A DNA stretch of 52,703 nt. It comes from Clostridia bacterium (GTDB taxonomy: Bacteria; Bacillota; Clostridia; Oscillospirales; CAG-272). Shown in pieces: positions 1 through 52,703 of this stretch (position 1 is the stretch's first letter; each line of letters starts with the position of its first letter). The stretch is from NCBI GenBank assembly GCA_017517745.1, contig JAFWYJ010000048.1, positions 1 through 52,703 on the forward strand, in the 5' to 3' direction. Below the pieces are notes generated by a model. That model had not been told where the DNA came from. It did no database searches and saw only the letters and a list, made by a program, of their open reading frames with translations. The translations under genes were made by a program, and so were the position numbers.

Positions 1-326
1 AGCTGTTCTTGGTCAGATGAACCGATATGAGTGAATCGCATTTTTGTGTTATAGTAAAATTGCTCAATGAGCTTTTTATGACAGAACGCGGGAAAATCGT
101 CGGCTGAGCAAGATATCCTTGGAGACTCTTTTGCTATGCCGTACAAATCGTTCAACGTAATATTCAAAGCATCTGCAATTTGGGGAAGAAGCATCACATC
201 AGGCATCGAGATTTCCGATTCCCATTTCGATACTGCTTGGTTGGTCACACCAAGCTTTGCGCCCAATCCCTCTTGTGTTAATCCTTTTGCTTTTCTGTAT
301 TTTGCGATATTTTTTCCGATACTCAT
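1..326 (-). CDS. XRE-family helix-turn-helix regulator (partial, runs off left edge)
   Basis: The reverse strand reads open from an ATG at 326 to the window edge (108 codons) without a stop. The N-terminus begins MSIGKNIAKYRKAKGLTQ and continues with a canonical HTH_3 domain (about residues 5-60), including the AVSKWE recognition-helix signature. A GGAG ribosome binding site lies about 10 nt upstream. Residues after ~65 are not recognised and the C-terminal output domain is missing from the window. The family binds DNA as a dimer and often represses its own promoter; the inverted repeat at 378-400 fits that role. The family call is secure; the specific function is unknown. Confidence 0.88.
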   Translation of the reverse strand, partial: MSIGKNIAKYRKAKGLTQEGLGAKLGVTNQAVSKWESEISMPDVMLLPQIADALNITLNDLYGIAKESPRISCSADDFPAFCHKKLIEQFYYNTKMRFTHIGSSDQEQ

Positions 327-358
327 AGACAATTACACTCCTTTGCTTTTGTGGTTAC

Positions 359-400
359 ATTATAACACGTTTCAGCCGAAAAATGAAGATATCATTTTTC
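359..400 (-). promoter_or_regulatory. Promoter of the XRE gene with an overlapping inverted-repeat operator candidate
   Basis: Reading the minus strand, a TATAAT -10 box lies at 364-359, 32 nt upstream of the start codon. At 17 bp spacing the -35 position holds only a weak TTCATT. That position sits inside a perfect 9-bp inverted repeat, GAAAAATGA-5 nt-TCATTTTTC (378-400). An inverted repeat over the -35 of an XRE gene is the usual layout of an autoregulatory operator. The repeat and -10 are seen directly; operator function is inferred. Confidence 0.55.
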
Positions 401-442
401 GAATTAGAAAATTATTACCCAATTAAAATCGCCAAATAGTTG

Positions 443-711
443 GAAAATGCATTTCGCGGTTCGAATCTGTCTACAGACCCGAAATGCCCGAAATGCATCT
501 ACAAAATTTCGTCACTTCGCGTCCCAATCACGCCGAAGGCGTGTATATCATCCGCAACTTGTTGCGGTATATCACCAACACGAAGTGTTGTATATCATCA
601 AGCCGCAGGGAATACACGCTGGCGCGTGATGAGATACAAGGGCGGCTCTCCGCCCTTGATGATATACGCCACGCTTCGCGCGGCGATGATATGCCAAGCC
701 TGCGGCTTGGA
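443..711. repeat. Array of about seven short hairpins separated by TATATCATC / GATGATATA spacers
   Basis: Between the XRE promoter and the tRNA terminator lies a non-coding stretch. It contains palindromes at 529-543, 552-567, 576-590, 615-628, 637-658, about 667-684 and 694-710. Each has a 5-9 bp stem and short loop, and the stems differ in sequence. Spacers are nearly constant: TATATCATC or TATATCACC in the left half, and the reverse complement GATGATATA in the right half, so the whole array is roughly mirror-symmetric. The part at 443-528 adds copies of CGAAATGC. The small ORFs across it have no ribosome binding sites and are not genes. It resembles a REP/BIME-type intergenic repeat more than a CRISPR, because the spacers repeat and the palindromes vary. 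Confidence 0.7.
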
Positions 712-714
712 TAA

Positions 715-755
715 ACAAAAAGAGAACTTTTGGTAGACAAAAGTTCTCTTTTTGT
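715..755 (-). terminator. Rho-independent terminator of the tRNA operon
   Basis: A near-perfect inverted repeat (AAAAAGAGAACTTTTG, short loop, CAAAAGTTCTCTTTTT) starts immediately after the encoded CCA of tRNA-Tyr on the minus strand. The 3' arm itself supplies the U-tract. It is close to symmetric, so it could also stop plus-strand transcription. Confidence 0.85.
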
Positions 756-841
756 TGGTGGGAGATGGTGGATTCGGACCACCGAAGCTAAAAAGCAACA
801 GATTTACAGTCTGCCCCCTTTGGCCACTCGGGAAATCTCCC
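756..841 (-). tRNA. tRNA-Tyr (anticodon GTA)
   Basis: 86 nt including the encoded CCA. The acceptor stem GGGAGAT pairs with ATCTCCC, the anticodon loop reads CTGTAAA with anticodon GTA, a long class-II variable arm is present, and the TΨC arm reads GGTCCGAATCC. It is the second gene of a two-tRNA operon. Confidence 0.95.
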
Positions 842-868
842 ATATGAAGTCCACGGTGTGTGGACTTT

Positions 869-943
869 TGGAGCTGGTGAACGGAGTCGAACCATCAACC
901 TGCTGATTACAAATCAGCTGCTCTGCCATTGAGCCACACCAGC
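869..943 (-). tRNA. tRNA-Thr (anticodon TGT)
   Basis: 75 nt with encoded CCA. The acceptor GCTGGTG pairs with CACCAGC, the anticodon stem-loop is CTGATTTGTAATCAG with anticodon TGT, and the T-arm carries GGTTCGACTCC. It lies 27 nt upstream of tRNA-Tyr on the minus strand and shares its promoter at 985-1013. Confidence 0.95.
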
Positions 944-984
944 GATCTTGTTCTCTTGCGAACCGTCGCCTTCGGAACGTTGAT

Positions 985-1013
985 ATTATATCACTTTCCG
1001 TCTGTTTTGTCAA
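985..1013 (-). promoter_or_regulatory. Consensus sigma-A promoter of the tRNA-Thr/tRNA-Tyr operon
   Basis: On the minus strand a perfect TTGACA (1013-1008) is followed by 17 bp and a perfect TATAAT (990-985). The predicted start site is near 978, about 35 nt before the tRNA-Thr 5' end. Confidence 0.9.
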
Positions 1014-1084
1014 GCCTTTTTTCAAAAAAAGATTGAAAAAACTTTTATTTTTTTTATGCCCTTCCCTTTTCTCTCAAAAAGCCG

Positions 1085-1120
1085 AAAAGAGCGCCGAAAA
1101 AAACTTTCGACGCTCTTTTT
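1085..1120 (-). terminator. Terminator downstream of the SGNH hydrolase gene
   Basis: The arms AAAAGAGCG(C)CGAAA and TTTCG(A)CGCTCTTTT form a GC-containing hairpin starting 3 nt after the hydrolase stop codon, ending in a short T run on the minus strand. It closes the operon that begins at the promoter at 3683-3711. Confidence 0.75.
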
Positions 1121-1122
1121 GA

Positions 1123-2109
1123 TCATACGCTCTCCATGATCGTGCGGTACAAATTTTGGGTATAAAATCCAAAGCCGAGATCGTTGGGATGGAGGATAAA
1201 ATCCGAATAGAAGTCCGAAACATGAGGCACAAAATCCCAGCCGCGGATCAGGCGCAGATTTGGAATATCCGAGCAAAGCTCCTGCATCCGGTCATGCACG
1301 CGGTAGGCGGGGATTCCGAACGCCGTTTGTTTCTCTGGCTCTCCGAACCAAATGGGAGAGATGCCGAAAATCGTGGCGTCTGGATAAAGCTCGTGCAAAC
1401 GGCGGAAGAACGCCGGGCAATTCGTTCGGTAGGCTTCGGGAGAGGTTTTGTTCCAGTCGTTGATGCCATACGCCACTGTGATGAAATCGGGCTTTTCGGG
1501 ATCGGCATCACGCAGCATATCGGGACAAAAAACGTCTCCGCCGATGCCCTTGTTGGTCACGTCGGCATCCAACAATCTTGCCAATGCGATCGCATAGGCG
1601 TTTGAAGGATAGATGGCGTCATAGCCCTGTGTGATCGAATCTCCGAACGCGATCATTTTACGCTTGCGGTAGATCGGCTTGACGAAGGAAGCATCCTCAA
1701 GGATCACGTTGGAAACACACACGGTACGAGACCACGGGAAATAGATCTCCACGGTCTTCTCTCCATCCACGCGGAACGGAAAACTGATCTTCCCTCCCTG
1801 CATCGCGGAGTTTTCGCATCCCACGTGACGGATCATCGCACCGTTGACGTAAACGTCGAACCAAGCAAAGGCTCGACTGTACCCAACGAGCAAGGAAAAG
1901 TCAAAGGAAATTCCGGTCGCATCGGTGGAAAACGCCAGGCGAACTCCCGCCGTCGCATTGGTTTTATTGTAATAATCGGTTTGTCCCGCATCGAGATAAT
2001 ACTGTGCCTGTGCCTCGGTAAAGCGGAAGAAACGGAAATAGCCGTCGATCTCCTCCACCCGCGTAACACCTCTCGTAATCTCGCGGATCTGCTCCAAATT
2101 CAGTTTCAT
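1123..2109 (-). CDS. SGNH/GDSL-type hydrolase with an N-terminal beta-sandwich domain
   Basis: 328 aa, no signal peptide, so probably cytoplasmic. The SGNH esterase fold occupies about residues 150-328: block I is FGDSITQG (Ser158 nucleophile), the GIND motif (about 215) supplies the oxyanion-hole Asn, and Asp303/His307 (DFILHP) complete the catalytic set. The first ~145 residues look like the jelly-roll domain found before many clostridial GDSL esterases, which act on acetylated carbohydrates; the substrate here is unknown. An AUG with GAGGA upstream sets the start. It lies 106 nt after the S26-like peptidase and may be the last gene of that operon; the gap holds no plausible small gene. Confidence 0.85.
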   Translation of the reverse strand: MKLNLEQIREITRGVTRVEEIDGYFRFFRFTEAQAQYYLDAGQTDYYNKTNATAGVRLAFSTDATGISFDFSLLVGYSRAFAWFDVYVNGAMIRHVGCENSAMQGGKISFPFRVDGEKTVEIYFPWSRTVCVSNVILEDASFVKPIYRKRKMIAFGDSITQGYDAIYPSNAYAIALARLLDADVTNKGIGGDVFCPDMLRDADPEKPDFITVAYGINDWNKTSPEAYRTNCPAFFRRLHELYPDATIFGISPIWFGEPEKQTAFGIPAYRVHDRMQELCSDIPNLRLIRGWDFVPHVSDFYSDFILHPNDLGFGFYTQNLYRTIMESV

Positions 2110-2215
2110 TTCAAAATCCTCATTCTTTTATTTTCAAGGTTCACTCGGCATGAGCCACTCATACAGACGTTCTCTTGCATTCTGTCTACAAGCAAAAATT
2201 TGACGTGCAAGTGCC

Positions 2216-2668
2216 TCACGCCTTTTTTTTGCCCGAAAAAAGCTTGCGCTTGATCTTGGAACCAAGCAACCGCACCAAATGAATCGCCTTTCGCAAGGGA
2301 TAGATCGCGTGCCAGAAGGCGGCATAGCGGCGATAGCGCTTATTATGTGCCGTCACGTGGCGGTCGCCGCGATAAAACTCGGTCACAACACCGAGAATCC
2401 ACTCGTCGGGAACGATCTCCTTGACGTAGGTATTGTCACCGCGGATGATGTAATATCCGTCCTTGACACCGATGACGCGATGCAACACGTATTTCCCGTC
2501 GGGACGCTTATAAAGCGGCAGATCCCATTTGGACAGCCTCCCCTCCCCCACGGGACGGATGATCACACGGTCACGGCGGTTCCGCAGCATCGGCCGCATA
2601 CTCGCACCGACCGTGGTGCTGACGTAGTACCCCTCTTCGGCAAGCTGCTTTTCGATCGTGTTCGTCAT
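2216..2668 (-). CDS. S24/S26-family (signal-peptidase-like) protein without an N-terminal membrane anchor
   Basis: 150 aa. The serine motif GASMRPML (Ser23) is followed by RDRVII, then KYVLHRVIG and YYIIRGDN, the order of conserved boxes in S24/S26 peptidases. The second active-site position is not the plain type I signal-peptidase lysine; a His in VLHRV occupies the region, as in SipW-like enzymes. There is no N-terminal TM helix; the C-terminus is strongly basic and may sit on the membrane. The ATG overlaps the pqqD-like stop by 4 nt (ATGA), implying translational coupling. In peptide-maturation loci such proteases could remove leaders; that role is inference. Confidence 0.8.
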   Translation of the reverse strand: MTNTIEKQLAEEGYYVSTTVGASMRPMLRNRRDRVIIRPVGEGRLSKWDLPLYKRPDGKYVLHRVIGVKDGYYIIRGDNTYVKEIVPDEWILGVVTEFYRGDRHVTAHNKRYRRYAAFWHAIYPLRKAIHLVRLLGSKIKRKLFSGKKKA

Positions 2669-2931
2669 ATAAACAGCTTGCTGTTTTTCAGCGTTTCCAC
2701 AACGGCGTGAACGTCAGCCGCGGCAATCTCGCGCGAAACGTCATATTCGGCAAGCATCGCCTCCACCAGCTCCTCCTCGGTGCAGTCTTTTTCCGCCATC
2801 AGCTTCCACAAAAACGCGCCGGTTTCATTGAGCTGAATCATGCCGCGAAAGCTCTTGCTTGCCTCTCCGATCGGAACGGCGACGTAAGACGCGCCGACCT
2901 TCTGAATGGTAAAATCCTGATTGATCTGCAT
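2665..2931 (-). CDS. PqqD-family peptide chaperone (RiPP recognition element-like)
   Basis: 88 aa from the ATG at 2931, which has AGGAG 8 nt upstream; an upstream in-frame extension overlaps the HprK-like gene and is rejected. The sequence (MQINQDFTIQKVGASYVAVP, then IQLNETGAFLWKLM and a C-terminal helical part) is a typical PqqD winged-helix. The family binds leader peptides and presents them to modifying enzymes. It sits 28 nt after the HPr-kinase-like gene and overlaps the peptidase gene by 4 nt, so the three form one unit. Confidence 0.88.
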   Translation of the reverse strand: MQINQDFTIQKVGASYVAVPIGEASKSFRGMIQLNETGAFLWKLMAEKDCTEEELVEAMLAEYDVSREIAAADVHAVVETLKNSKLFI

Positions 2932-2959
2932 AATGATTTCTCCTGTTCTGATTTTTCCG

Positions 2960-3658
2960 TTAAGATTTTCGCATGGTGTTCCATGCAAGAAGTGCCGCCT
3001 CATCCGAAACGTTACATTCCAGCACGTAATACGGAACGGCGCGCACGAGCGCATCCATCAGCACGAGCTGTTGTGTCACCGATTGGCGGCTGCCGCGCAG
3101 ATAGAGCTGATGCATCAGCCTCCCGATCACGTCACTCTCCTGTGCCGGCGTGATGCGGTTCTCAATGCCTCGTTCGATAAAGCAGATCGCCGCCAAAGGC
3201 GCGGAAATGTTTTCTCCCCAATTTTCCTTGCCGTTCCAAGGGGTTCCGAATGCGGTCAGCGATCCGTCCTTCTCCAATCGGTAAAGCGGTTTATCTCCGT
3301 TGAGCACACGCGCGTTTGGGACGTTCTTGAGCCAGAGCGCGGTGTGTGTCGACTTTCCGACGCCGCTTTTCGCGGTAAAGGCATAAGCGTAGCCGTCGAC
3401 CTCGATCACCGAAGAGTGCATCAAAAAAATATTATACGCGGGCAATTGCTCGCAAATATGGCGGTAGATGCAAATGCTTTCGCAATATCCTTCGGAAAAT
3501 TCTCCGTGCTTTTGCTCCTCCAGAATCTCGTCGCTCGTAACCGATACGGTAAAGGCGACGTCCGTCCCCTCGCAGACAAAACCGTAACATTGCCGCTCAA
3601 TAAAAGAGTATCGGTTGTCGATCCCGATGCGAATTCCTGCCAACTCGATGACAAACAT
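2960..3658 (-). CDS. HPr-kinase-like P-loop protein of PqqD-associated type
   Basis: 232 aa, ATG with GAGGT upstream. The C-terminal two-thirds resemble the HprK kinase core: MHSSVIEVDG (80-89), Walker A SGVGKST (98-104), LNGDKP and GTPWNGKENWGEN. The last is typical of HprK-like proteins found next to PqqD rather than of the HPr(Ser) kinase. The N-terminal ~75 residues have no recognisable domain. Related proteins phosphorylate some lasso-type peptides; which substrate is used here is unknown. First gene of the operon driven by the promoter at 3683-3711. It is not the catabolite-control hprK, which carries an N-terminal HprK_N domain. Confidence 0.82.
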   Translation of the reverse strand: MFVIELAGIRIGIDNRYSFIERQCYGFVCEGTDVAFTVSVTSDEILEEQKHGEFSEGYCESICIYRHICEQLPAYNIFLMHSSVIEVDGYAYAFTAKSGVGKSTHTALWLKNVPNARVLNGDKPLYRLEKDGSLTAFGTPWNGKENWGENISAPLAAICFIERGIENRITPAQESDVIGRLMHQLYLRGSRQSVTQQLVLMDALVRAVPYYVLECNVSDEAALLAWNTMRKS

Positions 3659-3682
3659 AGGCTACCTCTTTCTTTTTTCTTC

Positions 3683-3711
3683 ATTTTAACACAATCCTTG
3701 CGCAATTGCAA
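3683..3711 (-). promoter_or_regulatory. Promoter of the HprK-like/PqqD/S26 operon
   Basis: On the minus strand TTGCAA (3711-3706), a 17-bp spacer and TAAAAT (3688-3683), about 25 nt upstream of the HprK-like start codon. An alternative TTGACA lies slightly further upstream (about 3723-3718) but has no suitably spaced -10. Confidence 0.6.
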
Positions 3712-3765
3712 GCCGAATTGTCAAATCCGATGCTCGCTCGGCAAAGGGTTTTCGGTCGCCGGCGG

Positions 3766-4671
3766 TCAGCCGATCTCGGCGTCGATCACCAGCGCATTGT
3801 GGTCGGAGAGAAACTCTCCGTATTTGCAACGGTTGGTTGCAGTGTAAATCATTTCGTAGGAAAGTACGTTGACCGCATCACTGACAAAGATATAGTCGAT
3901 GCGTTTGCCCTTGGGATAGGACTCGTCCTCCGCAAGCAACGTGTAGTTGGGCGCGGAACAATCCGCTTCGGTCAAGTCGGTCTTCTCGGCGATGAGAAGC
4001 GAATCGCGCAAAAGCGAGGTAAAGTTGCGATAGGTTCCGGAGTCGGACTTGGCGTTCATATCCCCCACCAAAACCACGGGACAGTCGGCAACGCCGTGGA
4101 TCTTCTCCATCCTCGCGATGATCTTGGGGATCTCGGTCACGATGACGTCGGACTGATATTCCACAATGGGAGATGCGGCATCGGAGAGGTGCGTATCAAA
4201 GAACAACAAATGCTGTCCACTTTCCCTCTCGCGAAGCATCACCCACGCGCACACACGGTCGACGCCGTTGTTGTTCGGTGTTTCCAACACCTCAAGCGAG
4301 GCGTCCTCACTGCCCGCGGCGCGTGCCAGATAAAAATGTCCGCTGTCGATCTTCTCGTATTTGCTTGTCCGATAAAAGATGTATCCGCCCTCAGCGTGCG
4401 CCTTGGTTTGCGCCCCCGTACAACCGTATTCGGGCAGCGCGGCGCAAAGACGCGTTTTCCACTCGAAATGCGTGATCTTGGTTCTGCCGTGGTGAACGCA
4501 CTCCTTGGCCTCCTGCACACCGACAACGTCGATCTGCTCGGATCGGATCATATTGGCGATCAGAGGCACGCGGCGCTCCATCGTGGAATCCACGATCTCG
4601 CCCTTGGCATTGAGGTTGGTATCCGCCACCGAAAAGCGAATGTTGAAATCCATCAGTCTCGTTTTCATCAC
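3766..4671 (-). CDS. Endonuclease/exonuclease/phosphatase (EEP) family protein
   Basis: About 301 aa, cytoplasmic. The full EEP metal-site signature is present: an N-terminal Asn (DFNIR), the Glu of VGVQEA, FFDTHLSD, VVLVGDMNAKSD, RIDYIFVSD and the terminal SDHNAL. These Mg-dependent phosphodiesterases range from AP endonucleases to sphingomyelinases and sugar-phosphate phosphatases; the substrate cannot be named. The start is GTG at 4671 or ATG at 4668 behind AAAGGAG. It lies 41 nt after the membrane protein gene and may share its transcript. A distant relative lies at 29889-30785. Confidence 0.85.
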   Translation of the reverse strand: MMKTRLMDFNIRFSVADTNLNAKGEIVDSTMERRVPLIANMIRSEQIDVVGVQEAKECVHHGRTKITHFEWKTRLCAALPEYGCTGAQTKAHAEGGYIFYRTSKYEKIDSGHFYLARAAGSEDASLEVLETPNNNGVDRVCAWVMLRERESGQHLLFFDTHLSDAASPIVEYQSDVIVTEIPKIIARMEKIHGVADCPVVLVGDMNAKSDSGTYRNFTSLLRDSLLIAEKTDLTEADCSAPNYTLLAEDESYPKGKRIDYIFVSDAVNVLSYEMIYTATNRCKYGEFLSDHNALVIDAEIG

Positions 4672-4712
4672 AAATCACACTCCTTTCTGAGCGTTCGTGT
4701 CTATTTTTCGGA

Positions 4713-5447
4713 TCACGGTGCCCGAAAATTGACAATTGCGTAATACAACTCCTTAAATTCTTCATAGGTTGCCTCGTTCGAGGAAGCGCCCCAAACGTAG
4801 GAACGCGGAAAAACGATCAGCGTGTCGGCGGGCAGAACCTTCAGGGCGTCGTAATATTGATACAGCGCGGTGTCTCCGAGTCGGATCGCGCAATCGCGAT
4901 AGGCTCCGGTCGGTGTTTCCTCGAAAAGTTCACTCAGCGGGACTGCCACCTCCCCGAGATTACGTTGCTCAAAAACGTATTCGCTCACCAGCCAAACGCC
5001 TGCCTCGCCCGTCATGGCATAGGTGCCGAAATTGGAAAGATTTTCGTTGGAAAGATGCTTGGCACTGTTGAGGGCATAAAGATCGACGTTTCCTTGCGCG
5101 TCAGTGAATTTCGGACGCAGCTCCTCCTCAGGATGGACTGAAAAGGTTGCCAGCATGACCTCGGTCTGTTGACGCTTGCCGTCGACCGTCTTTTCGGGCG
5201 CGACCGCCTCAAAGACCTCGATCACGCGCGCTCTTTCTTCCTCGTTCATCGTGTAGTTTCCGGCATACGCCAACGTGACGTCGCCCACATTCTTGGTCGC
5301 ACACTGCGCAAAGCAGATCAGACTCACGATGAGAAAAAAGGCGACGATGATGACAGGCCATTTATAGTGATACCAAAAATTATCCAGCCATTTCAAAAAG
5401 CGGTTTTCAATGACGATCTCTCCCGCCTGATTTTTTTCGTGTTTCAA
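4713..5447 (-). CDS. Single-pass membrane protein of unknown function
   Basis: 244 aa from a TTG start that has AAAGGAG 6 nt upstream; no ATG fits. A basic, aromatic N-terminus (LDNFWYHYKW) leads into one TM helix at about 31-49, then a ~190-residue extracytoplasmic domain. No catalytic motif is visible. It follows the orphan winged-helix regulator by 21 nt, so co-transcription is likely, and it may act as a sensor or target for that regulator (inference). Confidence 0.7.
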   Translation of the reverse strand: MKHEKNQAGEIVIENRFLKWLDNFWYHYKWPVIIVAFFLIVSLICFAQCATKNVGDVTLAYAGNYTMNEEERARVIEVFEAVAPEKTVDGKRQQTEVMLATFSVHPEEELRPKFTDAQGNVDLYALNSAKHLSNENLSNFGTYAMTGEAGVWLVSEYVFEQRNLGEVAVPLSELFEETPTGAYRDCAIRLGDTALYQYYDALKVLPADTLIVFPRSYVWGASSNEATYEEFKELYYAIVNFRAP

Positions 5448-5468
5448 AGCAAGCTCCTTTCCGATACG

Positions 5469-6080
5469 CTACGGTATCATATATCCCTTTCCCCTCACGG
5501 TTTGGATCAGCCTTTGCGGGCAAACAGTCTCCAGCTTTCTTCGCAGATAGCAAATGTAAACATCAGTCTTATTTGCCGACGATTCTCCGATGCAAACCGA
5601 CAATGCCTGTCGGGAAACGGGAGTCCCGCGGTTCTTCAAAAGACAACCGATCACCGCGCTCTCACGCGGAGTGAGCGCGATTTTTTGCCCGTCGATCGAC
5701 AAAACCGACCGTTTGGCATCCAGCAAGAGCCGCGTCTGTCGCGCGGGGGCTTCGGCAGACAGCAACGCCGTACCGTCAACCTCCCCAAGCACCTCGCGGC
5801 GCAACAGCCGCATCTCAAACGGGCGGTGCAAAATCATCGAGCAGAGACGGCGGGTTCCGTCATCGGCAAGCGCCGCACCGCGGGTGAAGCCGATCATTCG
5901 CCCGTAAGAGGCGGCATCGGGTGCCGCGGCACTGTCCAGATCCAGCAGAGCCACCTCCGAGAAAACCTCTCGGTTCGGATGCTTCAGCGTGATCACGCTC
6001 ATATTTCTCGTCAAGAACTCCAACTCGAGCATACGCGCAAAAACGGCATCGCCCGAATAGATCGCGATCTGACACTTCAT
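5469..6080 (-). CDS. OmpR-type winged-helix regulator with a degenerate receiver domain
   Basis: 203 aa from the ATG at 6080, chosen because GGAGGAG sits 7 nt upstream; an ATG 12 nt earlier has no such site. The C-terminal Trans_reg_C domain (about 105-203) is clear: ALTPRESAVIGCLLKNRG, KTDVYICYLRRKLE, IQTVRGKGYMI. The N-terminal ~90 residues follow a receiver outline, with a possible phospho-acceptor in ALLDLDSA, but lack the paired acidic residues after strand 1 and a clear conserved Lys. No histidine kinase lies nearby. It may work without phosphorylation. Confidence 0.8.
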   Translation of the reverse strand: MKCQIAIYSGDAVFARMLELEFLTRNMSVITLKHPNREVFSEVALLDLDSAAAPDAASYGRMIGFTRGAALADDGTRRLCSMILHRPFEMRLLRREVLGEVDGTALLSAEAPARQTRLLLDAKRSVLSIDGQKIALTPRESAVIGCLLKNRGTPVSRQALSVCIGESSANKTDVYICYLRRKLETVCPQRLIQTVRGKGYMIP

Positions 6081-6243
6081 GCTCTCCTCCATGTGTCGGA
6101 AAATCTCATCCGGGGTTGCTTCCCCGCCTGTGTAAAGGTCTCAAAGCCCACCACCAATCGGGATCCCATTGGTAATCGGCTTTGGGGCGGGAAGAAAAGC
6201 CCTGTGTATTCAAGGCTTCCCCTCCCGCTTGCAAGGGTGAATT

Positions 6244-8646
6244 TTATTTCACAACGATATTGACAATCTTGTTGGGTACGCAGATCTCCTTGATCACGCT
6301 CTTGCCCTCGATGGCGGCGGCGATCTTTTCGTCCGCCTTTGCAGCGGCGATCGCATCCTCCTTCGAGCAGTTGAACGGAATGGCAACCGTTGCGCGCACC
6401 TTACCGTTGATCTGAACGGCAACCTCAACCGTGCTCTCCACCGTCTTGTTCTCATCCCACTCGGGCCAAGCAGCCAGCGAGCAGAGTCCCTCACCGCCCA
6501 GCGTCTCCCACATTTCCTCCGCCAAGTGCGGTGCGAAGGGACAAAGCAGGCGAACCAGAATCATCAACTCATCCTTTGTCAGCGAGCCGACGTCGGCAAT
6601 GTCATTGAGCAACGTCATCATCGACGCGATCGCAGTGTTGAACTTGAGATCCTCAATATCCAACGACACCTTCTTCACGGTCTTGTGGAAGGGTGTCTCG
6701 AGCTTGGGCGTCACTCCCTCGCCCTTGACAAGATCGGTCAGATCGGCAATTCTCTCCAAGAATCTCTTGCAGCCCTTCATCGAGCTTTCGTTCCAGGGAG
6801 CGGCACTTCCGTAGTCACCCATGAAAAGCACGTAGGTACGAAGCACGTCGGCGCCGTAAAAATCGACCACGTCGTTGGGATCGACGACGTTGCCCTTGGA
6901 CTTCGACATCTTCTCACCGTCGGGACCGAGGATCAGACCCTGTGCGGTACGCTTTGCGTAAGGCTCGGACACCGGAACGAGTCCGAGATCGTAGAGGAAC
7001 TTGTGCCAGAAGCGCGAATAGATCATGTGACGCGTCACGTGCTCCATACCGCCGTTGTACCAGTCTACCGGCATCCAATATTTCAGCTTTGCCTCATCGG
7101 CAAAAGCGTTTTCGTTCTTGGGATCAATGTAGCGCAGGAAATACCACGAAGAGCCTGCCCATTGAGGCATGGTGTCGGTCTCGCGCTTGGCGTCCTTGCC
7201 GCACTTGGGGCACTTGCAGTTGACGAATGCATCGATCTTTGCCAAAGGACTCTCGCCGCCCTCACCCGGCTCAAAGTTCTTGACCTCGGGCAAGCGCAGA
7301 GGCAACTCCTCGTAAGGCACGGGAACGATGCCGCAATGCGGGCAATGCACGATCGGGATCGGCTCGCCCCAATATCTCTGACGGTTGAACGCCCAATCCT
7401 TCATCTTGTACTGCACGCCCTTTTCACCGACGCCGATCTCCTCCAAATGCTCAATCATGCGCGCGATCGAATCCTTTTTGTTGGTGTAGCCGTTGAGGAA
7501 CTCCGAGTTGACCATCTCACCGTCTCCCGCGTAAGCACCCTTTTCGACGTCTCCGCCCTTGATGACCTCAACGACGTCAATGCCAAACTTCTTCGCAAAC
7601 GCCCAGTCGCGCTCGTCATGTGCGGGAACAGCCATGATCGCGCCCGTACCGTAGCCCATCATGACGTAGTCGGAGATATAGATCGGGATCTCCTTGCCGC
7701 TCACGGGGTTGATGGCGGTCAGTCCGTCGATGCAAATACCGGTCTTGTCCTTGACCAGCTGGGTTCTCTCAAACTCGGTCTTCTTGGCGCACTCCTCGCG
7801 GTAGGCGTCGAGCGCGTCGATGTTCGCGATCCGGTCGCGGTTCGCCTCGATGATGGGGTGCTCGGGCGCGATGACCATGAAGGTCACGCCGAAGAGCGTG
7901 TCGGGACGGGTGGTGTAGATGCGCAGCTTTTCGTCAATCTCCTTGAGGGAGAAGTTGACAAACGCACCCGTGGACTTGCCGATCCAGTTGACCTGCTGCT
8001 GCTTGACGTTGGGAAGATAATCGACCTCCTCAAGTCCGGAGAGCAGCTTGTCGGCATACTCGGTGATGCGCAGATACCAAACCGTCTTGGATTTCTGCAC
8101 GATGTCGCTCTTGCAGATGTCGCACTTGCCGCCCTGCGAGTCCTCATTGGAAAGGACGACCTTACAGCTCGGGCAATAGTTGACCAGTGCCGTATCACGG
8201 AAGACGAGTCCCTTCTCGAACATCTTCAAGAAGATCCACTGCGTCCAGCGGTAGTAGCCCTCCTCGGTGGTATCCACCACGCGATCCCAATCAAAGGAGA
8301 AGCCCACGCGCTTGAGCTGGGATGTAAACTTTTCGATGTTGCGGTCGGTGACCACTCTGGGGTGCAGATTGTCATTGATCGCGGTGTTCTCGGTGGGAAG
8401 TCCGTAGGCATCGAAGCCGATCGGGAACAGCACGTTGTAACCCTGCATTCTTCTCTTGCGCGAGACCACCTCAAGTCCGGAATATGCCTTGATGTGACCG
8501 ACGTGCATGCCGTGTCCGCTGGGATACGGAAATTCTACGAGGTTATAAAATTTCGGCTTGTCGGAGAAATCCTCGGCACGAAACGCGCCGGCCTCCTCCC
8601 ATCTCTTTTGCCACTTGGGTTCGGTTTGCTTAAAATCAATTTTCAT
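6244..8646 (-). CDS. leuS: Leucyl-tRNA synthetase
   Basis: 800 aa class Ia aminoacyl-tRNA synthetase charging tRNA-Leu. The HIGH motif is HVGH (48-51) in PYPSGHGMHVGH, followed by a Cys4 zinc module (CPSC...CDIC), a CP1 editing domain with the Thr-rich stretch TTRPDTLFG and the conserved GTGAIMAVPAHDERD, and KMSKSKGNVVDP for ATP activation. The C-terminal anticodon and LeuRS-specific domains are present. The ATG overlaps the rsfS stop by 4 nt. The 163-nt gap downstream (6081-6243) contains stem-loops but no convincing U-tract or promoter. Confidence 0.98.
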   Translation of the reverse strand: MKIDFKQTEPKWQKRWEEAGAFRAEDFSDKPKFYNLVEFPYPSGHGMHVGHIKAYSGLEVVSRKRRMQGYNVLFPIGFDAYGLPTENTAINDNLHPRVVTDRNIEKFTSQLKRVGFSFDWDRVVDTTEEGYYRWTQWIFLKMFEKGLVFRDTALVNYCPSCKVVLSNEDSQGGKCDICKSDIVQKSKTVWYLRITEYADKLLSGLEEVDYLPNVKQQQVNWIGKSTGAFVNFSLKEIDEKLRIYTTRPDTLFGVTFMVIAPEHPIIEANRDRIANIDALDAYREECAKKTEFERTQLVKDKTGICIDGLTAINPVSGKEIPIYISDYVMMGYGTGAIMAVPAHDERDWAFAKKFGIDVVEVIKGGDVEKGAYAGDGEMVNSEFLNGYTNKKDSIARMIEHLEEIGVGEKGVQYKMKDWAFNRQRYWGEPIPIVHCPHCGIVPVPYEELPLRLPEVKNFEPGEGGESPLAKIDAFVNCKCPKCGKDAKRETDTMPQWAGSSWYFLRYIDPKNENAFADEAKLKYWMPVDWYNGGMEHVTRHMIYSRFWHKFLYDLGLVPVSEPYAKRTAQGLILGPDGEKMSKSKGNVVDPNDVVDFYGADVLRTYVLFMGDYGSAAPWNESSMKGCKRFLERIADLTDLVKGEGVTPKLETPFHKTVKKVSLDIEDLKFNTAIASMMTLLNDIADVGSLTKDELMILVRLLCPFAPHLAEEMWETLGGEGLCSLAAWPEWDENKTVESTVEVAVQINGKVRATVAIPFNCSKEDAIAAAKADEKIAAAIEGKSVIKEICVPNKIVNIVVK

Positions 8647-9056
8647 TGTTCTTCTCCAATCTGATCGTCAATTCCGGCGAAGGTAACGTCCTCCGCGTCT
8701 CCATATAACTTTTCCAACTGATAAAAATCGCGGTTCTCGCGGCTGAACACGTGCACGATGACCGTGCCGTAATCCAACACGATCCAGCCGTTGTTGTCAC
8801 GTCCCTCAAAATGCAGAGGATCGACCTCGCGCAGTCCGATCTTGTATTCGACCTCTCCCGCAAGAGACTTGACTTGTGTGGAAGAGCCGCCCGTGCAGAT
8901 CACGAAATAATCGGTGATCACGGTTTGGTCCTCCACGCGCAGAACCTTGATGTTCTTTGCTTTTTTTGCATCCAGCACGTCGAAGATCGCGTGTGCCAGT
9001 TCCTCGGGCGTCGCCTCGGCAAGCGAAGGCAACCGTTCTTTGATCATTTCTTCCAT
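8643..9056 (-). CDS. rsfS: Ribosome silencing factor RsfS
   Basis: 137 aa of the RsfS/Iojap/C7orf30 family. It contains VITDYFVICTGGSSTQVKSL and the conserved EGRDNNGWIVLDYGTVIVHVF stretch. The protein binds L14 and blocks subunit joining during starvation. The usual Clostridia neighbours are nadD, yqeK and an LCP gene, all present just upstream. An ATG with AGGAAG upstream is the start, and the stop overlaps leuS by 4 nt. Confidence 0.95.
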   Translation of the reverse strand: MEEMIKERLPSLAEATPEELAHAIFDVLDAKKAKNIKVLRVEDQTVITDYFVICTGGSSTQVKSLAGEVEYKIGLREVDPLHFEGRDNNGWIVLDYGTVIVHVFSRENRDFYQLEKLYGDAEDVTFAGIDDQIGEEQ

Positions 9057-9082
9057 TCCAAAAACTTCCTTTCTTTGATGGG

Positions 9083-10072
9083 TCAGTTTGCCGTGGGATC
9101 TCCCTCGGCGGTGTAAATATGATGAAACTCCCGATTCTCTTTTCTGTCAAAAAGCGCATCGGGGTCAAATTCCAAAACAGAAAGACTCCTTGCGGGCAAC
9201 AAATACGTGTTGACCATCTCGCACGCGGACGCGCGGTTGATCACGTAATACCACGCCCCACTGCTCCCCTGCACCGCCTCGCCCGCAAGCGTTGCCATGG
9301 GAATCTCCCGGGTGTCGCACTCGCGCAAAGCCGCAAGCACGCGGATCGCGTCGGGAAGTCCGACGTCGGTCTGCACCCGTGTCAGTGTGTGGCACATGAT
9401 CTGAAAGAGCTGTCCCGGCGAGATCGACTTGCATTTTTCGGCAAACGCGCCGAGAAAGAGCTTTTGCGCGTCAAGACGCCCGAGATCGGCGTTGACGTAT
9501 CCCGAACGATAGCGAATGAACTGCTCTGCCCGCTCGCCGTCGAGGTGAACTTGCCCCTCTCTCAGATCGATCTCCAATCCCTGTGCGGGATCGGAATAGA
9601 GCATATCCTGCGTCAGTGTGACGTCCACGCCACCAAGATCGTCCACGATCCGACGGACACAGGAAAGATCCAAAATCACGAAATAATCCAGCCGTACCCC
9701 CAGCGCCCTTGAAAGCAGCGCCTTGAGATCGGCAGCGCCCAAGGCGTTGAGTGCGCCGTTGAGCTTTTTGTAATCCTTTTGGGTATAATTTGCATAGGTA
9801 TCGCGCGGGATCTGCAAGATCGTCGCCCGTCGCGCCGTTTCGTTGACCGTCACCACGAAGATGCTGTCGGTCAAGCCGCAGGCGCAATCCTTTCCAAGCA
9901 CCAGAAAGCGCGTCACGCGCTCTCCCTCACCTCTCCAAGCATCTGCTTCTGCCGCTGAAAGTGCTTGCGATGCCGCAGAGACGTCTTTTGAAGAATGCTC
10001 CGCGCGCGCACGAGGCAGAAATACCGCCGTCAGCAACACGAGCACCGATGCCAAGCAAAAAAACCGTTTCAT
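9083..10072 (-). CDS. LytR-CpsA-Psr (LCP) family protein
   Basis: 329 aa from the ATG at 10072 (AGGTGG 5 nt upstream). The N-terminus is a hydrophobic segment ending ARA, which looks like a cleavable signal peptide rather than the usual LCP anchor. The LCP core follows: FLVLGKD, DSIFVVTVN, IPRDTYANY with the phosphate-binding Arg, KLNGAL, and RYRSGYVNADLGRLDAQ. LCP proteins transfer undecaprenyl-linked glycopolymers to peptidoglycan. This gene between yqeK and rsfS is a conserved Clostridia arrangement; the glycopolymer is not deducible. Confidence 0.9.
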   Translation of the reverse strand: MKRFFCLASVLVLLTAVFLPRARAEHSSKDVSAASQALSAAEADAWRGEGERVTRFLVLGKDCACGLTDSIFVVTVNETARRATILQIPRDTYANYTQKDYKKLNGALNALGAADLKALLSRALGVRLDYFVILDLSCVRRIVDDLGGVDVTLTQDMLYSDPAQGLEIDLREGQVHLDGERAEQFIRYRSGYVNADLGRLDAQKLFLGAFAEKCKSISPGQLFQIMCHTLTRVQTDVGLPDAIRVLAALRECDTREIPMATLAGEAVQGSSGAWYYVINRASACEMVNTYLLPARSLSVLEFDPDALFDRKENREFHHIYTAEGDPTAN

Positions 10073-10115
10073 CTGTTCCACCTACCATTCAATTGATGAT
10101 GTAGGCGGAAAAAAC

Positions 10116-10766
10116 TTACGCGAAGCGTCCCTCGGCAACAGCCTTTTCCAAAAGCAGCTCGTTTCGAGCCATCACGGTATCCTCAGCAACCGGGATCCCC
10201 TCGTCAAGGAGGTCGCGGATCGTCATATCGTAAGACAAGATCAGCGTATCTCGCAACAAAGCCAATCGCTCCTCGCCGTTCATCGACTCGGGAGCCGCGC
10301 CGAAGAAATAATGGCGCAGAATCACGCAGTTTGAAAAGGTGCGCGACAGATCGATGTAGTCGGAAAGATACAACAGCTTCTCGGTCAGCGTCATGCCCGC
10401 GCGTCCCGTGGTGTGCCAACGAACCGCGTCGATCACAACGGGATCGGAAAATTCGGAAAAATCGACCTCAATTCTTGCCGCGGCGGTACGCGCATGAAGC
10501 GTTTTCGGTGCCAAAAGGTCGGCGGGAGTCAGCGAAATTCCCATTTGGTGGCAAAGTGCCGTCTGTCCGGCTGTATCCAGCTCCTTGGTCAGGTCGTGCA
10601 AGAGCGCGGCGGCGCGCATCCGAAGGCTCTCCTCGGGGCAAAATAAAGCGCAAAGCCGTTCGACCATTTGCTCGACCGCGAGCGTATGACGAAATCGTTT
10701 GGGCGACATTTCGTGCATGACGCGTTCACGCAAGCCATCCAACGATTGCTCCGTAATCTCTTTCAT
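10116..10766 (-). CDS. yqeK: YqeK-type HD-domain diadenosine tetraphosphate hydrolase
   Basis: 216 aa HD-domain protein. It shows RFRHTLAVE, the metal-binding LLHDLTKEL, AVRWHTTG and EKLLYLSDYIDLSR, the conserved YqeK boxes. The family cleaves Ap4A symmetrically using Fe. It sits 21 nt after nadD, its usual partner. The protein extends about 20 residues beyond the B. subtilis form. Confidence 0.93.
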   Translation of the reverse strand: MKEITEQSLDGLRERVMHEMSPKRFRHTLAVEQMVERLCALFCPEESLRMRAAALLHDLTKELDTAGQTALCHQMGISLTPADLLAPKTLHARTAAARIEVDFSEFSDPVVIDAVRWHTTGRAGMTLTEKLLYLSDYIDLSRTFSNCVILRHYFFGAAPESMNGEERLALLRDTLILSYDMTIRDLLDEGIPVAEDTVMARNELLLEKAVAEGRFA

Positions 10767-10787
10767 TATGCAACGTCTCCCTTCGCT

Positions 10788-11390
10788 TCAAACGTACAAA
10801 TGATTGTCTCTAATGTATTTTTCCACCGCAGGCGGAACAAGATTGGAGATATCTTCCCCATTCACCAGCTTTTTCCTGACGTCATTCGAGGAAAGCTCCA
10901 ACGGCTCGGTGACAAGCTTGCGCACCACCTTGCCGTATTTTTCCTGATACAGCGCGATCTTTTGAATGATCATGGCATCCAAAAAACGGTCGTTTTCGCG
11001 GCGGATATAGATGGGATAGCAAAGTCGGAAGATCTCCTCCGGCTCGCGCCATCCGTCAAGCGTCAGCATCATGTCAGTGCCGCAGAGCAAAAAGAGTCTG
11101 CGATCCTCGCCCGACAGCTCACGAAGTGTGTCCACCGTGTAGCTTTTGCCACCGCGACGGATCTCCATATCGCTGACGTAGACGCCCTCCATGCCGCCAA
11201 AAGCGAGACGGCACATCTCGAGGCGATCGGCGGCAGAGACCTCGACCTCCATTTCCTTGTGCGGTGGAATCGCGGTGGGAATGACGTACAGAAGATCCAG
11301 CCACATTTGCTCCATAAAAGCCTTTGCCGCCAAAAGGTGGCCGTTGTGCGGCGGTGAAAAGGTCCCGCCGTAAATTCCGATGCGCGTCAT
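10788..11390 (-). CDS. nadD: Nicotinate-nucleotide adenylyltransferase
   Basis: 200 aa. The nucleotidyltransferase motif GIYGGTFSPPHNGHL opens the protein, and the C-terminal ISxxxxR box is represented by LSSNDVRKKL. It adenylates nicotinate mononucleotide in NAD synthesis. The start overlaps the yhbY stop by 4 nt. Full length, confident. Confidence 0.96.
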   Translation of the reverse strand: MTRIGIYGGTFSPPHNGHLLAAKAFMEQMWLDLLYVIPTAIPPHKEMEVEVSAADRLEMCRLAFGGMEGVYVSDMEIRRGGKSYTVDTLRELSGEDRRLFLLCGTDMMLTLDGWREPEEIFRLCYPIYIRRENDRFLDAMIIQKIALYQEKYGKVVRKLVTEPLELSSNDVRKKLVNGEDISNLVPPAVEKYIRDNHLYV

Positions 11391-11683
11391 GCTCTCGGAA
11401 GCTCGATGATCGGCTTCTTCTCCGAAGCGCGATAAAGCACGATCTTTCTGCCGATCACCGCGACAGGCTCGGCACCCAACGCCTCGGCGATCGCGTCAAT
11501 CACGTCGCGCGGTGCTTCCCCGCTGTTCTCGAGCACGTGAAGCTTGATCAATTCTCTTGCCTCAAGCGCGTCGGAAAAGGTCTTGAGCATATTTTCATTC
11601 AATCCGCCCTTGCCGATCTGCATGATGGCGGGCAGGTCATGGGCAAGTCCTCGCAGATATGCCCTTTGCTTTGATGTGATCAT
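11387..11683 (-). CDS. yhbY: YhbY/CRM-domain ribosome assembly RNA-binding protein
   Basis: 98 aa single CRM domain. It begins MITSKQRAYLRGLAH, has the IGKGGLNENM GxxG loop that contacts RNA, and ends with VIGRKIVLYRAS. It associates with pre-50S subunits. Directly upstream of nadD as in many Firmicutes. Confidence 0.95.
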   Translation of the reverse strand: MITSKQRAYLRGLAHDLPAIMQIGKGGLNENMLKTFSDALEARELIKLHVLENSGEAPRDVIDAIAEALGAEPVAVIGRKIVLYRASEKKPIIELPRA

Positions 11684-11705
11684 GATAACCTCTTTCTTTC
11701 GTATC

Positions 11706-12194
11706 TCAACCGTTCACGTTCCAGCCGTTCTCGCGCAGGATCTCACAGATCTCCTCGCTGCCGCCCGAAATCACGCGAACAAATTGCTTTTCGTTTAAAA
11801 ACACGCTGACCGCAACACCGTCCTCGCAGGTGATGCAACGCACGTCCACCCGACTCAATTCCAAGCGATGATTGCCCCGATCGAGTGAGAGCAACACGAT
11901 CGACTCCGGAGTCAGGATGAAAAAGCCTTTCACCGTGCCATCCTTGACTGTAAAATATACCCGCTCGTCAATGAGAAAAGGACGCGCCAGCGTTTGCTTG
12001 ATCTTTTCATAAGGACGGTCTTGCAGATATGCCGAGATCGGAATCGCGAAGGAACAAACAAGTGCCGTTCCCGCGCCCGCCAGCACGCCGATCTGCCAGC
12101 CGACGAAAAAGCCCACAAGCAAGCCCAGTGCCGCACCGTAAAAAAGAGAAAGTTTGCGAACACCGGGAGCGAGATAATAATCGGAAAATTTCAT
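11706..12194 (-). CDS. Two-TM membrane protein of unknown function
   Basis: 162 aa. Two adjacent hydrophobic helices at about 18-34 and 37-55 (glycine-rich, LLVGFFVGW) are followed by a ~100-residue domain of alternating short strands (VYFTVKDGTVKGFFI, ESIVLLSLDRGNHRLEL). This resembles YcxB/bacterial-PH-like topology, but the match is not firm. The start overlaps rdgB by 4 nt, so the two are coupled in expression. Confidence 0.7.
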   Translation of the reverse strand: MKFSDYYLAPGVRKLSLFYGAALGLLVGFFVGWQIGVLAGAGTALVCSFAIPISAYLQDRPYEKIKQTLARPFLIDERVYFTVKDGTVKGFFILTPESIVLLSLDRGNHRLELSRVDVRCITCEDGVAVSVFLNEKQFVRVISGGSEEICEILRENGWNVNG

Positions 12195-12808
12195 AACGCC
12201 ACGTCGGTTCCTTTCAACGCTTTCGCAAAAAGCTCCACCGCCAGACCTCTGTGAGAGACCGCGTTCTTTTCCTCGGGAGAGAGCTCGGCAAAAGTCTTGC
12301 CCAACGGCTTGTAATAGAACAAGGGATCGTATCCGAAGCCGCCGTTACCGGCGTATTCCGAAAGGATCACGCCTCCGGTCTCGCCGCGAACGACAAATTC
12401 CCTTCCGTCCGGAAGCACACAGGCGATCGTGCAAACGAACGCCGCGGTACGCTCGGCGGGCGGCACGTCGGCAAGATCCGTGAGAAGGGCTTGGTTGTTC
12501 CCCTCGTCATCGTGATCTCCCGCATAGTTGCGGCGCGCCGCATAGCGCGCGGAATAGATGCCGGGCGCGCCTCCGAGCGCATCCACCGTCAATCCCGAAT
12601 CATCACCCAATCCGATATATCCCGAGGTTGCGGCAACACGCGCCTTGATCAGCGCGTTTTCCTCAAAGGTCTCGCCGTTCTCCTCGATCTCTCCGGTGAT
12701 GCCGACGTCGTCAAGCGATAAAATTTCGATATCCGCAAAATGCTTGGAAAGAAGTGCCTTGAGTTCCCCGATCTTTTTGCGGTTTCTTGATGCCAATACA
12801 AGTTTCAT
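12191..12808 (-). CDS. rdgB: XTP/dITP diphosphatase (non-canonical purine NTPase)
   Basis: 205 aa HAM1/RdgB family. It has the N-terminal VLASRNRKKIGEL, the GDDSGL catalytic segment, GIYSARYA, GGFGYDPLF and the C-terminal SHRGLA. It removes ITP, XTP and dITP from the nucleotide pool. The stop overlaps the next small membrane protein gene. Confident. Confidence 0.96.
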   Translation of the reverse strand: MKLVLASRNRKKIGELKALLSKHFADIEILSLDDVGITGEIEENGETFEENALIKARVAATSGYIGLGDDSGLTVDALGGAPGIYSARYAARRNYAGDHDDEGNNQALLTDLADVPPAERTAAFVCTIACVLPDGREFVVRGETGGVILSEYAGNGGFGYDPLFYYKPLGKTFAELSPEEKNAVSHRGLAVELFAKALKGTDVAL

Positions 12809-12840
12809 AACAGTTTTCCCTATTTGCGCAGTCCCATTCC

Positions 12841-14019
12841 TTATTCGAACAGCGCGCGCACAAATTCCTTTTGATCAAATTCCTGCATATCGTCCAACTT
12901 TTCGCCAACACCGATGAATTTGACGGGGATATTCAATTCCTGGCGGATCGAGATCACGATTCCGCCCTTTGCGCTACCGTCCATCTTGTTCAGGATCAAT
13001 CCCGTCAGTGCCGCAGCATTCTTGAACTCCTTCGCCTGCAAAATGGCGTTTTGTCCCGTGGTCGCGTCAAGCACCAAGAGATTCTCACGCGCCACACCCG
13101 GCAGCTCACGGTCGATGACACGGTTGATCTTGGCAAGCTCGTTCATCAGATTGGTCTTGTTGTGCAAGCGTCCCGCCGTGTCAATGATGAGAACGTCGGC
13201 GTTTTTATTTTTTGCCGCGTGGCAGGCGTCGAACACCACCGCCGCGGGGTCGCTTCCCTCGTTCTGACGGATCAGGTCGACCTTCGCCCTCTCACACCAA
13301 ACGGCCAGCTGATCGATCGCAGCCGCACGGAAGGTATCCGCCGCCGCTACAACAACTTTTTTTCCCTCTTTGCGAAGCTGATTGGAGATCTTTCCGATCG
13401 AGGTCGTCTTTCCGACACCGTTGACACCGATCACAAGGATCACGCTCGGCTTGGTGGAAAGATTCAAGGGTGCTCCCTCGCCGATCATACCCTCCAAAAT
13501 CTGATGCAAAACCTCGATGACCTGCTCCTTTTCCTTGAGTCTGCCATCCTTGATGCGATCGCGAAGCTCGTCCAGGATCGCTTCGGTGGCGTTGACACCC
13601 ACGTCAGCACAGATCAGAATCTCTTCCAATTCATCCAACAAATCTTCATCGACCTTGACAAAATGCTTGAGCAACTCGTCGATCTGTCCGAACAGCGCGT
13701 TTTTCGTCTTGGAAAGACCTTCCTTCACGCGCTTCCAAAAGGATTTTTTCTCTTTCTTTTTCGCTTCCTCGGTTAAAGGCTCCTCAACCGGCGCATCAGC
13801 CACCGGTTCCGCGGGCGTCTCTGCCGTTTCCTCGGTGACGTTCACCTCGGAGTCCACAACGGGAGCCTCCGCGGATTCCGAGGATATCTGCTCGATGGCG
13901 GGAGTCTCGGTCTGATCCGCGGGTTCCTCAACGGACGCTTCCACAGTCACTTCTTCCGCCTTCGCAGGCTCTTCCGCAATCTTTTTTTTCTTGCCGAACA
14001 GCTTATCCAAAAATGCCAT
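12841..14019 (-). CDS. ftsY: Signal recognition particle receptor FtsY
   Basis: 392 aa from the ATG at 14019 (AAGGAGAAG upstream), not the longer in-frame form. MAFLDKLFGKKKK begins an amphipathic membrane-targeting N-terminus, followed by a ~90-residue acidic A-domain rich in Glu, Ala and Val, then the NG GTPase: GVNGVGKTTSIGKIS (G1), DTFRAAA, DTAGRLHNKTNL (G3) and LNKMDGSAKGG (G4). It delivers SRP-ribosome complexes to SecYEG. The start lies 17 nt inside the 3' end of smc. Confidence 0.96.
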   Translation of the reverse strand: MAFLDKLFGKKKKIAEEPAKAEEVTVEASVEEPADQTETPAIEQISSESAEAPVVDSEVNVTEETAETPAEPVADAPVEEPLTEEAKKKEKKSFWKRVKEGLSKTKNALFGQIDELLKHFVKVDEDLLDELEEILICADVGVNATEAILDELRDRIKDGRLKEKEQVIEVLHQILEGMIGEGAPLNLSTKPSVILVIGVNGVGKTTSIGKISNQLRKEGKKVVVAAADTFRAAAIDQLAVWCERAKVDLIRQNEGSDPAAVVFDACHAAKNKNADVLIIDTAGRLHNKTNLMNELAKINRVIDRELPGVARENLLVLDATTGQNAILQAKEFKNAAALTGLILNKMDGSAKGGIVISIRQELNIPVKFIGVGEKLDDMQEFDQKEFVRALFE

Positions 14020-17000
14020 TCCAATCTTCTCCTTCCTTCTTGGAAATATCGTTGACATCCAGCATCAACACCTTGGAAATACCGTGCTCGGGCATGGTAA
14101 CGCCGTAGAGACGGTCTGCCGCCGCCATGGTTCCGCGACGGTGGGTGATCATGATGAACTGCGTGCCGTCCGAATATCGCTTGATGTACTGTGCCAGACG
14201 CTCGACGTTGACCTCATCCAACGCCGCCTCGATCTCGTCGAGGATGCAGAACGGGGTGGGATTCACCTGCAAAATTGCAAAGAAGAGTGCAACGCCGATG
14301 AATGCCTGCTCACCGCCCGACAGCTGCATCAGGCTCTTGATGATCTTTCCGGGAGGTGCCGCCTTGATCTCAATGCCGCTTTCCAGCACGTTTTCGGGAT
14401 CGGTCAGAGAAAGCTCGGCAGAGCCGCCTCCGAACAACTCGGAAAATACCTTTCCGAAATTCTCGTTGATCTTGTTGAACGAATCCACGAATGCGGTCTT
14501 CATTTCGACCTCCAGATCGGCAATGATGTTGTCCAGATCCTTTTTCGCCTTTTCCAGATCGGTGATCTGTCCGTTCATGTGATCATAGCGAACCTTCAGC
14601 TCCTCATATTTGTTGACGGCATCCAGGTCGACGTGACCGATGACACGGAGCTTGTTCTTGCATTCGGTCTGCAGAGCCAGCATCTCGCTGCGATTTTCCT
14701 TGGTCACGGGAGGATAGCCGAGTGCCGCCGCGTCGGTACGCGTCAACTCGTACTCATCCCAAAGCTTGGTGGCAAGCTTGTCCTGCGTATCTCGCAGACC
14801 TGCCAGCTTGGATTCGCATTTGGTAAACTCACGGAACACCAGCTCCTTGTGGTTCATGCGATCGCGCAGCTTGGCGTTCAGATCGCTCAGCTTGCGCTCA
14901 AATTCAAAGTTATCCTTCTCCACCTCACCGCGCTTGGCGTTGAGAAGATCCAGCTCGGCATTCGCCGCCGCATAAGCCGCGCGATTTGCCTCCATCGCAA
15001 CGTTCGTCAAGCGGATCTGCTCGTTTTGCGTGTTGATCCTGCCCAAAAAGACAGTCAACTCACGGTTGAGATTTTCGATTCTTTCCTCGGAGGTCGAGCG
15101 AAGCATGATCTCGGTCTCAATATCCTTTTGCGTTTCGCTGATACGGATATAAAGATCGGTCAGTTGTCTGCCGGCCTCGTCGCGGCGTAGGATGATCTCT
15201 CCGCGCTCACTGCTCTTCTCTTGACGGAAGGCGGTGATCTCCTCGATTCTGTGAAGCAGACTCTTTTCCTCAAGAACCAGGCTCTCAATGTCCTCTTCAA
15301 ATCTTGCCTTGGACTCTTCATACTGCCGCATGTCGGTCTTCAGCTTCTCCAAAAGCGTATCGTTCGCCTCCAGCTTGGCGCGCAACTGCTCCAGCTGGGC
15401 GTTTTCGGTGTTGCGAAGCACCGCGATCAGCTCGCGGCGGTCCTCTGCCGAATACTTGCTGTCCTCAAGCGTCTCAAGCGTCTCTTGCGCGTTGTCCATC
15501 GCCGCCTGCAGCTTCTTCACCGAAGCCTCCAGCGTCGCAAGCTCGCCCTCCAATCGCTTGATCTCTCCCGCACGCGAGAGGATTCCGTTGCCCGTGCGAA
15601 CAGAACCGCCCGTGAACGAACCGCCCACGTTGATCTGCTGTCCGTCCAACGTCACCGCGCGGACACGGTAATGCAATGCCTTTGCCATCACGTTGGCATG
15701 ATCAATGGTATCAAACACCACAGTCTTGCCGAGCAGCGAAGAAAGCACGTCGGCAAAACGGCGATCGGTTGTCACAAGGCGGTCGGCAACGCCGATGAAT
15801 CCGGGATAGCCTGCCGCATCCTGCAACTCCTTGGAGGGAGATGCGGGGCGCATGGAGGTCAGCGGGAAGAAGGTTGCGCGTCCCGCCTCACCCTTTTTCA
15901 GTGCGAACATCGCCGCCTTTGCGGTCGCCTCATCTTCAACCACGATGTTTTGAAGATTGGCTCCCAGAGCGATCTCGATGGCAGTGATAAAGCGATCCTC
16001 AACCGTGATCACCTTGGAGAGAGGTCCGTAGATCGTACCGCAAGGCGCGCCGTGCACGTCGGTGATCGCACCCTCGTCGTATTTTTTCATCACGTAGCGC
16101 ACCGCGTTGGAGTAGCCCTCGAAATGCTCGTCCATCGTCTTGAAAGTAGAGATGCGCTGTGCGACCGAGTCGCGGCGGAAGGTCTCCGCATTCAAGCGTC
16201 CGCTCGCGCTCTTCACGTCATTGCTTGCCTGCTCCAGCTTCTTTTCCGCCTCGGAGATCTCGGCATCAATGCTTGCGATCTCGGCGTCGTAGCCCGCCAC
16301 CGTGCGCTCTTTGGACTCGCACTGCGCGCCGAGTTCGCTCGAGATGCGCTGATATTCTGCCAGCTCGTTCAACGCCGAGCTGTTTTTGTCGGTATTGGTA
16401 TTTTTCGCGTTTTCAAGAACGGATATGCGCACCTTGACGTCCACTGCCTCGCTCTCGAGTGTGCGAATCTCCTCAAGTGCCTGGGCAATCTTGCCGTCCA
16501 GATCACGCTCCTCGTCCTGCAAACGCTTTTGCTCGTCTGTCAGCTCGGTCTGTTTTTCTGTCAGTGAGCTCTCCTGCGCCTGAAGCTCTCCGACCTTGGT
16601 CGCGTGAGCGGTCGCGGTTTCGATTTCCGCCTGGATTGATTTTTCGGTGCTGGTCACCGAACCCTGTGTCGCGGCGATCAGATCCTTGGCATGCGCCACC
16701 GTGTTCTCCGCCACGCGGTATTCGCTTTCCAGCTGATGGCAAAGCTCGGTCTGCTCATGAATTCTCGTCAAAAGTGTCTCGGACTCCATCTTGCTGCTCT
16801 GAGAAGCCTCGAAAAGCTTGGCGTTCTGTGTCTCGAGCGATTTGATCGCATCTTCCGCCGCATTCAGATCATAGGTCGCGTGCTGCAAAGCCTCCTCTGC
16901 CGCGGTCAATTCGCCGCGCAGTTTCTCGGTATCATAAAGCCAAAGGCTGACGTCCGCCTTTTTCTTGGAGTCCATCAGTTCGATGGCTTTCTTGGCTCTC

Positions 17001-17686
17001 TCTGCCTCCTTCTGCAAGGGGCCGATACGTCCCGAAATTTCCAGGAAAATATCGTTGACGCGCGCCATATTGTCTTCGGTATCCTTGAGCTTTCGCTCTG
17101 CCTCGTTCTTCTTGTAGCGGTATTTCGCGATACCCGACGCGTCCTCAAAGGTGCTGCGACGCTCCTCGCTCTTTCGCGAAACCATTTCGGCAATTCGTCC
17201 CTGACCGATGATCGAATAACCGTCGCGTCCGATACCGGTGTTCATAAAGAGCTCGTAAATATCTCTCAAGCGCACGCCCTTGCGATTGATGAAATATTCA
17301 CTGTCTCCCGAACGGTAATAGCGACGGGTGACGGTGACTTCGTCATAAGGGCAATCCAGCTTTGCGAATTCTCCGCGGTTGTCAAAGGTTACCGAAACCT
17401 CGGCGTAGCCCATCGGACGGCGGCTGTCAGCACCTCCGAAAATGACGTCCTCCATTTTCGATCCGCGCAGAGATTTGGATGAGATCTCACCCAAAACCCA
17501 ACGCATCGCGTCGGCAATATTGGATTTTCCCGAACCGTTCGGGCCGACGATGACCGTCACCCCCTGTGCCGAGCCCTCAAGCGAATCCACCCCCATCACC
17601 TTGACGTCGGGTTGATTTTCGAACACGAGCTTGGTTTTGTCGGGAAAGGACTTGAAGCCCTGCATTTCCAACGATTTCAGATACAC
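14003..17686 (-). CDS. smc: Chromosome segregation ATPase SMC
   Basis: 1227 aa. The start is placed at GTG 17686 because AGGAGG sits 7 nt upstream and the conserved YLKSLEMQGFKSFPDKT follows; the in-frame ATG 33 nt earlier lies deep in the upstream gene. Walker A is GPNGSGKSNIADAMRW. Two long coiled coils flank a hinge domain (about 510-650, with HGAPCGTIYGPLSKV and EIALGANLQNIVVE). The C-terminal head has LSGGEQA and Walker B FCILDEIEAALDE. It forms condensin with ScpA/B (not in the window). The start overlaps the Elp3-like gene by 10 nt; the end overlaps ftsY. Confidence 0.97.
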   Translation of the reverse strand: MYLKSLEMQGFKSFPDKTKLVFENQPDVKVMGVDSLEGSAQGVTVIVGPNGSGKSNIADAMRWVLGEISSKSLRGSKMEDVIFGGADSRRPMGYAEVSVTFDNRGEFAKLDCPYDEVTVTRRYYRSGDSEYFINRKGVRLRDIYELFMNTGIGRDGYSIIGQGRIAEMVSRKSEERRSTFEDASGIAKYRYKKNEAERKLKDTEDNMARVNDIFLEISGRIGPLQKEAERAKKAIELMDSKKKADVSLWLYDTEKLRGELTAAEEALQHATYDLNAAEDAIKSLETQNAKLFEASQSSKMESETLLTRIHEQTELCHQLESEYRVAENTVAHAKDLIAATQGSVTSTEKSIQAEIETATAHATKVGELQAQESSLTEKQTELTDEQKRLQDEERDLDGKIAQALEEIRTLESEAVDVKVRISVLENAKNTNTDKNSSALNELAEYQRISSELGAQCESKERTVAGYDAEIASIDAEISEAEKKLEQASNDVKSASGRLNAETFRRDSVAQRISTFKTMDEHFEGYSNAVRYVMKKYDEGAITDVHGAPCGTIYGPLSKVITVEDRFITAIEIALGANLQNIVVEDEATAKAAMFALKKGEAGRATFFPLTSMRPASPSKELQDAAGYPGFIGVADRLVTTDRRFADVLSSLLGKTVVFDTIDHANVMAKALHYRVRAVTLDGQQINVGGSFTGGSVRTGNGILSRAGEIKRLEGELATLEASVKKLQAAMDNAQETLETLEDSKYSAEDRRELIAVLRNTENAQLEQLRAKLEANDTLLEKLKTDMRQYEESKARFEEDIESLVLEEKSLLHRIEEITAFRQEKSSERGEIILRRDEAGRQLTDLYIRISETQKDIETEIMLRSTSEERIENLNRELTVFLGRINTQNEQIRLTNVAMEANRAAYAAANAELDLLNAKRGEVEKDNFEFERKLSDLNAKLRDRMNHKELVFREFTKCESKLAGLRDTQDKLATKLWDEYELTRTDAAALGYPPVTKENRSEMLALQTECKNKLRVIGHVDLDAVNKYEELKVRYDHMNGQITDLEKAKKDLDNIIADLEVEMKTAFVDSFNKINENFGKVFSELFGGGSAELSLTDPENVLESGIEIKAAPPGKIIKSLMQLSGGEQAFIGVALFFAILQVNPTPFCILDEIEAALDEVNVERLAQYIKRYSDGTQFIMITHRRGTMAAADRLYGVTMPEHGISKVLMLDVNDISKKEGEDWNGIFG

Positions 17687-18717
17687 GGTTGTTCCTCCTC
17701 TCGGCGAGCCGCCTGCCACACTGCGGCAACGGTCTCTCGCCTCTCTTTCTCACCGACGATTTTGCGAACACGGGTGTCGGTCTCCCGAAAAAGTCTTTCC
17801 ACGTTTCTTCTGTGCTGTCCCACGGTTTTGGAAACCTCCCGCTCGGGGACGTACAGCACGACCTCCCTGCCCCGAAGAGATGCACGGTCAAGGGCAGTCA
17901 ACAGATTTTGATAATAATATTCATTCCAAACCAGCTCGCCGAGTGCCGGATGGTTCGGTCCCGCCATCACGCTCTGCTCTGAGGTAAGCCCCTCGCCGGA
18001 GCAAAGACCGATGCGAATGCAAGGAAGTTTTGCCTCGGTAAAGATCCGAAGCACCGCCGCCGAACGGCGAACGGCATCCTCCTCGGAAAGCGGTGTATAT
18101 TCTCGATTTTTCACCATCTCACACAGCTCGGTCTCCCAAAAGACCACGGTGGGATAGATCCTTACCGCGTCCGCACCGAGCGCAACGATCTCCCGTGCGG
18201 TGAATTCCTCGCTCTCGGGTGTTGAAGCGGGAAGCCCGATCATCATCTGTCCCACGAGAGAGAAGCCTGCCGCTTTGATCGCATGGCACGCGCGTCGCGC
18301 GTCAAGAGCGGTATGTCCTCGTTTTGTCCTTTCCAGAACGCTATCGTCCATGCTTTGCAATCCGAGCTCGATGACACGCACCGAATATCCCGAAAGGATC
18401 TCCAAAATCTCACCGTCGATATAGTCCGGACGGGTGGAAAGACGGATGGAAGTCACCCGTCCCGCGCGAACATACGTCTCTGCCAAATCCAGCAGTCGGC
18501 ACATCAGTCCGCGGTCGATCCCCGTGAAGGAGCCTCCGAAAAACGCGATCTCGGTCTCGGTATCGGACGGAATCGTTTGGAGTGCGCGATCGATCTGACG
18601 CGCGACGTCCTCCTCCCGAAATTCCGAGCACCCCGAAATCGAGCGCTGATTGCAAAACACGCATTGGTTCGGACATCCCAAATGCGGAATGAAAATCGGA
18701 ACGTTGCGATGCGGCAT
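17677..18717 (-). CDS. Elp3-like radical SAM protein without an acetyltransferase domain
   Basis: 346 aa from the ATG at 18717, 1 nt past the rnc stop; the longer open frame overlaps rnc and is rejected. The radical SAM cluster motif is CPNQCVFCNQR (CxxxCxxC) near residue 14, followed by FFGGSFTG, STRPDYID, ELGLQSMDDSVL and GQMMIGLP, the order seen in the Elp3/YhcC-like group. The HAT domain of true Elp3 is absent. Genes of this type sit between rnc and smc in many Clostridia; the substrate is unknown, with tRNA modification a guess. Confidence 0.88.
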   Translation of the reverse strand: MPHRNVPIFIPHLGCPNQCVFCNQRSISGCSEFREEDVARQIDRALQTIPSDTETEIAFFGGSFTGIDRGLMCRLLDLAETYVRAGRVTSIRLSTRPDYIDGEILEILSGYSVRVIELGLQSMDDSVLERTKRGHTALDARRACHAIKAAGFSLVGQMMIGLPASTPESEEFTAREIVALGADAVRIYPTVVFWETELCEMVKNREYTPLSEEDAVRRSAAVLRIFTEAKLPCIRIGLCSGEGLTSEQSVMAGPNHPALGELVWNEYYYQNLLTALDRASLRGREVVLYVPEREVSKTVGQHRRNVERLFRETDTRVRKIVGEKERRETVAAVWQAARREEEQPCI

Positions 18718-18718
18718 A

Positions 18719-19435
18719 TCAGGTTTCAATGCCGAACAGCAGAAGCGCGTCTCTGGCGGCTGCCTGCTCGGCGCTCTTCTTGGAGTGTCCCGTGCCGCTT
18801 CCGATGCGATTGGAGTCGAGATAAACCTCCACCGAGAAGGTCTTGGCATGATCGGGACCGCTCTCACCCACCTGGCGGTATTCCAGCTTTCCCTGATCCT
18901 TCTGCACAAACTCCTGCAACCTCGACTTACAGTCGGCGTGATAGCCTCCCGCATCGGGGAGATTTTTCACCGCCTCGGCAATCAGCGGAAGCAAAAATTT
19001 TGCCACCTTTTCGATTCCCTGCATCGCGCCCGCATCGAGATAGATCGCAGCCAGCGTTGCCTCAAAGGCATCCGCGATCACCGCAGGCTTTTCGGCGCCG
19101 CCGGTATTTCGTTCGCCCTTTCCGAGAAGCAAAAACTCACCCAAGCCAATCTTTTTTGCATAGGATGCCAACGCCTCCTCGCAAACAACGGCGGCACGCA
19201 TCCGCGTCAGGTCGCCCTCGGGCAGGTTGGGAAAGGTTTGATAAAGATAATCACTCGTAATGAGCGAGAGCACCGAGTCACCCAAAAACTCAAGCCGCTC
19301 GTTACAGAGCAAATGATGATGATGCGCACCGGTCTCGTTGGCAAACGACGAGTGTGTCATCGCCTGCTTTAAAAAATCCGGGGTTTGAAAATGATAACCG
19401 ATGCGGTTTTGCAATTCGTCCAACGGCTGTGTCAT
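18719..19435 (-). CDS. rnc: Ribonuclease III
   Basis: 238 aa from the ATG at 19435 (GAGGAGAGG upstream). The RNase III signature NERLEFLGDSVLSL carries the catalytic acids; VIADAFEATLAAIYLD supplies the second set. A C-terminal dsRBD (about 160-235) includes CKSRLQEFVQK and KKSAEQAAARDALL. It cleaves dsRNA in rRNA precursor processing. It follows plsX directly, without the usual acpP between them. Confidence 0.95.
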   Translation of the reverse strand: MTQPLDELQNRIGYHFQTPDFLKQAMTHSSFANETGAHHHHLLCNERLEFLGDSVLSLITSDYLYQTFPNLPEGDLTRMRAAVVCEEALASYAKKIGLGEFLLLGKGERNTGGAEKPAVIADAFEATLAAIYLDAGAMQGIEKVAKFLLPLIAEAVKNLPDAGGYHADCKSRLQEFVQKDQGKLEYRQVGESGPDHAKTFSVEVYLDSNRIGSGTGHSKKSAEQAAARDALLLFGIET

Positions 19436-19486
19436 ATGTGTCCTCTCCTCAAAAATCATACTCTCGCGTCTGTGGCGCAACGGCAA

Positions 19487-20527
19487 TCAATTCTCTGCCG
19501 CCTGCTTTGCCGCCTCACGCTCAGCCTTTTTGCGTGCGGCAAATGCCTGGGTCGCCGCCTCCAGATCTGCCATCGCACCCGAACCGGCAAATTCCATCGC
19601 CTGTCGGATGGCGTTCTTGAATGCCTTCGCATCAGACGATCCGTGCGCCTTGATGACAGGCTTGGCGAGTCCGAGAATCGGCGCGCCGCCGTGCTCGGAG
19701 GCATCAAGTGCCTTTTTCATGGATTTCAATTCTTTTTTGATCATCAAATACGAAATCTTGCTTGCAAAGGAGGCGGTGAATGCATTCTTCAACATTCCCA
19801 GCATCAGCTTGCCCACGCCCTCCACGCTTTTGAGCAAAATGTTGCCTGTAAAGCCGTCGGTCACAAGCACGTCGCAGACACCGAACGGCAGCACGTTGCC
19901 CTCAATGTTGCCGACGAAGTTGATCTCGTCATTTTCCGAAAGACGCTTGTAGGCCGCGCGTTGCAGATCGGTTCCCTTGCACGCCTCGGCACCGTTGTTG
20001 AGAAGTCCCACGCGGGGAGACTCGATGCCGTACATCTTGTGCATATATGCCGCGCCCATCACGGCAAACTGCTCGAGGTTTTCCTCGGTCACCACCACGT
20101 TCGCGCCCGTATCCAGCAAAAGCATGGGATTTTTTCCGGGAAGCACCGCGCCGATGCCGGCACGCTGAACGCCCTTTGCCTTGCGCACGATCAGTGTCGC
20201 GGCAGTGAAAAGTGCACCCGTGTTGCCCGTGCTGACGAAAGCATCTCCGCGCCCCTCTGCAAGCAGCTTCAGTCCCACCACCATCGAGGAATCGGGCTTG
20301 GCACGCGTGACCGAAAGGGGATCGTCCTCCATGCTGACAACGTCCTCGGCATGAACGATCTCGGTCCCCGTCAGGTCAAAGCCCTGCTCGCCCGCGATCC
20401 TCTCAACGTCGGCTTGATTGCCAACCAGCAGAAATTCGGCGTCAAGCTCCTTTGCGGCTTGGATAAAGCCTTTTACGGTTTCCTCGGGAGCCTTGTCGCC
20501 TCCCATTACGTCAACGATAATTTTCAT
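19487..20527 (-). CDS. plsX: Phosphate acyltransferase PlsX
   Basis: 346 aa. MKIIVDVMGGDKAPEE begins the protein; VSTGNTGALFTAATL and VTDGFTGNILLKSVEG are conserved PlsX boxes. It converts acyl-ACP to acyl-phosphate for the PlsY step of phospholipid synthesis. It lies 21 nt after trmFO and upstream of rnc. The C-terminal tail is Ala/Lys/Glu-rich. Confidence 0.96.
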   Translation of the reverse strand: MKIIVDVMGGDKAPEETVKGFIQAAKELDAEFLLVGNQADVERIAGEQGFDLTGTEIVHAEDVVSMEDDPLSVTRAKPDSSMVVGLKLLAEGRGDAFVSTGNTGALFTAATLIVRKAKGVQRAGIGAVLPGKNPMLLLDTGANVVVTEENLEQFAVMGAAYMHKMYGIESPRVGLLNNGAEACKGTDLQRAAYKRLSENDEINFVGNIEGNVLPFGVCDVLVTDGFTGNILLKSVEGVGKLMLGMLKNAFTASFASKISYLMIKKELKSMKKALDASEHGGAPILGLAKPVIKAHGSSDAKAFKNAIRQAMEFAGSGAMADLEAATQAFAARKKAEREAAKQAAEN

Positions 20528-20548
20528 ATATGTCCTCCATGGAGAAAA

Positions 20549-21877
20549 TCAATTTTCTGCGGCACAAAAGGGCTGTAAGCTCTCCAACGCGCGCTCGGCG
20601 ATCTTCTCGTTTTTCGCGGTCTTGCCGCCCTTGACACGGTAGCCCAGGGGCGGAACCAATCCGAAATTGGCATTCATCGGGGTAAAAGCGCCCAAACCGC
20701 CGCGGCTGACGTAAGCCGCCATCGCGCCCAGCATCGTTTCCTCGGGCAGAATCAGATCATCCTTTCCGAGTGCGCGTCTTGCCGCATTTTTTCCCGCGAG
20801 CAAGCCGCTTCCCGCCGACTCGACGTAGCCCTCCACACCGGTCATCTGTCCGGCAAAGAAAACGTCGGGACGCTCGCGCATCGCATAGGTCGGTGCAAGC
20901 AATTCGGGAGAATTGAGGTAGGTGTTGCGGTGCATCACACCATAGCGCAAAAATTCGGCGTTCTCAAGTCCCGGGATCATGCGGAACACACGTCTCTGCT
21001 CCCCAAAGGTCAGGTGGGTCTGAAAGCCGACGAGATTGAACATCGTTCCCTCTCGGTTTTCCTTGCGCAACTGCACCACGGCGTACGCCTCGTGTCCCAC
21101 GCGGGGATCGATCAAGCCAACCGGCTTCAACGGACCGTAGCGCAGAGTGTCGTAGCCCCGCCTTGCCATGACCTCCACGGGCATGCACCCTTCAAAGACC
21201 TTCGGCGCGGACTGACTCTCGCGATCAAAATCCTTCAACTCGGCCTCATCCGCAGAGATCAGGGCTTTGTAAAAGGCATCGTATTGCTCCTCGCTCATCG
21301 GGCAGTTAATATAATCGGCATCGCCCTTATTATAGCGGGAAGCAAAATAGGCAATCTCCATATTCACCGTGGAAAAATCCACGATCGGCGCTGCCGCATC
21401 AAAAAAGTGCAAGCTTCCGCACCCCAACTCACGCGAAATATAGTCCGCCATCGGCGCGGAGGTCAAGGGGCCGGTCGCGATGACCGTAACCCTTCCCTCC
21501 TCCACGCGATCCATCTCTTGCGAGATCACCTCGACGTTGGGGCAATTGGAAATGCGCTCGGTGATATATTGGGAAAACAGCACGCGGTCCACCGCCAAAG
21601 CCGAGCCTGCGGGAACGCGTGTGGCGTCTGCCGCCTCCATGATGAGCGATCCCATGCGGCGCATCTCTTCCTTGAGAAGTCCGACCGCGTTGGAAACGCT
21701 GTCCGAGCGCAAGGAATTTGAGCAAACCAGCTCGGCGAATCCGGCGCTGTGATGCGCAGGCGTATATTTTTCGGGTTTCATTTCGAAAAGTCGGACCCGC
21801 ACGCCCTCACGAGCCGCTTGCCATGCTGCCTCACAGCCGGCAAGTCCCGCTCCGTAAATATCGATCGTTGCAGACAT
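20549..21877 (-). CDS. trmFO: Methylenetetrahydrofolate-tRNA-(uracil-54-C5) methyltransferase
   Basis: 442 aa FAD protein. The dinucleotide fold DIYGAGLAGCEAAW opens the sequence; HHSAGFAELVCSNSLRSDS and QLRKENREGTMFNLVGFQT are family signatures, and AGQMTGVEGYVESAGSGL is the C-terminal FAD box. It makes ribothymidine 54 using folate, the Gram-positive alternative to TrmA. It follows topA by 6 nt. Confidence 0.97.
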   Translation of the reverse strand: MSATIDIYGAGLAGCEAAWQAAREGVRVRLFEMKPEKYTPAHHSAGFAELVCSNSLRSDSVSNAVGLLKEEMRRMGSLIMEAADATRVPAGSALAVDRVLFSQYITERISNCPNVEVISQEMDRVEEGRVTVIATGPLTSAPMADYISRELGCGSLHFFDAAAPIVDFSTVNMEIAYFASRYNKGDADYINCPMSEEQYDAFYKALISADEAELKDFDRESQSAPKVFEGCMPVEVMARRGYDTLRYGPLKPVGLIDPRVGHEAYAVVQLRKENREGTMFNLVGFQTHLTFGEQRRVFRMIPGLENAEFLRYGVMHRNTYLNSPELLAPTYAMRERPDVFFAGQMTGVEGYVESAGSGLLAGKNAARRALGKDDLILPEETMLGAMAAYVSRGGLGAFTPMNANFGLVPPLGYRVKGGKTAKNEKIAERALESLQPFCAAEN

Positions 21878-21883
21878 CGCGTC

Positions 21884-24202
21884 TCACTGCTCCTCTGTTG
21901 TCGTGACGGGTTCTTGATATTCGCGAGAATATCCGCATCCGTCCTCACGGCAGATCAAAAGATTCTTTCCCTTCTTGCGGAAGAGCATCTTGCCGCAATT
22001 GGGGCAATTCTCGGCTACGGGCATATCCCAAGACGAGAAATCACATGCGGGATATTTTTCACAGCTGTAGAACACGGTGTGATTGCGTCCGAACTTTGTG
22101 ATGATCTTCGAAGAACACTTGGGGCAGTTGACACCGGTCTCTCTGACGCGCGCCTTGGTAAAGCGGCACTTGGGATACTGACTGCAAGCGTAGAAGCTAC
22201 CGAACTTTCCGGTGCGCAACACCATATCGGCGCCGCATTGTTCGCACTTGAAATCGGCGATGACAACCGTCTTCTTCTCTTCCGCTGCCTCTTCCCCGTC
22301 CTCCTCGCGTTCTGCGGCAGGAGCAGTCAGGGGTTTGGTGTTGCGGCAGGTGGGATAATTGGGACAAGCGGCGAATTTGCCGAAGCGGCCGTTGCGAACC
22401 ACCATGCGGCTGCCGCACTTGTCACAGATGATGTCGGTCTCCTCGGGAGGAATCTCAATGGCGTTCTCCCCGATGGTCTTTTCCGCCTTCTCAAGCTGAA
22501 CCGAGAAATCCTTCCAGAACGAATGGAGCACGGCGTTCATCGTGGCGGTGCCTTCCTCGATCTTGTCGAGGTCGTTCTCCATCTCGGCGGTAAAACCGTA
22601 GTCAACGATCGACGAGAAATTCTCCTTCATCAATCGGTTGGTCACCTCTCCCAGAGGCGTCGGCACGAAGGCTTTGCTCTTGCCTTCCACCTTGACGTAA
22701 TTGCGCGAGCGAATGGTGGAAACGATGGCAACGTAGGTACTCGGACGTCCGATGCCAAGCTCCTTGAGCATCTGCACCAAGGAACCGTCGTTATATCGGA
22801 CGGGCGGCTCGGTGAAGTGCTGGACCAGGTTGGCGTCATCCGCGCGCAGTGCCTGTCCCTGCGAAAGCTCGGGCAGGCGAATGTCCTTGACCTCGGTGAG
22901 GTCGTCGGCATTGCGGTTGGTCTCCTCCTCGCTCTGCTCGTAAACGGCCATATAGCCGGGGAAATGAACCGAATAACCGCTGGTGCGGAAGAGATAGCCC
23001 GCACAGCCGAAGTCGATGGTGATGGTATCGAGTACGGCAGACTCCATCTGGCTGGCAATGAAGCACTCCCAGATGAGCTTGTAAAGCTTGTACTGATCCG
23101 CGGTCAGCTGTTTACGAATGCGCAGAGGCTCAAGCTCCACGCGAGAGGGACGGATCGCTTCGTGCGCGTCCTGCGCGCCTGCCTTTGTCTTGAACTGACG
23201 CGGCTGCTCGGGACAATATTCCGCGCCGTATTTTTGCTTGATAAACTCTCTTGCGCTCTCCTGCGCGTCTGCGGAAATGCGGACCGAGTCGGTACGCATA
23301 TAGGTGATCAAACCCTGTACGCCGCCGAATTCGGAGCCGAGGTTCACACCTTCATACAGCTCCTGCGCGACCTTCATGGTGCGCTGCGATTGGAAGCCCA
23401 GCTTGCGGAACGCCTCCTGCTGCAGCGTGGAGGTGATGAAGGGCGCGGCGGGCATCTTGTGTCTTTCCGCCTTCTTGACGGTCTCCACGGTATAATCCTT
23501 TCCGTTGACCGCGTCGGCAACCGCGCGTGCCTCACTCTCGTTGTTGAGGCGGATCTTGCCGTTTTTGTCTCCCCAGAAGCGAACGTTGAACTTCTTGCCT
23601 TCGGGATCGTAAAGCATGGTATCGATCGACCAATACTCCACGGGCACGAAAGAACGGATCTCCTCCTCGCGCTCCACGATGATGCGCGTCGCGACCGATT
23701 GCACGCGTCCGGCGCTGAGTCCGCTCTTGACGTTCTTCCAGAGCAACGGGCTGAGCTTGTAGCCCAGCACGCGGTCCAGAATGCGTCGTGTTTGCTGGGA
23801 ATTGACCAGATTCATATTGATCTGACGGGGATTCTTGATCGCCGCCTTCACAGCGGTCTTGGTAACCTCGTTGAAGCAGATTCTCTGTGTCTTTTCCAAC
23901 GGAATGCCAAGTGCCACAGAAAGGTGCCAAGCAATTGCTTCTCCCTCGCGGTCAGGGTCGGTTGCGAGAAAAATCTTGCTCGCGGCCTTGGCTTCCTTGC
24001 GAATATCCTTAATGAGATCGCCCTTGCCTCGAATGTTGATATAGTGCGCCTCAAAATCATTTTCAATGTCAACCCCAAGAGAGCTCTTGGGAAGGTCTCT
24101 TACGTGACCGAACGATGCGATCACCTTATAGTTGGTTCCGAGATAACCCTTTACGGTCAAAGCCTTGGAGGGAGACTCCACGATCACCAGATTATGTGCC
24201 AT
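21884..24202 (-). CDS. topA: DNA topoisomerase I
   Basis: 772 aa type IA topoisomerase. The Toprim domain has VIVESPSKALTVKGYLG and DPDREGEAIAWHL; the catalytic Tyr lies in GLITYMRTDSVRIS. Four C-terminal C4 zinc ribbons follow (CDKCGSRM, CEQCGADM, CPKCSSKI, CPNCGKML). An acidic/Lys insert (EREEDGEEAAEEKK) separates ribbons 1 and 2. It relaxes negative supercoils. It sits 24 nt after dprA, the classical Firmicutes dprA-topA-trmFO order. Confidence 0.97.
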   Translation of the reverse strand: MAHNLVIVESPSKALTVKGYLGTNYKVIASFGHVRDLPKSSLGVDIENDFEAHYINIRGKGDLIKDIRKEAKAASKIFLATDPDREGEAIAWHLSVALGIPLEKTQRICFNEVTKTAVKAAIKNPRQINMNLVNSQQTRRILDRVLGYKLSPLLWKNVKSGLSAGRVQSVATRIIVEREEEIRSFVPVEYWSIDTMLYDPEGKKFNVRFWGDKNGKIRLNNESEARAVADAVNGKDYTVETVKKAERHKMPAAPFITSTLQQEAFRKLGFQSQRTMKVAQELYEGVNLGSEFGGVQGLITYMRTDSVRISADAQESAREFIKQKYGAEYCPEQPRQFKTKAGAQDAHEAIRPSRVELEPLRIRKQLTADQYKLYKLIWECFIASQMESAVLDTITIDFGCAGYLFRTSGYSVHFPGYMAVYEQSEEETNRNADDLTEVKDIRLPELSQGQALRADDANLVQHFTEPPVRYNDGSLVQMLKELGIGRPSTYVAIVSTIRSRNYVKVEGKSKAFVPTPLGEVTNRLMKENFSSIVDYGFTAEMENDLDKIEEGTATMNAVLHSFWKDFSVQLEKAEKTIGENAIEIPPEETDIICDKCGSRMVVRNGRFGKFAACPNYPTCRNTKPLTAPAAEREEDGEEAAEEKKTVVIADFKCEQCGADMVLRTGKFGSFYACSQYPKCRFTKARVRETGVNCPKCSSKIITKFGRNHTVFYSCEKYPACDFSSWDMPVAENCPNCGKMLFRKKGKNLLICREDGCGYSREYQEPVTTTEEQ

Positions 24203-24226
24203 TTGCTGTTCCTTTCTCCTGTTCTG

Positions 24227-25555
24227 TTAGGTCTTCATATATAATGCTCCCGGAAGCTTCTGGATCAGCCCCAGGATCTCAAGCATCGTCAATGCGGCAA
24301 TCAGATCTCCGTACGGAAATCCCATACCTGCCAACGCGTCAACCGTAATTGCCCGATCGTCCGGCATCGCCTCAAGAATTTCCACCTGAATCGACGTCAG
24401 AGACTTCAAAACGTCATCGGGTGTCGGCTTTTTTGCCGCCTCGTTTTTTGCCGAAGCTTCAACGCGAGGTTCTGCGGTTGGTTGACTCTCTTTCGAAGTG
24501 CTTCTTTTGGCTGTGCGCTTCGGCTTCTCTTTTTGTTCGGGTACAGCACCCGTCCTCTCCGTACCGCTTGGTACGGGATTTGTCAATTCAATCACGCCGA
24601 GATCCGCAAGATATTGCAGGTTGACGCGTGAAGCGCGTGCGGCATCCCCGAAAACGTCTCTTTTGAGCACGTCTCCGTACAGCCCACGATAGCGCCGCAA
24701 AACGTCCTCCGACTCCAGCACCGGGTGCGCGCCGTCTCGCAAAAGACCGTTCGTTCCCTCAGCCCCGGGCGAATCGATGTTTGCGGGCACAGTAAACACA
24801 TCCTTACCCTGCAAGATGGCGTTTCTCGCCGTGATCAGTGAACCGCTTCCGATCCCCGCCTCAATGACAACCGTCCCTTGGGAAAGTCCGCTGATAATGC
24901 GGTTGCGCACGGGGAACTGATAATGATTGGGAGGGGTTCCCGGAGGATACTCCGAAACGATCAGTCCCCTCTTGGCGATCTCTCCCATCAGCCTGCGGTG
25001 ATGCTTGGGATAGACAACGTCAAGCCCGCATCCCAAAACCGCAACCGTTTTGCCGCCAGCCGCCAAAGCAGCGGCCGCACAAACGCCGTCGATTCCCGCC
25101 GCCATGCCGCTCACAATCGCGGCACCTGCCGCAGCGATCTCATAGGAAAGCTTATATGCGCGCCCGAGACCGTATTCGCTCATGCGGCGCGTTCCCACCA
25201 TACCAATGCAAAGCAGATCGGAAAACTCCAAAAGTTCGCCCGTGTAATAGAGCACGATCGGCGGATCTCTCAACTCCCGAAGCGACAGCGGATAGTTCCG
25301 ATCGCCGTAAGGAAGGATCCCGATCCCCAACCGCTCACAAGTGTCAAGAATTTTGGTCGCGGCATCCAGACTCTTGTTTGAAAGAAGCTCTGCGGTGCGC
25401 GAATGGATTCCCTCGATGCGCTCGAGCTCCCCCTCCTCCGCATGAAACAACTCATAAGGATTGCCGTACATCGCGATCAGCTTTGGGAAATCACGGTTCG
25501 CCGCGCCCAGTCGCTCGGCAAGCCACACCCAAAACAGCATTCCCTTCTGTCCCAT
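24227..25555 (-). CDS. dprA: DNA-processing protein DprA
   Basis: 442 aa. An N-terminal SAM-like domain (about 1-75) precedes the Rossmann core: YYTGELLEF, VGTRRMSEYGLGRAY, SGMAAGIDGVC, GCGLDVVYPKHH, FPVRNRIISGLS and EAGIGSGSLITARNA. A low-complexity Lys/Ser/Glu linker (about 330-375) joins a C-terminal winged helix (DML1-like). DprA loads RecA on incoming single-stranded DNA. The linker is longer than in most homologues. Confidence 0.95.
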   Translation of the reverse strand: MGQKGMLFWVWLAERLGAANRDFPKLIAMYGNPYELFHAEEGELERIEGIHSRTAELLSNKSLDAATKILDTCERLGIGILPYGDRNYPLSLRELRDPPIVLYYTGELLEFSDLLCIGMVGTRRMSEYGLGRAYKLSYEIAAAGAAIVSGMAAGIDGVCAAAALAAGGKTVAVLGCGLDVVYPKHHRRLMGEIAKRGLIVSEYPPGTPPNHYQFPVRNRIISGLSQGTVVIEAGIGSGSLITARNAILQGKDVFTVPANIDSPGAEGTNGLLRDGAHPVLESEDVLRRYRGLYGDVLKRDVFGDAARASRVNLQYLADLGVIELTNPVPSGTERTGAVPEQKEKPKRTAKRSTSKESQPTAEPRVEASAKNEAAKKPTPDDVLKSLTSIQVEILEAMPDDRAITVDALAGMGFPYGDLIAALTMLEILGLIQKLPGALYMKT

Positions 25556-25579
25556 CGTTTTGCTCCTTTCCTTTGATTC

Positions 25580-26425
25580 CTACGTTTTTGTTTGTCCGAG
25601 AAATTCCCACATCAGAATCGACGCCGCCACCGCCGCGTTGAAGGATTCCGCGCGTGCGGTCATCGGAATGATCACACTGCCGTCGCACGCGGCAACCGTT
25701 TCGTCGGAAAGCCCATGCCCCTCGTTGCCGATGACCACACAGTCACCGTCTCGCAAAGCGAAGCTTCCCAAATGAGAAGCGCTTTCATTCAAAGCCGCCG
25801 CAAAGACGCGACGACCGCTCTCACGCAAGCCGCGAATGACTTTCGGGAGATTTCGAACGCGATCGATCGGCTGATCGAACAACGTTCCCATCGACGCGCG
25901 AACGGCACGCGGATTGTAAATATCGGCACAGTCCGCGCTGATGATCATGCGGTCGGCCCCGATCGCTGCCGCGCTGCGGATGATGGCTCCGATGTTGGAA
26001 GGATCTCTCACCGATTCCAAGAGCACCAAACGCTCGTTTCTCATGTTGAAAAAATCGGCGCTATTATATATTGTAACATTTTTTTGGAATTTGTCAATAT
26101 ATTTTGCAACAGTGATGATGCCCTCCGGCGATTTTTCTTCCGAAATTTTGTCAAAAAGCGCATCGCAAAGCACCAAAATCCGTCCAACGCCCGCAAAAGG
26201 ATCGCCAAGTGATCGCGCGAGCTGCTCACCGAGGCGAGCAGCATCGGATTCGCGCAGGGCAACCAGCTCGATTTCCAGCTCCTTTTTGACCGCTTCCTCA
26301 AAAAGCTTGATCCCGTCAAAGCGGAAGGTTTTCGTTGCTTCCCGCCCTTTTTTGTCTGCCAATTTGCAGAGCTCAACCACTGTTCGGTTCTGTCTGGAAC
26401 GAATGACTTCCTCGCCGAAAAACAT
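25580..26425 (-). CDS. TrmH/SpoU-family RNA 2'-O-ribose methyltransferase
   Basis: 281 aa from the ATG at 26425 (AAGGAGGGGG 5 nt upstream), not the longer frame. An N-terminal L30e-like substrate-binding domain (about 1-110) precedes the SPOUT trefoil knot: LLESVRDPSNIGAIIRSA (motif 1), VIGNEGHGLSDE (motif 2) and IPMTARAESFNAAVAASI (motif 3). It is a probable 23S rRNA or tRNA methylase using SAM. The gene commonly follows rplT in Firmicutes; here the rplT terminator at 26493-26519 separates them. Confidence 0.9.
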   Translation of the reverse strand: MFFGEEVIRSRQNRTVVELCKLADKKGREATKTFRFDGIKLFEEAVKKELEIELVALRESDAARLGEQLARSLGDPFAGVGRILVLCDALFDKISEEKSPEGIITVAKYIDKFQKNVTIYNSADFFNMRNERLVLLESVRDPSNIGAIIRSAAAIGADRMIISADCADIYNPRAVRASMGTLFDQPIDRVRNLPKVIRGLRESGRRVFAAALNESASHLGSFALRDGDCVVIGNEGHGLSDETVAACDGSVIIPMTARAESFNAAVAASILMWEFLGQTKT

Positions 26426-26492
26426 CAAAACCCCCTCCTTTTTGTCGTTTTTTCGGTATTTCCCGTCAATTTTAAAAATCTCTATCAATGAC

Positions 26493-26519
26493 AAAAACCC
26501 GATGAATTCATCGGGTTTT
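26493..26519 (-). terminator. Terminator of the infC-rpmI-rplT operon
   Basis: A perfect palindrome, AAAACCCGATGAATTCATCGGGTTTT, beginning 12 nt after the rplT stop on the minus strand and ending in TTTTTG. Because it is symmetric it could act in both directions. Confidence 0.88.
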
Positions 26520-26531
26520 CGATTGTTCGAC

Positions 26532-26885
26532 TCAGAGAGCCGCCTTTGCCTGTGCGCAGAGTGCTGCGAATGCTTCCTTGTCGGAAACAGCCAGCTCGGC
26601 CAGCATCTTGCGGTTGAGGTTGATGCCTGCCTTCTTCAGTCCGTGCATAAACGTGGAATAGTTCATGCCGTTCACCTTTGCCTGTGCGGAAATTCTGGTG
26701 ATCCAGAGAGAACGGAAGTCTCTCTTCTTCATCTTTCTGCCTGCGAAAGCATAGTTACCGCTCTTCATGACGGCTTGCTTCGCCATCTTGAAATGCTTGG
26801 ATTTTGCACCCCAGTAGCCCTTGGCTGCCTTGAGCATCGACTTTCTTCTCTTGCGCGTCATCATTGCGCCCTTAACTCTTGCCAT
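26532..26885 (-). CDS. rplT: 50S ribosomal protein L20
   Basis: 117 aa, full length. It begins [20 protein letters not shown] and contains [17 protein letters not shown]. It binds 23S rRNA early in 50S assembly and, in Firmicutes, represses its own operon through the infC leader. Third gene of infC-rpmI-rplT. Confidence 0.98.
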
Positions 26886-26910
26886 TTTTCATATCCTCCG
26901 TTTCTCTAAA

Positions 26911-27102
26911 TCAATGAACCAACGTCTTCAGGTTCTCTGCCATCTTACCCTGCACCATCGTGCTGGAACGCAGATGTCTGAGTCTCTTTGCGCTCTTGTT
27001 ACCGGTCTTGTGGCGGTGAGAGCTGTGGAACATTTTTACCTTACCGTTTGCAGTCACGGAAAATCTTTTGGCGGAAGCCTTATGTGTCTTGATCTTTCCC
27101 AT
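26911..27102 (-). CDS. rpmI: 50S ribosomal protein L35
   Basis: 63 aa from the ATG at 27102 (AAGGAG upstream); the longer in-frame form adds ten residues without support. MGKIKTHKASAKRFSVTANG and the C-terminal LRHLRSSTMV are typical of L35. It lies 25 nt upstream of rplT. Confidence 0.97.
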   Translation of the reverse strand: MGKIKTHKASAKRFSVTANGKVKMFHSSHRHKTGNKSAKRLRHLRSSTMVQGKMAENLKTLVH

Positions 27103-27192
27103 TTTAAAAACTCCTTTTTCGTTTTTCGGCATTTGGATTCTGCCGAAGATTTATTTTGATGCCTCGCGGGGCACCCTATTTCGCGTGCCGAA

Positions 27193-27717
27193 TTATTTGG
27201 CTTTGACAGGTGAAATCACCATACTCATGAATCTGCCGTCCAGCACCGGCTTCTTGTCAACCGCGCCGACCTCCGAACAAGCATTTTCAAACTTCTCAAG
27301 AACCTCGCGACCGATGTGCATGTGACTCATTTCGCGTCCCTTGAATCTCATCACGACGCGAACCTTGTTTCCGTCGGACAAGAAGCGAAGCGCGTGCTTG
27401 ACCTTGGTCTCAAAGTCATGCGTGTCGATGCGGCAGGAAAGCTGAATCTCCTTCAGCTCCACGGTCTGCTGCTTTTTCTTGGCTTCCTTCTCGCGCTTGT
27501 CGCGCTCGAAGCGGAATTTTCCGTAGTCCATGATCTTGCACACGGGCGGAGTTGCCTGTGAAGCCATCATCACCAGATCCAATCCTCGGTCATACGCCAT
27601 CTCCAATGCCTTTGCGGAACTCATGATGCCAAGCACCTCTCCGTCAGCACCGATCAGACGCACTTCCTTTGCGTTGATCTCCTCGTTGAGCAGGTTTTCT
27701 TTGTCTTTCGCGCTAAT
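27193..27717 (-). CDS. infC: Translation initiation factor IF-3 with an ATT start codon
   Basis: 174 aa. The conserved IF-3 N-terminus (ENLLNEEINAKEVRLIGADG) extends 18 codons beyond the first GTG at 27663. In-frame upstream there is no ATG, GTG or TTG before a TGA at 27723-27721. The only well-placed start is ATT at 27717, with GGAGGTG exactly 7 nt upstream. AUU starts on infC are known from E. coli, where IF-3 discriminates against them and so controls its own synthesis. KIMDYGKFRFE (linker region) and the C-terminal domain to PVKAK are complete. Confidence 0.93.
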   Translation of the reverse strand: MSAKDKENLLNEEINAKEVRLIGADGEVLGIMSSAKALEMAYDRGLDLVMMASQATPPVCKIMDYGKFRFERDKREKEAKKKQQTVELKEIQLSCRIDTHDFETKVKHALRFLSDGNKVRVVMRFKGREMSHMHIGREVLEKFENACSEVGAVDKKPVLDGRFMSMVISPVKAK

Positions 27718-27872
27718 AGTTCAACACCTCCAAGCGAAAAAAATAACCGTACAAAGACATCACTCTCCGCACGGCTCCCAGAATCTCCCCTATATAAGGA
27801 AGAAAAGAAAGAATATCAACCCATCTCGCAACCGGCGGATAGGTGAGAACGGAGTGTTCTGCTTTGTTTTAC
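27718..27872 (-). promoter_or_regulatory. infC leader: probable L20-type autoregulatory leader with an attenuator hairpin
   Basis: About 155 nt separate the predicted transcription start (about 27872) from the infC start. Near its 3' end CCGTGC (27774-27769) can pair with GTACGG (27752-27747), followed by TTATTTTTTT (27746-27737) and then the ribosome binding site at 27731-27725: a terminator-like hairpin. The loop contains CGGAGAGTG, complementary to CACTCCG early in the leader (about 27856-27850), allowing a long-range or pseudoknot pairing. In Firmicutes the infC operon is controlled by L20 binding to such a leader; the assignment to that class is inferred from position and structure. Confidence 0.6.
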
Positions 27873-27878
27873 CGCTAT

Positions 27879-27907
27879 ATTATACACCATCTTCCCCACT
27901 TTGTCAA
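27879..27907 (-). promoter_or_regulatory. Consensus sigma-A promoter of infC-rpmI-rplT
   Basis: TTGACA (27907-27902), 17 bp, TATAAT (27884-27879) on the minus strand: both hexamers match the consensus perfectly, as expected for a ribosomal protein operon. Confidence 0.9.
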
Positions 27908-27939
27908 GAGGTTTTATAAATTTTTTGAAATATTTTTTT

Positions 27940-28080
27940 GTGGGGGCACTTTTTGGAAAAAGCTGCCCCCACACCCCCGCAAAAACTTTTATCGCATTGG
28001 GAATAAACGCAATTATTTATCTGTACGCTCATCCATTCAATAGCTCCCGCGGCCGTTTTGGTACCACCACCCAAAACGGC
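27940..28080. repeat. Two intergenic stem-loops upstream of the infC promoter
   Basis: 27940-27972 is a long hairpin (GTGGGGGCA-CTTTTT, two-base loop, AAAAAG, one bulge, TGCCCCCAC). 28052-28080 is a perfect 10-bp hairpin, GCCGTTTTGG with a 9-nt loop and CCAAAACGGC. Neither is followed by a T-run in either direction, so they are not ordinary terminators. No gene is visible between the infC promoter and 28159. The first resembles the longer hairpin at 29827-29874 in its purine-rich arm. Confidence 0.55.
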
Positions 28081-28119
28081 ATGGAAAGTTCTTTCATTGG
28101 AACATAAAAACACATGGGG

Positions 28120-28179
28120 CAACGTTCTCTGTGTTTACAAGAGAACACAGGTTCATTCATTAACCATTCCCTGTGTTCA
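28120..28179. repeat. Degenerate, partial copy of the MITE-like terminal palindrome
   Basis: The stretch AACGTTCTCTGTGTTTACAA, GAGAACACAGG and CCATTCCCTGTGTTC contains the ends of the elements at 28495-28698 and 29586-29790 (GAACACAGGG...CGTTCTCTGTGTT) in shuffled and partly deleted form. It overlaps the 3' end of the 98-aa ORF. Confidence 0.55.
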
Positions 28180-28456
28180 TTCGCTTATGTTCCTCGTCGC
28201 GTTTGAATTTCAAAAGTTCAATATCCGATTCCGAATATCCATTTTTCAGAAGAAATTCCGAAAAATCGGAAATAGTATCCTTGTAATATAATTGCCAAAA
28301 CAACAAACACCTTTCTAATCTATAAAAAACCATGTCAGCCGAATATACGGGATCAATAAGATCGTCTTCAAGCACACAATCTAATAATATAAAAGAATCA
28401 TAAAAAAACAGTTGCACGATTTCTTCGATACAAGTCTTTAATTTTTTATTACGCAC
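28160..28456 (-). CDS. 98-aa hypothetical protein in the AT-rich islet
   Basis: 98 aa from a GTG at 28456; GGAG lies 12 nt upstream, a rather long spacing. The protein looks soluble and helical, rich in acidic and aromatic residues (IVQLFFYDSFILLDCVLEDD, FWQLYYKDTISDFSEFLL). No family is recognised. Its last residues (MNTGNG) are encoded by the palindromic repeat at 28120-28179, so the original C-terminus may have been replaced. Base use is clearly more AT-rich than the flanking housekeeping genes. The promoter inside the repeat at 28495-28698 points at it. A displaced RHS immunity-type protein is one possibility given the RHS remnant nearby. Confidence 0.5.
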   Translation of the reverse strand: MRNKKLKTCIEEIVQLFFYDSFILLDCVLEDDLIDPVYSADMVFYRLERCLLFWQLYYKDTISDFSEFLLKNGYSESDIELLKFKRDEEHKRMNTGNG

Positions 28457-28494
28457 CTACTGTTTGCACTCCTCTCGCAAAAAAATCAATTAGA

Positions 28495-28698
28495 GAACAC
28501 AGGGGACGGTTCTCTGTGTTCTTGTTTTTACGTGCTTTTACTTGAATGACCGTCTCCGATTTTATTATACCAAATCCTGCCGTTCTTGTCAAGAAATTTT
28601 ATGCTAAGCAAAAATGCACCCACCCCTAAGCAAAAAACCACGGCGTGGGCGTGTTGCTTACAAATGCGCGAGGGACACACAGAACCGTCCCCTGTGTT
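28495..28698. mobile_element. MITE-like element, copy A (204 bp)
   Basis: It starts GAACACAGGGGACGGTTCTC and ends with the inverted version, AGAACCGTCCCCTGTGTT, giving terminal inverted repeats of about 25 bp with one or two mismatches. It shows near-identity along its full length to copy B at 29586-29790, in direct orientation. It contains no ORF of its own, but has a stem-loop (AAGCAA...CCCACGCCGTGG...TTGCTT) followed by a consensus promoter, both reading the minus strand. Terminal sequences of the form GGGGACGGTTCT resemble REP-like palindromes associated with Y1 transposases in Clostridia; no transposase lies in the window. Confidence 0.72.
28564..28592 (-). promoter_or_regulatory. Consensus promoter inside MITE-like copy A
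   Basis: TTGACA (28592-28587), 17 bp, TATAAT (28569-28564) with an extended TTTGG before the -10. It points out of the element towards the 98-aa ORF at 28456. A transcript would first pass through the left terminal palindrome (28495-28520). Confidence 0.75.
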
Positions 28699-28700
28699 TG

Positions 28701-28850
28701 GATTTCACTACTCGCGGTCTTCTTGATGCGAATACCTTCGTTGTTATACTTGTAAAAGTTGGTCCCGAAAGTTTTAAGTTGTCTACCCTTTTCCCAAGTT
28801 GCAGAATTACCGAGATAATCGGTCGGGGTGCCGTTGGCACGATTATTATA
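28701..28850 (-). pseudogene. Remnant of an RHS-repeat protein
   Basis: The minus-strand frame from 28850 reads NGTPTDYLGNSATWEKGRQL and then KTFGTNFYKYNNEGIRIKKT, which matches the conserved RHS/YD-repeat core just before the variable toxin tip. There is no start codon or signal, and the frame runs straight into MITE-like copy A, where homology stops; the rest of a gene normally well over 1000 codons is missing. It is a fossil of a polymorphic-toxin locus. A TTGATA-17-TATAAT promoter-like match (28845-28873) overlaps its 5' edge and is probably fortuitous. Confidence 0.75.
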
Positions 28851-28872
28851 TCATATCAACCACTTTTTATCA

Positions 28873-28920
28873 ATAAAAAACTCCGCCCCCAACGCGGTTC
28901 CCCGTGGAACCGCGTTGGGG
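28873..28920 (-). terminator. Strong terminator after the two-TM islet protein
   Basis: A 15-bp perfect stem (CCCCAACGCGGTTCC, 4-nt loop, GGAACCGCGTTGGGG; 28887-28920) is followed on the minus strand by GCGGAGTTTTTTATT. It lies 23 nt after the stop codon of the 154-aa gene. Confidence 0.88.
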
Positions 28921-28943
28921 TGGGGTAATGAATAATCTACATG

Positions 28944-29408
28944 CTATTCTTCGTCAACAATGCTCATAGAAACAATACATTTAGATCTGCGTGCATAAAC
29001 GATTGTTCCTTCAAAATTAGACTCTAACCCATAATAAACATCATCACTTAGCCAAAGTTTAATTTTCTCGCCATCTTCATTTCTAACACACACACCTCTT
29101 CTAGAATATAATTCTATAGTTCCAAGGTTGTATTTTTCGTCAGTTACAAGGATAACTTTTTCTTGGACGAAATCATTCTCGGACATATCTTTTAAAATAT
29201 GAGAAATATCTATCAACCCATTTATAAAAAGCAACGACCATAATGCAACAACTAAAACAACAATGAATTTAGCAATTTTATAGTGAATCCAGCCATGCTT
29301 TGCGACGAGCAACATTGCTATGACAATAAATGCACAGAGAAATAAAAACAGCAAAATCTCGCCTGCTATTAATTTCAAGTAAGTATTCATTATTGACTTG
29401 TCATACAT
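28944..29408 (-). CDS. Two-TM membrane protein of unknown function (islet)
   Basis: 154 aa, ATG with AGGAG 8 nt upstream; that ribosome binding site overlaps the stop codon of the preceding 50-aa ORF (TAAGGAG). TM helices lie at about 14-34 and 42-64, then a ~85-residue domain of short strands (VILVTDEKYNLGTIELYSRR, GLESNFEGTIVYARR). No family is recognised. AT-rich, unlike the flanking genes. Coupled to a small cationic peptide, it could be an immunity or transport partner; it could equally be an unrelated cargo protein. Confidence 0.65.
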   Translation of the reverse strand: MYDKSIMNTYLKLIAGEILLFLFLCAFIVIAMLLVAKHGWIHYKIAKFIVVLVVALWSLLFINGLIDISHILKDMSENDFVQEKVILVTDEKYNLGTIELYSRRGVCVRNEDGEKIKLWLSDDVYYGLESNFEGTIVYARRSKCIVSMSIVDEE

Positions 29409-29420
29409 GAATTATTCTCC

Positions 29421-29573
29421 TTACTCGGCCAACATATTCCATCCATGCATAAAGATGTTTTTTAAGCTTGAAACAGAAATGCTACTGTAAAATTTATTTT
29501 TCCATGTTTCCATAAACCTTGTAAAAAATTTTTTGATTGCATCAACGATAGCTTTAACAATCTTGTTCTGCAT
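29421..29573 (-). CDS. 50-aa cationic, amphipathic small protein
   Basis: The minus strand reads ATG at 29573 to TAA at 29421. The peptide begins MQNKIVKAIVDAIKKFFTRF and ends FMHGWNMLAE: no signal peptide, Lys-rich, Trp- and Phe-containing and able to form an amphipathic helix. No clear Shine-Dalgarno is visible (AAAGAT only), which lowers confidence. The promoter in MITE-like copy B lies about 85 nt upstream, and the stop overlaps the ribosome binding site of the 154-aa membrane protein, consistent with translational coupling. Size and character resemble leaderless bacteriocins of the aureocin A53 type, but it could also be the tail of a decayed larger gene. Confidence 0.5.
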   Translation of the reverse strand: MQNKIVKAIVDAIKKFFTRFMETWKNKFYSSISVSSLKNIFMHGWNMLAE

Positions 29574-29585
29574 TTTTTATCTTTA

Positions 29586-29790
29586 GAACACAGGGAACGA
29601 TTCTCTGTGTTCTTGTTTTTACGTGCTTTTTACTTAAATGACCATCTCCGATTTTATTATACCAAATCCTGCCGTTCTTGTCAAGAAATTTTATGCTAAG
29701 CAAAAATGCACCCACCCCTAAGCAAAAAGCCACGGCGTGGGCGTGTTGCTTACAAATGCGCGAGGGACACACAGAACCGCCCCTGTGTTC
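29586..29790. mobile_element. MITE-like element, copy B (205 bp)
   Basis: Same orientation and near-identical to copy A. The left end is GAACACAGGGAACGATTCTC (two changes from copy A) and the right end ACAGAACCGCCCCTGTGTTC (one deletion). The internal stem-loop and promoter are retained. The two copies bracket the 50-aa and 154-aa genes, the terminator and the RHS remnant, so the bracketed 1.1-kb segment has the shape of a composite cassette. Confidence 0.72.
29656..29684 (-). promoter_or_regulatory. Consensus promoter inside MITE-like copy B
   Basis: TTGACA (29684-29679), 17 bp, TATAAT (29661-29656), reading towards the 50-aa ORF and the 154-aa membrane protein. Both hexamers and the spacer are the same as in copy A. 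Confidence 0.78.
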
Positions 29791-29826
29791 TTTCCCTTGT
29801 GCAAAAAGGTTCTTGAAAGGATGGGG

Positions 29827-29874
29827 GCGGGGGAAGGAAAAGCTTCTTCCTCAAAGAAGTTTTCCTTCCCCCGC
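29827..29874. repeat. Long stem-loop between copy B and the EEP gene
   Basis: About 21 bp of stem with one bulge (GCGGGGGAAGGAAAAGCTTC ... AAGTTTTCCTTCCCCCGC). It begins 15 nt after the stop of the EEP gene. It lacks an adjacent U-tract on the minus strand, so it may be an RNA-stabilising or weak terminating structure. Confidence 0.5.
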
Positions 29875-29888
29875 AAACTCATCACGAA

Positions 29889-30785
29889 TTATTTGATCTC
29901 CACGTCCAGATAGGTCGGGCAGTGGTCGGTGCTCTTGCAGAGCAGGTCGTCCATGACGATACGGTGACGCTTGGCGACGCAAAGCTCGGTGGTGATCGAA
30001 ATGTGGTCGATGGCGGTGCGCGTGGTGTCCAGCTTGGGATCGTTCATCTTGTGATTGCTGGCAATGATGCCGTCGTTCTGCTCGGCGATCAGCATGCCCG
30101 TTTGCATATTCAAGCCGTCGAGGAAGAGCTTGAAATGATCCCAATGGATCATCATGTTGTAGTCACCCGTGACGAAGATCGGCGTGGTGGGATAAAGCCT
30201 TTGCAGATGGATGACCTCGTTTCTGGCATCCAGAATACCCGGCACCTGGCGCTCGTCTCCGTAGGGACAGAAATGCAGGTTCATGTGGATATACTTCTGC
30301 TCGGGATTGGCAAGGCTGCGGTAGATGCCCCAATGATAGGAATGCAAGCCTCCCACGTCCATCAGATGATAGCGCGTGTCCACCACCTCATAGCGCTCCT
30401 TGTGATAGAGCGTTGGGGTGTGATTCTGTTTTGCGCGGATGCCGGCGTAGGGCGGCGAATAACGCTTGTAATTGACGTAATCTCCAAGCTCGACGGGCGG
30501 GCAGATATATTTCTCGGAAAGCAGATCAAACAGAATGGGCTGCTGCTCGTAGCTGACCTCCTGCAGTCCGATGAAATCGGGCTCGAGATAGAGATAGAGC
30601 GCGGCGAAGATCTCCATGCGCTCCGAAAAATGCGGCACACCCTCCTCACGGGAATGGGGGTCGTGGCTGTGCAACACGTTGCTGGAAACGATGCGGATGA
30701 AATTGGGATCCGCTTTCGCCTCTTTGGCATATCCACGACGCTCAAATTCTTCAAAATAGCCTTGCTTTTTGGCGAAATCCATCAT
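29889..30785 (-). CDS. Endonuclease/exonuclease/phosphatase (EEP) family protein, second copy
   Basis: 298 aa, ATG with AGGAG 9 nt upstream. The EEP boxes are RIVSSNVLHS (Asn), DFIGLQEVSY (Glu), IHMNLHFCPYG (the DTH equivalent, here with Asn-Leu-His), IFVTGDYNMM, TAIDHISI and STDHCPTYLD. It differs strongly from the EEP protein at 3766-4671 and lacks a signal peptide. The substrate is unknown. Single-gene transcript with its own promoter (30859-30887). Confidence 0.85.
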   Translation of the reverse strand: MMDFAKKQGYFEEFERRGYAKEAKADPNFIRIVSSNVLHSHDPHSREEGVPHFSERMEIFAALYLYLEPDFIGLQEVSYEQQPILFDLLSEKYICPPVELGDYVNYKRYSPPYAGIRAKQNHTPTLYHKERYEVVDTRYHLMDVGGLHSYHWGIYRSLANPEQKYIHMNLHFCPYGDERQVPGILDARNEVIHLQRLYPTTPIFVTGDYNMMIHWDHFKLFLDGLNMQTGMLIAEQNDGIIASNHKMNDPKLDTTRTAIDHISITTELCVAKRHRIVMDDLLCKSTDHCPTYLDVEIK

Positions 30786-30858
30786 GATTCGAGTCTCCTG
30801 TTTTCAATCAATCTATAAAATTTCGGGTTTTCGGAAGAAACCCGTAGCTTCCAATCAA

Positions 30859-30887
30859 ATTATACCAAACTCTGTCGCTTTTGTCAA
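30859..30887 (-). promoter_or_regulatory. Promoter of the second EEP gene
   Basis: TTGACA (30887-30882), 17 bp, TATAAT (30864-30859). The spacer and extended TTTGG before the -10 are strikingly similar to the promoter inside the MITE-like copies. Confidence 0.85.
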
Positions 30888-31056
30888 GATTGTGTCACCG
30901 ATTTTGCTCCAAAATCGGCCTGTGCTTGTCCTCAAAGGGCGACCTACGACAAATGTCTATCGTAATTTGTCACAATTTTTTCATTTAAACGAAGGCTTTT
31001 TTCTACTTCATATCTTTTTCACAAAAATTTTCGCCTATTTTCGTCACAATTGAATA

Positions 31057-31085
31057 TTTACAAATCGCAAGTTTTGATGTATAAT
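31057..31085 (+). promoter_or_regulatory. Plus-strand promoter of a candidate small RNA
   Basis: TTTACA (31057-31062), 17 bp, TATAAT (31080-31085). It is the only convincing plus-strand promoter between the left edge and 46 kb, and no protein gene lies downstream on this strand. Predicted start near 31092. Confidence 0.7.
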
Positions 31086-31091
31086 ATTAGA

Positions 31092-31213
31092 TGCCGATGG
31101 GCAATCGTCCGTCGGGTTCCCCTTTTTTGCACACCCTTCAATCTGTTTTTGCGAAATGCCAATCTCATGGCATCCCTGCGCTCTGACAGTCACGGTGTGC
31201 AATTTTTATTTTC
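31092..31213 (+). ncRNA. Candidate small RNA (about 120 nt) of unknown class
   Basis: Downstream of the plus-strand promoter, TTGCACACC (31127-31135) pairs with GGTGTGCAA (31194-31202). The closed stem is followed by TTTTTATTTT, a terminator-like end. Inside is a second hairpin, ATGCCA-6 nt-TGGCAT (31156-31173), plus possible CTGT/ACAG pairing. The 5' part holds CCGATGG...CCGTCGG. It does not match signatures I know for SRP RNA, tmRNA, RNase P or 6S RNA. A 31-codon frame starting at 31091 exists but has no ribosome binding site. Only promoter, structure and end support it. Confidence 0.5.
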
Positions 31214-31218
31214 AGAGC

Positions 31219-31259
31219 AAAAAGCCGTTCGATTCCGCTGTGGCATCGAACGGCTTTTT
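31219..31259 (-). terminator. Bidirectional terminator
   Basis: AAAAAGCCGTTCGAT and ATCGAACGGCTTTTT form a perfect 15-bp stem with an 11-nt loop and T-runs at both ends. It ends the nucleotidyltransferase gene on the minus strand and would also stop plus-strand transcription from the promoter at 31057. Confidence 0.92.
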
Positions 31260-31286
31260 CGTGATACTCCATTGCTCTACGGAGCG

Positions 31287-32180
31287 TCACTGATACAGAT
31301 TTTCGGGGTAAATTCCCTTTTTGTGAAGCAAACGAAGCTCTGCCGCGACAGTGTCGCGATCGGCTTGATAGGTGATCCCAAACCAACGGTCGGGAGAGGA
31401 CTTGGCGCGCACCGCGATCAGCTTGCGCGACAGGAAGTCATTGACCATGATCGGCAAGAGGCATTCCGCCTTGACGTCTCCCTCCTTGATTTTCCGCAAG
31501 AAGTCGTGGAAATACTCCTCCATGACGGGCAAAATCTCGGGGTGGAAGCCCCAGATGTTCATGGAAACCATCTCCTGGGGATCGAGTCCGCCATACTCTC
31601 CGACGATGCGGTGATCCTCCTCATAGTGAATGTCGCGCGTCTCGTCCACCTTTTCAAGATATCCACGGCGAATCTCGCAAATGCCGCGCGTCACGCCGCC
31701 GTTCTCGCTCATGGTGTTGCCGAGGATATACGGAACCATTCCCGCGTCGTGCTTGTCTGCAAGCTCCGTGAGCATGGCGTGCATGATGCGGAATGCCTCC
31801 TTGCCGTAGTAATCGTCGGCATTGACCGTGGCAAACGGACCGCGGATGAGATGCTTTGCGGCAAGCACCGCGTGGACCGTACCAAAGGGCTTGGTACGCT
31901 CCTTGGGAATGGCATACCACGACGGAATATCCGACCAATCCTGCACGGCGTAATCCACGCGCACGCGTCCTTCCAGACGCTTGCCGACATGCTCGCGCAC
32001 AGTCTCGACCATCTCCGCCTTCAAAATGAAAACGATCTGTGTAAAGCCCGCCTCCACGGCGTCCCGAATCGAATATTCCATCAAAATCTCTCCGTGAGGT
32101 CCCACCTCTGAGATCTGCTTGTTTCCTCCAAAGCGGCTGCCCAAACCCGCCGCCAATATCACCAAGGACGTGTCTTTCAT
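31287..32180 (-). CDS. Sugar-phosphate nucleotidyltransferase-like protein
   Basis: 297 aa from the ATG at 32180 (AAAGGAAAA upstream); the extension to 32225 lacks a site. The GT-A nucleotidyltransferase motif is VILAAGLGSRFGGNKQ; VNADDYYG carries the metal-binding Asp, and KPFGTVHAVLAAKHL is the substrate loop. It probably makes an NDP-sugar from a sugar 1-phosphate. Proteins of this size without the left-handed helix domain are common in Clostridia; nucleotide and sugar cannot be told. It has its own promoter and terminator. Confidence 0.85.
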   Translation of the reverse strand: MKDTSLVILAAGLGSRFGGNKQISEVGPHGEILMEYSIRDAVEAGFTQIVFILKAEMVETVREHVGKRLEGRVRVDYAVQDWSDIPSWYAIPKERTKPFGTVHAVLAAKHLIRGPFATVNADDYYGKEAFRIMHAMLTELADKHDAGMVPYILGNTMSENGGVTRGICEIRRGYLEKVDETRDIHYEEDHRIVGEYGGLDPQEMVSMNIWGFHPEILPVMEEYFHDFLRKIKEGDVKAECLLPIMVNDFLSRKLIAVRAKSSPDRWFGITYQADRDTVAAELRLLHKKGIYPENLYQ

Positions 32181-32213
32181 CGGAAGTTTTCCTTTCTGTC
32201 GTTTTGTACCTAT

Positions 32214-32242
32214 ATTATATACCATTTCCCTCGGTTTGTCAA
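32214..32242 (-). promoter_or_regulatory. Promoter of the nucleotidyltransferase gene
   Basis: TTGACA (32242-32237), 17 bp, TATAAT (32219-32214), 33 nt upstream of the start codon. It directly follows the ftsZ terminator. Confidence 0.88.
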
Positions 32243-32257
32243 TAGCCTCACCGACAC

Positions 32258-32300
32258 AAAAGGGTTGCGTTTCAAGTCAAATGCTCAAAACGCAACCCTT
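32258..32300 (-). terminator. Terminator of ftsZ
   Basis: AAGGGTTGCGTTT and AAACGCAACCCTT form a perfect 13-bp stem with a 15-nt loop, beginning 16 nt after the ftsZ stop and ending in TTTTG on the minus strand. Confidence 0.88.
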
Positions 32301-32315
32301 CGATTGCTTTTTCAA

Positions 32316-33497
32316 TTATTTCTTGCCAAACATATCCAACAGATCGTCAAAGTCATCCTCTTCCTTTGCGGGCTTCGGCTCCACTTTGGGCTGGGGCTTG
32401 GGCTGAGGCTTGGGCTGAGGCTTCGGCGCTTCCGTATTCTCGGGGCGGTTCACCGCACCGCGCACACGCGCGAGGTCGGAGGGAGGATTCTGATTCTTGG
32501 TGCTGCGAGCGGCTGCTTCGTCACGCTTGTCATCGTCGGGCTTCTTCTCAAAGCCGGTGGCGATAATCGTGATCTTCATCTCGTCCTCAAGCTCGGGATC
32601 GAGCGTGACACCCCAGATGACGTTTGCATCCTCGTGTGCCTCTCTTGCGATCAGCGTGGATGCAAGCTCGGCATCGTCGAGGGCGACGTCGGGAGAAACG
32701 GTGATGTTCATCAAGATGCCCTTTGCACCCTTGATCGAGGTCTCAAGCAGCGGGCTGGAGATCGCCTCTCTTGCAGCCTGCTCTGCCTTGTCCTTGCCGG
32801 TCGCGGCGCCGACACCCATGTGCGCGTAGCCCGCGTTTGCCATGACGCTGGTGACGTCAGCAAAGTCAAGGTTGATCAAACCGGTGTAGTTGATCAGGTC
32901 GGAGATGCTCTGTACGCCGCGGCGCAAAACGTCATCGGCAATGGTGAAGGCGTTGACCAGCGTGATCTTGGCGTTGGTAACCTCCTTCAGTCTTTCGTTC
33001 GGAATCACAATCAGAGAGTCGACGTACTGCGCGAGCTCGGCAATACCCTCCTCTGCCTGACGCATTCTTCTCGTACCCTCAAAGGAGAAGGGCTTGGTCA
33101 CGATGCCAACCGTCAGAATGTTCAATTCACGTGCAACACGTGCAACAACGGGAGCCGCGCCGGTTCCGGTTCCGCCGCCCATACCCGAAGTGATGAACAC
33201 CATGTCGGTACCCTCAAGCATTGCGCGGATGTCGTCGATCGACTCCTCTGCGGCACGTGCGCCGATCTGCGGATTTGCACCGGCTCCAAAGCCTCTGGTG
33301 ATCTTTTCTCCGATTACAAGCTGGCTGGGCGCCTCGGATTTGCGCAAAGCCTGACGGTCCGTGTTAATGGAAACGAAATCCACTCCGCGGATATTGGTCA
33401 CGATCATGCGGTTGACTGCGTTGTTTCCGCCGCCACCGACACCGATCACCTTAATATTGACACCACATTCGATGGTATCGTCGTGTTCAAACGTCAT
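32316..33497 (-). CDS. ftsZ: Cell division protein FtsZ
   Basis: 393 aa tubulin-like GTPase that forms the Z ring. [29 protein letters not shown] (tubulin signature), NADIR-equivalent NTDRQAL and the T7 loop region [13 protein letters not shown] are intact. After about residue 325 comes a linker with repeated PKPQ units, then a tail [11 protein letters not shown] in place of the usual DIPxFLRRR-type peptide that binds FtsA and SepF. It has its own promoter and terminator, separate from ftsQ. Confidence 0.97.
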
Positions 33498-33563
33498 GGT
33501 TTTTATCCTCCCGAACTTTACAATTACGCCCTTTTCAAGGCATTTCAGTATTACTCATATAAT

Positions 33564-33592
33564 ATCATACTATTTTTTTTCTGATTTTGCAA
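33564..33592 (-). promoter_or_regulatory. Promoter of ftsZ
   Basis: TTGCAA (33592-33587), 17 bp, TATGAT (33569-33564) on the minus strand within a strongly A/T-rich 150-nt region. The leader to the start codon is about 60 nt. Confidence 0.65.
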
Positions 33593-33666
33593 GATGTTTT
33601 TTGAATTTTTTTGAATATTTTCAAATTTATTTTCAAAAAAATCGATTTTAAGGACAAAAACAAAGC

Positions 33667-33702
33667 AAAAGGAGCCCGACGTCAATCGTGAAGGCTCCTT
33701 TT
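33667..33702 (-). terminator. Terminator at the end of the dcw operon, after ftsQ
   Basis: AAAAGGAGCC and GGCTCCTTTT enclose a 16-nt loop, 3 nt after the ftsQ stop, separating ftsQ from ftsZ. Confidence 0.85.
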
Positions 33703-33705
33703 ACA

Positions 33706-34590
33706 TCATCCCGCCATCAAAAGCGAGGAATCGGACAGCTGACGGTAGGTCGGCTTTTGGGGATTGCTGACGTCAATGATGCTCGGCGTCTCTCCAATGC
33801 CGCCTTTGCGCGCAAGGATTTCTTCGACAAGCACCAGCTTGGTCTCGGAGTCTCCCACTTTGCCGAAATTGACACGGCAGGTGTCCGACATCACATAGGA
33901 GACGCTGTGCTTGCCCGAAACGTCAAGAGAAGTCACCTGACTCAGCGTGCCGTTCTCCTCCAGACGGTCGATCATTTCGTTGATATAAGAGAGATCGAGA
34001 TCGGCATCGGAAAAGCGAAGCTTGGAACCGACGGCAAGCGCCGAAACCTCGGGCAATTCAACGAAAAGGAAATCCTCAAATTCCGAGGCATCCTCGCTCT
34101 CTCCCAACACGCGAAAATCGCGGCTCAGAGAATAATACTTATCATTGAACTCAATGTAAAGCCTTTGCTTCGGCTGAAATTCTTCCATGATCTCAATGCG
34201 AACGGAGAAAGGCGAACACCAGATTCTTGCATCCTTGATATAATCGCAATTTTTGCTCTTGTAGATGGAAGCAAGGCTGTTCTCAAGATCCAGCGCAAGG
34301 ATCTCCTGACCGATCTCCAATCCCGATGCCTGAATGATCTGATCGACCTCTTCCTCGGTATATTGACGTACCCCCTCCACGCGGATCTCCTTGATGCGGA
34401 ACGAGGGGAGGATCAGAAGCAGCAAGCCGCCAAGCGCGATCATGCCGCTGACGATCAGCATCAAACGGTACAACAGGCGCAGACGCTTGGGATCAGGTCC
34501 TCTTCTTCTCGCGACGGGCGCATTTCTGCGATCCTCGGGAGCTTGCCGACGGGCTTGCGGATTGGTGCTTGCGGTGGTTTGCTGGTTCAT
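33706..34590 (-). CDS. ftsQ: FtsQ/DivIB-type division protein with POTRA domain
   Basis: 294 aa, ATG with AAGGAG upstream. A basic, Pro/Arg-rich cytoplasmic N-terminus (1-40), one TM helix (about 43-62), then a POTRA domain (RIKEIRVEGVRQYTEEEVDQ) and a beta domain. It joins the FtsB/FtsL-type complex that activates septal synthesis. It is the last gene of the mraZ-ftsQ transcript; the usual murC/murB/ddl neighbours are absent. Confidence 0.9.
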   Translation of the reverse strand: MNQQTTASTNPQARRQAPEDRRNAPVARRRGPDPKRLRLLYRLMLIVSGMIALGGLLLLILPSFRIKEIRVEGVRQYTEEEVDQIIQASGLEIGQEILALDLENSLASIYKSKNCDYIKDARIWCSPFSVRIEIMEEFQPKQRLYIEFNDKYYSLSRDFRVLGESEDASEFEDFLFVELPEVSALAVGSKLRFSDADLDLSYINEMIDRLEENGTLSQVTSLDVSGKHSVSYVMSDTCRVNFGKVGDSETKLVLVEEILARKGGIGETPSIIDVSNPQKPTYRQLSDSSLLMAG

Positions 34591-34623
34591 GTTCGTTCTC
34601 CTTCACTTTTTGTTAAAAATCCT

Positions 34624-35745
34624 TTATTTTTTGATCAAATTCAAAATATCGTTCCAGATGATGCGATTGGCATCGGGATTGGCAAACGCCCGGACCTTTT
34701 GCTCCATTTCTCTTTGGCGCGATTCGTCCCCAAGCAAAGCTTCGACGGTCTCTGTGAGTGCGTTTTCCCGAAGTGCCGATTCCTCGACGAGCAACGCGGC
34801 ACCCGCATCGGCAAGCTCCTTGGCGTTGCGGTACTGGTGATTGCCGGCAACGTGAGGCGAAGGGATCAAGATCGAAGCCTTCCCCATCAACGCCAGCTCG
34901 GACAGCGTCATGGCACCTGCACGCGAGATCACAACGTCCGCCGCCGCCATGCGCAGCGGCATATCATAGATATATTCCGTCAAAATACAATTGCTTTTTT
35001 CGTGGAGTCCCTGACGCCGGAACTCCTCCGACGTGGTGGCAAAATCACGGGTTCCGGTGGCATGGATATGCAGAATCTCGGGGTGTTGCGAGCTGTAATC
35101 CGCCATCATGCGGATCACTGCGCGGTTGACCTCCTCCGCCCCCATGCTGCCGCCGAAGGAAAGCACCATCCGTCTCTCACCGTCAATGCCGAGTCGCTGT
35201 CTTGCTTCTTCTCGTGAAAGTGCGCCGAAGCCGTTGCGCAGAGGATTTCCCACCTGCAATACTTTTTTCGGATCCTTCACCTTCAAAAGCGCTTCGGTAC
35301 AATCGAAATTGATCCAGACGCGATCGACGTGATTGCGCAATTTGTAAATTGCTTTTCCGGGCTTTGCATTGGATTCGTGCACCGCGGTGGGAATCCCTCG
35401 CAAAGATGCCGCCTTCATGATCGGCCACGAGGCATATCCCCCCGTACCAATGACGATATCGGGAGAAAAATCATCGAGAATCTTTTGTGTTGCCTTTGCT
35501 CTCGGCGAGGTTAACACCAACCAAAGCGCCTTGATGTTGGAGGGAGAAAGAGAGCGGCGGATTCCTCTGGATTCCACAAAATGCAGACGATAGCCTTCAC
35601 GCGGGATCAGATCTGCCTCCTTGCCGTTTCGCACCCCCACAAATTCAATCTCGGCATCGGGACAGTTTCGCTTGACCGTCTCCGCAATTGCAAGAGCCGG
35701 ATTGACGTGTCCCGCCGTTCCGCCGCCTGTCAGAAGCACTCTCAT
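34624..35745 (-). CDS. murG: UDP-N-acetylglucosamine--MurNAc-pentapeptide-lipid transferase MurG
   Basis: 373 aa from the ATG at 35745; the long upstream extension is not coding. VLLTGGGTAGHVNPALAIAE, VIGTGGYASWP, SFGGSMGAEEVN and SRAGAMTLSEL are the GT28 motifs. It converts lipid I to lipid II at the inner membrane face. The start overlaps the stop of the small membrane protein gene by 4 nt. Confidence 0.96.
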   Translation of the reverse strand: MRVLLTGGGTAGHVNPALAIAETVKRNCPDAEIEFVGVRNGKEADLIPREGYRLHFVESRGIRRSLSPSNIKALWLVLTSPRAKATQKILDDFSPDIVIGTGGYASWPIMKAASLRGIPTAVHESNAKPGKAIYKLRNHVDRVWINFDCTEALLKVKDPKKVLQVGNPLRNGFGALSREEARQRLGIDGERRMVLSFGGSMGAEEVNRAVIRMMADYSSQHPEILHIHATGTRDFATTSEEFRRQGLHEKSNCILTEYIYDMPLRMAAADVVISRAGAMTLSELALMGKASILIPSPHVAGNHQYRNAKELADAGAALLVEESALRENALTETVEALLGDESRQREMEQKVRAFANPDANRIIWNDILNLIKK

Positions 35746-36047
35746 ACGAGCACGCCTCCCGAAAGAGGAACCGAAAACAGCATGGCGGTTCCCGCAAAGA
35801 AAACCACCGTCAGGAGCGCGGAAATCGAATACCAACGCTTCTCACCGCGAAAATACGGCAAAAAGCTGAACGCCAGAAAACTGCCGACCGCCAATGCCAT
35901 CACCGCGAAAACCGCGTCGGTGACACCGCGAAACTCTGTTTGCGCGAGTGTTTTGCCAAATGAGGCGATCCACAAAAGAAACAACGCCGATGCCGCACTG
36001 ACCGACAGCAACGTGATCTTGAATTGACGTGTTCTGCGCTTTCTCAT
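35742..36047 (-). CDS. Small three-TM membrane protein between ftsW and murG
   Basis: 101 aa from the ATG at 36047 (AGGAG 10 nt upstream); a TTG 9 nt earlier is too close to the site. A basic N-terminus (MRKRRTRQFK) is followed by TM helices at about 11-29, 43-62 and 74-92. No family is recognised. It overlaps murG by 4 nt and lies 39 nt after ftsW, so it is translated within the dcw operon and may take part in lipid II synthesis or division. I know no standard dcw gene with this shape at this position. Confidence 0.72.
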   Translation of the reverse strand: MRKRRTRQFKITLLSVSAASALFLLWIASFGKTLAQTEFRGVTDAVFAVMALAVGSFLAFSFLPYFRGEKRWYSISALLTVVFFAGTAMLFSVPLSGGVLV

Positions 36048-36086
36048 TCTCGTCAAGCTCCTTTCACTGTTTGATGTTTTTTGAAA

Positions 36087-37343
36087 TCATATTTTTTTGT
36101 GAGAGGCGTATCGGGAGATCGAAAGAATGATTCCCACCTCAAAAATTTGAAGCATCAGCGCGGTTCCGCCGTAGCTGAAGAACGGAAGCGCGATGCCGGT
36201 ATTCGGCATGGAATTGGTGACCACGGCAATGTTGAGGATCACCTGCAAAGCCACCTTGAAGGTCAGACCGTAGACGGTCAGTGCGCTGAATTTATCGGGC
36301 GCGTGCCGCGCGATATGAAATCCGCGCCAGACGTATGCAAAAAACAATCCGATCAGCAAAAGCGCGCCGATGAAGCCGAGTTCCTCGCAAACGATGGTGA
36401 AAATGAAGTCGTTTTGCGGCTGAGAAACGTAGCCGAATTTCTGACGGCTGTTTCCGAGTCCAGTTCCGAACAATCCGCCCGAGCCGATTGCCATCAACCC
36501 CTGAAGCGTCTGCCACGCCGATCCCAACGGGTCGGCTTCCTCAATGTTGATCCATGTATCTACACGCGCTTGGGCGTATTCGGAAACCAAAATCAACAGG
36601 CATCCCGCGCACGCAACAAGCGCGCCTATGCCGAAGATCCACCGCAGGCGTGTGCCGCCGAGGAACATCACGGCGATGCCGAGCATGCCGAGGATCATAA
36701 TGCCCGAAATGTGTCTCTCCAGCGCAACCAACACCACGAAGGCGCCGATCATACAGCCGGGATACAAGACACCGTATTTGAAATTTCCGCCGAAGCGATG
36801 CTCGGACAAGATCTTTTTTTCATACGTTACCATAAAGCGCGCCAGCGAAAGGACCAGAGCGATCTTGGCAATCTCGGAGGGCTGAAGCGTGATGAAGCCC
36901 AAGTTGATCCAACGCTTGGCTCCGCTGCCCAGATCGTCTCCGACAACCAACACCAAAAGGAGCAGGACAATCGAAGCACCGTAAAGAATATAACTGAAAT
37001 CCTTCCAAAAGCGAGGCGTGCAGAAGCGAACCGCAACCGCCGTGAAGGCAACCGCCATCAAAAGGAATACCAGGTGACGTGCAATGAAATAAGTATTGTC
37101 GTCATGATATTGCTCCGCGTAAACTGAGGAAGCGCTATATACCATGACGCATCCGAACAGCACAAGTGCCAGCGTGATCAGGAGGAAGGGAACGTCAACC
37201 ACACCCTTTGCAGGCAGTTCGCGCTCCTCACTCAGCTCCACACCCTCTCCGAGCCAGATCGCTTCGCGCTTTTCCTCACGCCGTTTACCAAAGGAAAACA
37301 CGTGCTTTTTTTTCGACGCGGACGGATCTTTCTCGTGATTCAT
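36087..37343 (-). CDS. ftsW: SEDS-family peptidoglycan polymerase FtsW
   Basis: 418 aa, with a ~48-residue Lys/Glu-rich cytoplasmic N-terminus then about ten TM helices. Conserved SEDS parts are visible: AKRWINLGFITLQPSEIAK, GGLFGTGLGNSRQKFGYVSQ, QNDFIFTIVCEELGFIGA and MPNTGIALPFFSYGGTALM. It polymerises lipid II at the septum with its partner PBP at 41436-43790. Confidence 0.95.
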   Translation of the reverse strand: MNHEKDPSASKKKHVFSFGKRREEKREAIWLGEGVELSEERELPAKGVVDVPFLLITLALVLFGCVMVYSASSVYAEQYHDDNTYFIARHLVFLLMAVAFTAVAVRFCTPRFWKDFSYILYGASIVLLLLVLVVGDDLGSGAKRWINLGFITLQPSEIAKIALVLSLARFMVTYEKKILSEHRFGGNFKYGVLYPGCMIGAFVVLVALERHISGIMILGMLGIAVMFLGGTRLRWIFGIGALVACAGCLLILVSEYAQARVDTWINIEEADPLGSAWQTLQGLMAIGSGGLFGTGLGNSRQKFGYVSQPQNDFIFTIVCEELGFIGALLLIGLFFAYVWRGFHIARHAPDKFSALTVYGLTFKVALQVILNIAVVTNSMPNTGIALPFFSYGGTALMLQIFEVGIILSISRYASHKKI

Positions 37344-37377
37344 GTGCCAAGCAACCTTTCTGTCGGATTTTTGTCGA

Positions 37378-38394
37378 TTACAATGCCAACCAAGCGATCA
37401 TGCACGCGATCGTTTCCACCAGAGAAAAGACGATCACGATGCCGGGTTCGTTCCAACCGCATTTTTCAAAGTGATGATGCAGGGGCGCCATGCGAAACAA
37501 GCGCTTCCCTTCCCCCGTCAAGCGTCGGGTGAGTTTAAAAAACAAAGTTTGTGAAAAGCTGGACAGCATTTCCACGATGAACACCGCCGATATGATCAGA
37601 CCGACGATCTCCTCCCCGCTCGCGAATGCCGCGCCGATGACGAGTGCTCCGAGAAAGAGCGAGCCCGTATCTCCCATGAAAACCTTGGCGGGATGGATAT
37701 TATAAACGAGAAATCCCAGCGTCGAGCCGATCAGGATCGCGCCGATCAAAGAAAGCTGAAAATCCTTTCTTGCAAATGCCCAAACGGCGAAGAAGATGCC
37801 CGCGACACAGGTCACCGAGCCGTCGAGCCCGTCAAGTCCGTCGGTGAAGTTGCCACCGTTGACAACACCCGTCAAAACAATGACCGCGGCAGGATAGTAG
37901 AACCATCCCATCTCCCACTCCCGATCCGAAAACGGAAGCGCAACCGACGTGTCCATGTTGCCGGTGTAGGCCATGACACAAACGTAGCAAGACGCCATGA
38001 AAAGCTGTAAGAACAGTTTTTGCTTCCAGGTGAGTCCCTCGTTCTGTTTTTTGACCAATTTGAAGTAGTCGTCAATGAATCCGATGGCTCCGTTTGCAAC
38101 GGCAAAGCCGAGCGTCAACGCCAGCGGAATGAAGTCCGCGGAGTCTCCAATGGATGCACGCCACACGAAGAACACCGCCATGACGAACAGCGTTGGGAGA
38201 ATGAATCCGATCCCGCCCATGGTGGGGGTTCCCTCTTTGCACTTGTGCCAGCGGGGACCGATTTCCAGAATGGGTTGCCCAAGCTTTTTGGAGCGCAGAA
38301 ACGGAATCAGCTTGCGTTCAAAGAGAACGCTCAGCACAAAAATCAGAATTGCCGTCACCGCGAACGTGATCGCAAATTCTTTCACAGTTCTCAC
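37378..38394 (-). CDS. mraY: Phospho-N-acetylmuramoyl-pentapeptide transferase MraY
   Basis: 338 aa polytopic enzyme making lipid I. TPTMGGIGF, the Asp pair in GFIDDYFKL, NFTDGLDGLDGS and the HHHFEKCGWNE loop are intact. Directly followed by ftsW; the murD gene that usually sits between them is absent. Confidence 0.97.
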   Translation of the reverse strand: MRTVKEFAITFAVTAILIFVLSVLFERKLIPFLRSKKLGQPILEIGPRWHKCKEGTPTMGGIGFILPTLFVMAVFFVWRASIGDSADFIPLALTLGFAVANGAIGFIDDYFKLVKKQNEGLTWKQKLFLQLFMASCYVCVMAYTGNMDTSVALPFSDREWEMGWFYYPAAVIVLTGVVNGGNFTDGLDGLDGSVTCVAGIFFAVWAFARKDFQLSLIGAILIGSTLGFLVYNIHPAKVFMGDTGSLFLGALVIGAAFASGEEIVGLIISAVFIVEMLSSFSQTLFFKLTRRLTGEGKRLFRMAPLHHHFEKCGWNEPGIVIVFSLVETIACMIAWLAL

Positions 38395-38415
38395 TCCCCC
38401 TTTCCGGAACGATTC

Positions 38416-39837
38416 TCAAAGCCGCTCTCGGAGGTAGGCGATGATCCTCTCTGCTTCCACGGAACGGCTTGCCTTGAACAGGACCACGTCACCGTCACAA
38501 AGACTTTCCAAAAGTGCCTTGGCAGTGGCGTCAAGATTTTTTACGTCTGGATTTTGCACGATACTTTGCTTGGGCATTCCGCTCTGACGCGCGCCCACGG
38601 CGATCTGATTGCCGCCCTTGCCGACCGTGAAGAGTCGGTCGATTCCCTTCTCGGCAAGATAGACGCCCACCGAGCGATGAAGCGCGGGACTGTCGTTTCC
38701 AAGCTCCAGCATATCTCCCAGCACCGCCACGCTGCGTCTGCCCGTGCCGAGGCTGTATTCCTTCAACACGTCAACGGCGCAAATCATCGATTCGGGAGAC
38801 GCGTTGTAGCAATCCTCGATCACGGTGATCTTTCCCATCGGGTAAATATGCTGCCGCATGCCGTCGGGAAGATAATTCCAAAGACCTTCTCGGATCCTCG
38901 CCTCGCCGATTCCCGCGCACACGCCAACGGCAAACGCGTAAAGCGCGGCGTAGACGTTGTGTTTTCCGAGAATCCGAACCGCCAGATCCTTGACCTCGCC
39001 GCCGCGATAGACCACGTCAAACACGGTGCGATCGGTCTCCACTCTGATATTCTTTGCAAAAAAGTCGGCTTTCTCGCAAAAAAGCGATACATAAAGTGTG
39101 CGGTAACTTCTGCCACGAACGTTTTCCAACAACGCCTCGTCACCCGAAAGGATCAAAATTCCGTTCTGCTTGAGTCCCGAAAGGATCTCCAGCTTCGCAC
39201 GGCAAATATTTTCTCGCGAGCCAAGCATTTCCATGTGAGACGAGCCGATGTTCGTGATCACCGCAATATCCGGTTCTGCGGCAATCGAAAGCCGCTCGAT
39301 CTCTCCGAAGCCACTCATGCCCATCTCGAGCACCGACCATTCGCTGTCGGTCGGCAGAGAGACCATGGAAAGCGGCATTCCGACCGTACTGTTATGGTTC
39401 CCCGCTGTTTTCGCGGTTTTTGTTCCGGTTGAAAGCACCGAGGCGATCAAATCCTTGGTGGTTGTTTTTCCCACACTGCCCGTCACGGCAACCGTCTTGC
39501 AGTGCAGATATTGACGGTAAGCGTTTGCAAGCTTGGAGAGTGCCAGCTCGCTGTCATTGACAACGATGGCGGTCGCTTGGTATTTTTCCAGATCCTCTGT
39601 GCGGTGCTCGCAGATCACACATCGGCAACCGTTTGCCAATGCGGTGGCGATATAATCATGACCGTCCACGCGTTCCCCGCGTAATGCCACAAATGCGGTC
39701 TGATCGTCCGCCTCACGGGAATCCGTGCAAATATTCCGCACGAAAACGTCGCCGAGCGCTCCCTGATGGAGTTCTCCGCCGCACAGCCGTGCCAACGTGC
39801 CAAAGCTGATTTGATTGGTACTGAAATGCACTTTCAT
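38416..39837 (-). CDS. murF: UDP-MurNAc-tripeptide--D-Ala-D-Ala ligase MurF
   Basis: 473 aa Mur ligase. ATP-binding VTGSVGKTTTKDLIA, HNSTVGMPLS, NIGSSHMEMLGSRENI, and EDCYNASPESM with the C-terminal domain. It adds D-Ala-D-Ala. Its start overlaps the murE stop by 4 nt. Confidence 0.97.
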   Translation of the reverse strand: MKVHFSTNQISFGTLARLCGGELHQGALGDVFVRNICTDSREADDQTAFVALRGERVDGHDYIATALANGCRCVICEHRTEDLEKYQATAIVVNDSELALSKLANAYRQYLHCKTVAVTGSVGKTTTKDLIASVLSTGTKTAKTAGNHNSTVGMPLSMVSLPTDSEWSVLEMGMSGFGEIERLSIAAEPDIAVITNIGSSHMEMLGSRENICRAKLEILSGLKQNGILILSGDEALLENVRGRSYRTLYVSLFCEKADFFAKNIRVETDRTVFDVVYRGGEVKDLAVRILGKHNVYAALYAFAVGVCAGIGEARIREGLWNYLPDGMRQHIYPMGKITVIEDCYNASPESMICAVDVLKEYSLGTGRRSVAVLGDMLELGNDSPALHRSVGVYLAEKGIDRLFTVGKGGNQIAVGARQSGMPKQSIVQNPDVKNLDATAKALLESLCDGDVVLFKASRSVEAERIIAYLRERL

Positions 39838-41360
39838 AATCGCGTCTCCGTCATCTCTCCGTCGTTTTTAGGTCTGCGCTTTTCCGTAAATGCCGCCGAA
39901 ACGATCTCCCGCTCCGAAAAGGGCCTTCTGCCCTCGCGGTCGATCTCGTATTCCTCATGCCCTTTTCCGGCAAGCAAAACAATGTCGTCTTTCCGTGCCT
40001 CGGCAATCGCATGAAAAATGGCGTCTCGGCGATCGACGATCACGGTATATGGTTTTTCCTTGTCGATTCCGACAAGAATTTCTTCAATAATATCCTCCGG
40101 ACGCTCGCCTCGGCTGTTGTCGGAGGTCAGGATCACGTAGTCCGCGCCAAGAGACGCGATTCTTCCCATCACGGGGCGTTTTCCACGATCGCGATCACCG
40201 CCGCATCCGAAGAGGAGGATCAGTCTTCCCTCCCGTCGTCGAAGCTGTGCCGCCGTCCGCAACAGATTTTCCAATGCATCGGGGGTGTGCGCGTAATCAA
40301 TCAGCACCGTAAAATCGGCTCCCGGACCCAGGCGAACCCGCTCCATCCGTCCGCGCACGCCGGAAAGCGTGTTCAGAACGCCCTTGATCGCGCGCATTCC
40401 AAAGCCAAGCTCGTGCGCGACGATCGCCGCCTGCATGGAATTCATGACGTGAAATCCGCCCGGCACGGGACAATGCAGATGAATCGAGGCGTTCCCCGAT
40501 TTCAGATCGTAGGAAACGCCGCCGTCGGCGCAAATCTCGACGTTTTCGGCAACGTAATCTCCCGTTCCGCGCGTGCCGCAGGTAATAACCCGTCCCACAG
40601 CACTCGCGCGCATCCGCGCGGCGTATGGAGAATCGACGTTGATCACCGAAAGACGGCTCTTTTGAAAAAGCTCCGACTTCGCGTCGGCGTATGCCTCCAT
40701 CGTTTTGTGAAAGTCCAAATGCTCGGGAGTCAGATTGGTGAAGATCGCCGCCTCAAAGCTCAGAGGCTCGAGTTTTCCGAGTGCCAACGCGTGGGAGGTG
40801 ACCTCCATCAGCACGTATTCGACACCGTCCTCAACCATCTGTGCCAGCATACGATAGAGCACGGGAGGATCGGGGGTTGTCATGTTTGCCGTGGGATCGA
40901 GCGTTCCGCTTTCCAAATGCCTGCCCGCCGACTCACAGCCGACCGTTCCGATCAAGCCGCATTTGCAAAGCGACGCCTCCAGCATCGCGCGCAAAATATG
41001 TGTCACGCTGGTTTTTCCATTGGTTCCCGTCACACCGATCAGCTTCAGCTTTTTGGAGGGATATCCATACTGCGCGTGGCAGAGAACCGACAGTGCGCGT
41101 CTGGTATCCGGCACTTCCAAGCAAAGGATTGGTTCTCGCACGGACGCGTTTGCACCCTTCTCGGCTATGATACACACAGCACCCGCGGCAATCGCGTCCT
41201 TGATATAAGCATGCCCATCGGTATGTAACCCGCGGATGCAAACGAAGGCACTGCCCGCCTGCACCCGACGGGAATCCATTTCCACCGAGGCAATTTCAAG
41301 CTCCTCGCTCCCGTTCGGACATTCCCGACCGAGAACGGTGCAAAGTTCCAAAAGTTTCAC
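39834..41360 (-). CDS. murE: UDP-MurNAc-dipeptide synthetase MurE
   Basis: 508 aa Mur ligase. ATP-binding VTGTNGKTSVTHILRAM, MEVTSHALALGK, TNLTPEHLDFHKTM, and the substrate-defining loop TSDNSRGERPEDI. Diaminopimelate-adding enzymes carry DNPR here and lysine-adding ones usually do not; the DNSR variant makes DAP the more likely substrate but leaves it open. It begins 75 nt after the PBP gene. Confidence 0.94.
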   Translation of the reverse strand: MKLLELCTVLGRECPNGSEELEIASVEMDSRRVQAGSAFVCIRGLHTDGHAYIKDAIAAGAVCIIAEKGANASVREPILCLEVPDTRRALSVLCHAQYGYPSKKLKLIGVTGTNGKTSVTHILRAMLEASLCKCGLIGTVGCESAGRHLESGTLDPTANMTTPDPPVLYRMLAQMVEDGVEYVLMEVTSHALALGKLEPLSFEAAIFTNLTPEHLDFHKTMEAYADAKSELFQKSRLSVINVDSPYAARMRASAVGRVITCGTRGTGDYVAENVEICADGGVSYDLKSGNASIHLHCPVPGGFHVMNSMQAAIVAHELGFGMRAIKGVLNTLSGVRGRMERVRLGPGADFTVLIDYAHTPDALENLLRTAAQLRRREGRLILLFGCGGDRDRGKRPVMGRIASLGADYVILTSDNSRGERPEDIIEEILVGIDKEKPYTVIVDRRDAIFHAIAEARKDDIVLLAGKGHEEYEIDREGRRPFSEREIVSAAFTEKRRPKNDGEMTETRL

Positions 41361-41435
41361 AGCGTCTCCTCCCGAAAAATTGATCTGTTTCCACTTTCAA
41401 CTTCCCGACAAAAGCACTGTCTGTTTTGATTTTCG

Positions 41436-43790
41436 CTAATTCTGTTGCGGCTGTGGCGGCAACTCGTTTTCGGTGTAATCCTCGTCGTCCAGATAACGGA
41501 AGGTCACCTCGATCACGCTGCCCTTCGGAAGCTCTGTTCCGGGTGCCACGTTCTGCGCGATCACAGTCGCGCTGACGCCGTTGACATGATAATTTTTCGT
41601 TCCCGCGATGCGGATATTGAAGCCGTCGTTGATCAGCTTCTGATTGGCGGCGACCGCCGTCATTCCCGTCAGATCGGGGACCTTGACCGTGAGCGTTTCC
41701 GCGTCTCGATCGGTATAAAGGATGATCCTTCCGCCGTTCTTTTCCACGATTGTTCCCGCTTCGGGATACTGTTTGACCACAACTCCCGCGGGATCTCCCA
41801 CGAAATCCACCGTGAGTCCGTATCTGCTTCCCTCACACAAGCTCTGTGCATAGCTGCCGTCGCGGCGGATGCAGTTGGGAACCGTCACCGTCAAGCGTTG
41901 CAGCTCTTCTTCGGAATAGATCGCCTCGACGCCGAGATACGGCAGGATCGTTTCCATGACGTTGCCGACGTAAGGCGCCGCAACGGTGCTTCCGTAAAGC
42001 ACACCGCTCGTCGGTTCATCGACGATGATGATGACCGCGTATTGCGGATTGTCGGCTGGCGCGTAAGCAACCGTCGAACAGACGTAGCTTCCGATGCTTC
42101 CCGCGTTCTTTTTCTCGGAGGTTCCGGTCTTCGCGGCAACGCGGTAACCGGCAACGTAGGCGTTTTTCGCGCCGCCGTTCCCCGAAACACCGCCCTCGAG
42201 AATGCTCGAAACGGTTTTGCAGACCTCACTGCTGACAACCTGTCTTGAGACGTTCGTTCCGTAAGAGCGAATGACGTTGCCGTCATGATCTGTGATCGAA
42301 GAAACCATGTGCGGCTTGACCAGATAGCCGCCGTTTGCCACCGCGGAGATCGCGGTGATCTGTTGGATCAGGGTGACGTTGAAGTTCTGACCGAAGGCAT
42401 AGATCGCCAGGTCCAGATCGGTGAAGTTTTCCTTTGATGCAAAGACACCGATTCCCTCGCCGGGCAGATCGATGCCGGTTTTGCCGAGATATCCGAAGGA
42501 ATTGAGATACTGATAAAAATTCTCTCTTCCCAAAGCCTCTCCCACCGTCATCAGAACGGGGTTGCAAGATTGCTGAATGCCCTGTGTGAAGGTCAATTGT
42601 CCATGTCCCGTCGTTTTGTGACAGTGGATGTTGTGACCGCTGACCAGCTTGCTTCCTTTGCAGACGAAGCATTGGTCGGTGGTCACCACCGCCTCCTCGA
42701 GTGCCATCGATGCCGTGATGACCTTGAAGGTCGAGCCGGGGATGTAGGACTCGGTGATGGCTTTGTTGGACCACATTTCAAGAAGCAGCTGTTGCTTGAG
42801 CTTGGCGTATTCGTCGCTTCCCGCCTCATAGCCGCTCGCCGCAAGTGCCGCACTCGACTGATAATCCAGCTCCCATGGATCGTTCAAATTGAAATAGGGG
42901 TAGGTTGCCATGCCGAGGATCGCTCCCGTGTTGACGTCCATCACGATGCCCGCCGCACGGTTTTCGCCACCTGCCTCGGTGTAGGCTCGCTCGACCTGCT
43001 CCTCCAGTGCCGATTGCACGTAAAGATCGATGGTCGTGTTGACGTGATAGCCGTCCTGCGCCGCGATGTATTCCTTGTGAGAATAAGGCATTTCGTTGCC
43101 CTGCGCATCGCGCGCGGTGATATATTTGCCGTTCGTTCCGGCAAGCATTTCGTTATAGTAATATTCCAATCCGTAAAGCCCGGTTCCGTCGCTGCCGGTA
43201 AAGCCCAGCACGTGAGACGCCAGCGTGGAATAAGGATAATATCTGGTATTCGTGGTTTCCAGATAGATCATGCGCTGCAAACCGTACTCGGCAATGAACG
43301 CGCGGACACGATCCGCCGTTCCTTCGTCCACCTCTTTTTTGATGGTGCGGTCGAGATATCTGGTATGCGTGGTTTGCCGATAAACGAAATCATATTCCAC
43401 GCCCAACAGCTTCGAGAGATTTTCCGCGATCAAAACGTCAAATTCCACGGGCGCACCGCTTTGCACGCTCTCGCTTTTTGCCGCCGCGATCGAGGAGGGT
43501 GAAATGAAGACACGGTAGGTCGTGACGTTGGTCGCCAGCATCACGCCGTTGGCATCGTAGATGTTGCCGCGTTCTGCCGCAACGTTTGACTCGGTCGTCA
43601 TCTGCTCGATGACCTTTTTCTGATAGCGCTCAAACCCGAGCGTCTGCAACAGCAGGATGCGAACCAGCAACAAGCCGAACAGAATCACGGCGAGAATCAT
43701 GAGTGCAGATGCGCGGCGAAGCACCTTGGGGTGCACCGTCCGCATTGCCTCCGACGGTGTGCCTTCTTTGTTTTCCTTCATAAAATTCAC
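41436..43790 (-). CDS. Class B penicillin-binding protein with two C-terminal PASTA domains (FtsI/SpoVD-like)
   Basis: 784 aa from a GTG start at 43790 (AGGAG 6 nt upstream). One TM helix (about 28-50), a PBP dimer domain, and a transpeptidase domain with STFK (Ser353), SCN (408-410) and KTG (554-556). Two PASTA domains follow (about 640-700 and 702-768), then a short acidic tail. It cross-links septal peptidoglycan with FtsW. The SpoVD versus division-PBP identity cannot be decided, as only one such gene lies in the cluster. Confidence 0.94.
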   Translation of the reverse strand: MNFMKENKEGTPSEAMRTVHPKVLRRASALMILAVILFGLLLVRILLLQTLGFERYQKKVIEQMTTESNVAAERGNIYDANGVMLATNVTTYRVFISPSSIAAAKSESVQSGAPVEFDVLIAENLSKLLGVEYDFVYRQTTHTRYLDRTIKKEVDEGTADRVRAFIAEYGLQRMIYLETTNTRYYPYSTLASHVLGFTGSDGTGLYGLEYYYNEMLAGTNGKYITARDAQGNEMPYSHKEYIAAQDGYHVNTTIDLYVQSALEEQVERAYTEAGGENRAAGIVMDVNTGAILGMATYPYFNLNDPWELDYQSSAALAASGYEAGSDEYAKLKQQLLLEMWSNKAITESYIPGSTFKVITASMALEEAVVTTDQCFVCKGSKLVSGHNIHCHKTTGHGQLTFTQGIQQSCNPVLMTVGEALGRENFYQYLNSFGYLGKTGIDLPGEGIGVFASKENFTDLDLAIYAFGQNFNVTLIQQITAISAVANGGYLVKPHMVSSITDHDGNVIRSYGTNVSRQVVSSEVCKTVSSILEGGVSGNGGAKNAYVAGYRVAAKTGTSEKKNAGSIGSYVCSTVAYAPADNPQYAVIIIVDEPTSGVLYGSTVAAPYVGNVMETILPYLGVEAIYSEEELQRLTVTVPNCIRRDGSYAQSLCEGSRYGLTVDFVGDPAGVVVKQYPEAGTIVEKNGGRIILYTDRDAETLTVKVPDLTGMTAVAANQKLINDGFNIRIAGTKNYHVNGVSATVIAQNVAPGTELPKGSVIEVTFRYLDDEDYTENELPPQPQQN

Positions 43791-43887
43791 CGTTTCTCCT
43801 TTCCTTGAAAATCTCCTGATGGAAAGGCGAAGGAACTCCCTCGCACACCCCGCTATTCATTGTATGGAACGAACGCCGTTCTTATGA

Positions 43888-44757
43888 CTATTTGATTCCG
43901 ATCGCACTCAAAATGGCGGAAAGCCCAACCTGTTTCTCACGCTCTTCCTCAAAGACCTCCACCGAGTCTTCCGAGGGCATTGAAATATATTCCATTTTGA
44001 CGTAATCCTCTTCCACCATGCCATATTCCTCCATGGCAATGCGTCGGATCTCCAACCAATCGTTCTTGACCTCAAAATCCGATTTCAGTTCAGCCACCTC
44101 GTCGGAGGTCGATTGAATCTGAAGGCGAAGTTTGTTGACGTTGTCCTCGGCTCTCGTCAGAAGGATCGAGCTTGCCACGATCAGCATCAGCGATGCCGCA
44201 ACGGCAAGAATCGCCGCAAATGCCGAGAACGGAAAACGTCTGCTCTCTTTGGATGAGTCGGGACGTGCGGCATCAAACCAAGTGGGTGCCGATTCGCGAA
44301 TCTGCTTGCAAACTCTCGCGGGCAATGCACGTACTCGCGCGCGTAATAAAGAAGGCGCGGATTGCTCCGCCTCTACAACCGCCCCCGCCTCGCTCTCAGC
44401 GACTGCGGCAGGACAGACGTCCATGCCGTCGTTTCCGGAAAAATCGGCATGGCGAATTTTGTCGTTTCGAATTTCATAAAAATAACGAACGAGGTCTCCC
44501 GCGGACATACTTTCCTTTCCGCGTCTGTAACGGCCGTTCATCGCCGCCTCGTTGCAAGTTGAAAGCCGATAGGCCTCCGGATCCAATGCGCGCGTTTTCT
44601 CCTCGCGCCGCCGCTGTGCCTCCGCGCACATTTGCACGGTACGAACGAGATCCTGCGATGCGGTTTGCTCGGGAAGCAAGGCAACACAAGAGCCTGCCGA
44701 CGCGCCCGTTGGTGCTTCGGCAGAAGGCGTATAGATTTTGTTTTCCGTGCAGGCCAT
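43888..44757 (-). CDS. FtsL-like division protein with an unusually long N-terminal extension
   Basis: 289 aa. Position between rsmH and the PBP is the ftsL slot. A TM helix at about 178-201 is followed by a ~30-residue coiled coil (EDNVNKLRLQIQSTSDEVAE) and a short outer segment with a conserved-looking EEYGMVEEDYVKMEYI, the expected FtsL/DivIC topology. FtsL is usually 90-130 aa with a short cytoplasmic tail; here the cytoplasmic part is ~175 aa, Cys- and Ala-rich, with a helical patch (AGDLVRYFYEIRNDKIRHAD). Sequence identity is too low to name it ftsL firmly. Confidence 0.75.
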   Translation of the reverse strand: MACTENKIYTPSAEAPTGASAGSCVALLPEQTASQDLVRTVQMCAEAQRRREEKTRALDPEAYRLSTCNEAAMNGRYRRGKESMSAGDLVRYFYEIRNDKIRHADFSGNDGMDVCPAAVAESEAGAVVEAEQSAPSLLRARVRALPARVCKQIRESAPTWFDAARPDSSKESRRFPFSAFAAILAVAASLMLIVASSILLTRAEDNVNKLRLQIQSTSDEVAELKSDFEVKNDWLEIRRIAMEEYGMVEEDYVKMEYISMPSEDSVEVFEEEREKQVGLSAILSAIGIK

Positions 44758-44796
44758 GCTTTCCGATTCCTTTCATAATAATCAATATAAATACAC

Positions 44797-45744
44797 TTAC
44801 AGCTTTTCGGCAATCCGAAGCTTCGCGCTGTGCGAGCGCGGATTGATCTCCAACTCCTCCGCATTGGGAAGAATCGGCTTTTTCGTGACGATCTTCACCT
44901 TTGGCTTGTTGCCGCAGACACAGATGGGAAAGCTCTTGGGGCAGGTACACCCCTCGGCAAGCTCCGCGAAGGTCTGCTTGACAATCCGATCCTCCAACGA
45001 GTGGAAGGTGATGATGGCAAGCCTGCCCCCTTTTTTCAGGAGGCGAACGGCGGAACGGATCGCAGGAGCGATCACATCCAGCTCGGCGTTCACTTCGATG
45101 CGCAAGGCCTGAAACGAACGCTTTGCCGGATGATGTCCGCCGTCTCTGTTCGCGGCAGGGATCGAGCGTTTGATGATCTCCACCAGTTCCCCCGTGGTTT
45201 CGATCGGTGCCTTTTCCCTTTCGCGGATAATATTCGATGCAATGCGGGAGGAAAACCGTTCCTCTCCGTACTCGAAGAGAATCTTGCGGATCCTCTCCTC
45301 ACTGTATTCATTCACGACCGTTCTTGCGGTCAACGGATTTCTGATATCCATTCGCATATCCAGCGGCGCGTCTGCACGGTAGGAAAATCCGCGCTCGGCG
45401 GTATCCAGCTGATAGGAGGAAACCCCCAGATCCATCAGCATGCCGTCGATGCCGCCGATGCCGAGCGTCGAGCAAACCGACTCGACCTCGCAAAAATTGC
45501 TTCTCACGACCTGTGCGCGTTCCCCGAACACCGAAAGGCGCTCGGTTGCCACCGCCACCGCCGTTTCATCCTGATCAAGCGCGATCAATCGTCCTTCCTC
45601 ACCGAGTTGCGCGGCGATCGCCGAGCTATGCCCCGCGCCGCCGGCGGTTCCATCCACGTAGATGCCGTCCGCGCGAATCTTCAGCCCGTCTATGCAAGCC
45701 TCCAACAACACCGGTTTGTGAGAAAAATTGACCGTATCGCCCAT
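44797..45744 (-). CDS. rsmH: 16S rRNA (cytosine-1402-N4) methyltransferase RsmH (MraW)
   Basis: 315 aa from the ATG at 45744 (AAGGAGAAG upstream). FSHKPVLLEACIDGL, the SAM-binding YVDGTAGGAGHSSAIA, LMDLGVSSYQLD, GGRLAIITFHSLEDRIVKQ and the C-terminal NPRSHSAKLRIAEKL are the MraW signatures. Follows mraZ by 10 nt. Confidence 0.97.
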   Translation of the reverse strand: MGDTVNFSHKPVLLEACIDGLKIRADGIYVDGTAGGAGHSSAIAAQLGEEGRLIALDQDETAVAVATERLSVFGERAQVVRSNFCEVESVCSTLGIGGIDGMLMDLGVSSYQLDTAERGFSYRADAPLDMRMDIRNPLTARTVVNEYSEERIRKILFEYGEERFSSRIASNIIREREKAPIETTGELVEIIKRSIPAANRDGGHHPAKRSFQALRIEVNAELDVIAPAIRSAVRLLKKGGRLAIITFHSLEDRIVKQTFAELAEGCTCPKSFPICVCGNKPKVKIVTKKPILPNAEELEINPRSHSAKLRIAEKL

Positions 45745-45754
45745 GATCTTCTCC

Positions 45755-46177
45755 TTAAAGTCCCAATTCTTCGAGCTCCGCAAGAATGGAGGAAATGTCC
45801 TCCTGCTCCTTCAACTCCGTGTAAACGCTCTCCGACCAGATCTCGGCATAATCGCAACAGCCGATGATGACGACGTTCTTCTCAAGCGTCGCGTGACTCA
45901 CAAGCTCGGGAGGCAGTACCACGCGTCCCTGGGAGTCGGGCACGACCTGTGCCATCGACGAATGCAAAAAACGGATGATCTTTTCGGAAAGCTTGCGCTT
46001 CTGATCGCGCAGGGGCTTGATGTAATCCTGCCAGCCCTCGAGCGAATAGACCTTGAGACATTTCTCTCTGATGTCCTTCGCAATGACCAACGTGTCTCCG
46101 AGTTCCTCGCGCAGCTTTGCGGGAATGAATATTCGATTTTTCGCGTCCAGACTGTGTCTGTATTCACCGCCGAGCAT
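45755..46177 (-). CDS. mraZ: Transcriptional regulator MraZ
   Basis: 140 aa from the ATG at 46177 (AAGGAGG upstream); the longer frame includes the operator region. Two SpoVT/AbrB-like repeats: MLGGEYRHSLDAKNRIFIPA and the second DSQGRVVLPPELV. MraZ forms a ring that binds GTGG repeats upstream of its own operon and represses it in several species; such repeats lie at 46217-46261. Confidence 0.96.
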   Translation of the reverse strand: MLGGEYRHSLDAKNRIFIPAKLREELGDTLVIAKDIREKCLKVYSLEGWQDYIKPLRDQKRKLSEKIIRFLHSSMAQVVPDSQGRVVLPPELVSHATLEKNVVIIGCCDYAEIWSESVYTELKEQEDISSILAELEELGL

Positions 46178-46216
46178 CGCGCGTTCCTCCTTGTTGATCT
46201 TCCCGGTGTTTTTTCT

Positions 46217-46261
46217 CCACTGACGCTCCACTTTGAAACATCAGACACCACTTTCCACCAC
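46217..46261 (-). promoter_or_regulatory. MraZ-binding GTGG repeats
   Basis: On the minus strand GTGG occurs at 46261-46258, 46251-46248, 46231-46228 and 46220-46217 (plus one at 46258-46255). Spacings of 10, 20 and 11 bp place them on one DNA face. Two have the extended form AAAGTGG. They lie just downstream of the -10 box, enclosed by a CCCGGTG/CACCGGG inverted repeat (46202-46208, 46259-46265). Confidence 0.75.
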
Positions 46262-46272
46262 CGGGTAACTAT

Positions 46273-46301
46273 ATTATACAATATAAAATTCGATTCTTCA
46301 A
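46273..46301 (-). promoter_or_regulatory. Promoter of the mraZ/dcw operon
   Basis: TTGAAG (46301-46296), 17 bp, TATAAT (46278-46273); predicted start near 46266, directly before the GTGG repeats. The following 150 nt (46302-46440) is A/T-rich with no gene. Confidence 0.85.
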
Positions 46302-46483
46302 GAGGTTTTTCAAAATTTTTTTAATTTTTTTCAAAAAATTTTTTCAAAAAAAGCGCACTCGCGAAAAACGACAATAAATGACGAATTTTTGCGGATTATT
46401 TGGCTCTTTTTAGGTTGTTTTCAACAAAAAACAGAACGGCAATCCATATAAAACTTTTCTCATCGGAAGTTGCCGAAAACCGC

Positions 46484-46512
46484 TTGACGATTATTACAAA
46501 ATATGTTATACT
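46484..46512 (+). promoter_or_regulatory. Promoter of the helicase-nuclease gene
   Basis: TTGACG (46484-46489), 17 bp, TATACT (46507-46512), leader of about 55 nt with AGAAAGGA before the ATG. A CGGCAA...TTGCCG inverted repeat (about 46437-46476) immediately upstream could be a regulator site. Confidence 0.8.
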
Positions 46513-46572
46513 GTTTATATAGAACAGATCGGACTGCCTTTTTGTGCAGTTTCAGAAAGGATATCCAACAGT

Positions 46573-49500
46573 ATGGAACAAACCCCGAAAAACATTGCCG
46601 GCGAAGAGCTTTTTGAAGAGCTGATCGACCTGCGTCAGCGGTTGAAAGACCGTGAGAAAAAGGCGACCGGACGTACACCCGTCATCTGCAGCGATGACTC
46701 CATCCGAGAAATCGTGCGCCTTCTGCCGCGCAAGCCATCGGATTTCTTCAGCATTCCTGGAATCGGCCCCGCCTTTGTGGAAAATTATGCGCAGGCGTTT
46801 CTCGACGTACTCGACGACCACAACGGAAACCGCGAGACCGCCGAGATCCCGGTCAGCAAAAACGTGGAGGAAACCCTGCGCGAGCTTTCCAAAAAGCTGA
46901 TCAACATCAACCGCAACAACCGCATGCTTTTCCTCCCCAAGCTTTCGGCAAAGTATGCTGTCGATCTCTTCGACGCCACGGGAAGCTATAACCCTTTGCA
47001 AATTCTGTTTGACGGGGACAAGCCGATCACCATCGCCGACGTTTCCTCTCAGGATCTCCCCCGCACCGATCCCGCCCGAGATCGCTATCGCGCACTGATC
47101 GGACTCATCCGAGAGACCGTGAGAGACCTTCGCGACAAGGGACAAAACGATCTTTACGTCGGCTATCCCTTCGTGGAGGGCACGTTGGTCAACGGTGAAT
47201 TCGGAATCCGCGCACCGCTTTGTCTCTTCCCCGTCACACTGGATCGCTCGACCGCCAACATCACGGTTGCCGCGGATCACACGCGCGATATTATTTATAA
47301 TGGTACGCTGATTTTGGCGCACGACAAATTCAACAGCCTCGCCAAGCCCCTGCCCGACTGCACCGTGGAGGATGCAACACCCGACAACTTTTTGCAAGGG
47401 CTCTTGGATTTCTATGCCGAAAACGATATCCGCATCGAATATGACAGCGACGAGCTGACAAAATTCAAGGAATATCCGGGCGACTCCTTCCCGCGTCACG
47501 CGCGAGGTTCACTCAAGCTGGTACACAACGTCGTCATCGGAAAATTCCCGGCTTACTCCAACACCATCCAGCGCGATTTTGAGGAAATTCTGGAAAAGGG
47601 CTTGGTCAACAAGCTGGTTTCCGATCTGGTTTCCGACTACGGTGCCACCGATTTCTATTCCGATCAGACCAACACCGATCTCGAGTTGAATCACCCCGAC
47701 AAAAAGCAGCAGAGCATCAGCGAAAATTCGTTGGTCTACATCAACGCGCTCAACAGCGCGCAGGAGGCGGTTCTGCACGCTGCGGAAACGATGGACGAGC
47801 TGGTTGTCGAGGGCCCTCCCGGCACGGGTAAATCTCAGACCATCACCAGCTTGATCACCCAATTCGTCAACGAGGGCAAAACCGTCCTGATGGTTTCCGA
47901 GAAAAAGACGGCTTTGGACGTGGTCTATTCCCGTCTCGGCACACTGTCGAGATACGCCATGATGATGGACGATGCCAACAACAAAAATCTCTTCTATTCA
48001 CAGCTCGAACGCCTGCTTTACAGCACCGATGCGAATGCGCCGCTGCAAGCCCCCGATCTGAGCATGCTCTCGGGCGAGATCGACACCGACGTGGCAACGT
48101 TGGAGGTGATCGCGGACAAGCTCTTTACGCCGAGCGAGTTCGGTGTGGAGCCTTATCTGCTCTACATGGAAAATCGCCGCGTGAATCTGCAGAATCACGA
48201 GCAAATCAAAACCTACAAAACCATCCGCACCATGATCACCGAGGCGCTGATGGCACTCAAATACGATGAGATCACGGCGATCCACAAAAAGTTTGCCAAC
48301 GGACAGCTGACCGACAGTCTCGATCTCTATCAGCTGACCGTGGAACGATACCCCTGGTTCTTGAAAATGAAGGACTCGCTTTCCAACTACGATCTCATTC
48401 TCTTCTCCGACTCGATCGACGAGCTGATCCTGAAGGTGGACGAGTGGCGGAATCGCTCCTTCTTTGGTCGCATGACCTCCAAGGGACGCCTCTCGCGCGA
48501 CATCACGCAGGCAACCAAGGCATATTTTGACAAAGCGACGAATGCCTATCTCATCCGTCTGATCATGGAGCAACCCGAGGCTGTCAAGCAGAGCTTGAAG
48601 GAATTCACCGTCGGCTACGCCAACCTCAAGCCGGTTGTGTCGAGCCTGACCGAAAATGAAAATCTCTATCTCACGGCACTCCGAAAGATCCACAAAATCT
48701 GCGGCGGTACCGTCGTCGAATGGAACGACGAGCTTTATAACACCATTTTGTTCGAGCATATCCAACGCTTTGAAATGGACAATCGCACGCTGATGCCCAA
48801 GGTTGCCTCCTTCGAGAAGATCATTGCCTCGATCGAACGCGCGATCGGCGAAAAGCAGGCGCTCTCCAAGCAACGAATCATCAAGGTGTTGGCGGAGGAT
48901 ATCAAGTATATCACCGGCTCCAAGCGCAAGGGCGAGATCACGCGCGCCATTGAAAGCCGCCGTCGCTCCAGCGTTTCCAAGTTTGTCAAGAAGTTTGATT
49001 TTGAGCTTTTCAAGGCGATCAAGATCTGGCTGATGACGCCCGACGCGGTTTCCGAAGTGTTGCCGCAGCAAAACGATCTGTTTGACCTGTTGATCTTTGA
49101 TGAGGCTTCTCAGCTTTACGTGGAAAAGAGTATTCCCTCGATCATTCGCGCCAAGAAGGTTGTGATCGCGGGCGACCACAAGCAGCTTCGTCCCTCCAGC
49201 CTCGGTGACGGGCGCTTTGAGTTTGACGACGATCTCTTCGATGAGGACGCGGAGATCTCCGCGGCACTCGAGGAAGAAAGCCTGCTCGATCTGGCTCGTT
49301 TCCGTTATCCCGACATTCTGCTCAACACACACTACCGCTCCAAATACGAGGAGCTGATCGATTTCTCGAACTACGCGTTCTACAAGGGTCGTCTCTTCGT
49401 GGCTCCCAACACCGACGAGCCAGAAAAGCCCCCCATCGAGGTTCACCTTGTCAAAAATGCGCTTTGGCAAGGACGCTCCAACCGTCAGGAAGCAGAACGT

Positions 49501-50349
49501 GTCGTCGCGCTTATCAAGGAATTCTTCAACACCCGAAGAAACAACGAGACGATCGGTGTGATCGCCTTCAATGCCGCACAGCGTGACATGATTTACGACA
49601 TCATCGACGAGGAATCGCTCAAGGATCACAATTTTGCCATGCAGGTTCGCGCCGAAATGTCGCGCAAGGACAACGGTGAGGACACCGGTCTCTTCATCAA
49701 AAACATCGAAAGCGTACAGGGCGACGAGCGCGACGTCATCATGTTCTCGATCGGCTATGCAAAAAATACCAGCGGAAAGCTGGTTCACAATTTCGGCTGG
49801 CTCAACCAGAAGGGTGGCGAAAACCGCCTCAACGTTGCAATCAGCCGCGCCAAGCAAAAGATTCACATCGTCACCTCCTTCCGCCCCTCCGAACTTGACG
49901 TGGAGAGTGCCAAGAATGACGGACCGAGAATCCTCAAGCGCTATCTGGAATATGCTTTTGCCATCAGCAACGGAGACCGCGAAGACGCCGAGCGCATTCT
50001 CCGCTCCTTCGGTGAAACCTTCGGCATCACGCCCGCGGCGATTGAAACCGAGTATGCGCAAAAGGTTGCGGATGCCCTGCGCGATCGCGGCTACGAGATC
50101 GACACGCAGGTGGGTATCGGCGGTTACCGCATCGATATTGCCGTTCGCAAAAACGGAAAATACGTTCTCGGCATCGAGTGCGACGGAAAGCTTTACAGCA
50201 CTGCCGCCTCGGCACGCGAGCGCGACTACCACCGTCAAAAATACCTCGAATCCCGCGGATGGCGAATCAAGCGCATCTGGAGCATGGATTGGTGGCGCGA
50301 TCCCGATACCGAAATCAACAACATCTGCGCCTTGGTGGACAGCCTATAA
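46573..50349 (+). CDS. HRDC - DUF4011-like - SF1 helicase - Vsr-like nuclease fusion (candidate defence protein)
   Basis: 1258 aa, soluble. Domains in order: HRDC (about 10-92, with SDDSIREIVRLLP and SIPGIGPAFVENY); a DUF4011-like stretch (ELSKKLININRNNRML, about 105-140) in a larger N-terminal region; an SF1 helicase with Walker A EGPPGTGKS (413-421), Walker B DEAS (843-846), GDHKQLRPS, THYRSKYEELIDF, ESVQGDERDVIMFSIGY and NRLNVAISRAKQKIHIV; then a PD-(D/E)XK nuclease of MTES_1575/Vsr type with D1188, E1202 and D1204 (IECDG) and the WRIKRIWSMDWWRDP end. Helicase-Vsr fusions with DUF4011 (the Hhe type) protect against phage. It has its own promoter and terminator. A housekeeping repair role remains possible. 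Confidence 0.88.
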   Translation: MEQTPKNIAGEELFEELIDLRQRLKDREKKATGRTPVICSDDSIREIVRLLPRKPSDFFSIPGIGPAFVENYAQAFLDVLDDHNGNRETAEIPVSKNVEETLRELSKKLININRNNRMLFLPKLSAKYAVDLFDATGSYNPLQILFDGDKPITIADVSSQDLPRTDPARDRYRALIGLIRETVRDLRDKGQNDLYVGYPFVEGTLVNGEFGIRAPLCLFPVTLDRSTANITVAADHTRDIIYNGTLILAHDKFNSLAKPLPDCTVEDATPDNFLQGLLDFYAENDIRIEYDSDELTKFKEYPGDSFPRHARGSLKLVHNVVIGKFPAYSNTIQRDFEEILEKGLVNKLVSDLVSDYGATDFYSDQTNTDLELNHPDKKQQSISENSLVYINALNSAQEAVLHAAETMDELVVEGPPGTGKSQTITSLITQFVNEGKTVLMVSEKKTALDVVYSRLGTLSRYAMMMDDANNKNLFYSQLERLLYSTDANAPLQAPDLSMLSGEIDTDVATLEVIADKLFTPSEFGVEPYLLYMENRRVNLQNHEQIKTYKTIRTMITEALMALKYDEITAIHKKFANGQLTDSLDLYQLTVERYPWFLKMKDSLSNYDLILFSDSIDELILKVDEWRNRSFFGRMTSKGRLSRDITQATKAYFDKATNAYLIRLIMEQPEAVKQSLKEFTVGYANLKPVVSSLTENENLYLTALRKIHKICGGTVVEWNDELYNTILFEHIQRFEMDNRTLMPKVASFEKIIASIERAIGEKQALSKQRIIKVLAEDIKYITGSKRKGEITRAIESRRRSSVSKFVKKFDFELFKAIKIWLMTPDAVSEVLPQQNDLFDLLIFDEASQLYVEKSIPSIIRAKKVVIAGDHKQLRPSSLGDGRFEFDDDLFDEDAEISAALEEESLLDLARFRYPDILLNTHYRSKYEELIDFSNYAFYKGRLFVAPNTDEPEKPPIEVHLVKNALWQGRSNRQEAERVVALIKEFFNTRRNNETIGVIAFNAAQRDMIYDIIDEESLKDHNFAMQVRAEMSRKDNGEDTGLFIKNIESVQGDERDVIMFSIGYAKNTSGKLVHNFGWLNQKGGENRLNVAISRAKQKIHIVTSFRPSELDVESAKNDGPRILKRYLEYAFAISNGDREDAERILRSFGETFGITPAAIETEYAQKVADALRDRGYEIDTQVGIGGYRIDIAVRKNGKYVLGIECDGKLYSTAASARERDYHRQKYLESRGWRIKRIWSMDWWRDPDTEINNICALVDSL

Positions 50350-50361
50350 TTTTCTGACTCC

Positions 50362-50397
50362 GTGGAGAAAACGCGCCGTCGTTTTCTCCACTTTTTG
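50362..50397 (+). terminator. Terminator of the helicase-nuclease gene
   Basis: GTGGAGAAAACG, 6-nt loop, CGTTTTCTCCAC, then TTTTT, starting 12 nt after the stop codon. Confidence 0.92.
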
Positions 50398-50522
50398 ATA
50401 TTTTCCCCTCTCTCGATCTTTGCATAAAAAATTTTTCGTTTTTTTGCAAAATCAGGAAAATTTTTTCGAGTTTTTCCGACTAATATAATTAGAGGGATAA
50501 ATACCATTCCTAAGGAGGATAT

Positions 50523-51104
50523 ATGAAAACAAAAGAACACCTCTCCGACGAGGAGATCATAGAGCTTTATTGGATCCGTAACGAAAAGGCAATCGACGCC
50601 ACCGACAGCAAATACGGAAAATATCTCTATACGATCGCCTATAATATCGTGCACAATCACATGGACTCCGAGGAATGTGTCAATGACACCTATCTCGGCA
50701 CGTGGAATCGGATTCCCCCCGAGCGTCCAAACCTGTTGCAGGTGTTTTTGTCGAGGATCATGCGAAATATCGCAATCGACAAATTTCGCCAAAACACGGC
50801 GACCAAGCGCGTTCCTTCCGAACTGCAGATTTCACTGGACGAGCTTGATGAGTGCATTGCAGACGTTTCCGAAAACGAGCGCTATCTCATGGACGAGATC
50901 GCAAAAATTCTGAACGGATTTTTGCAGGAGTTGAACGAGCAGGACGAATTCATCTTCGTCTGCCGCTACTATTACTCTGACCGCATCAATGCCATCGCAA
51001 AAATGCTCAAGACCTCAGAAAAAGAGGTTAGCCGTCGACTCGCGGCACTCCGAAAGGATCTCAAGCAACGCTTGGAAAAGGAGGGGCATTACTTTGAAAA
51101 ATAA
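50523..51104 (+). CDS. ECF-type RNA polymerase sigma factor
   Basis: 193 aa, ATG with TAAGGAGG 5 nt upstream. Sigma region 2 (about 25-95) includes YLYTIAYNIVHN and ECVNDTYLGTWNRIPPERP; region 4 (about 135-185) has IAKMLKTSEKEVSRRLAALRKDL. It directs RNA polymerase to a small regulon. A TATAAT at 50484-50489 (in TAATATAATTA) could be its -10, but the -35 position is only T-rich. The stop overlaps the next gene by 11 nt, the layout of a sigma/anti-sigma pair. The -35 recognition helix ends in a basic RKDLKQRLEKEG tail. Confidence 0.9.
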   Translation: MKTKEHLSDEEIIELYWIRNEKAIDATDSKYGKYLYTIAYNIVHNHMDSEECVNDTYLGTWNRIPPERPNLLQVFLSRIMRNIAIDKFRQNTATKRVPSELQISLDELDECIADVSENERYLMDEIAKILNGFLQELNEQDEFIFVCRYYYSDRINAIAKMLKTSEKEVSRRLAALRKDLKQRLEKEGHYFEK

Positions 51105-52703
51105 GAACGATTGGAAGCTTGATCTTCTCTCCAAGATTGACGATGAAATCATCGAGCGCAACACCCAAAAGCGCTGTCTCCGTCTCAAAAAGCTGGCGCT
51201 TCGCCGTCGCGTGCAAAGGATAACGGGCGTTTCCGCCGCGGCGGGACTGTTGCTTGTGTGCGGCGTGATCTTCGTATTGTTCTCACTGTTCTCCAAGCAG
51301 GTTCCGGTCTACCTCGGCATGACCATCTCCTCTGCCGAGTCGCAGGTTGGCATGTCGACAGAGCATACGGTCACCCCGCTTTCGGCACCGATCAGCTATG
51401 CCGTGCAGACGTTCGCTCACGGCGAAGAACACCAACCCAAGCCACCCCACGGTGACGTTGCCGGAGTGCCCGCGCACAAAAACGAAAACCTGGACGATGC
51501 CGGCAAGAACGCCGAAGACGCCGCAGGCAACACGCTGCAGGTATCAGGCAGCGGTGCGGACATCTACTACGCCAAGCCCAACGAGGACATCTACATCACC
51601 ATCCACATCGACAACCCCGACAGCTTTGAAATCTTGTCATTCACCCTCAACGGCAAAAAGTATTCTTCCTATATGTTCGAGGAAGGCTCGGACATGGAAA
51701 ATCTGATTCTCAAGGTCAACGTCGGCGACGCCGAAGGTGTGGTGGAATATACCATCGACGCCATCAAATACGTTGACGGAACCGCCATCAAGGACGTTCG
51801 CATGGAAGGCGACAAGACGGTGCGCGCGGGCGTTGCCACCGACCGTCAACCCGCTGCCGTTCTCTTTGGTGAGCGTGTTGATTTCTTCAACGTCAGCTTC
51901 AACGTCAGCATCACCGACTCGCTCGACCTGATCGCCAAGAGCCAAGGAAAGCTCTATGCGATGATCTATGACGGCGAGAACGTGCTTGCCATCAATGAGA
52001 TTTCCCCCTCTGAGATCTCCAACGTCTCCTTTGACGGTTTGATGCCAAACACGACCTACCAATATGCCGTCGGCGCGTATTATGACAAGCTGGACGGAAC
52101 AGGCATGGGACTCTACGTCTTGAACGTCAAGACCTTCACCACCAAAGCCCCCGTCCTGTTTGAAAATCTGCAAATTTCCACCACGCAGGTCAATTTCGAA
52201 TTCCTTTGGGATCAAGCGTTTGCAAACAAGCAGATCTCCGCACTCACCCTCTACCGCGGGGAAGAAAAGGTTGCTGACGTCGATCCCGACGCGACAAGTC
52301 TGACCGATCTGCTTTCCAACACGGCGTACACGCTGGTCGCCGAATATCGCGACGGCAACAATACGTCCCGATTGATCTCGATGGAATTCGCCACGGCGGC
52401 AAAAGCAATTCCCTCTCTCGTTCTGACCTCCAAGGACGTGACTCAAACGAGCTTTGGCTTTGATGCCAAGGTGCTTGACGTGGACGCCGTCGGTTCCATC
52501 ACTGCCATCGAACTGCTGCACGGCAATGACGCGCCCGTTCCCGCGGCAAGCCTCGACGTGCGCAGCTTTGACGGATTGCTTTCCAACAACGATTACACCG
52601 TCCGCGTCACCTATACCTATGATCTGAACGACGGCACGGGTGCGCATACCATCGTCAAAGATCTGACCGTAAAGACCTTGGCAAAAGCAACGCCTTCCCT
52701 CGC
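51094..52703 (+). CDS. Membrane-anchored anti-sigma-like protein with repeated FnIII-like ectodomains (partial, runs off right edge)
   Basis: Open from a TTG at 51094 (AGGAGGGG 8 nt upstream) to the window end, at least 536 codons. Its N-terminus MKNKNDWKLDLLSKIDDEII plus basic residues (about 45 aa) is cytoplasmic; the TM helix is about 46-66. A low-complexity His/Pro/Asp linker (about 105-145) leads to one beta domain (about 145-235), then at least three ~90-aa FnIII-like repeats with recurring TFTTKAP, EFATAAKA and TVKTLAKA borders. Overlap with the ECF gene points to a role in holding or releasing that sigma factor in response to an outside cue; no known anti-sigma motif is visible. Only internal ATG fragments of it look like separate short ORFs. 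Confidence 0.75.
   Translation, partial: MKNKNDWKLDLLSKIDDEIIERNTQKRCLRLKKLALRRRVQRITGVSAAAGLLLVCGVIFVLFSLFSKQVPVYLGMTISSAESQVGMSTEHTVTPLSAPISYAVQTFAHGEEHQPKPPHGDVAGVPAHKNENLDDAGKNAEDAAGNTLQVSGSGADIYYAKPNEDIYITIHIDNPDSFEILSFTLNGKKYSSYMFEEGSDMENLILKVNVGDAEGVVEYTIDAIKYVDGTAIKDVRMEGDKTVRAGVATDRQPAAVLFGERVDFFNVSFNVSITDSLDLIAKSQGKLYAMIYDGENVLAINEISPSEISNVSFDGLMPNTTYQYAVGAYYDKLDGTGMGLYVLNVKTFTTKAPVLFENLQISTTQVNFEFLWDQAFANKQISALTLYRGEEKVADVDPDATSLTDLLSNTAYTLVAEYRDGNNTSRLISMEFATAAKAIPSLVLTSKDVTQTSFGFDAKVLDVDAVGSITAIELLHGNDAPVPAASLDVRSFDGLLSNNDYTVRVTYTYDLNDGTGAHTIVKDLTVKTLAKATPSL

Follow-up and report, generated by a model that had tools for sequence, protein, structure and literature searches.

A DUF4011-helicase-nuclease with an N-terminal HRDC domain beside the dcw cluster of a clostridial genus: a candidate single-gene DNA surveillance enzyme

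Background

Hhe-type proteins join DUF4011, an SF1 helicase and a Vsr-type nuclease, and carry DUF3320 and HEPN. A comparable build is found in MTES_1575 of Microbacterium, which the available text of PMC3710099 describes as a chain of HEPN, transglutaminase, SF1 helicase, Vsr REase and 2 wHTH domains. Hachiman HamAB, as presented in the accessible part of PMC12278908, couples a DNA-state-sensing helicase to a nuclease; it consists of two proteins and serves here as a working analogy, not as a claim of homology. According to the accessible parts of two further sources, a DUF4011 gene is present in every P. aeruginosa isolate, flanking a defence hotspot (PMC10250203), and a single V. europaeus strain is the only one that lacks Gao Hhe (PMC13249269). 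Since these genes are near-universal in their hosts, near-core status alone does not exclude a role in defence.

The current work concerns a gene in contig JAFWYJ010000048.1 of a Clostridia bacterium (Oscillospirales; CAG-272), analyzed as one stretch of 52,703 nucleotides, hereafter the window. An earlier note, made from the sequence alone, had proposed a stand-alone defence system related to Hhe and fronted by an HRDC domain. The HRDC form is not described in the available text of PMC11291487, PMC12458937, PMC12242098, and PMC13249269. In the literature searched, which was mostly openly accessible, no work was found joining DUF4011 with helicase, Vsr and phage; neither DUF4011 with HRDC nor "HRDC domain" with anti-phage was found together; and no account was found of PDC-S37, nor of ProA as an anti-phage helicase. 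Judged from sequence comparison, the new element is an HRDC-bearing variant within the known DUF4011-helicase-nuclease kind, apparently vertical and single-gene.

Results

Gene structure and domains

The reading frame is open and intact, and its product of 1258 aa consists of HRDC, DUF4011, Upf1-like SF1 helicase, and MTES_1575 nuclease (Table 1).

Table 1. Features of the helicase-nuclease locus in the window
Feature	Position	Strand	Basis
mraZ, fixed neighbour, at the head of the divergent dcw cluster	45755..46183	-	Pfam MraZ 94 bits; adjacency
Promoter-like TTGACG-17-TATACT, extended -10 TG	46484..46512	+	Sequence pattern; recurrence upstream of orthologues in the genus
HRDC-DUF4011-SF1 helicase-MTES_1575 nuclease, 1258 aa	46573..50349	+	ORF, Pfam, orthologues
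HRDC domain, residues 11-80	46603..46812	+	Pfam; profile matches to RecQ HRDC structures
DUF4011 match, residues 158-246, partial profile	47044..47310	+	Pfam
Helicase N-terminal motifs, Walker A GPPGTGKS with K420	47752..47943	+	AAA_11 match; invariance
Helicase C-terminal core AAA_12, residues 912-1101	49306..49875	+	Pfam; invariant residues; Upf1/SMUBP2/Sen1-like by PDB profile
MTES_1575 Vsr-type PD-(D/E)XK nuclease, residues 1162-1253; D1188, E1202, D1204	50056..50331	+	Pfam; conservation
Intrinsic-terminator-like hairpin and T tail	50362..50396	+	Hairpin search

The HRDC region (PF00570) scored 39.7 bits against a Pfam gathering cut-off of 23.8. A 17-row HRDC profile matched the RecQ HRDC structures 1wud (E 5.2e-8) and 2rhf (E 3e-5) and no RNase D chain among solved structures at E up to 1; the single-sequence search was weaker, reaching 2rhf only at E 0.46. 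The N-terminal HRDC claimed by the earlier note is a genuine domain that belongs to the protein, common to all 21 carriers in the genus and to homologues in three other families. RecQ and the present protein share the HRDC family but not its placement: in RecQ the domain follows an SF2 helicase on the C-terminal side, whereas in the present protein it precedes an SF1 helicase-nuclease at the N-terminus.

The remaining domains are likewise as previously described. DUF4011 (PF13195) scored 28.8 bits against a cut-off of 22.2, a match that covers only profile positions 64-154 of 158, and REase_MTES_1575 (PF18741), with its conserved D...ExD, scored 113 bits against 38.2. AAA_11 and AAA_12 gave 67.8 and 73.2 bits. 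The Walker A, a DEAxQ-type Walker B (DEASQ, residues 843-847, just upstream of the AAA_12 core) and similarity to SMUBP2, Sen1, and Upf1/NAM7, the closest solved helicases by profile, place the motor among the Upf1-like SF1 helicases. K420, D1188, E1202, and D1204 are invariant across 18 orthologues; among 11 wider homologues K420 and D1204 remain invariant, and D1188 and E1202 are conserved in 90% or more. No Pfam match to DUF3320, HEPN, transglutaminase, or wHTH was obtained in the protein.

Comparison with named defence families

The best PADLOC match was PDC-S37 (559.6 bits, E 4.6e-168), whose best matched stretch, residues 746-1256, is the helicase-nuclease end and leaves the HRDC outside; five scanned homologues, with or without HRDC, scored alike (536-620 bits). 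The Gao_Hhe model of PADLOC gave 294 bits. With the NCBIfam models, Hhe (NF042953; DUF4011, SF1 helicase and Vsr-type nuclease in common) gave 411 bits, far below its equivalog cut-off of 2000, and ProA (NF058533; helicase and nuclease core in common, HRDC outside the best match) gave 568.1 bits, far below 1500; the models are 1797 and 1903 positions long against 1258 aa here. Membership in either family was rejected on these scores, which do not support the Hhe link as the earlier note had stated it. The Microbacterium protein, as far as PMC3710099 could be consulted, shares the nuclease family and the SF1 helicase, but its HEPN, transglutaminase, and wHTH domains found no match here, where HRDC is present instead. 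The C-terminal end of DpdF, from the Dpd defence system in PADLOC, matched the HRDC at 24.8 bits (residues 11-84). This best match does not extend beyond the HRDC, with no common helicase or nuclease match listed, and offers a precedent for HRDC in a defence protein.

Promoter, terminator and neighbours

The gene appears to have its own promoter and terminator and opposes the dcw operon, mraZ lying divergent upstream, as had been proposed. Promoter-pattern search of the region found 4 sites where 0.8 were expected, and terminator-like search found 2, one per strand, where 0.4 were expected. A TTGAC/extended -10 TATACT promoter-like site was present in 20/20 upstream regions examined in the genus and in 2% of single-base shuffles, the pattern having been drawn up after alignments of 13 of those regions had been seen. 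No conserved partner gene was seen among loci L001-L046, in agreement with the claim of a gene without partners, although several of these loci are cut by contig ends, which limits comparison of downstream neighbours; of these loci, the window's own was the only one to give a match for the sigma-factor gene that lies downstream at 50523.

Distribution and inheritance in the genus

Orthologues were found in 20 of the 34 other genomes of the genus, giving 21 carriers with the window's own. The gene adjoins mraZ in 20 of these carriers, and in the remaining one the contig ends first. In 12 of the 14 non-carriers, mraZ and at least 1.4 kb beyond it were visible with no trace of the gene; such absence at an intact site shows that the gene is dispensable, like defence genes. 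Mean pairwise identity (15/21 carriers) was 79% for the helicase-nuclease, against 68% for mraZ, 76% for rsmH, and 71% for ftsI, a slow evolution that is unusual for an arms-race gene.

Presence of the gene is clade-ordered, and one or more of the absences are nested with good support. The clearest loss is that of L078, which does not have the gene but is nested with L036, which has it (96% support). The presence/absence tree gave 5 changes, at least 2 of them forced; these numbers are rough, as the tree was built quickly from 35 rows, eight of them under half filled, and its outgroup branches are long. Within the genus the gene is apparently inherited vertically rather than mobile. Allele exchange is possible in G005 (L020), to judge from its trees: the quick gene tree, where long branches call for caution, gives it the deepest position, but the species tree puts it next to L040 with 86% support, and its ftsI is 64-71% identical to all those compared. 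Two copies in G008 were rejected, the pieces overlapping at 100% over 156 aa as one gene split by contig ends. In G002 the overlap between the two pieces reaches just 74% over 81 aa, and the bin may be mixed.

Relatives outside the genus and mobile elements

Beyond the genus, the HRDC-DUF4011 form turned up in 3 further genomes among 394 from the order and in none of 398 from the phylum. One of these, G255, is the only carrier among 40 genomes of its genus, and its homologue lies between rplQ/rpoA and DUF6106-like/DacA/TsaD genes. A type I R-M set (HsdR-HsdS-HsdM) immediately adjoins a compact HRDC-less relative (L159), on whose other side, at a distance of two genes, there is a type IV-like gene. 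No clear defence gene was found among nine genes near the HRDC form (PADLOC), where a weak LeoA match of 23.7 bits is an FeoB-like GTPase, or among ten genes around the other three HRDC homologues (Pfam). With its fixed mraZ-adjacent site and these few scanned neighbours, the locus does not have the appearance of a defence island or mobile element.

Among 72,556 plasmid records, 347 carried relatives of the helicase-nuclease end, and 207 of those 347 were conjugative, which shows that the wider family is mobile; no plasmid match covered 80% of the protein. One of 50,697 phage records matched, at the helicase-nuclease end only, and a scan of viral_contigs with two short peptide patterns returned no relative.

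RecQ and AddAB in the genus

No RecQ over cut-off was found in the window's own genome (97% complete), where the best match reached 36.4 of 219.8 bits and the only HRDC is that of the helicase-nuclease gene. Replacement of RecQ is unsupported, since the 14 non-carriers also gave no HRDC match. In the carrier G017, a second HRDC match lies in a 101-aa frame. Replacement of AddAB is equally unsupported, as the AddA model matched 59/60 genomes at an E limit of 0.001, with 13 above its cut-off, and the short matches may come from PcrA-like proteins. Long matches occurred in carriers and non-carriers alike, many of full length yet below cut-off, including that of the window's own genome (607 bits against 708). 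AddA was unrecognisable in three carriers: G009 and G020 gave short matches only and G017 none, G020 being 94% complete and well assembled.

Discussion

The favoured reading, held with about as much doubt as confidence, is that of a single-gene DNA-directed helicase-nuclease, probably a constantly expressed chromosomal surveillance enzyme against foreign or damaged DNA that would formerly have been a mobile anti-phage enzyme. Like its counterpart in RecQ, the HRDC would grip DNA that is single-stranded or branched; the Upf1/SMUBP2-like motor would travel along the strand so gripped, and the MTES_1575 nuclease would cut the DNA being moved. Encoded in the chromosome and always present, such an enzyme could degrade foreign or damaged DNA, including that of replicating phage, and in this genus a once-mobile anti-phage enzyme may have turned into a vertically inherited gene.

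We infer anti-phage restriction, in preference to a housekeeping DNA role, because of the domains and intact motifs, and because the best named relatives, PDC-S37, Hhe, and ProA, are anti-phage or candidate models. The position of L159 beside a type I R-M set, the plasmid-borne wider family, the sparse occurrence outside the genus, the absences at intact sites and the recurrent promoter-like site argue in the same direction. The slow evolution and the scanned neighbours without a clear defence gene argue against it, as do the blank viral scan, the single phage record and the lack of a plasmid match over most of the protein. Of the earlier note's stand-alone defence candidate, the solitary gene with its own promoter and the intact motifs find support, but it lies beside the dcw cluster, and the few neighbours scanned include no clear defence gene. 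Among the outcomes that the note had named as refuting its proposal was a single-copy gene conserved in every relative at this site without defence enrichment; this holds in part, the locus being constant among carriers, but 14/34 other genomes of the genus do not have the gene.

A lineage-specific housekeeping enzyme of repair or recombination, acting on stalled forks or recombination intermediates and perhaps doing RecQ-like work, is a tentative but serious alternative. The fixed locus, clade-ordered presence and conservation above the dcw proteins all suit such an enzyme, as do the housekeeping surroundings of the G255 homologue, the sole HRDC in a genome without recognisable RecQ, and the short AddA-model match in G020. 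RecQ loss is not complemented one for one, however, AddA-model matches are nearly general, and the gene is cleanly missing from many relatives. An RNA-directed, Upf1-like helicase-nuclease of RNA surveillance or decay seems improbable. Some of the closest solved helicases act on RNA, and HRDC also occurs in RNase D, where it could bind RNA; but the HRDC profile points to RecQ chains, and DNA is the usual substrate of PD-(D/E)XK/Vsr-type nucleases. Least credible is an ordinary anti-phage protein of the Hhe or ProA family: the core domains are the same and both models give a match, but the scores and length fall far short, the HRDC is extra, and DUF3320 and HEPN are unmatched.

Combining defence with maintenance, the gene might represent a distinct HRDC subfamily, a domesticated anti-phage enzyme, vertical and constitutive, serving both genome maintenance and intrinsic immunity in a genus without recognisable RecQ; this proposal is speculative and rather unlikely.

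Conclusions

If the favoured surveillance enzyme proves protective, it would be an immune gene with housekeeping-like genetics, of a sort that screens based on islands or patchiness would miss. If it is not protective, it would mark a route from defence helicase-nucleases to core DNA-maintenance enzymes. In either case, the HRDC domain offers a concrete guess at how DNA may be held in the large, poorly understood DUF4011 family.

Domain composition and relation to known families

The helicase-nuclease gene is an intact frame in which HRDC, a partial DUF4011, SF1 helicase and MTES_1575 matches all lie above the curated Pfam cut-offs, as the earlier note had read the protein, and in which no DUF3320, HEPN or winged-helix family was found among the Pfam matches. 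The N-terminal HRDC, also claimed there, was borne out by a profile built from 17 N-terminal rows, which found RecQ HRDC structures among solved structures (1wud, E 5.2e-8; 2rhf, E 3e-5). With a profile of 11 full homologues, the closest solved helicases were SMUBP2, Sen1 and NAM7/Upf1. At the predicted catalytic positions D1188, E1202 and D1204, and likewise at K420, all of 18 orthologues carry the same residue.

Membership of the anti-phage families Hhe (411 bits; equivalog cut-off, 2000) and ProA (568 bits; cut-off, 1500) was rejected. By raw score, the best PADLOC match was the candidate phage-defence protein PDC-S37 (559.6 bits). The protein is filed with the DUF4011-helicase-MTES_1575 kind, as a new variant that carries an HRDC. 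An HRDC has a precedent among defence proteins, since the models of the Dpd defence protein DpdF match this one.

Positions of the features discussed (window positions unless a locus or residues are named)
Feature	Position	Remark
Helicase-nuclease gene	46573-50349, + strand	1258 aa
HRDC	residues 11-80	Pfam, above curated cut-off
DUF4011, partial match	residues 158-246	Pfam, above curated cut-off
AAA_11 and AAA_12, SF1 helicase domains		Pfam, each above curated cut-off
MTES_1575	residues 1162-1253	Pfam, above curated cut-off
Promoter-like TTGACG-17-TATACT, extended -10	starts 89 bases upstream of ATG
Terminator-like hairpin	from 50362	downstream of helicase-nuclease gene
Repeated CTCCACTTT / CACCACTTT-like units (reverse strand AAAGTGGNG)	46225-46263	upstream of mraZ
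ECF-type sigma factor, then overlapping frame	50523-52703	frame runs past window end
Presumed BlaI/BlaR1-like pair or start of BlaR1-like gene	L083:3534-6177 and L089:4145-4624	two non-carriers
Type I R-M set, immediately followed by compact HRDC-less DUF4011 helicase-nuclease	L159:5050-18854	possible defence island

Distribution within the genus

An orthologue was found in 20 of 34 same-genus genomes beyond the window's own, many of them incomplete, with 65-89% identity across the matched pieces. The gene is full or near-full length in 18 of these 21 carriers and split by contig ends in 3, and no stop codon lies within the matched places in any of them. HRDC is above cut-off in all 21, and no HRDC match of any kind was obtained from the 14 non-carriers. 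The earlier note had considered a conserved single-copy gene at one locus in all relatives: the locus stood, the gene adjoining mraZ in 20 of 21 carriers (the contig of G015 stops short of the mraZ position), and the universal presence did not, 14 of the 34 other genomes being without the gene. The mraZ gene was found in 13 non-carriers, and no trace of the helicase-nuclease gene was seen next to it in the 12 with 1.4 to 9.9 kb of N-free sequence beyond mraZ; G028 has a mere 80 bases there, and G006 (61% complete, mraZ not found) is uninformative on absence.

In four non-carriers (G007, G010, G014 and G021), mraZ is followed by the genes that border the carriers' gene on its far side. The same mraZ-side gap is filled in G012 by what we take to be a BlaI/BlaR1-like pair and holds in G001 the start of a presumed BlaR1-like gene; thus, the spot accepts different insertions. 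The 20 relatives with names are metagenome-assembled Clostridia or Oscillospiraceae, with herbivore gut samples in 14 of 20 titles. In G002, two gene pieces (contigs C117 and C122; L021/L044 and L025/L046) overlap by 81 aa at only 74% identity, so the bin may be mixed or the gene may be present as two alleles. In the carrier G020 (94% complete), the AddA-model match is short (338-480 of 1234), unlike in most of the genus, and AddA may be missing or unassembled.

Immediate surroundings of the gene

The gene is oriented away from mraZ, and the promoter, terminator and absence of partner genes proposed for it all agree with what was found. A promoter-like site of the same kind was present in 20 of 20 upstream regions (all carriers except G026) and in 2% of single-base shuffles, a figure that serves as a guide only because the pattern was composed after viewing alignments of 13 carriers, in which the site is among the best conserved stretches. 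The repeated units upstream of mraZ, which resemble MraZ operator boxes, have counterparts with small changes in these 13 carriers and lie >200 bases from the promoter-like site.

Among L001-L046, the loci compared, the sigma-factor gene next downstream was matched in the window's own locus only. The next gene is, as we take it, DUF4097-like in 6 of 16 carriers drawn, followed, where the locus is long enough, by presumed DHHW-like and MBOAT-like proteins. These loci thus show no partner gene kept across the carriers. By our own reading, the frame overlapping the sigma-factor gene encodes a protein that has fibronectin-like repeats and probably spans the membrane once.

Conservation and inheritance

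In the 15 carriers with contigs long enough (105 pairs), mean pairwise identity was 79% for the helicase-nuclease. MraZ, RsmH and FtsI averaged 68%, 76% and 71% and were less conserved than it in 96, 78 and 91 pairs, respectively; the Spearman correlations of their identities with its own were 0.54, 0.39 and 0.68. Within the protein, conservation peaks at residues 800-1105 (89%) and is lower in the HRDC (65%). On a quick tree of mraZ, rsmH and ftsI (35 rows), presence required 5 changes, whereas shuffles averaged 11.6; well-supported branches force at least 2 of the 5. The pattern is compatible with vertical descent and several losses, as well as with a small number of gains at a single site, and the tree is indecisive between these.

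Occurrence outside the genus

A search of 394 genomes of the order with one profile covering HRDC and DUF4011 found the joined form in three genomes beyond the window's (G255, G372 and G116), from three other families, with full-length homologues at 47-50% identity to the window's protein; across 398 genomes of the phylum, it was found in the window alone. Other matches in both searches were mostly HRDC alone in frames of RecQ-like length, and in G314, G593, G658 and G475 the DUF4011 part was matched without HRDC. The 196 genomes of the family yielded the full-length form in the window's genus only, and six partial matches outside it. The form occurred in 1 of 40 genomes of the G255 genus; 16 others had more distant, partial relatives alone, 14 of them in longer frames.

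The homologue of G255 lies between rplQ/rpoA and DUF6106-like/DacA/TsaD genes, that of G372 near PfkB and genes without identification, and that of G116 by an M16 peptidase close to a contig end. The joined form thus stands beside different genes in four families, which suggests that the fusion predates its placement at mraZ in the window's genus.

A location in defence islands, raised in the earlier note, was not seen for the HRDC form: nine genes near it and one at a non-carrier site, scanned with PADLOC, included no clear defence gene, and one weak LeoA match, to a FeoB-like GTPase, came from near it; for the G255 neighbours the scan was by Pfam alone. Four compact relatives without the HRDC were compared. 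L159 directly adjoins an HsdR-HsdS-HsdM set, and on its opposite side a type IV-like gene lies two genes off; a gene near L161 gave a weak match (63 bits) to a candidate-defence model, and no defence match was obtained in the two genes scanned for each of L157 and L158. In these few contexts, therefore, the HRDC form differs in behaviour from at least one relative.

Possible function

In the families concerned, HRDC binds single-stranded or branched DNA, a Upf1-like SF1 motor travels along one strand in the 5' to 3' direction, and a Vsr-type PD-(D/E)XK domain cuts DNA. Going by this family chemistry, the protein could be a self-contained enzyme that would grip exposed DNA, travel along it and cut it. 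The linkage of helicase sensing to a nuclease in Hachiman, as reported in PMC12278908, resembles this scheme by analogy only.

A role in repair is our second choice, because the helicase-nuclease evolves slowly and occupies a fixed chromosomal locus; it is no simple stand-in for AddA or RecQ. Fixation does not decide between repair and defence, since near-core DUF4011/Hhe genes are on record from P. aeruginosa (PMC10250203) and V. europaeus (PMC13249269). Our first choice for the function of this helicase-nuclease is defence, given the relatives it has, the fact that it is dispensable and its scattered occurrence outside the genus.
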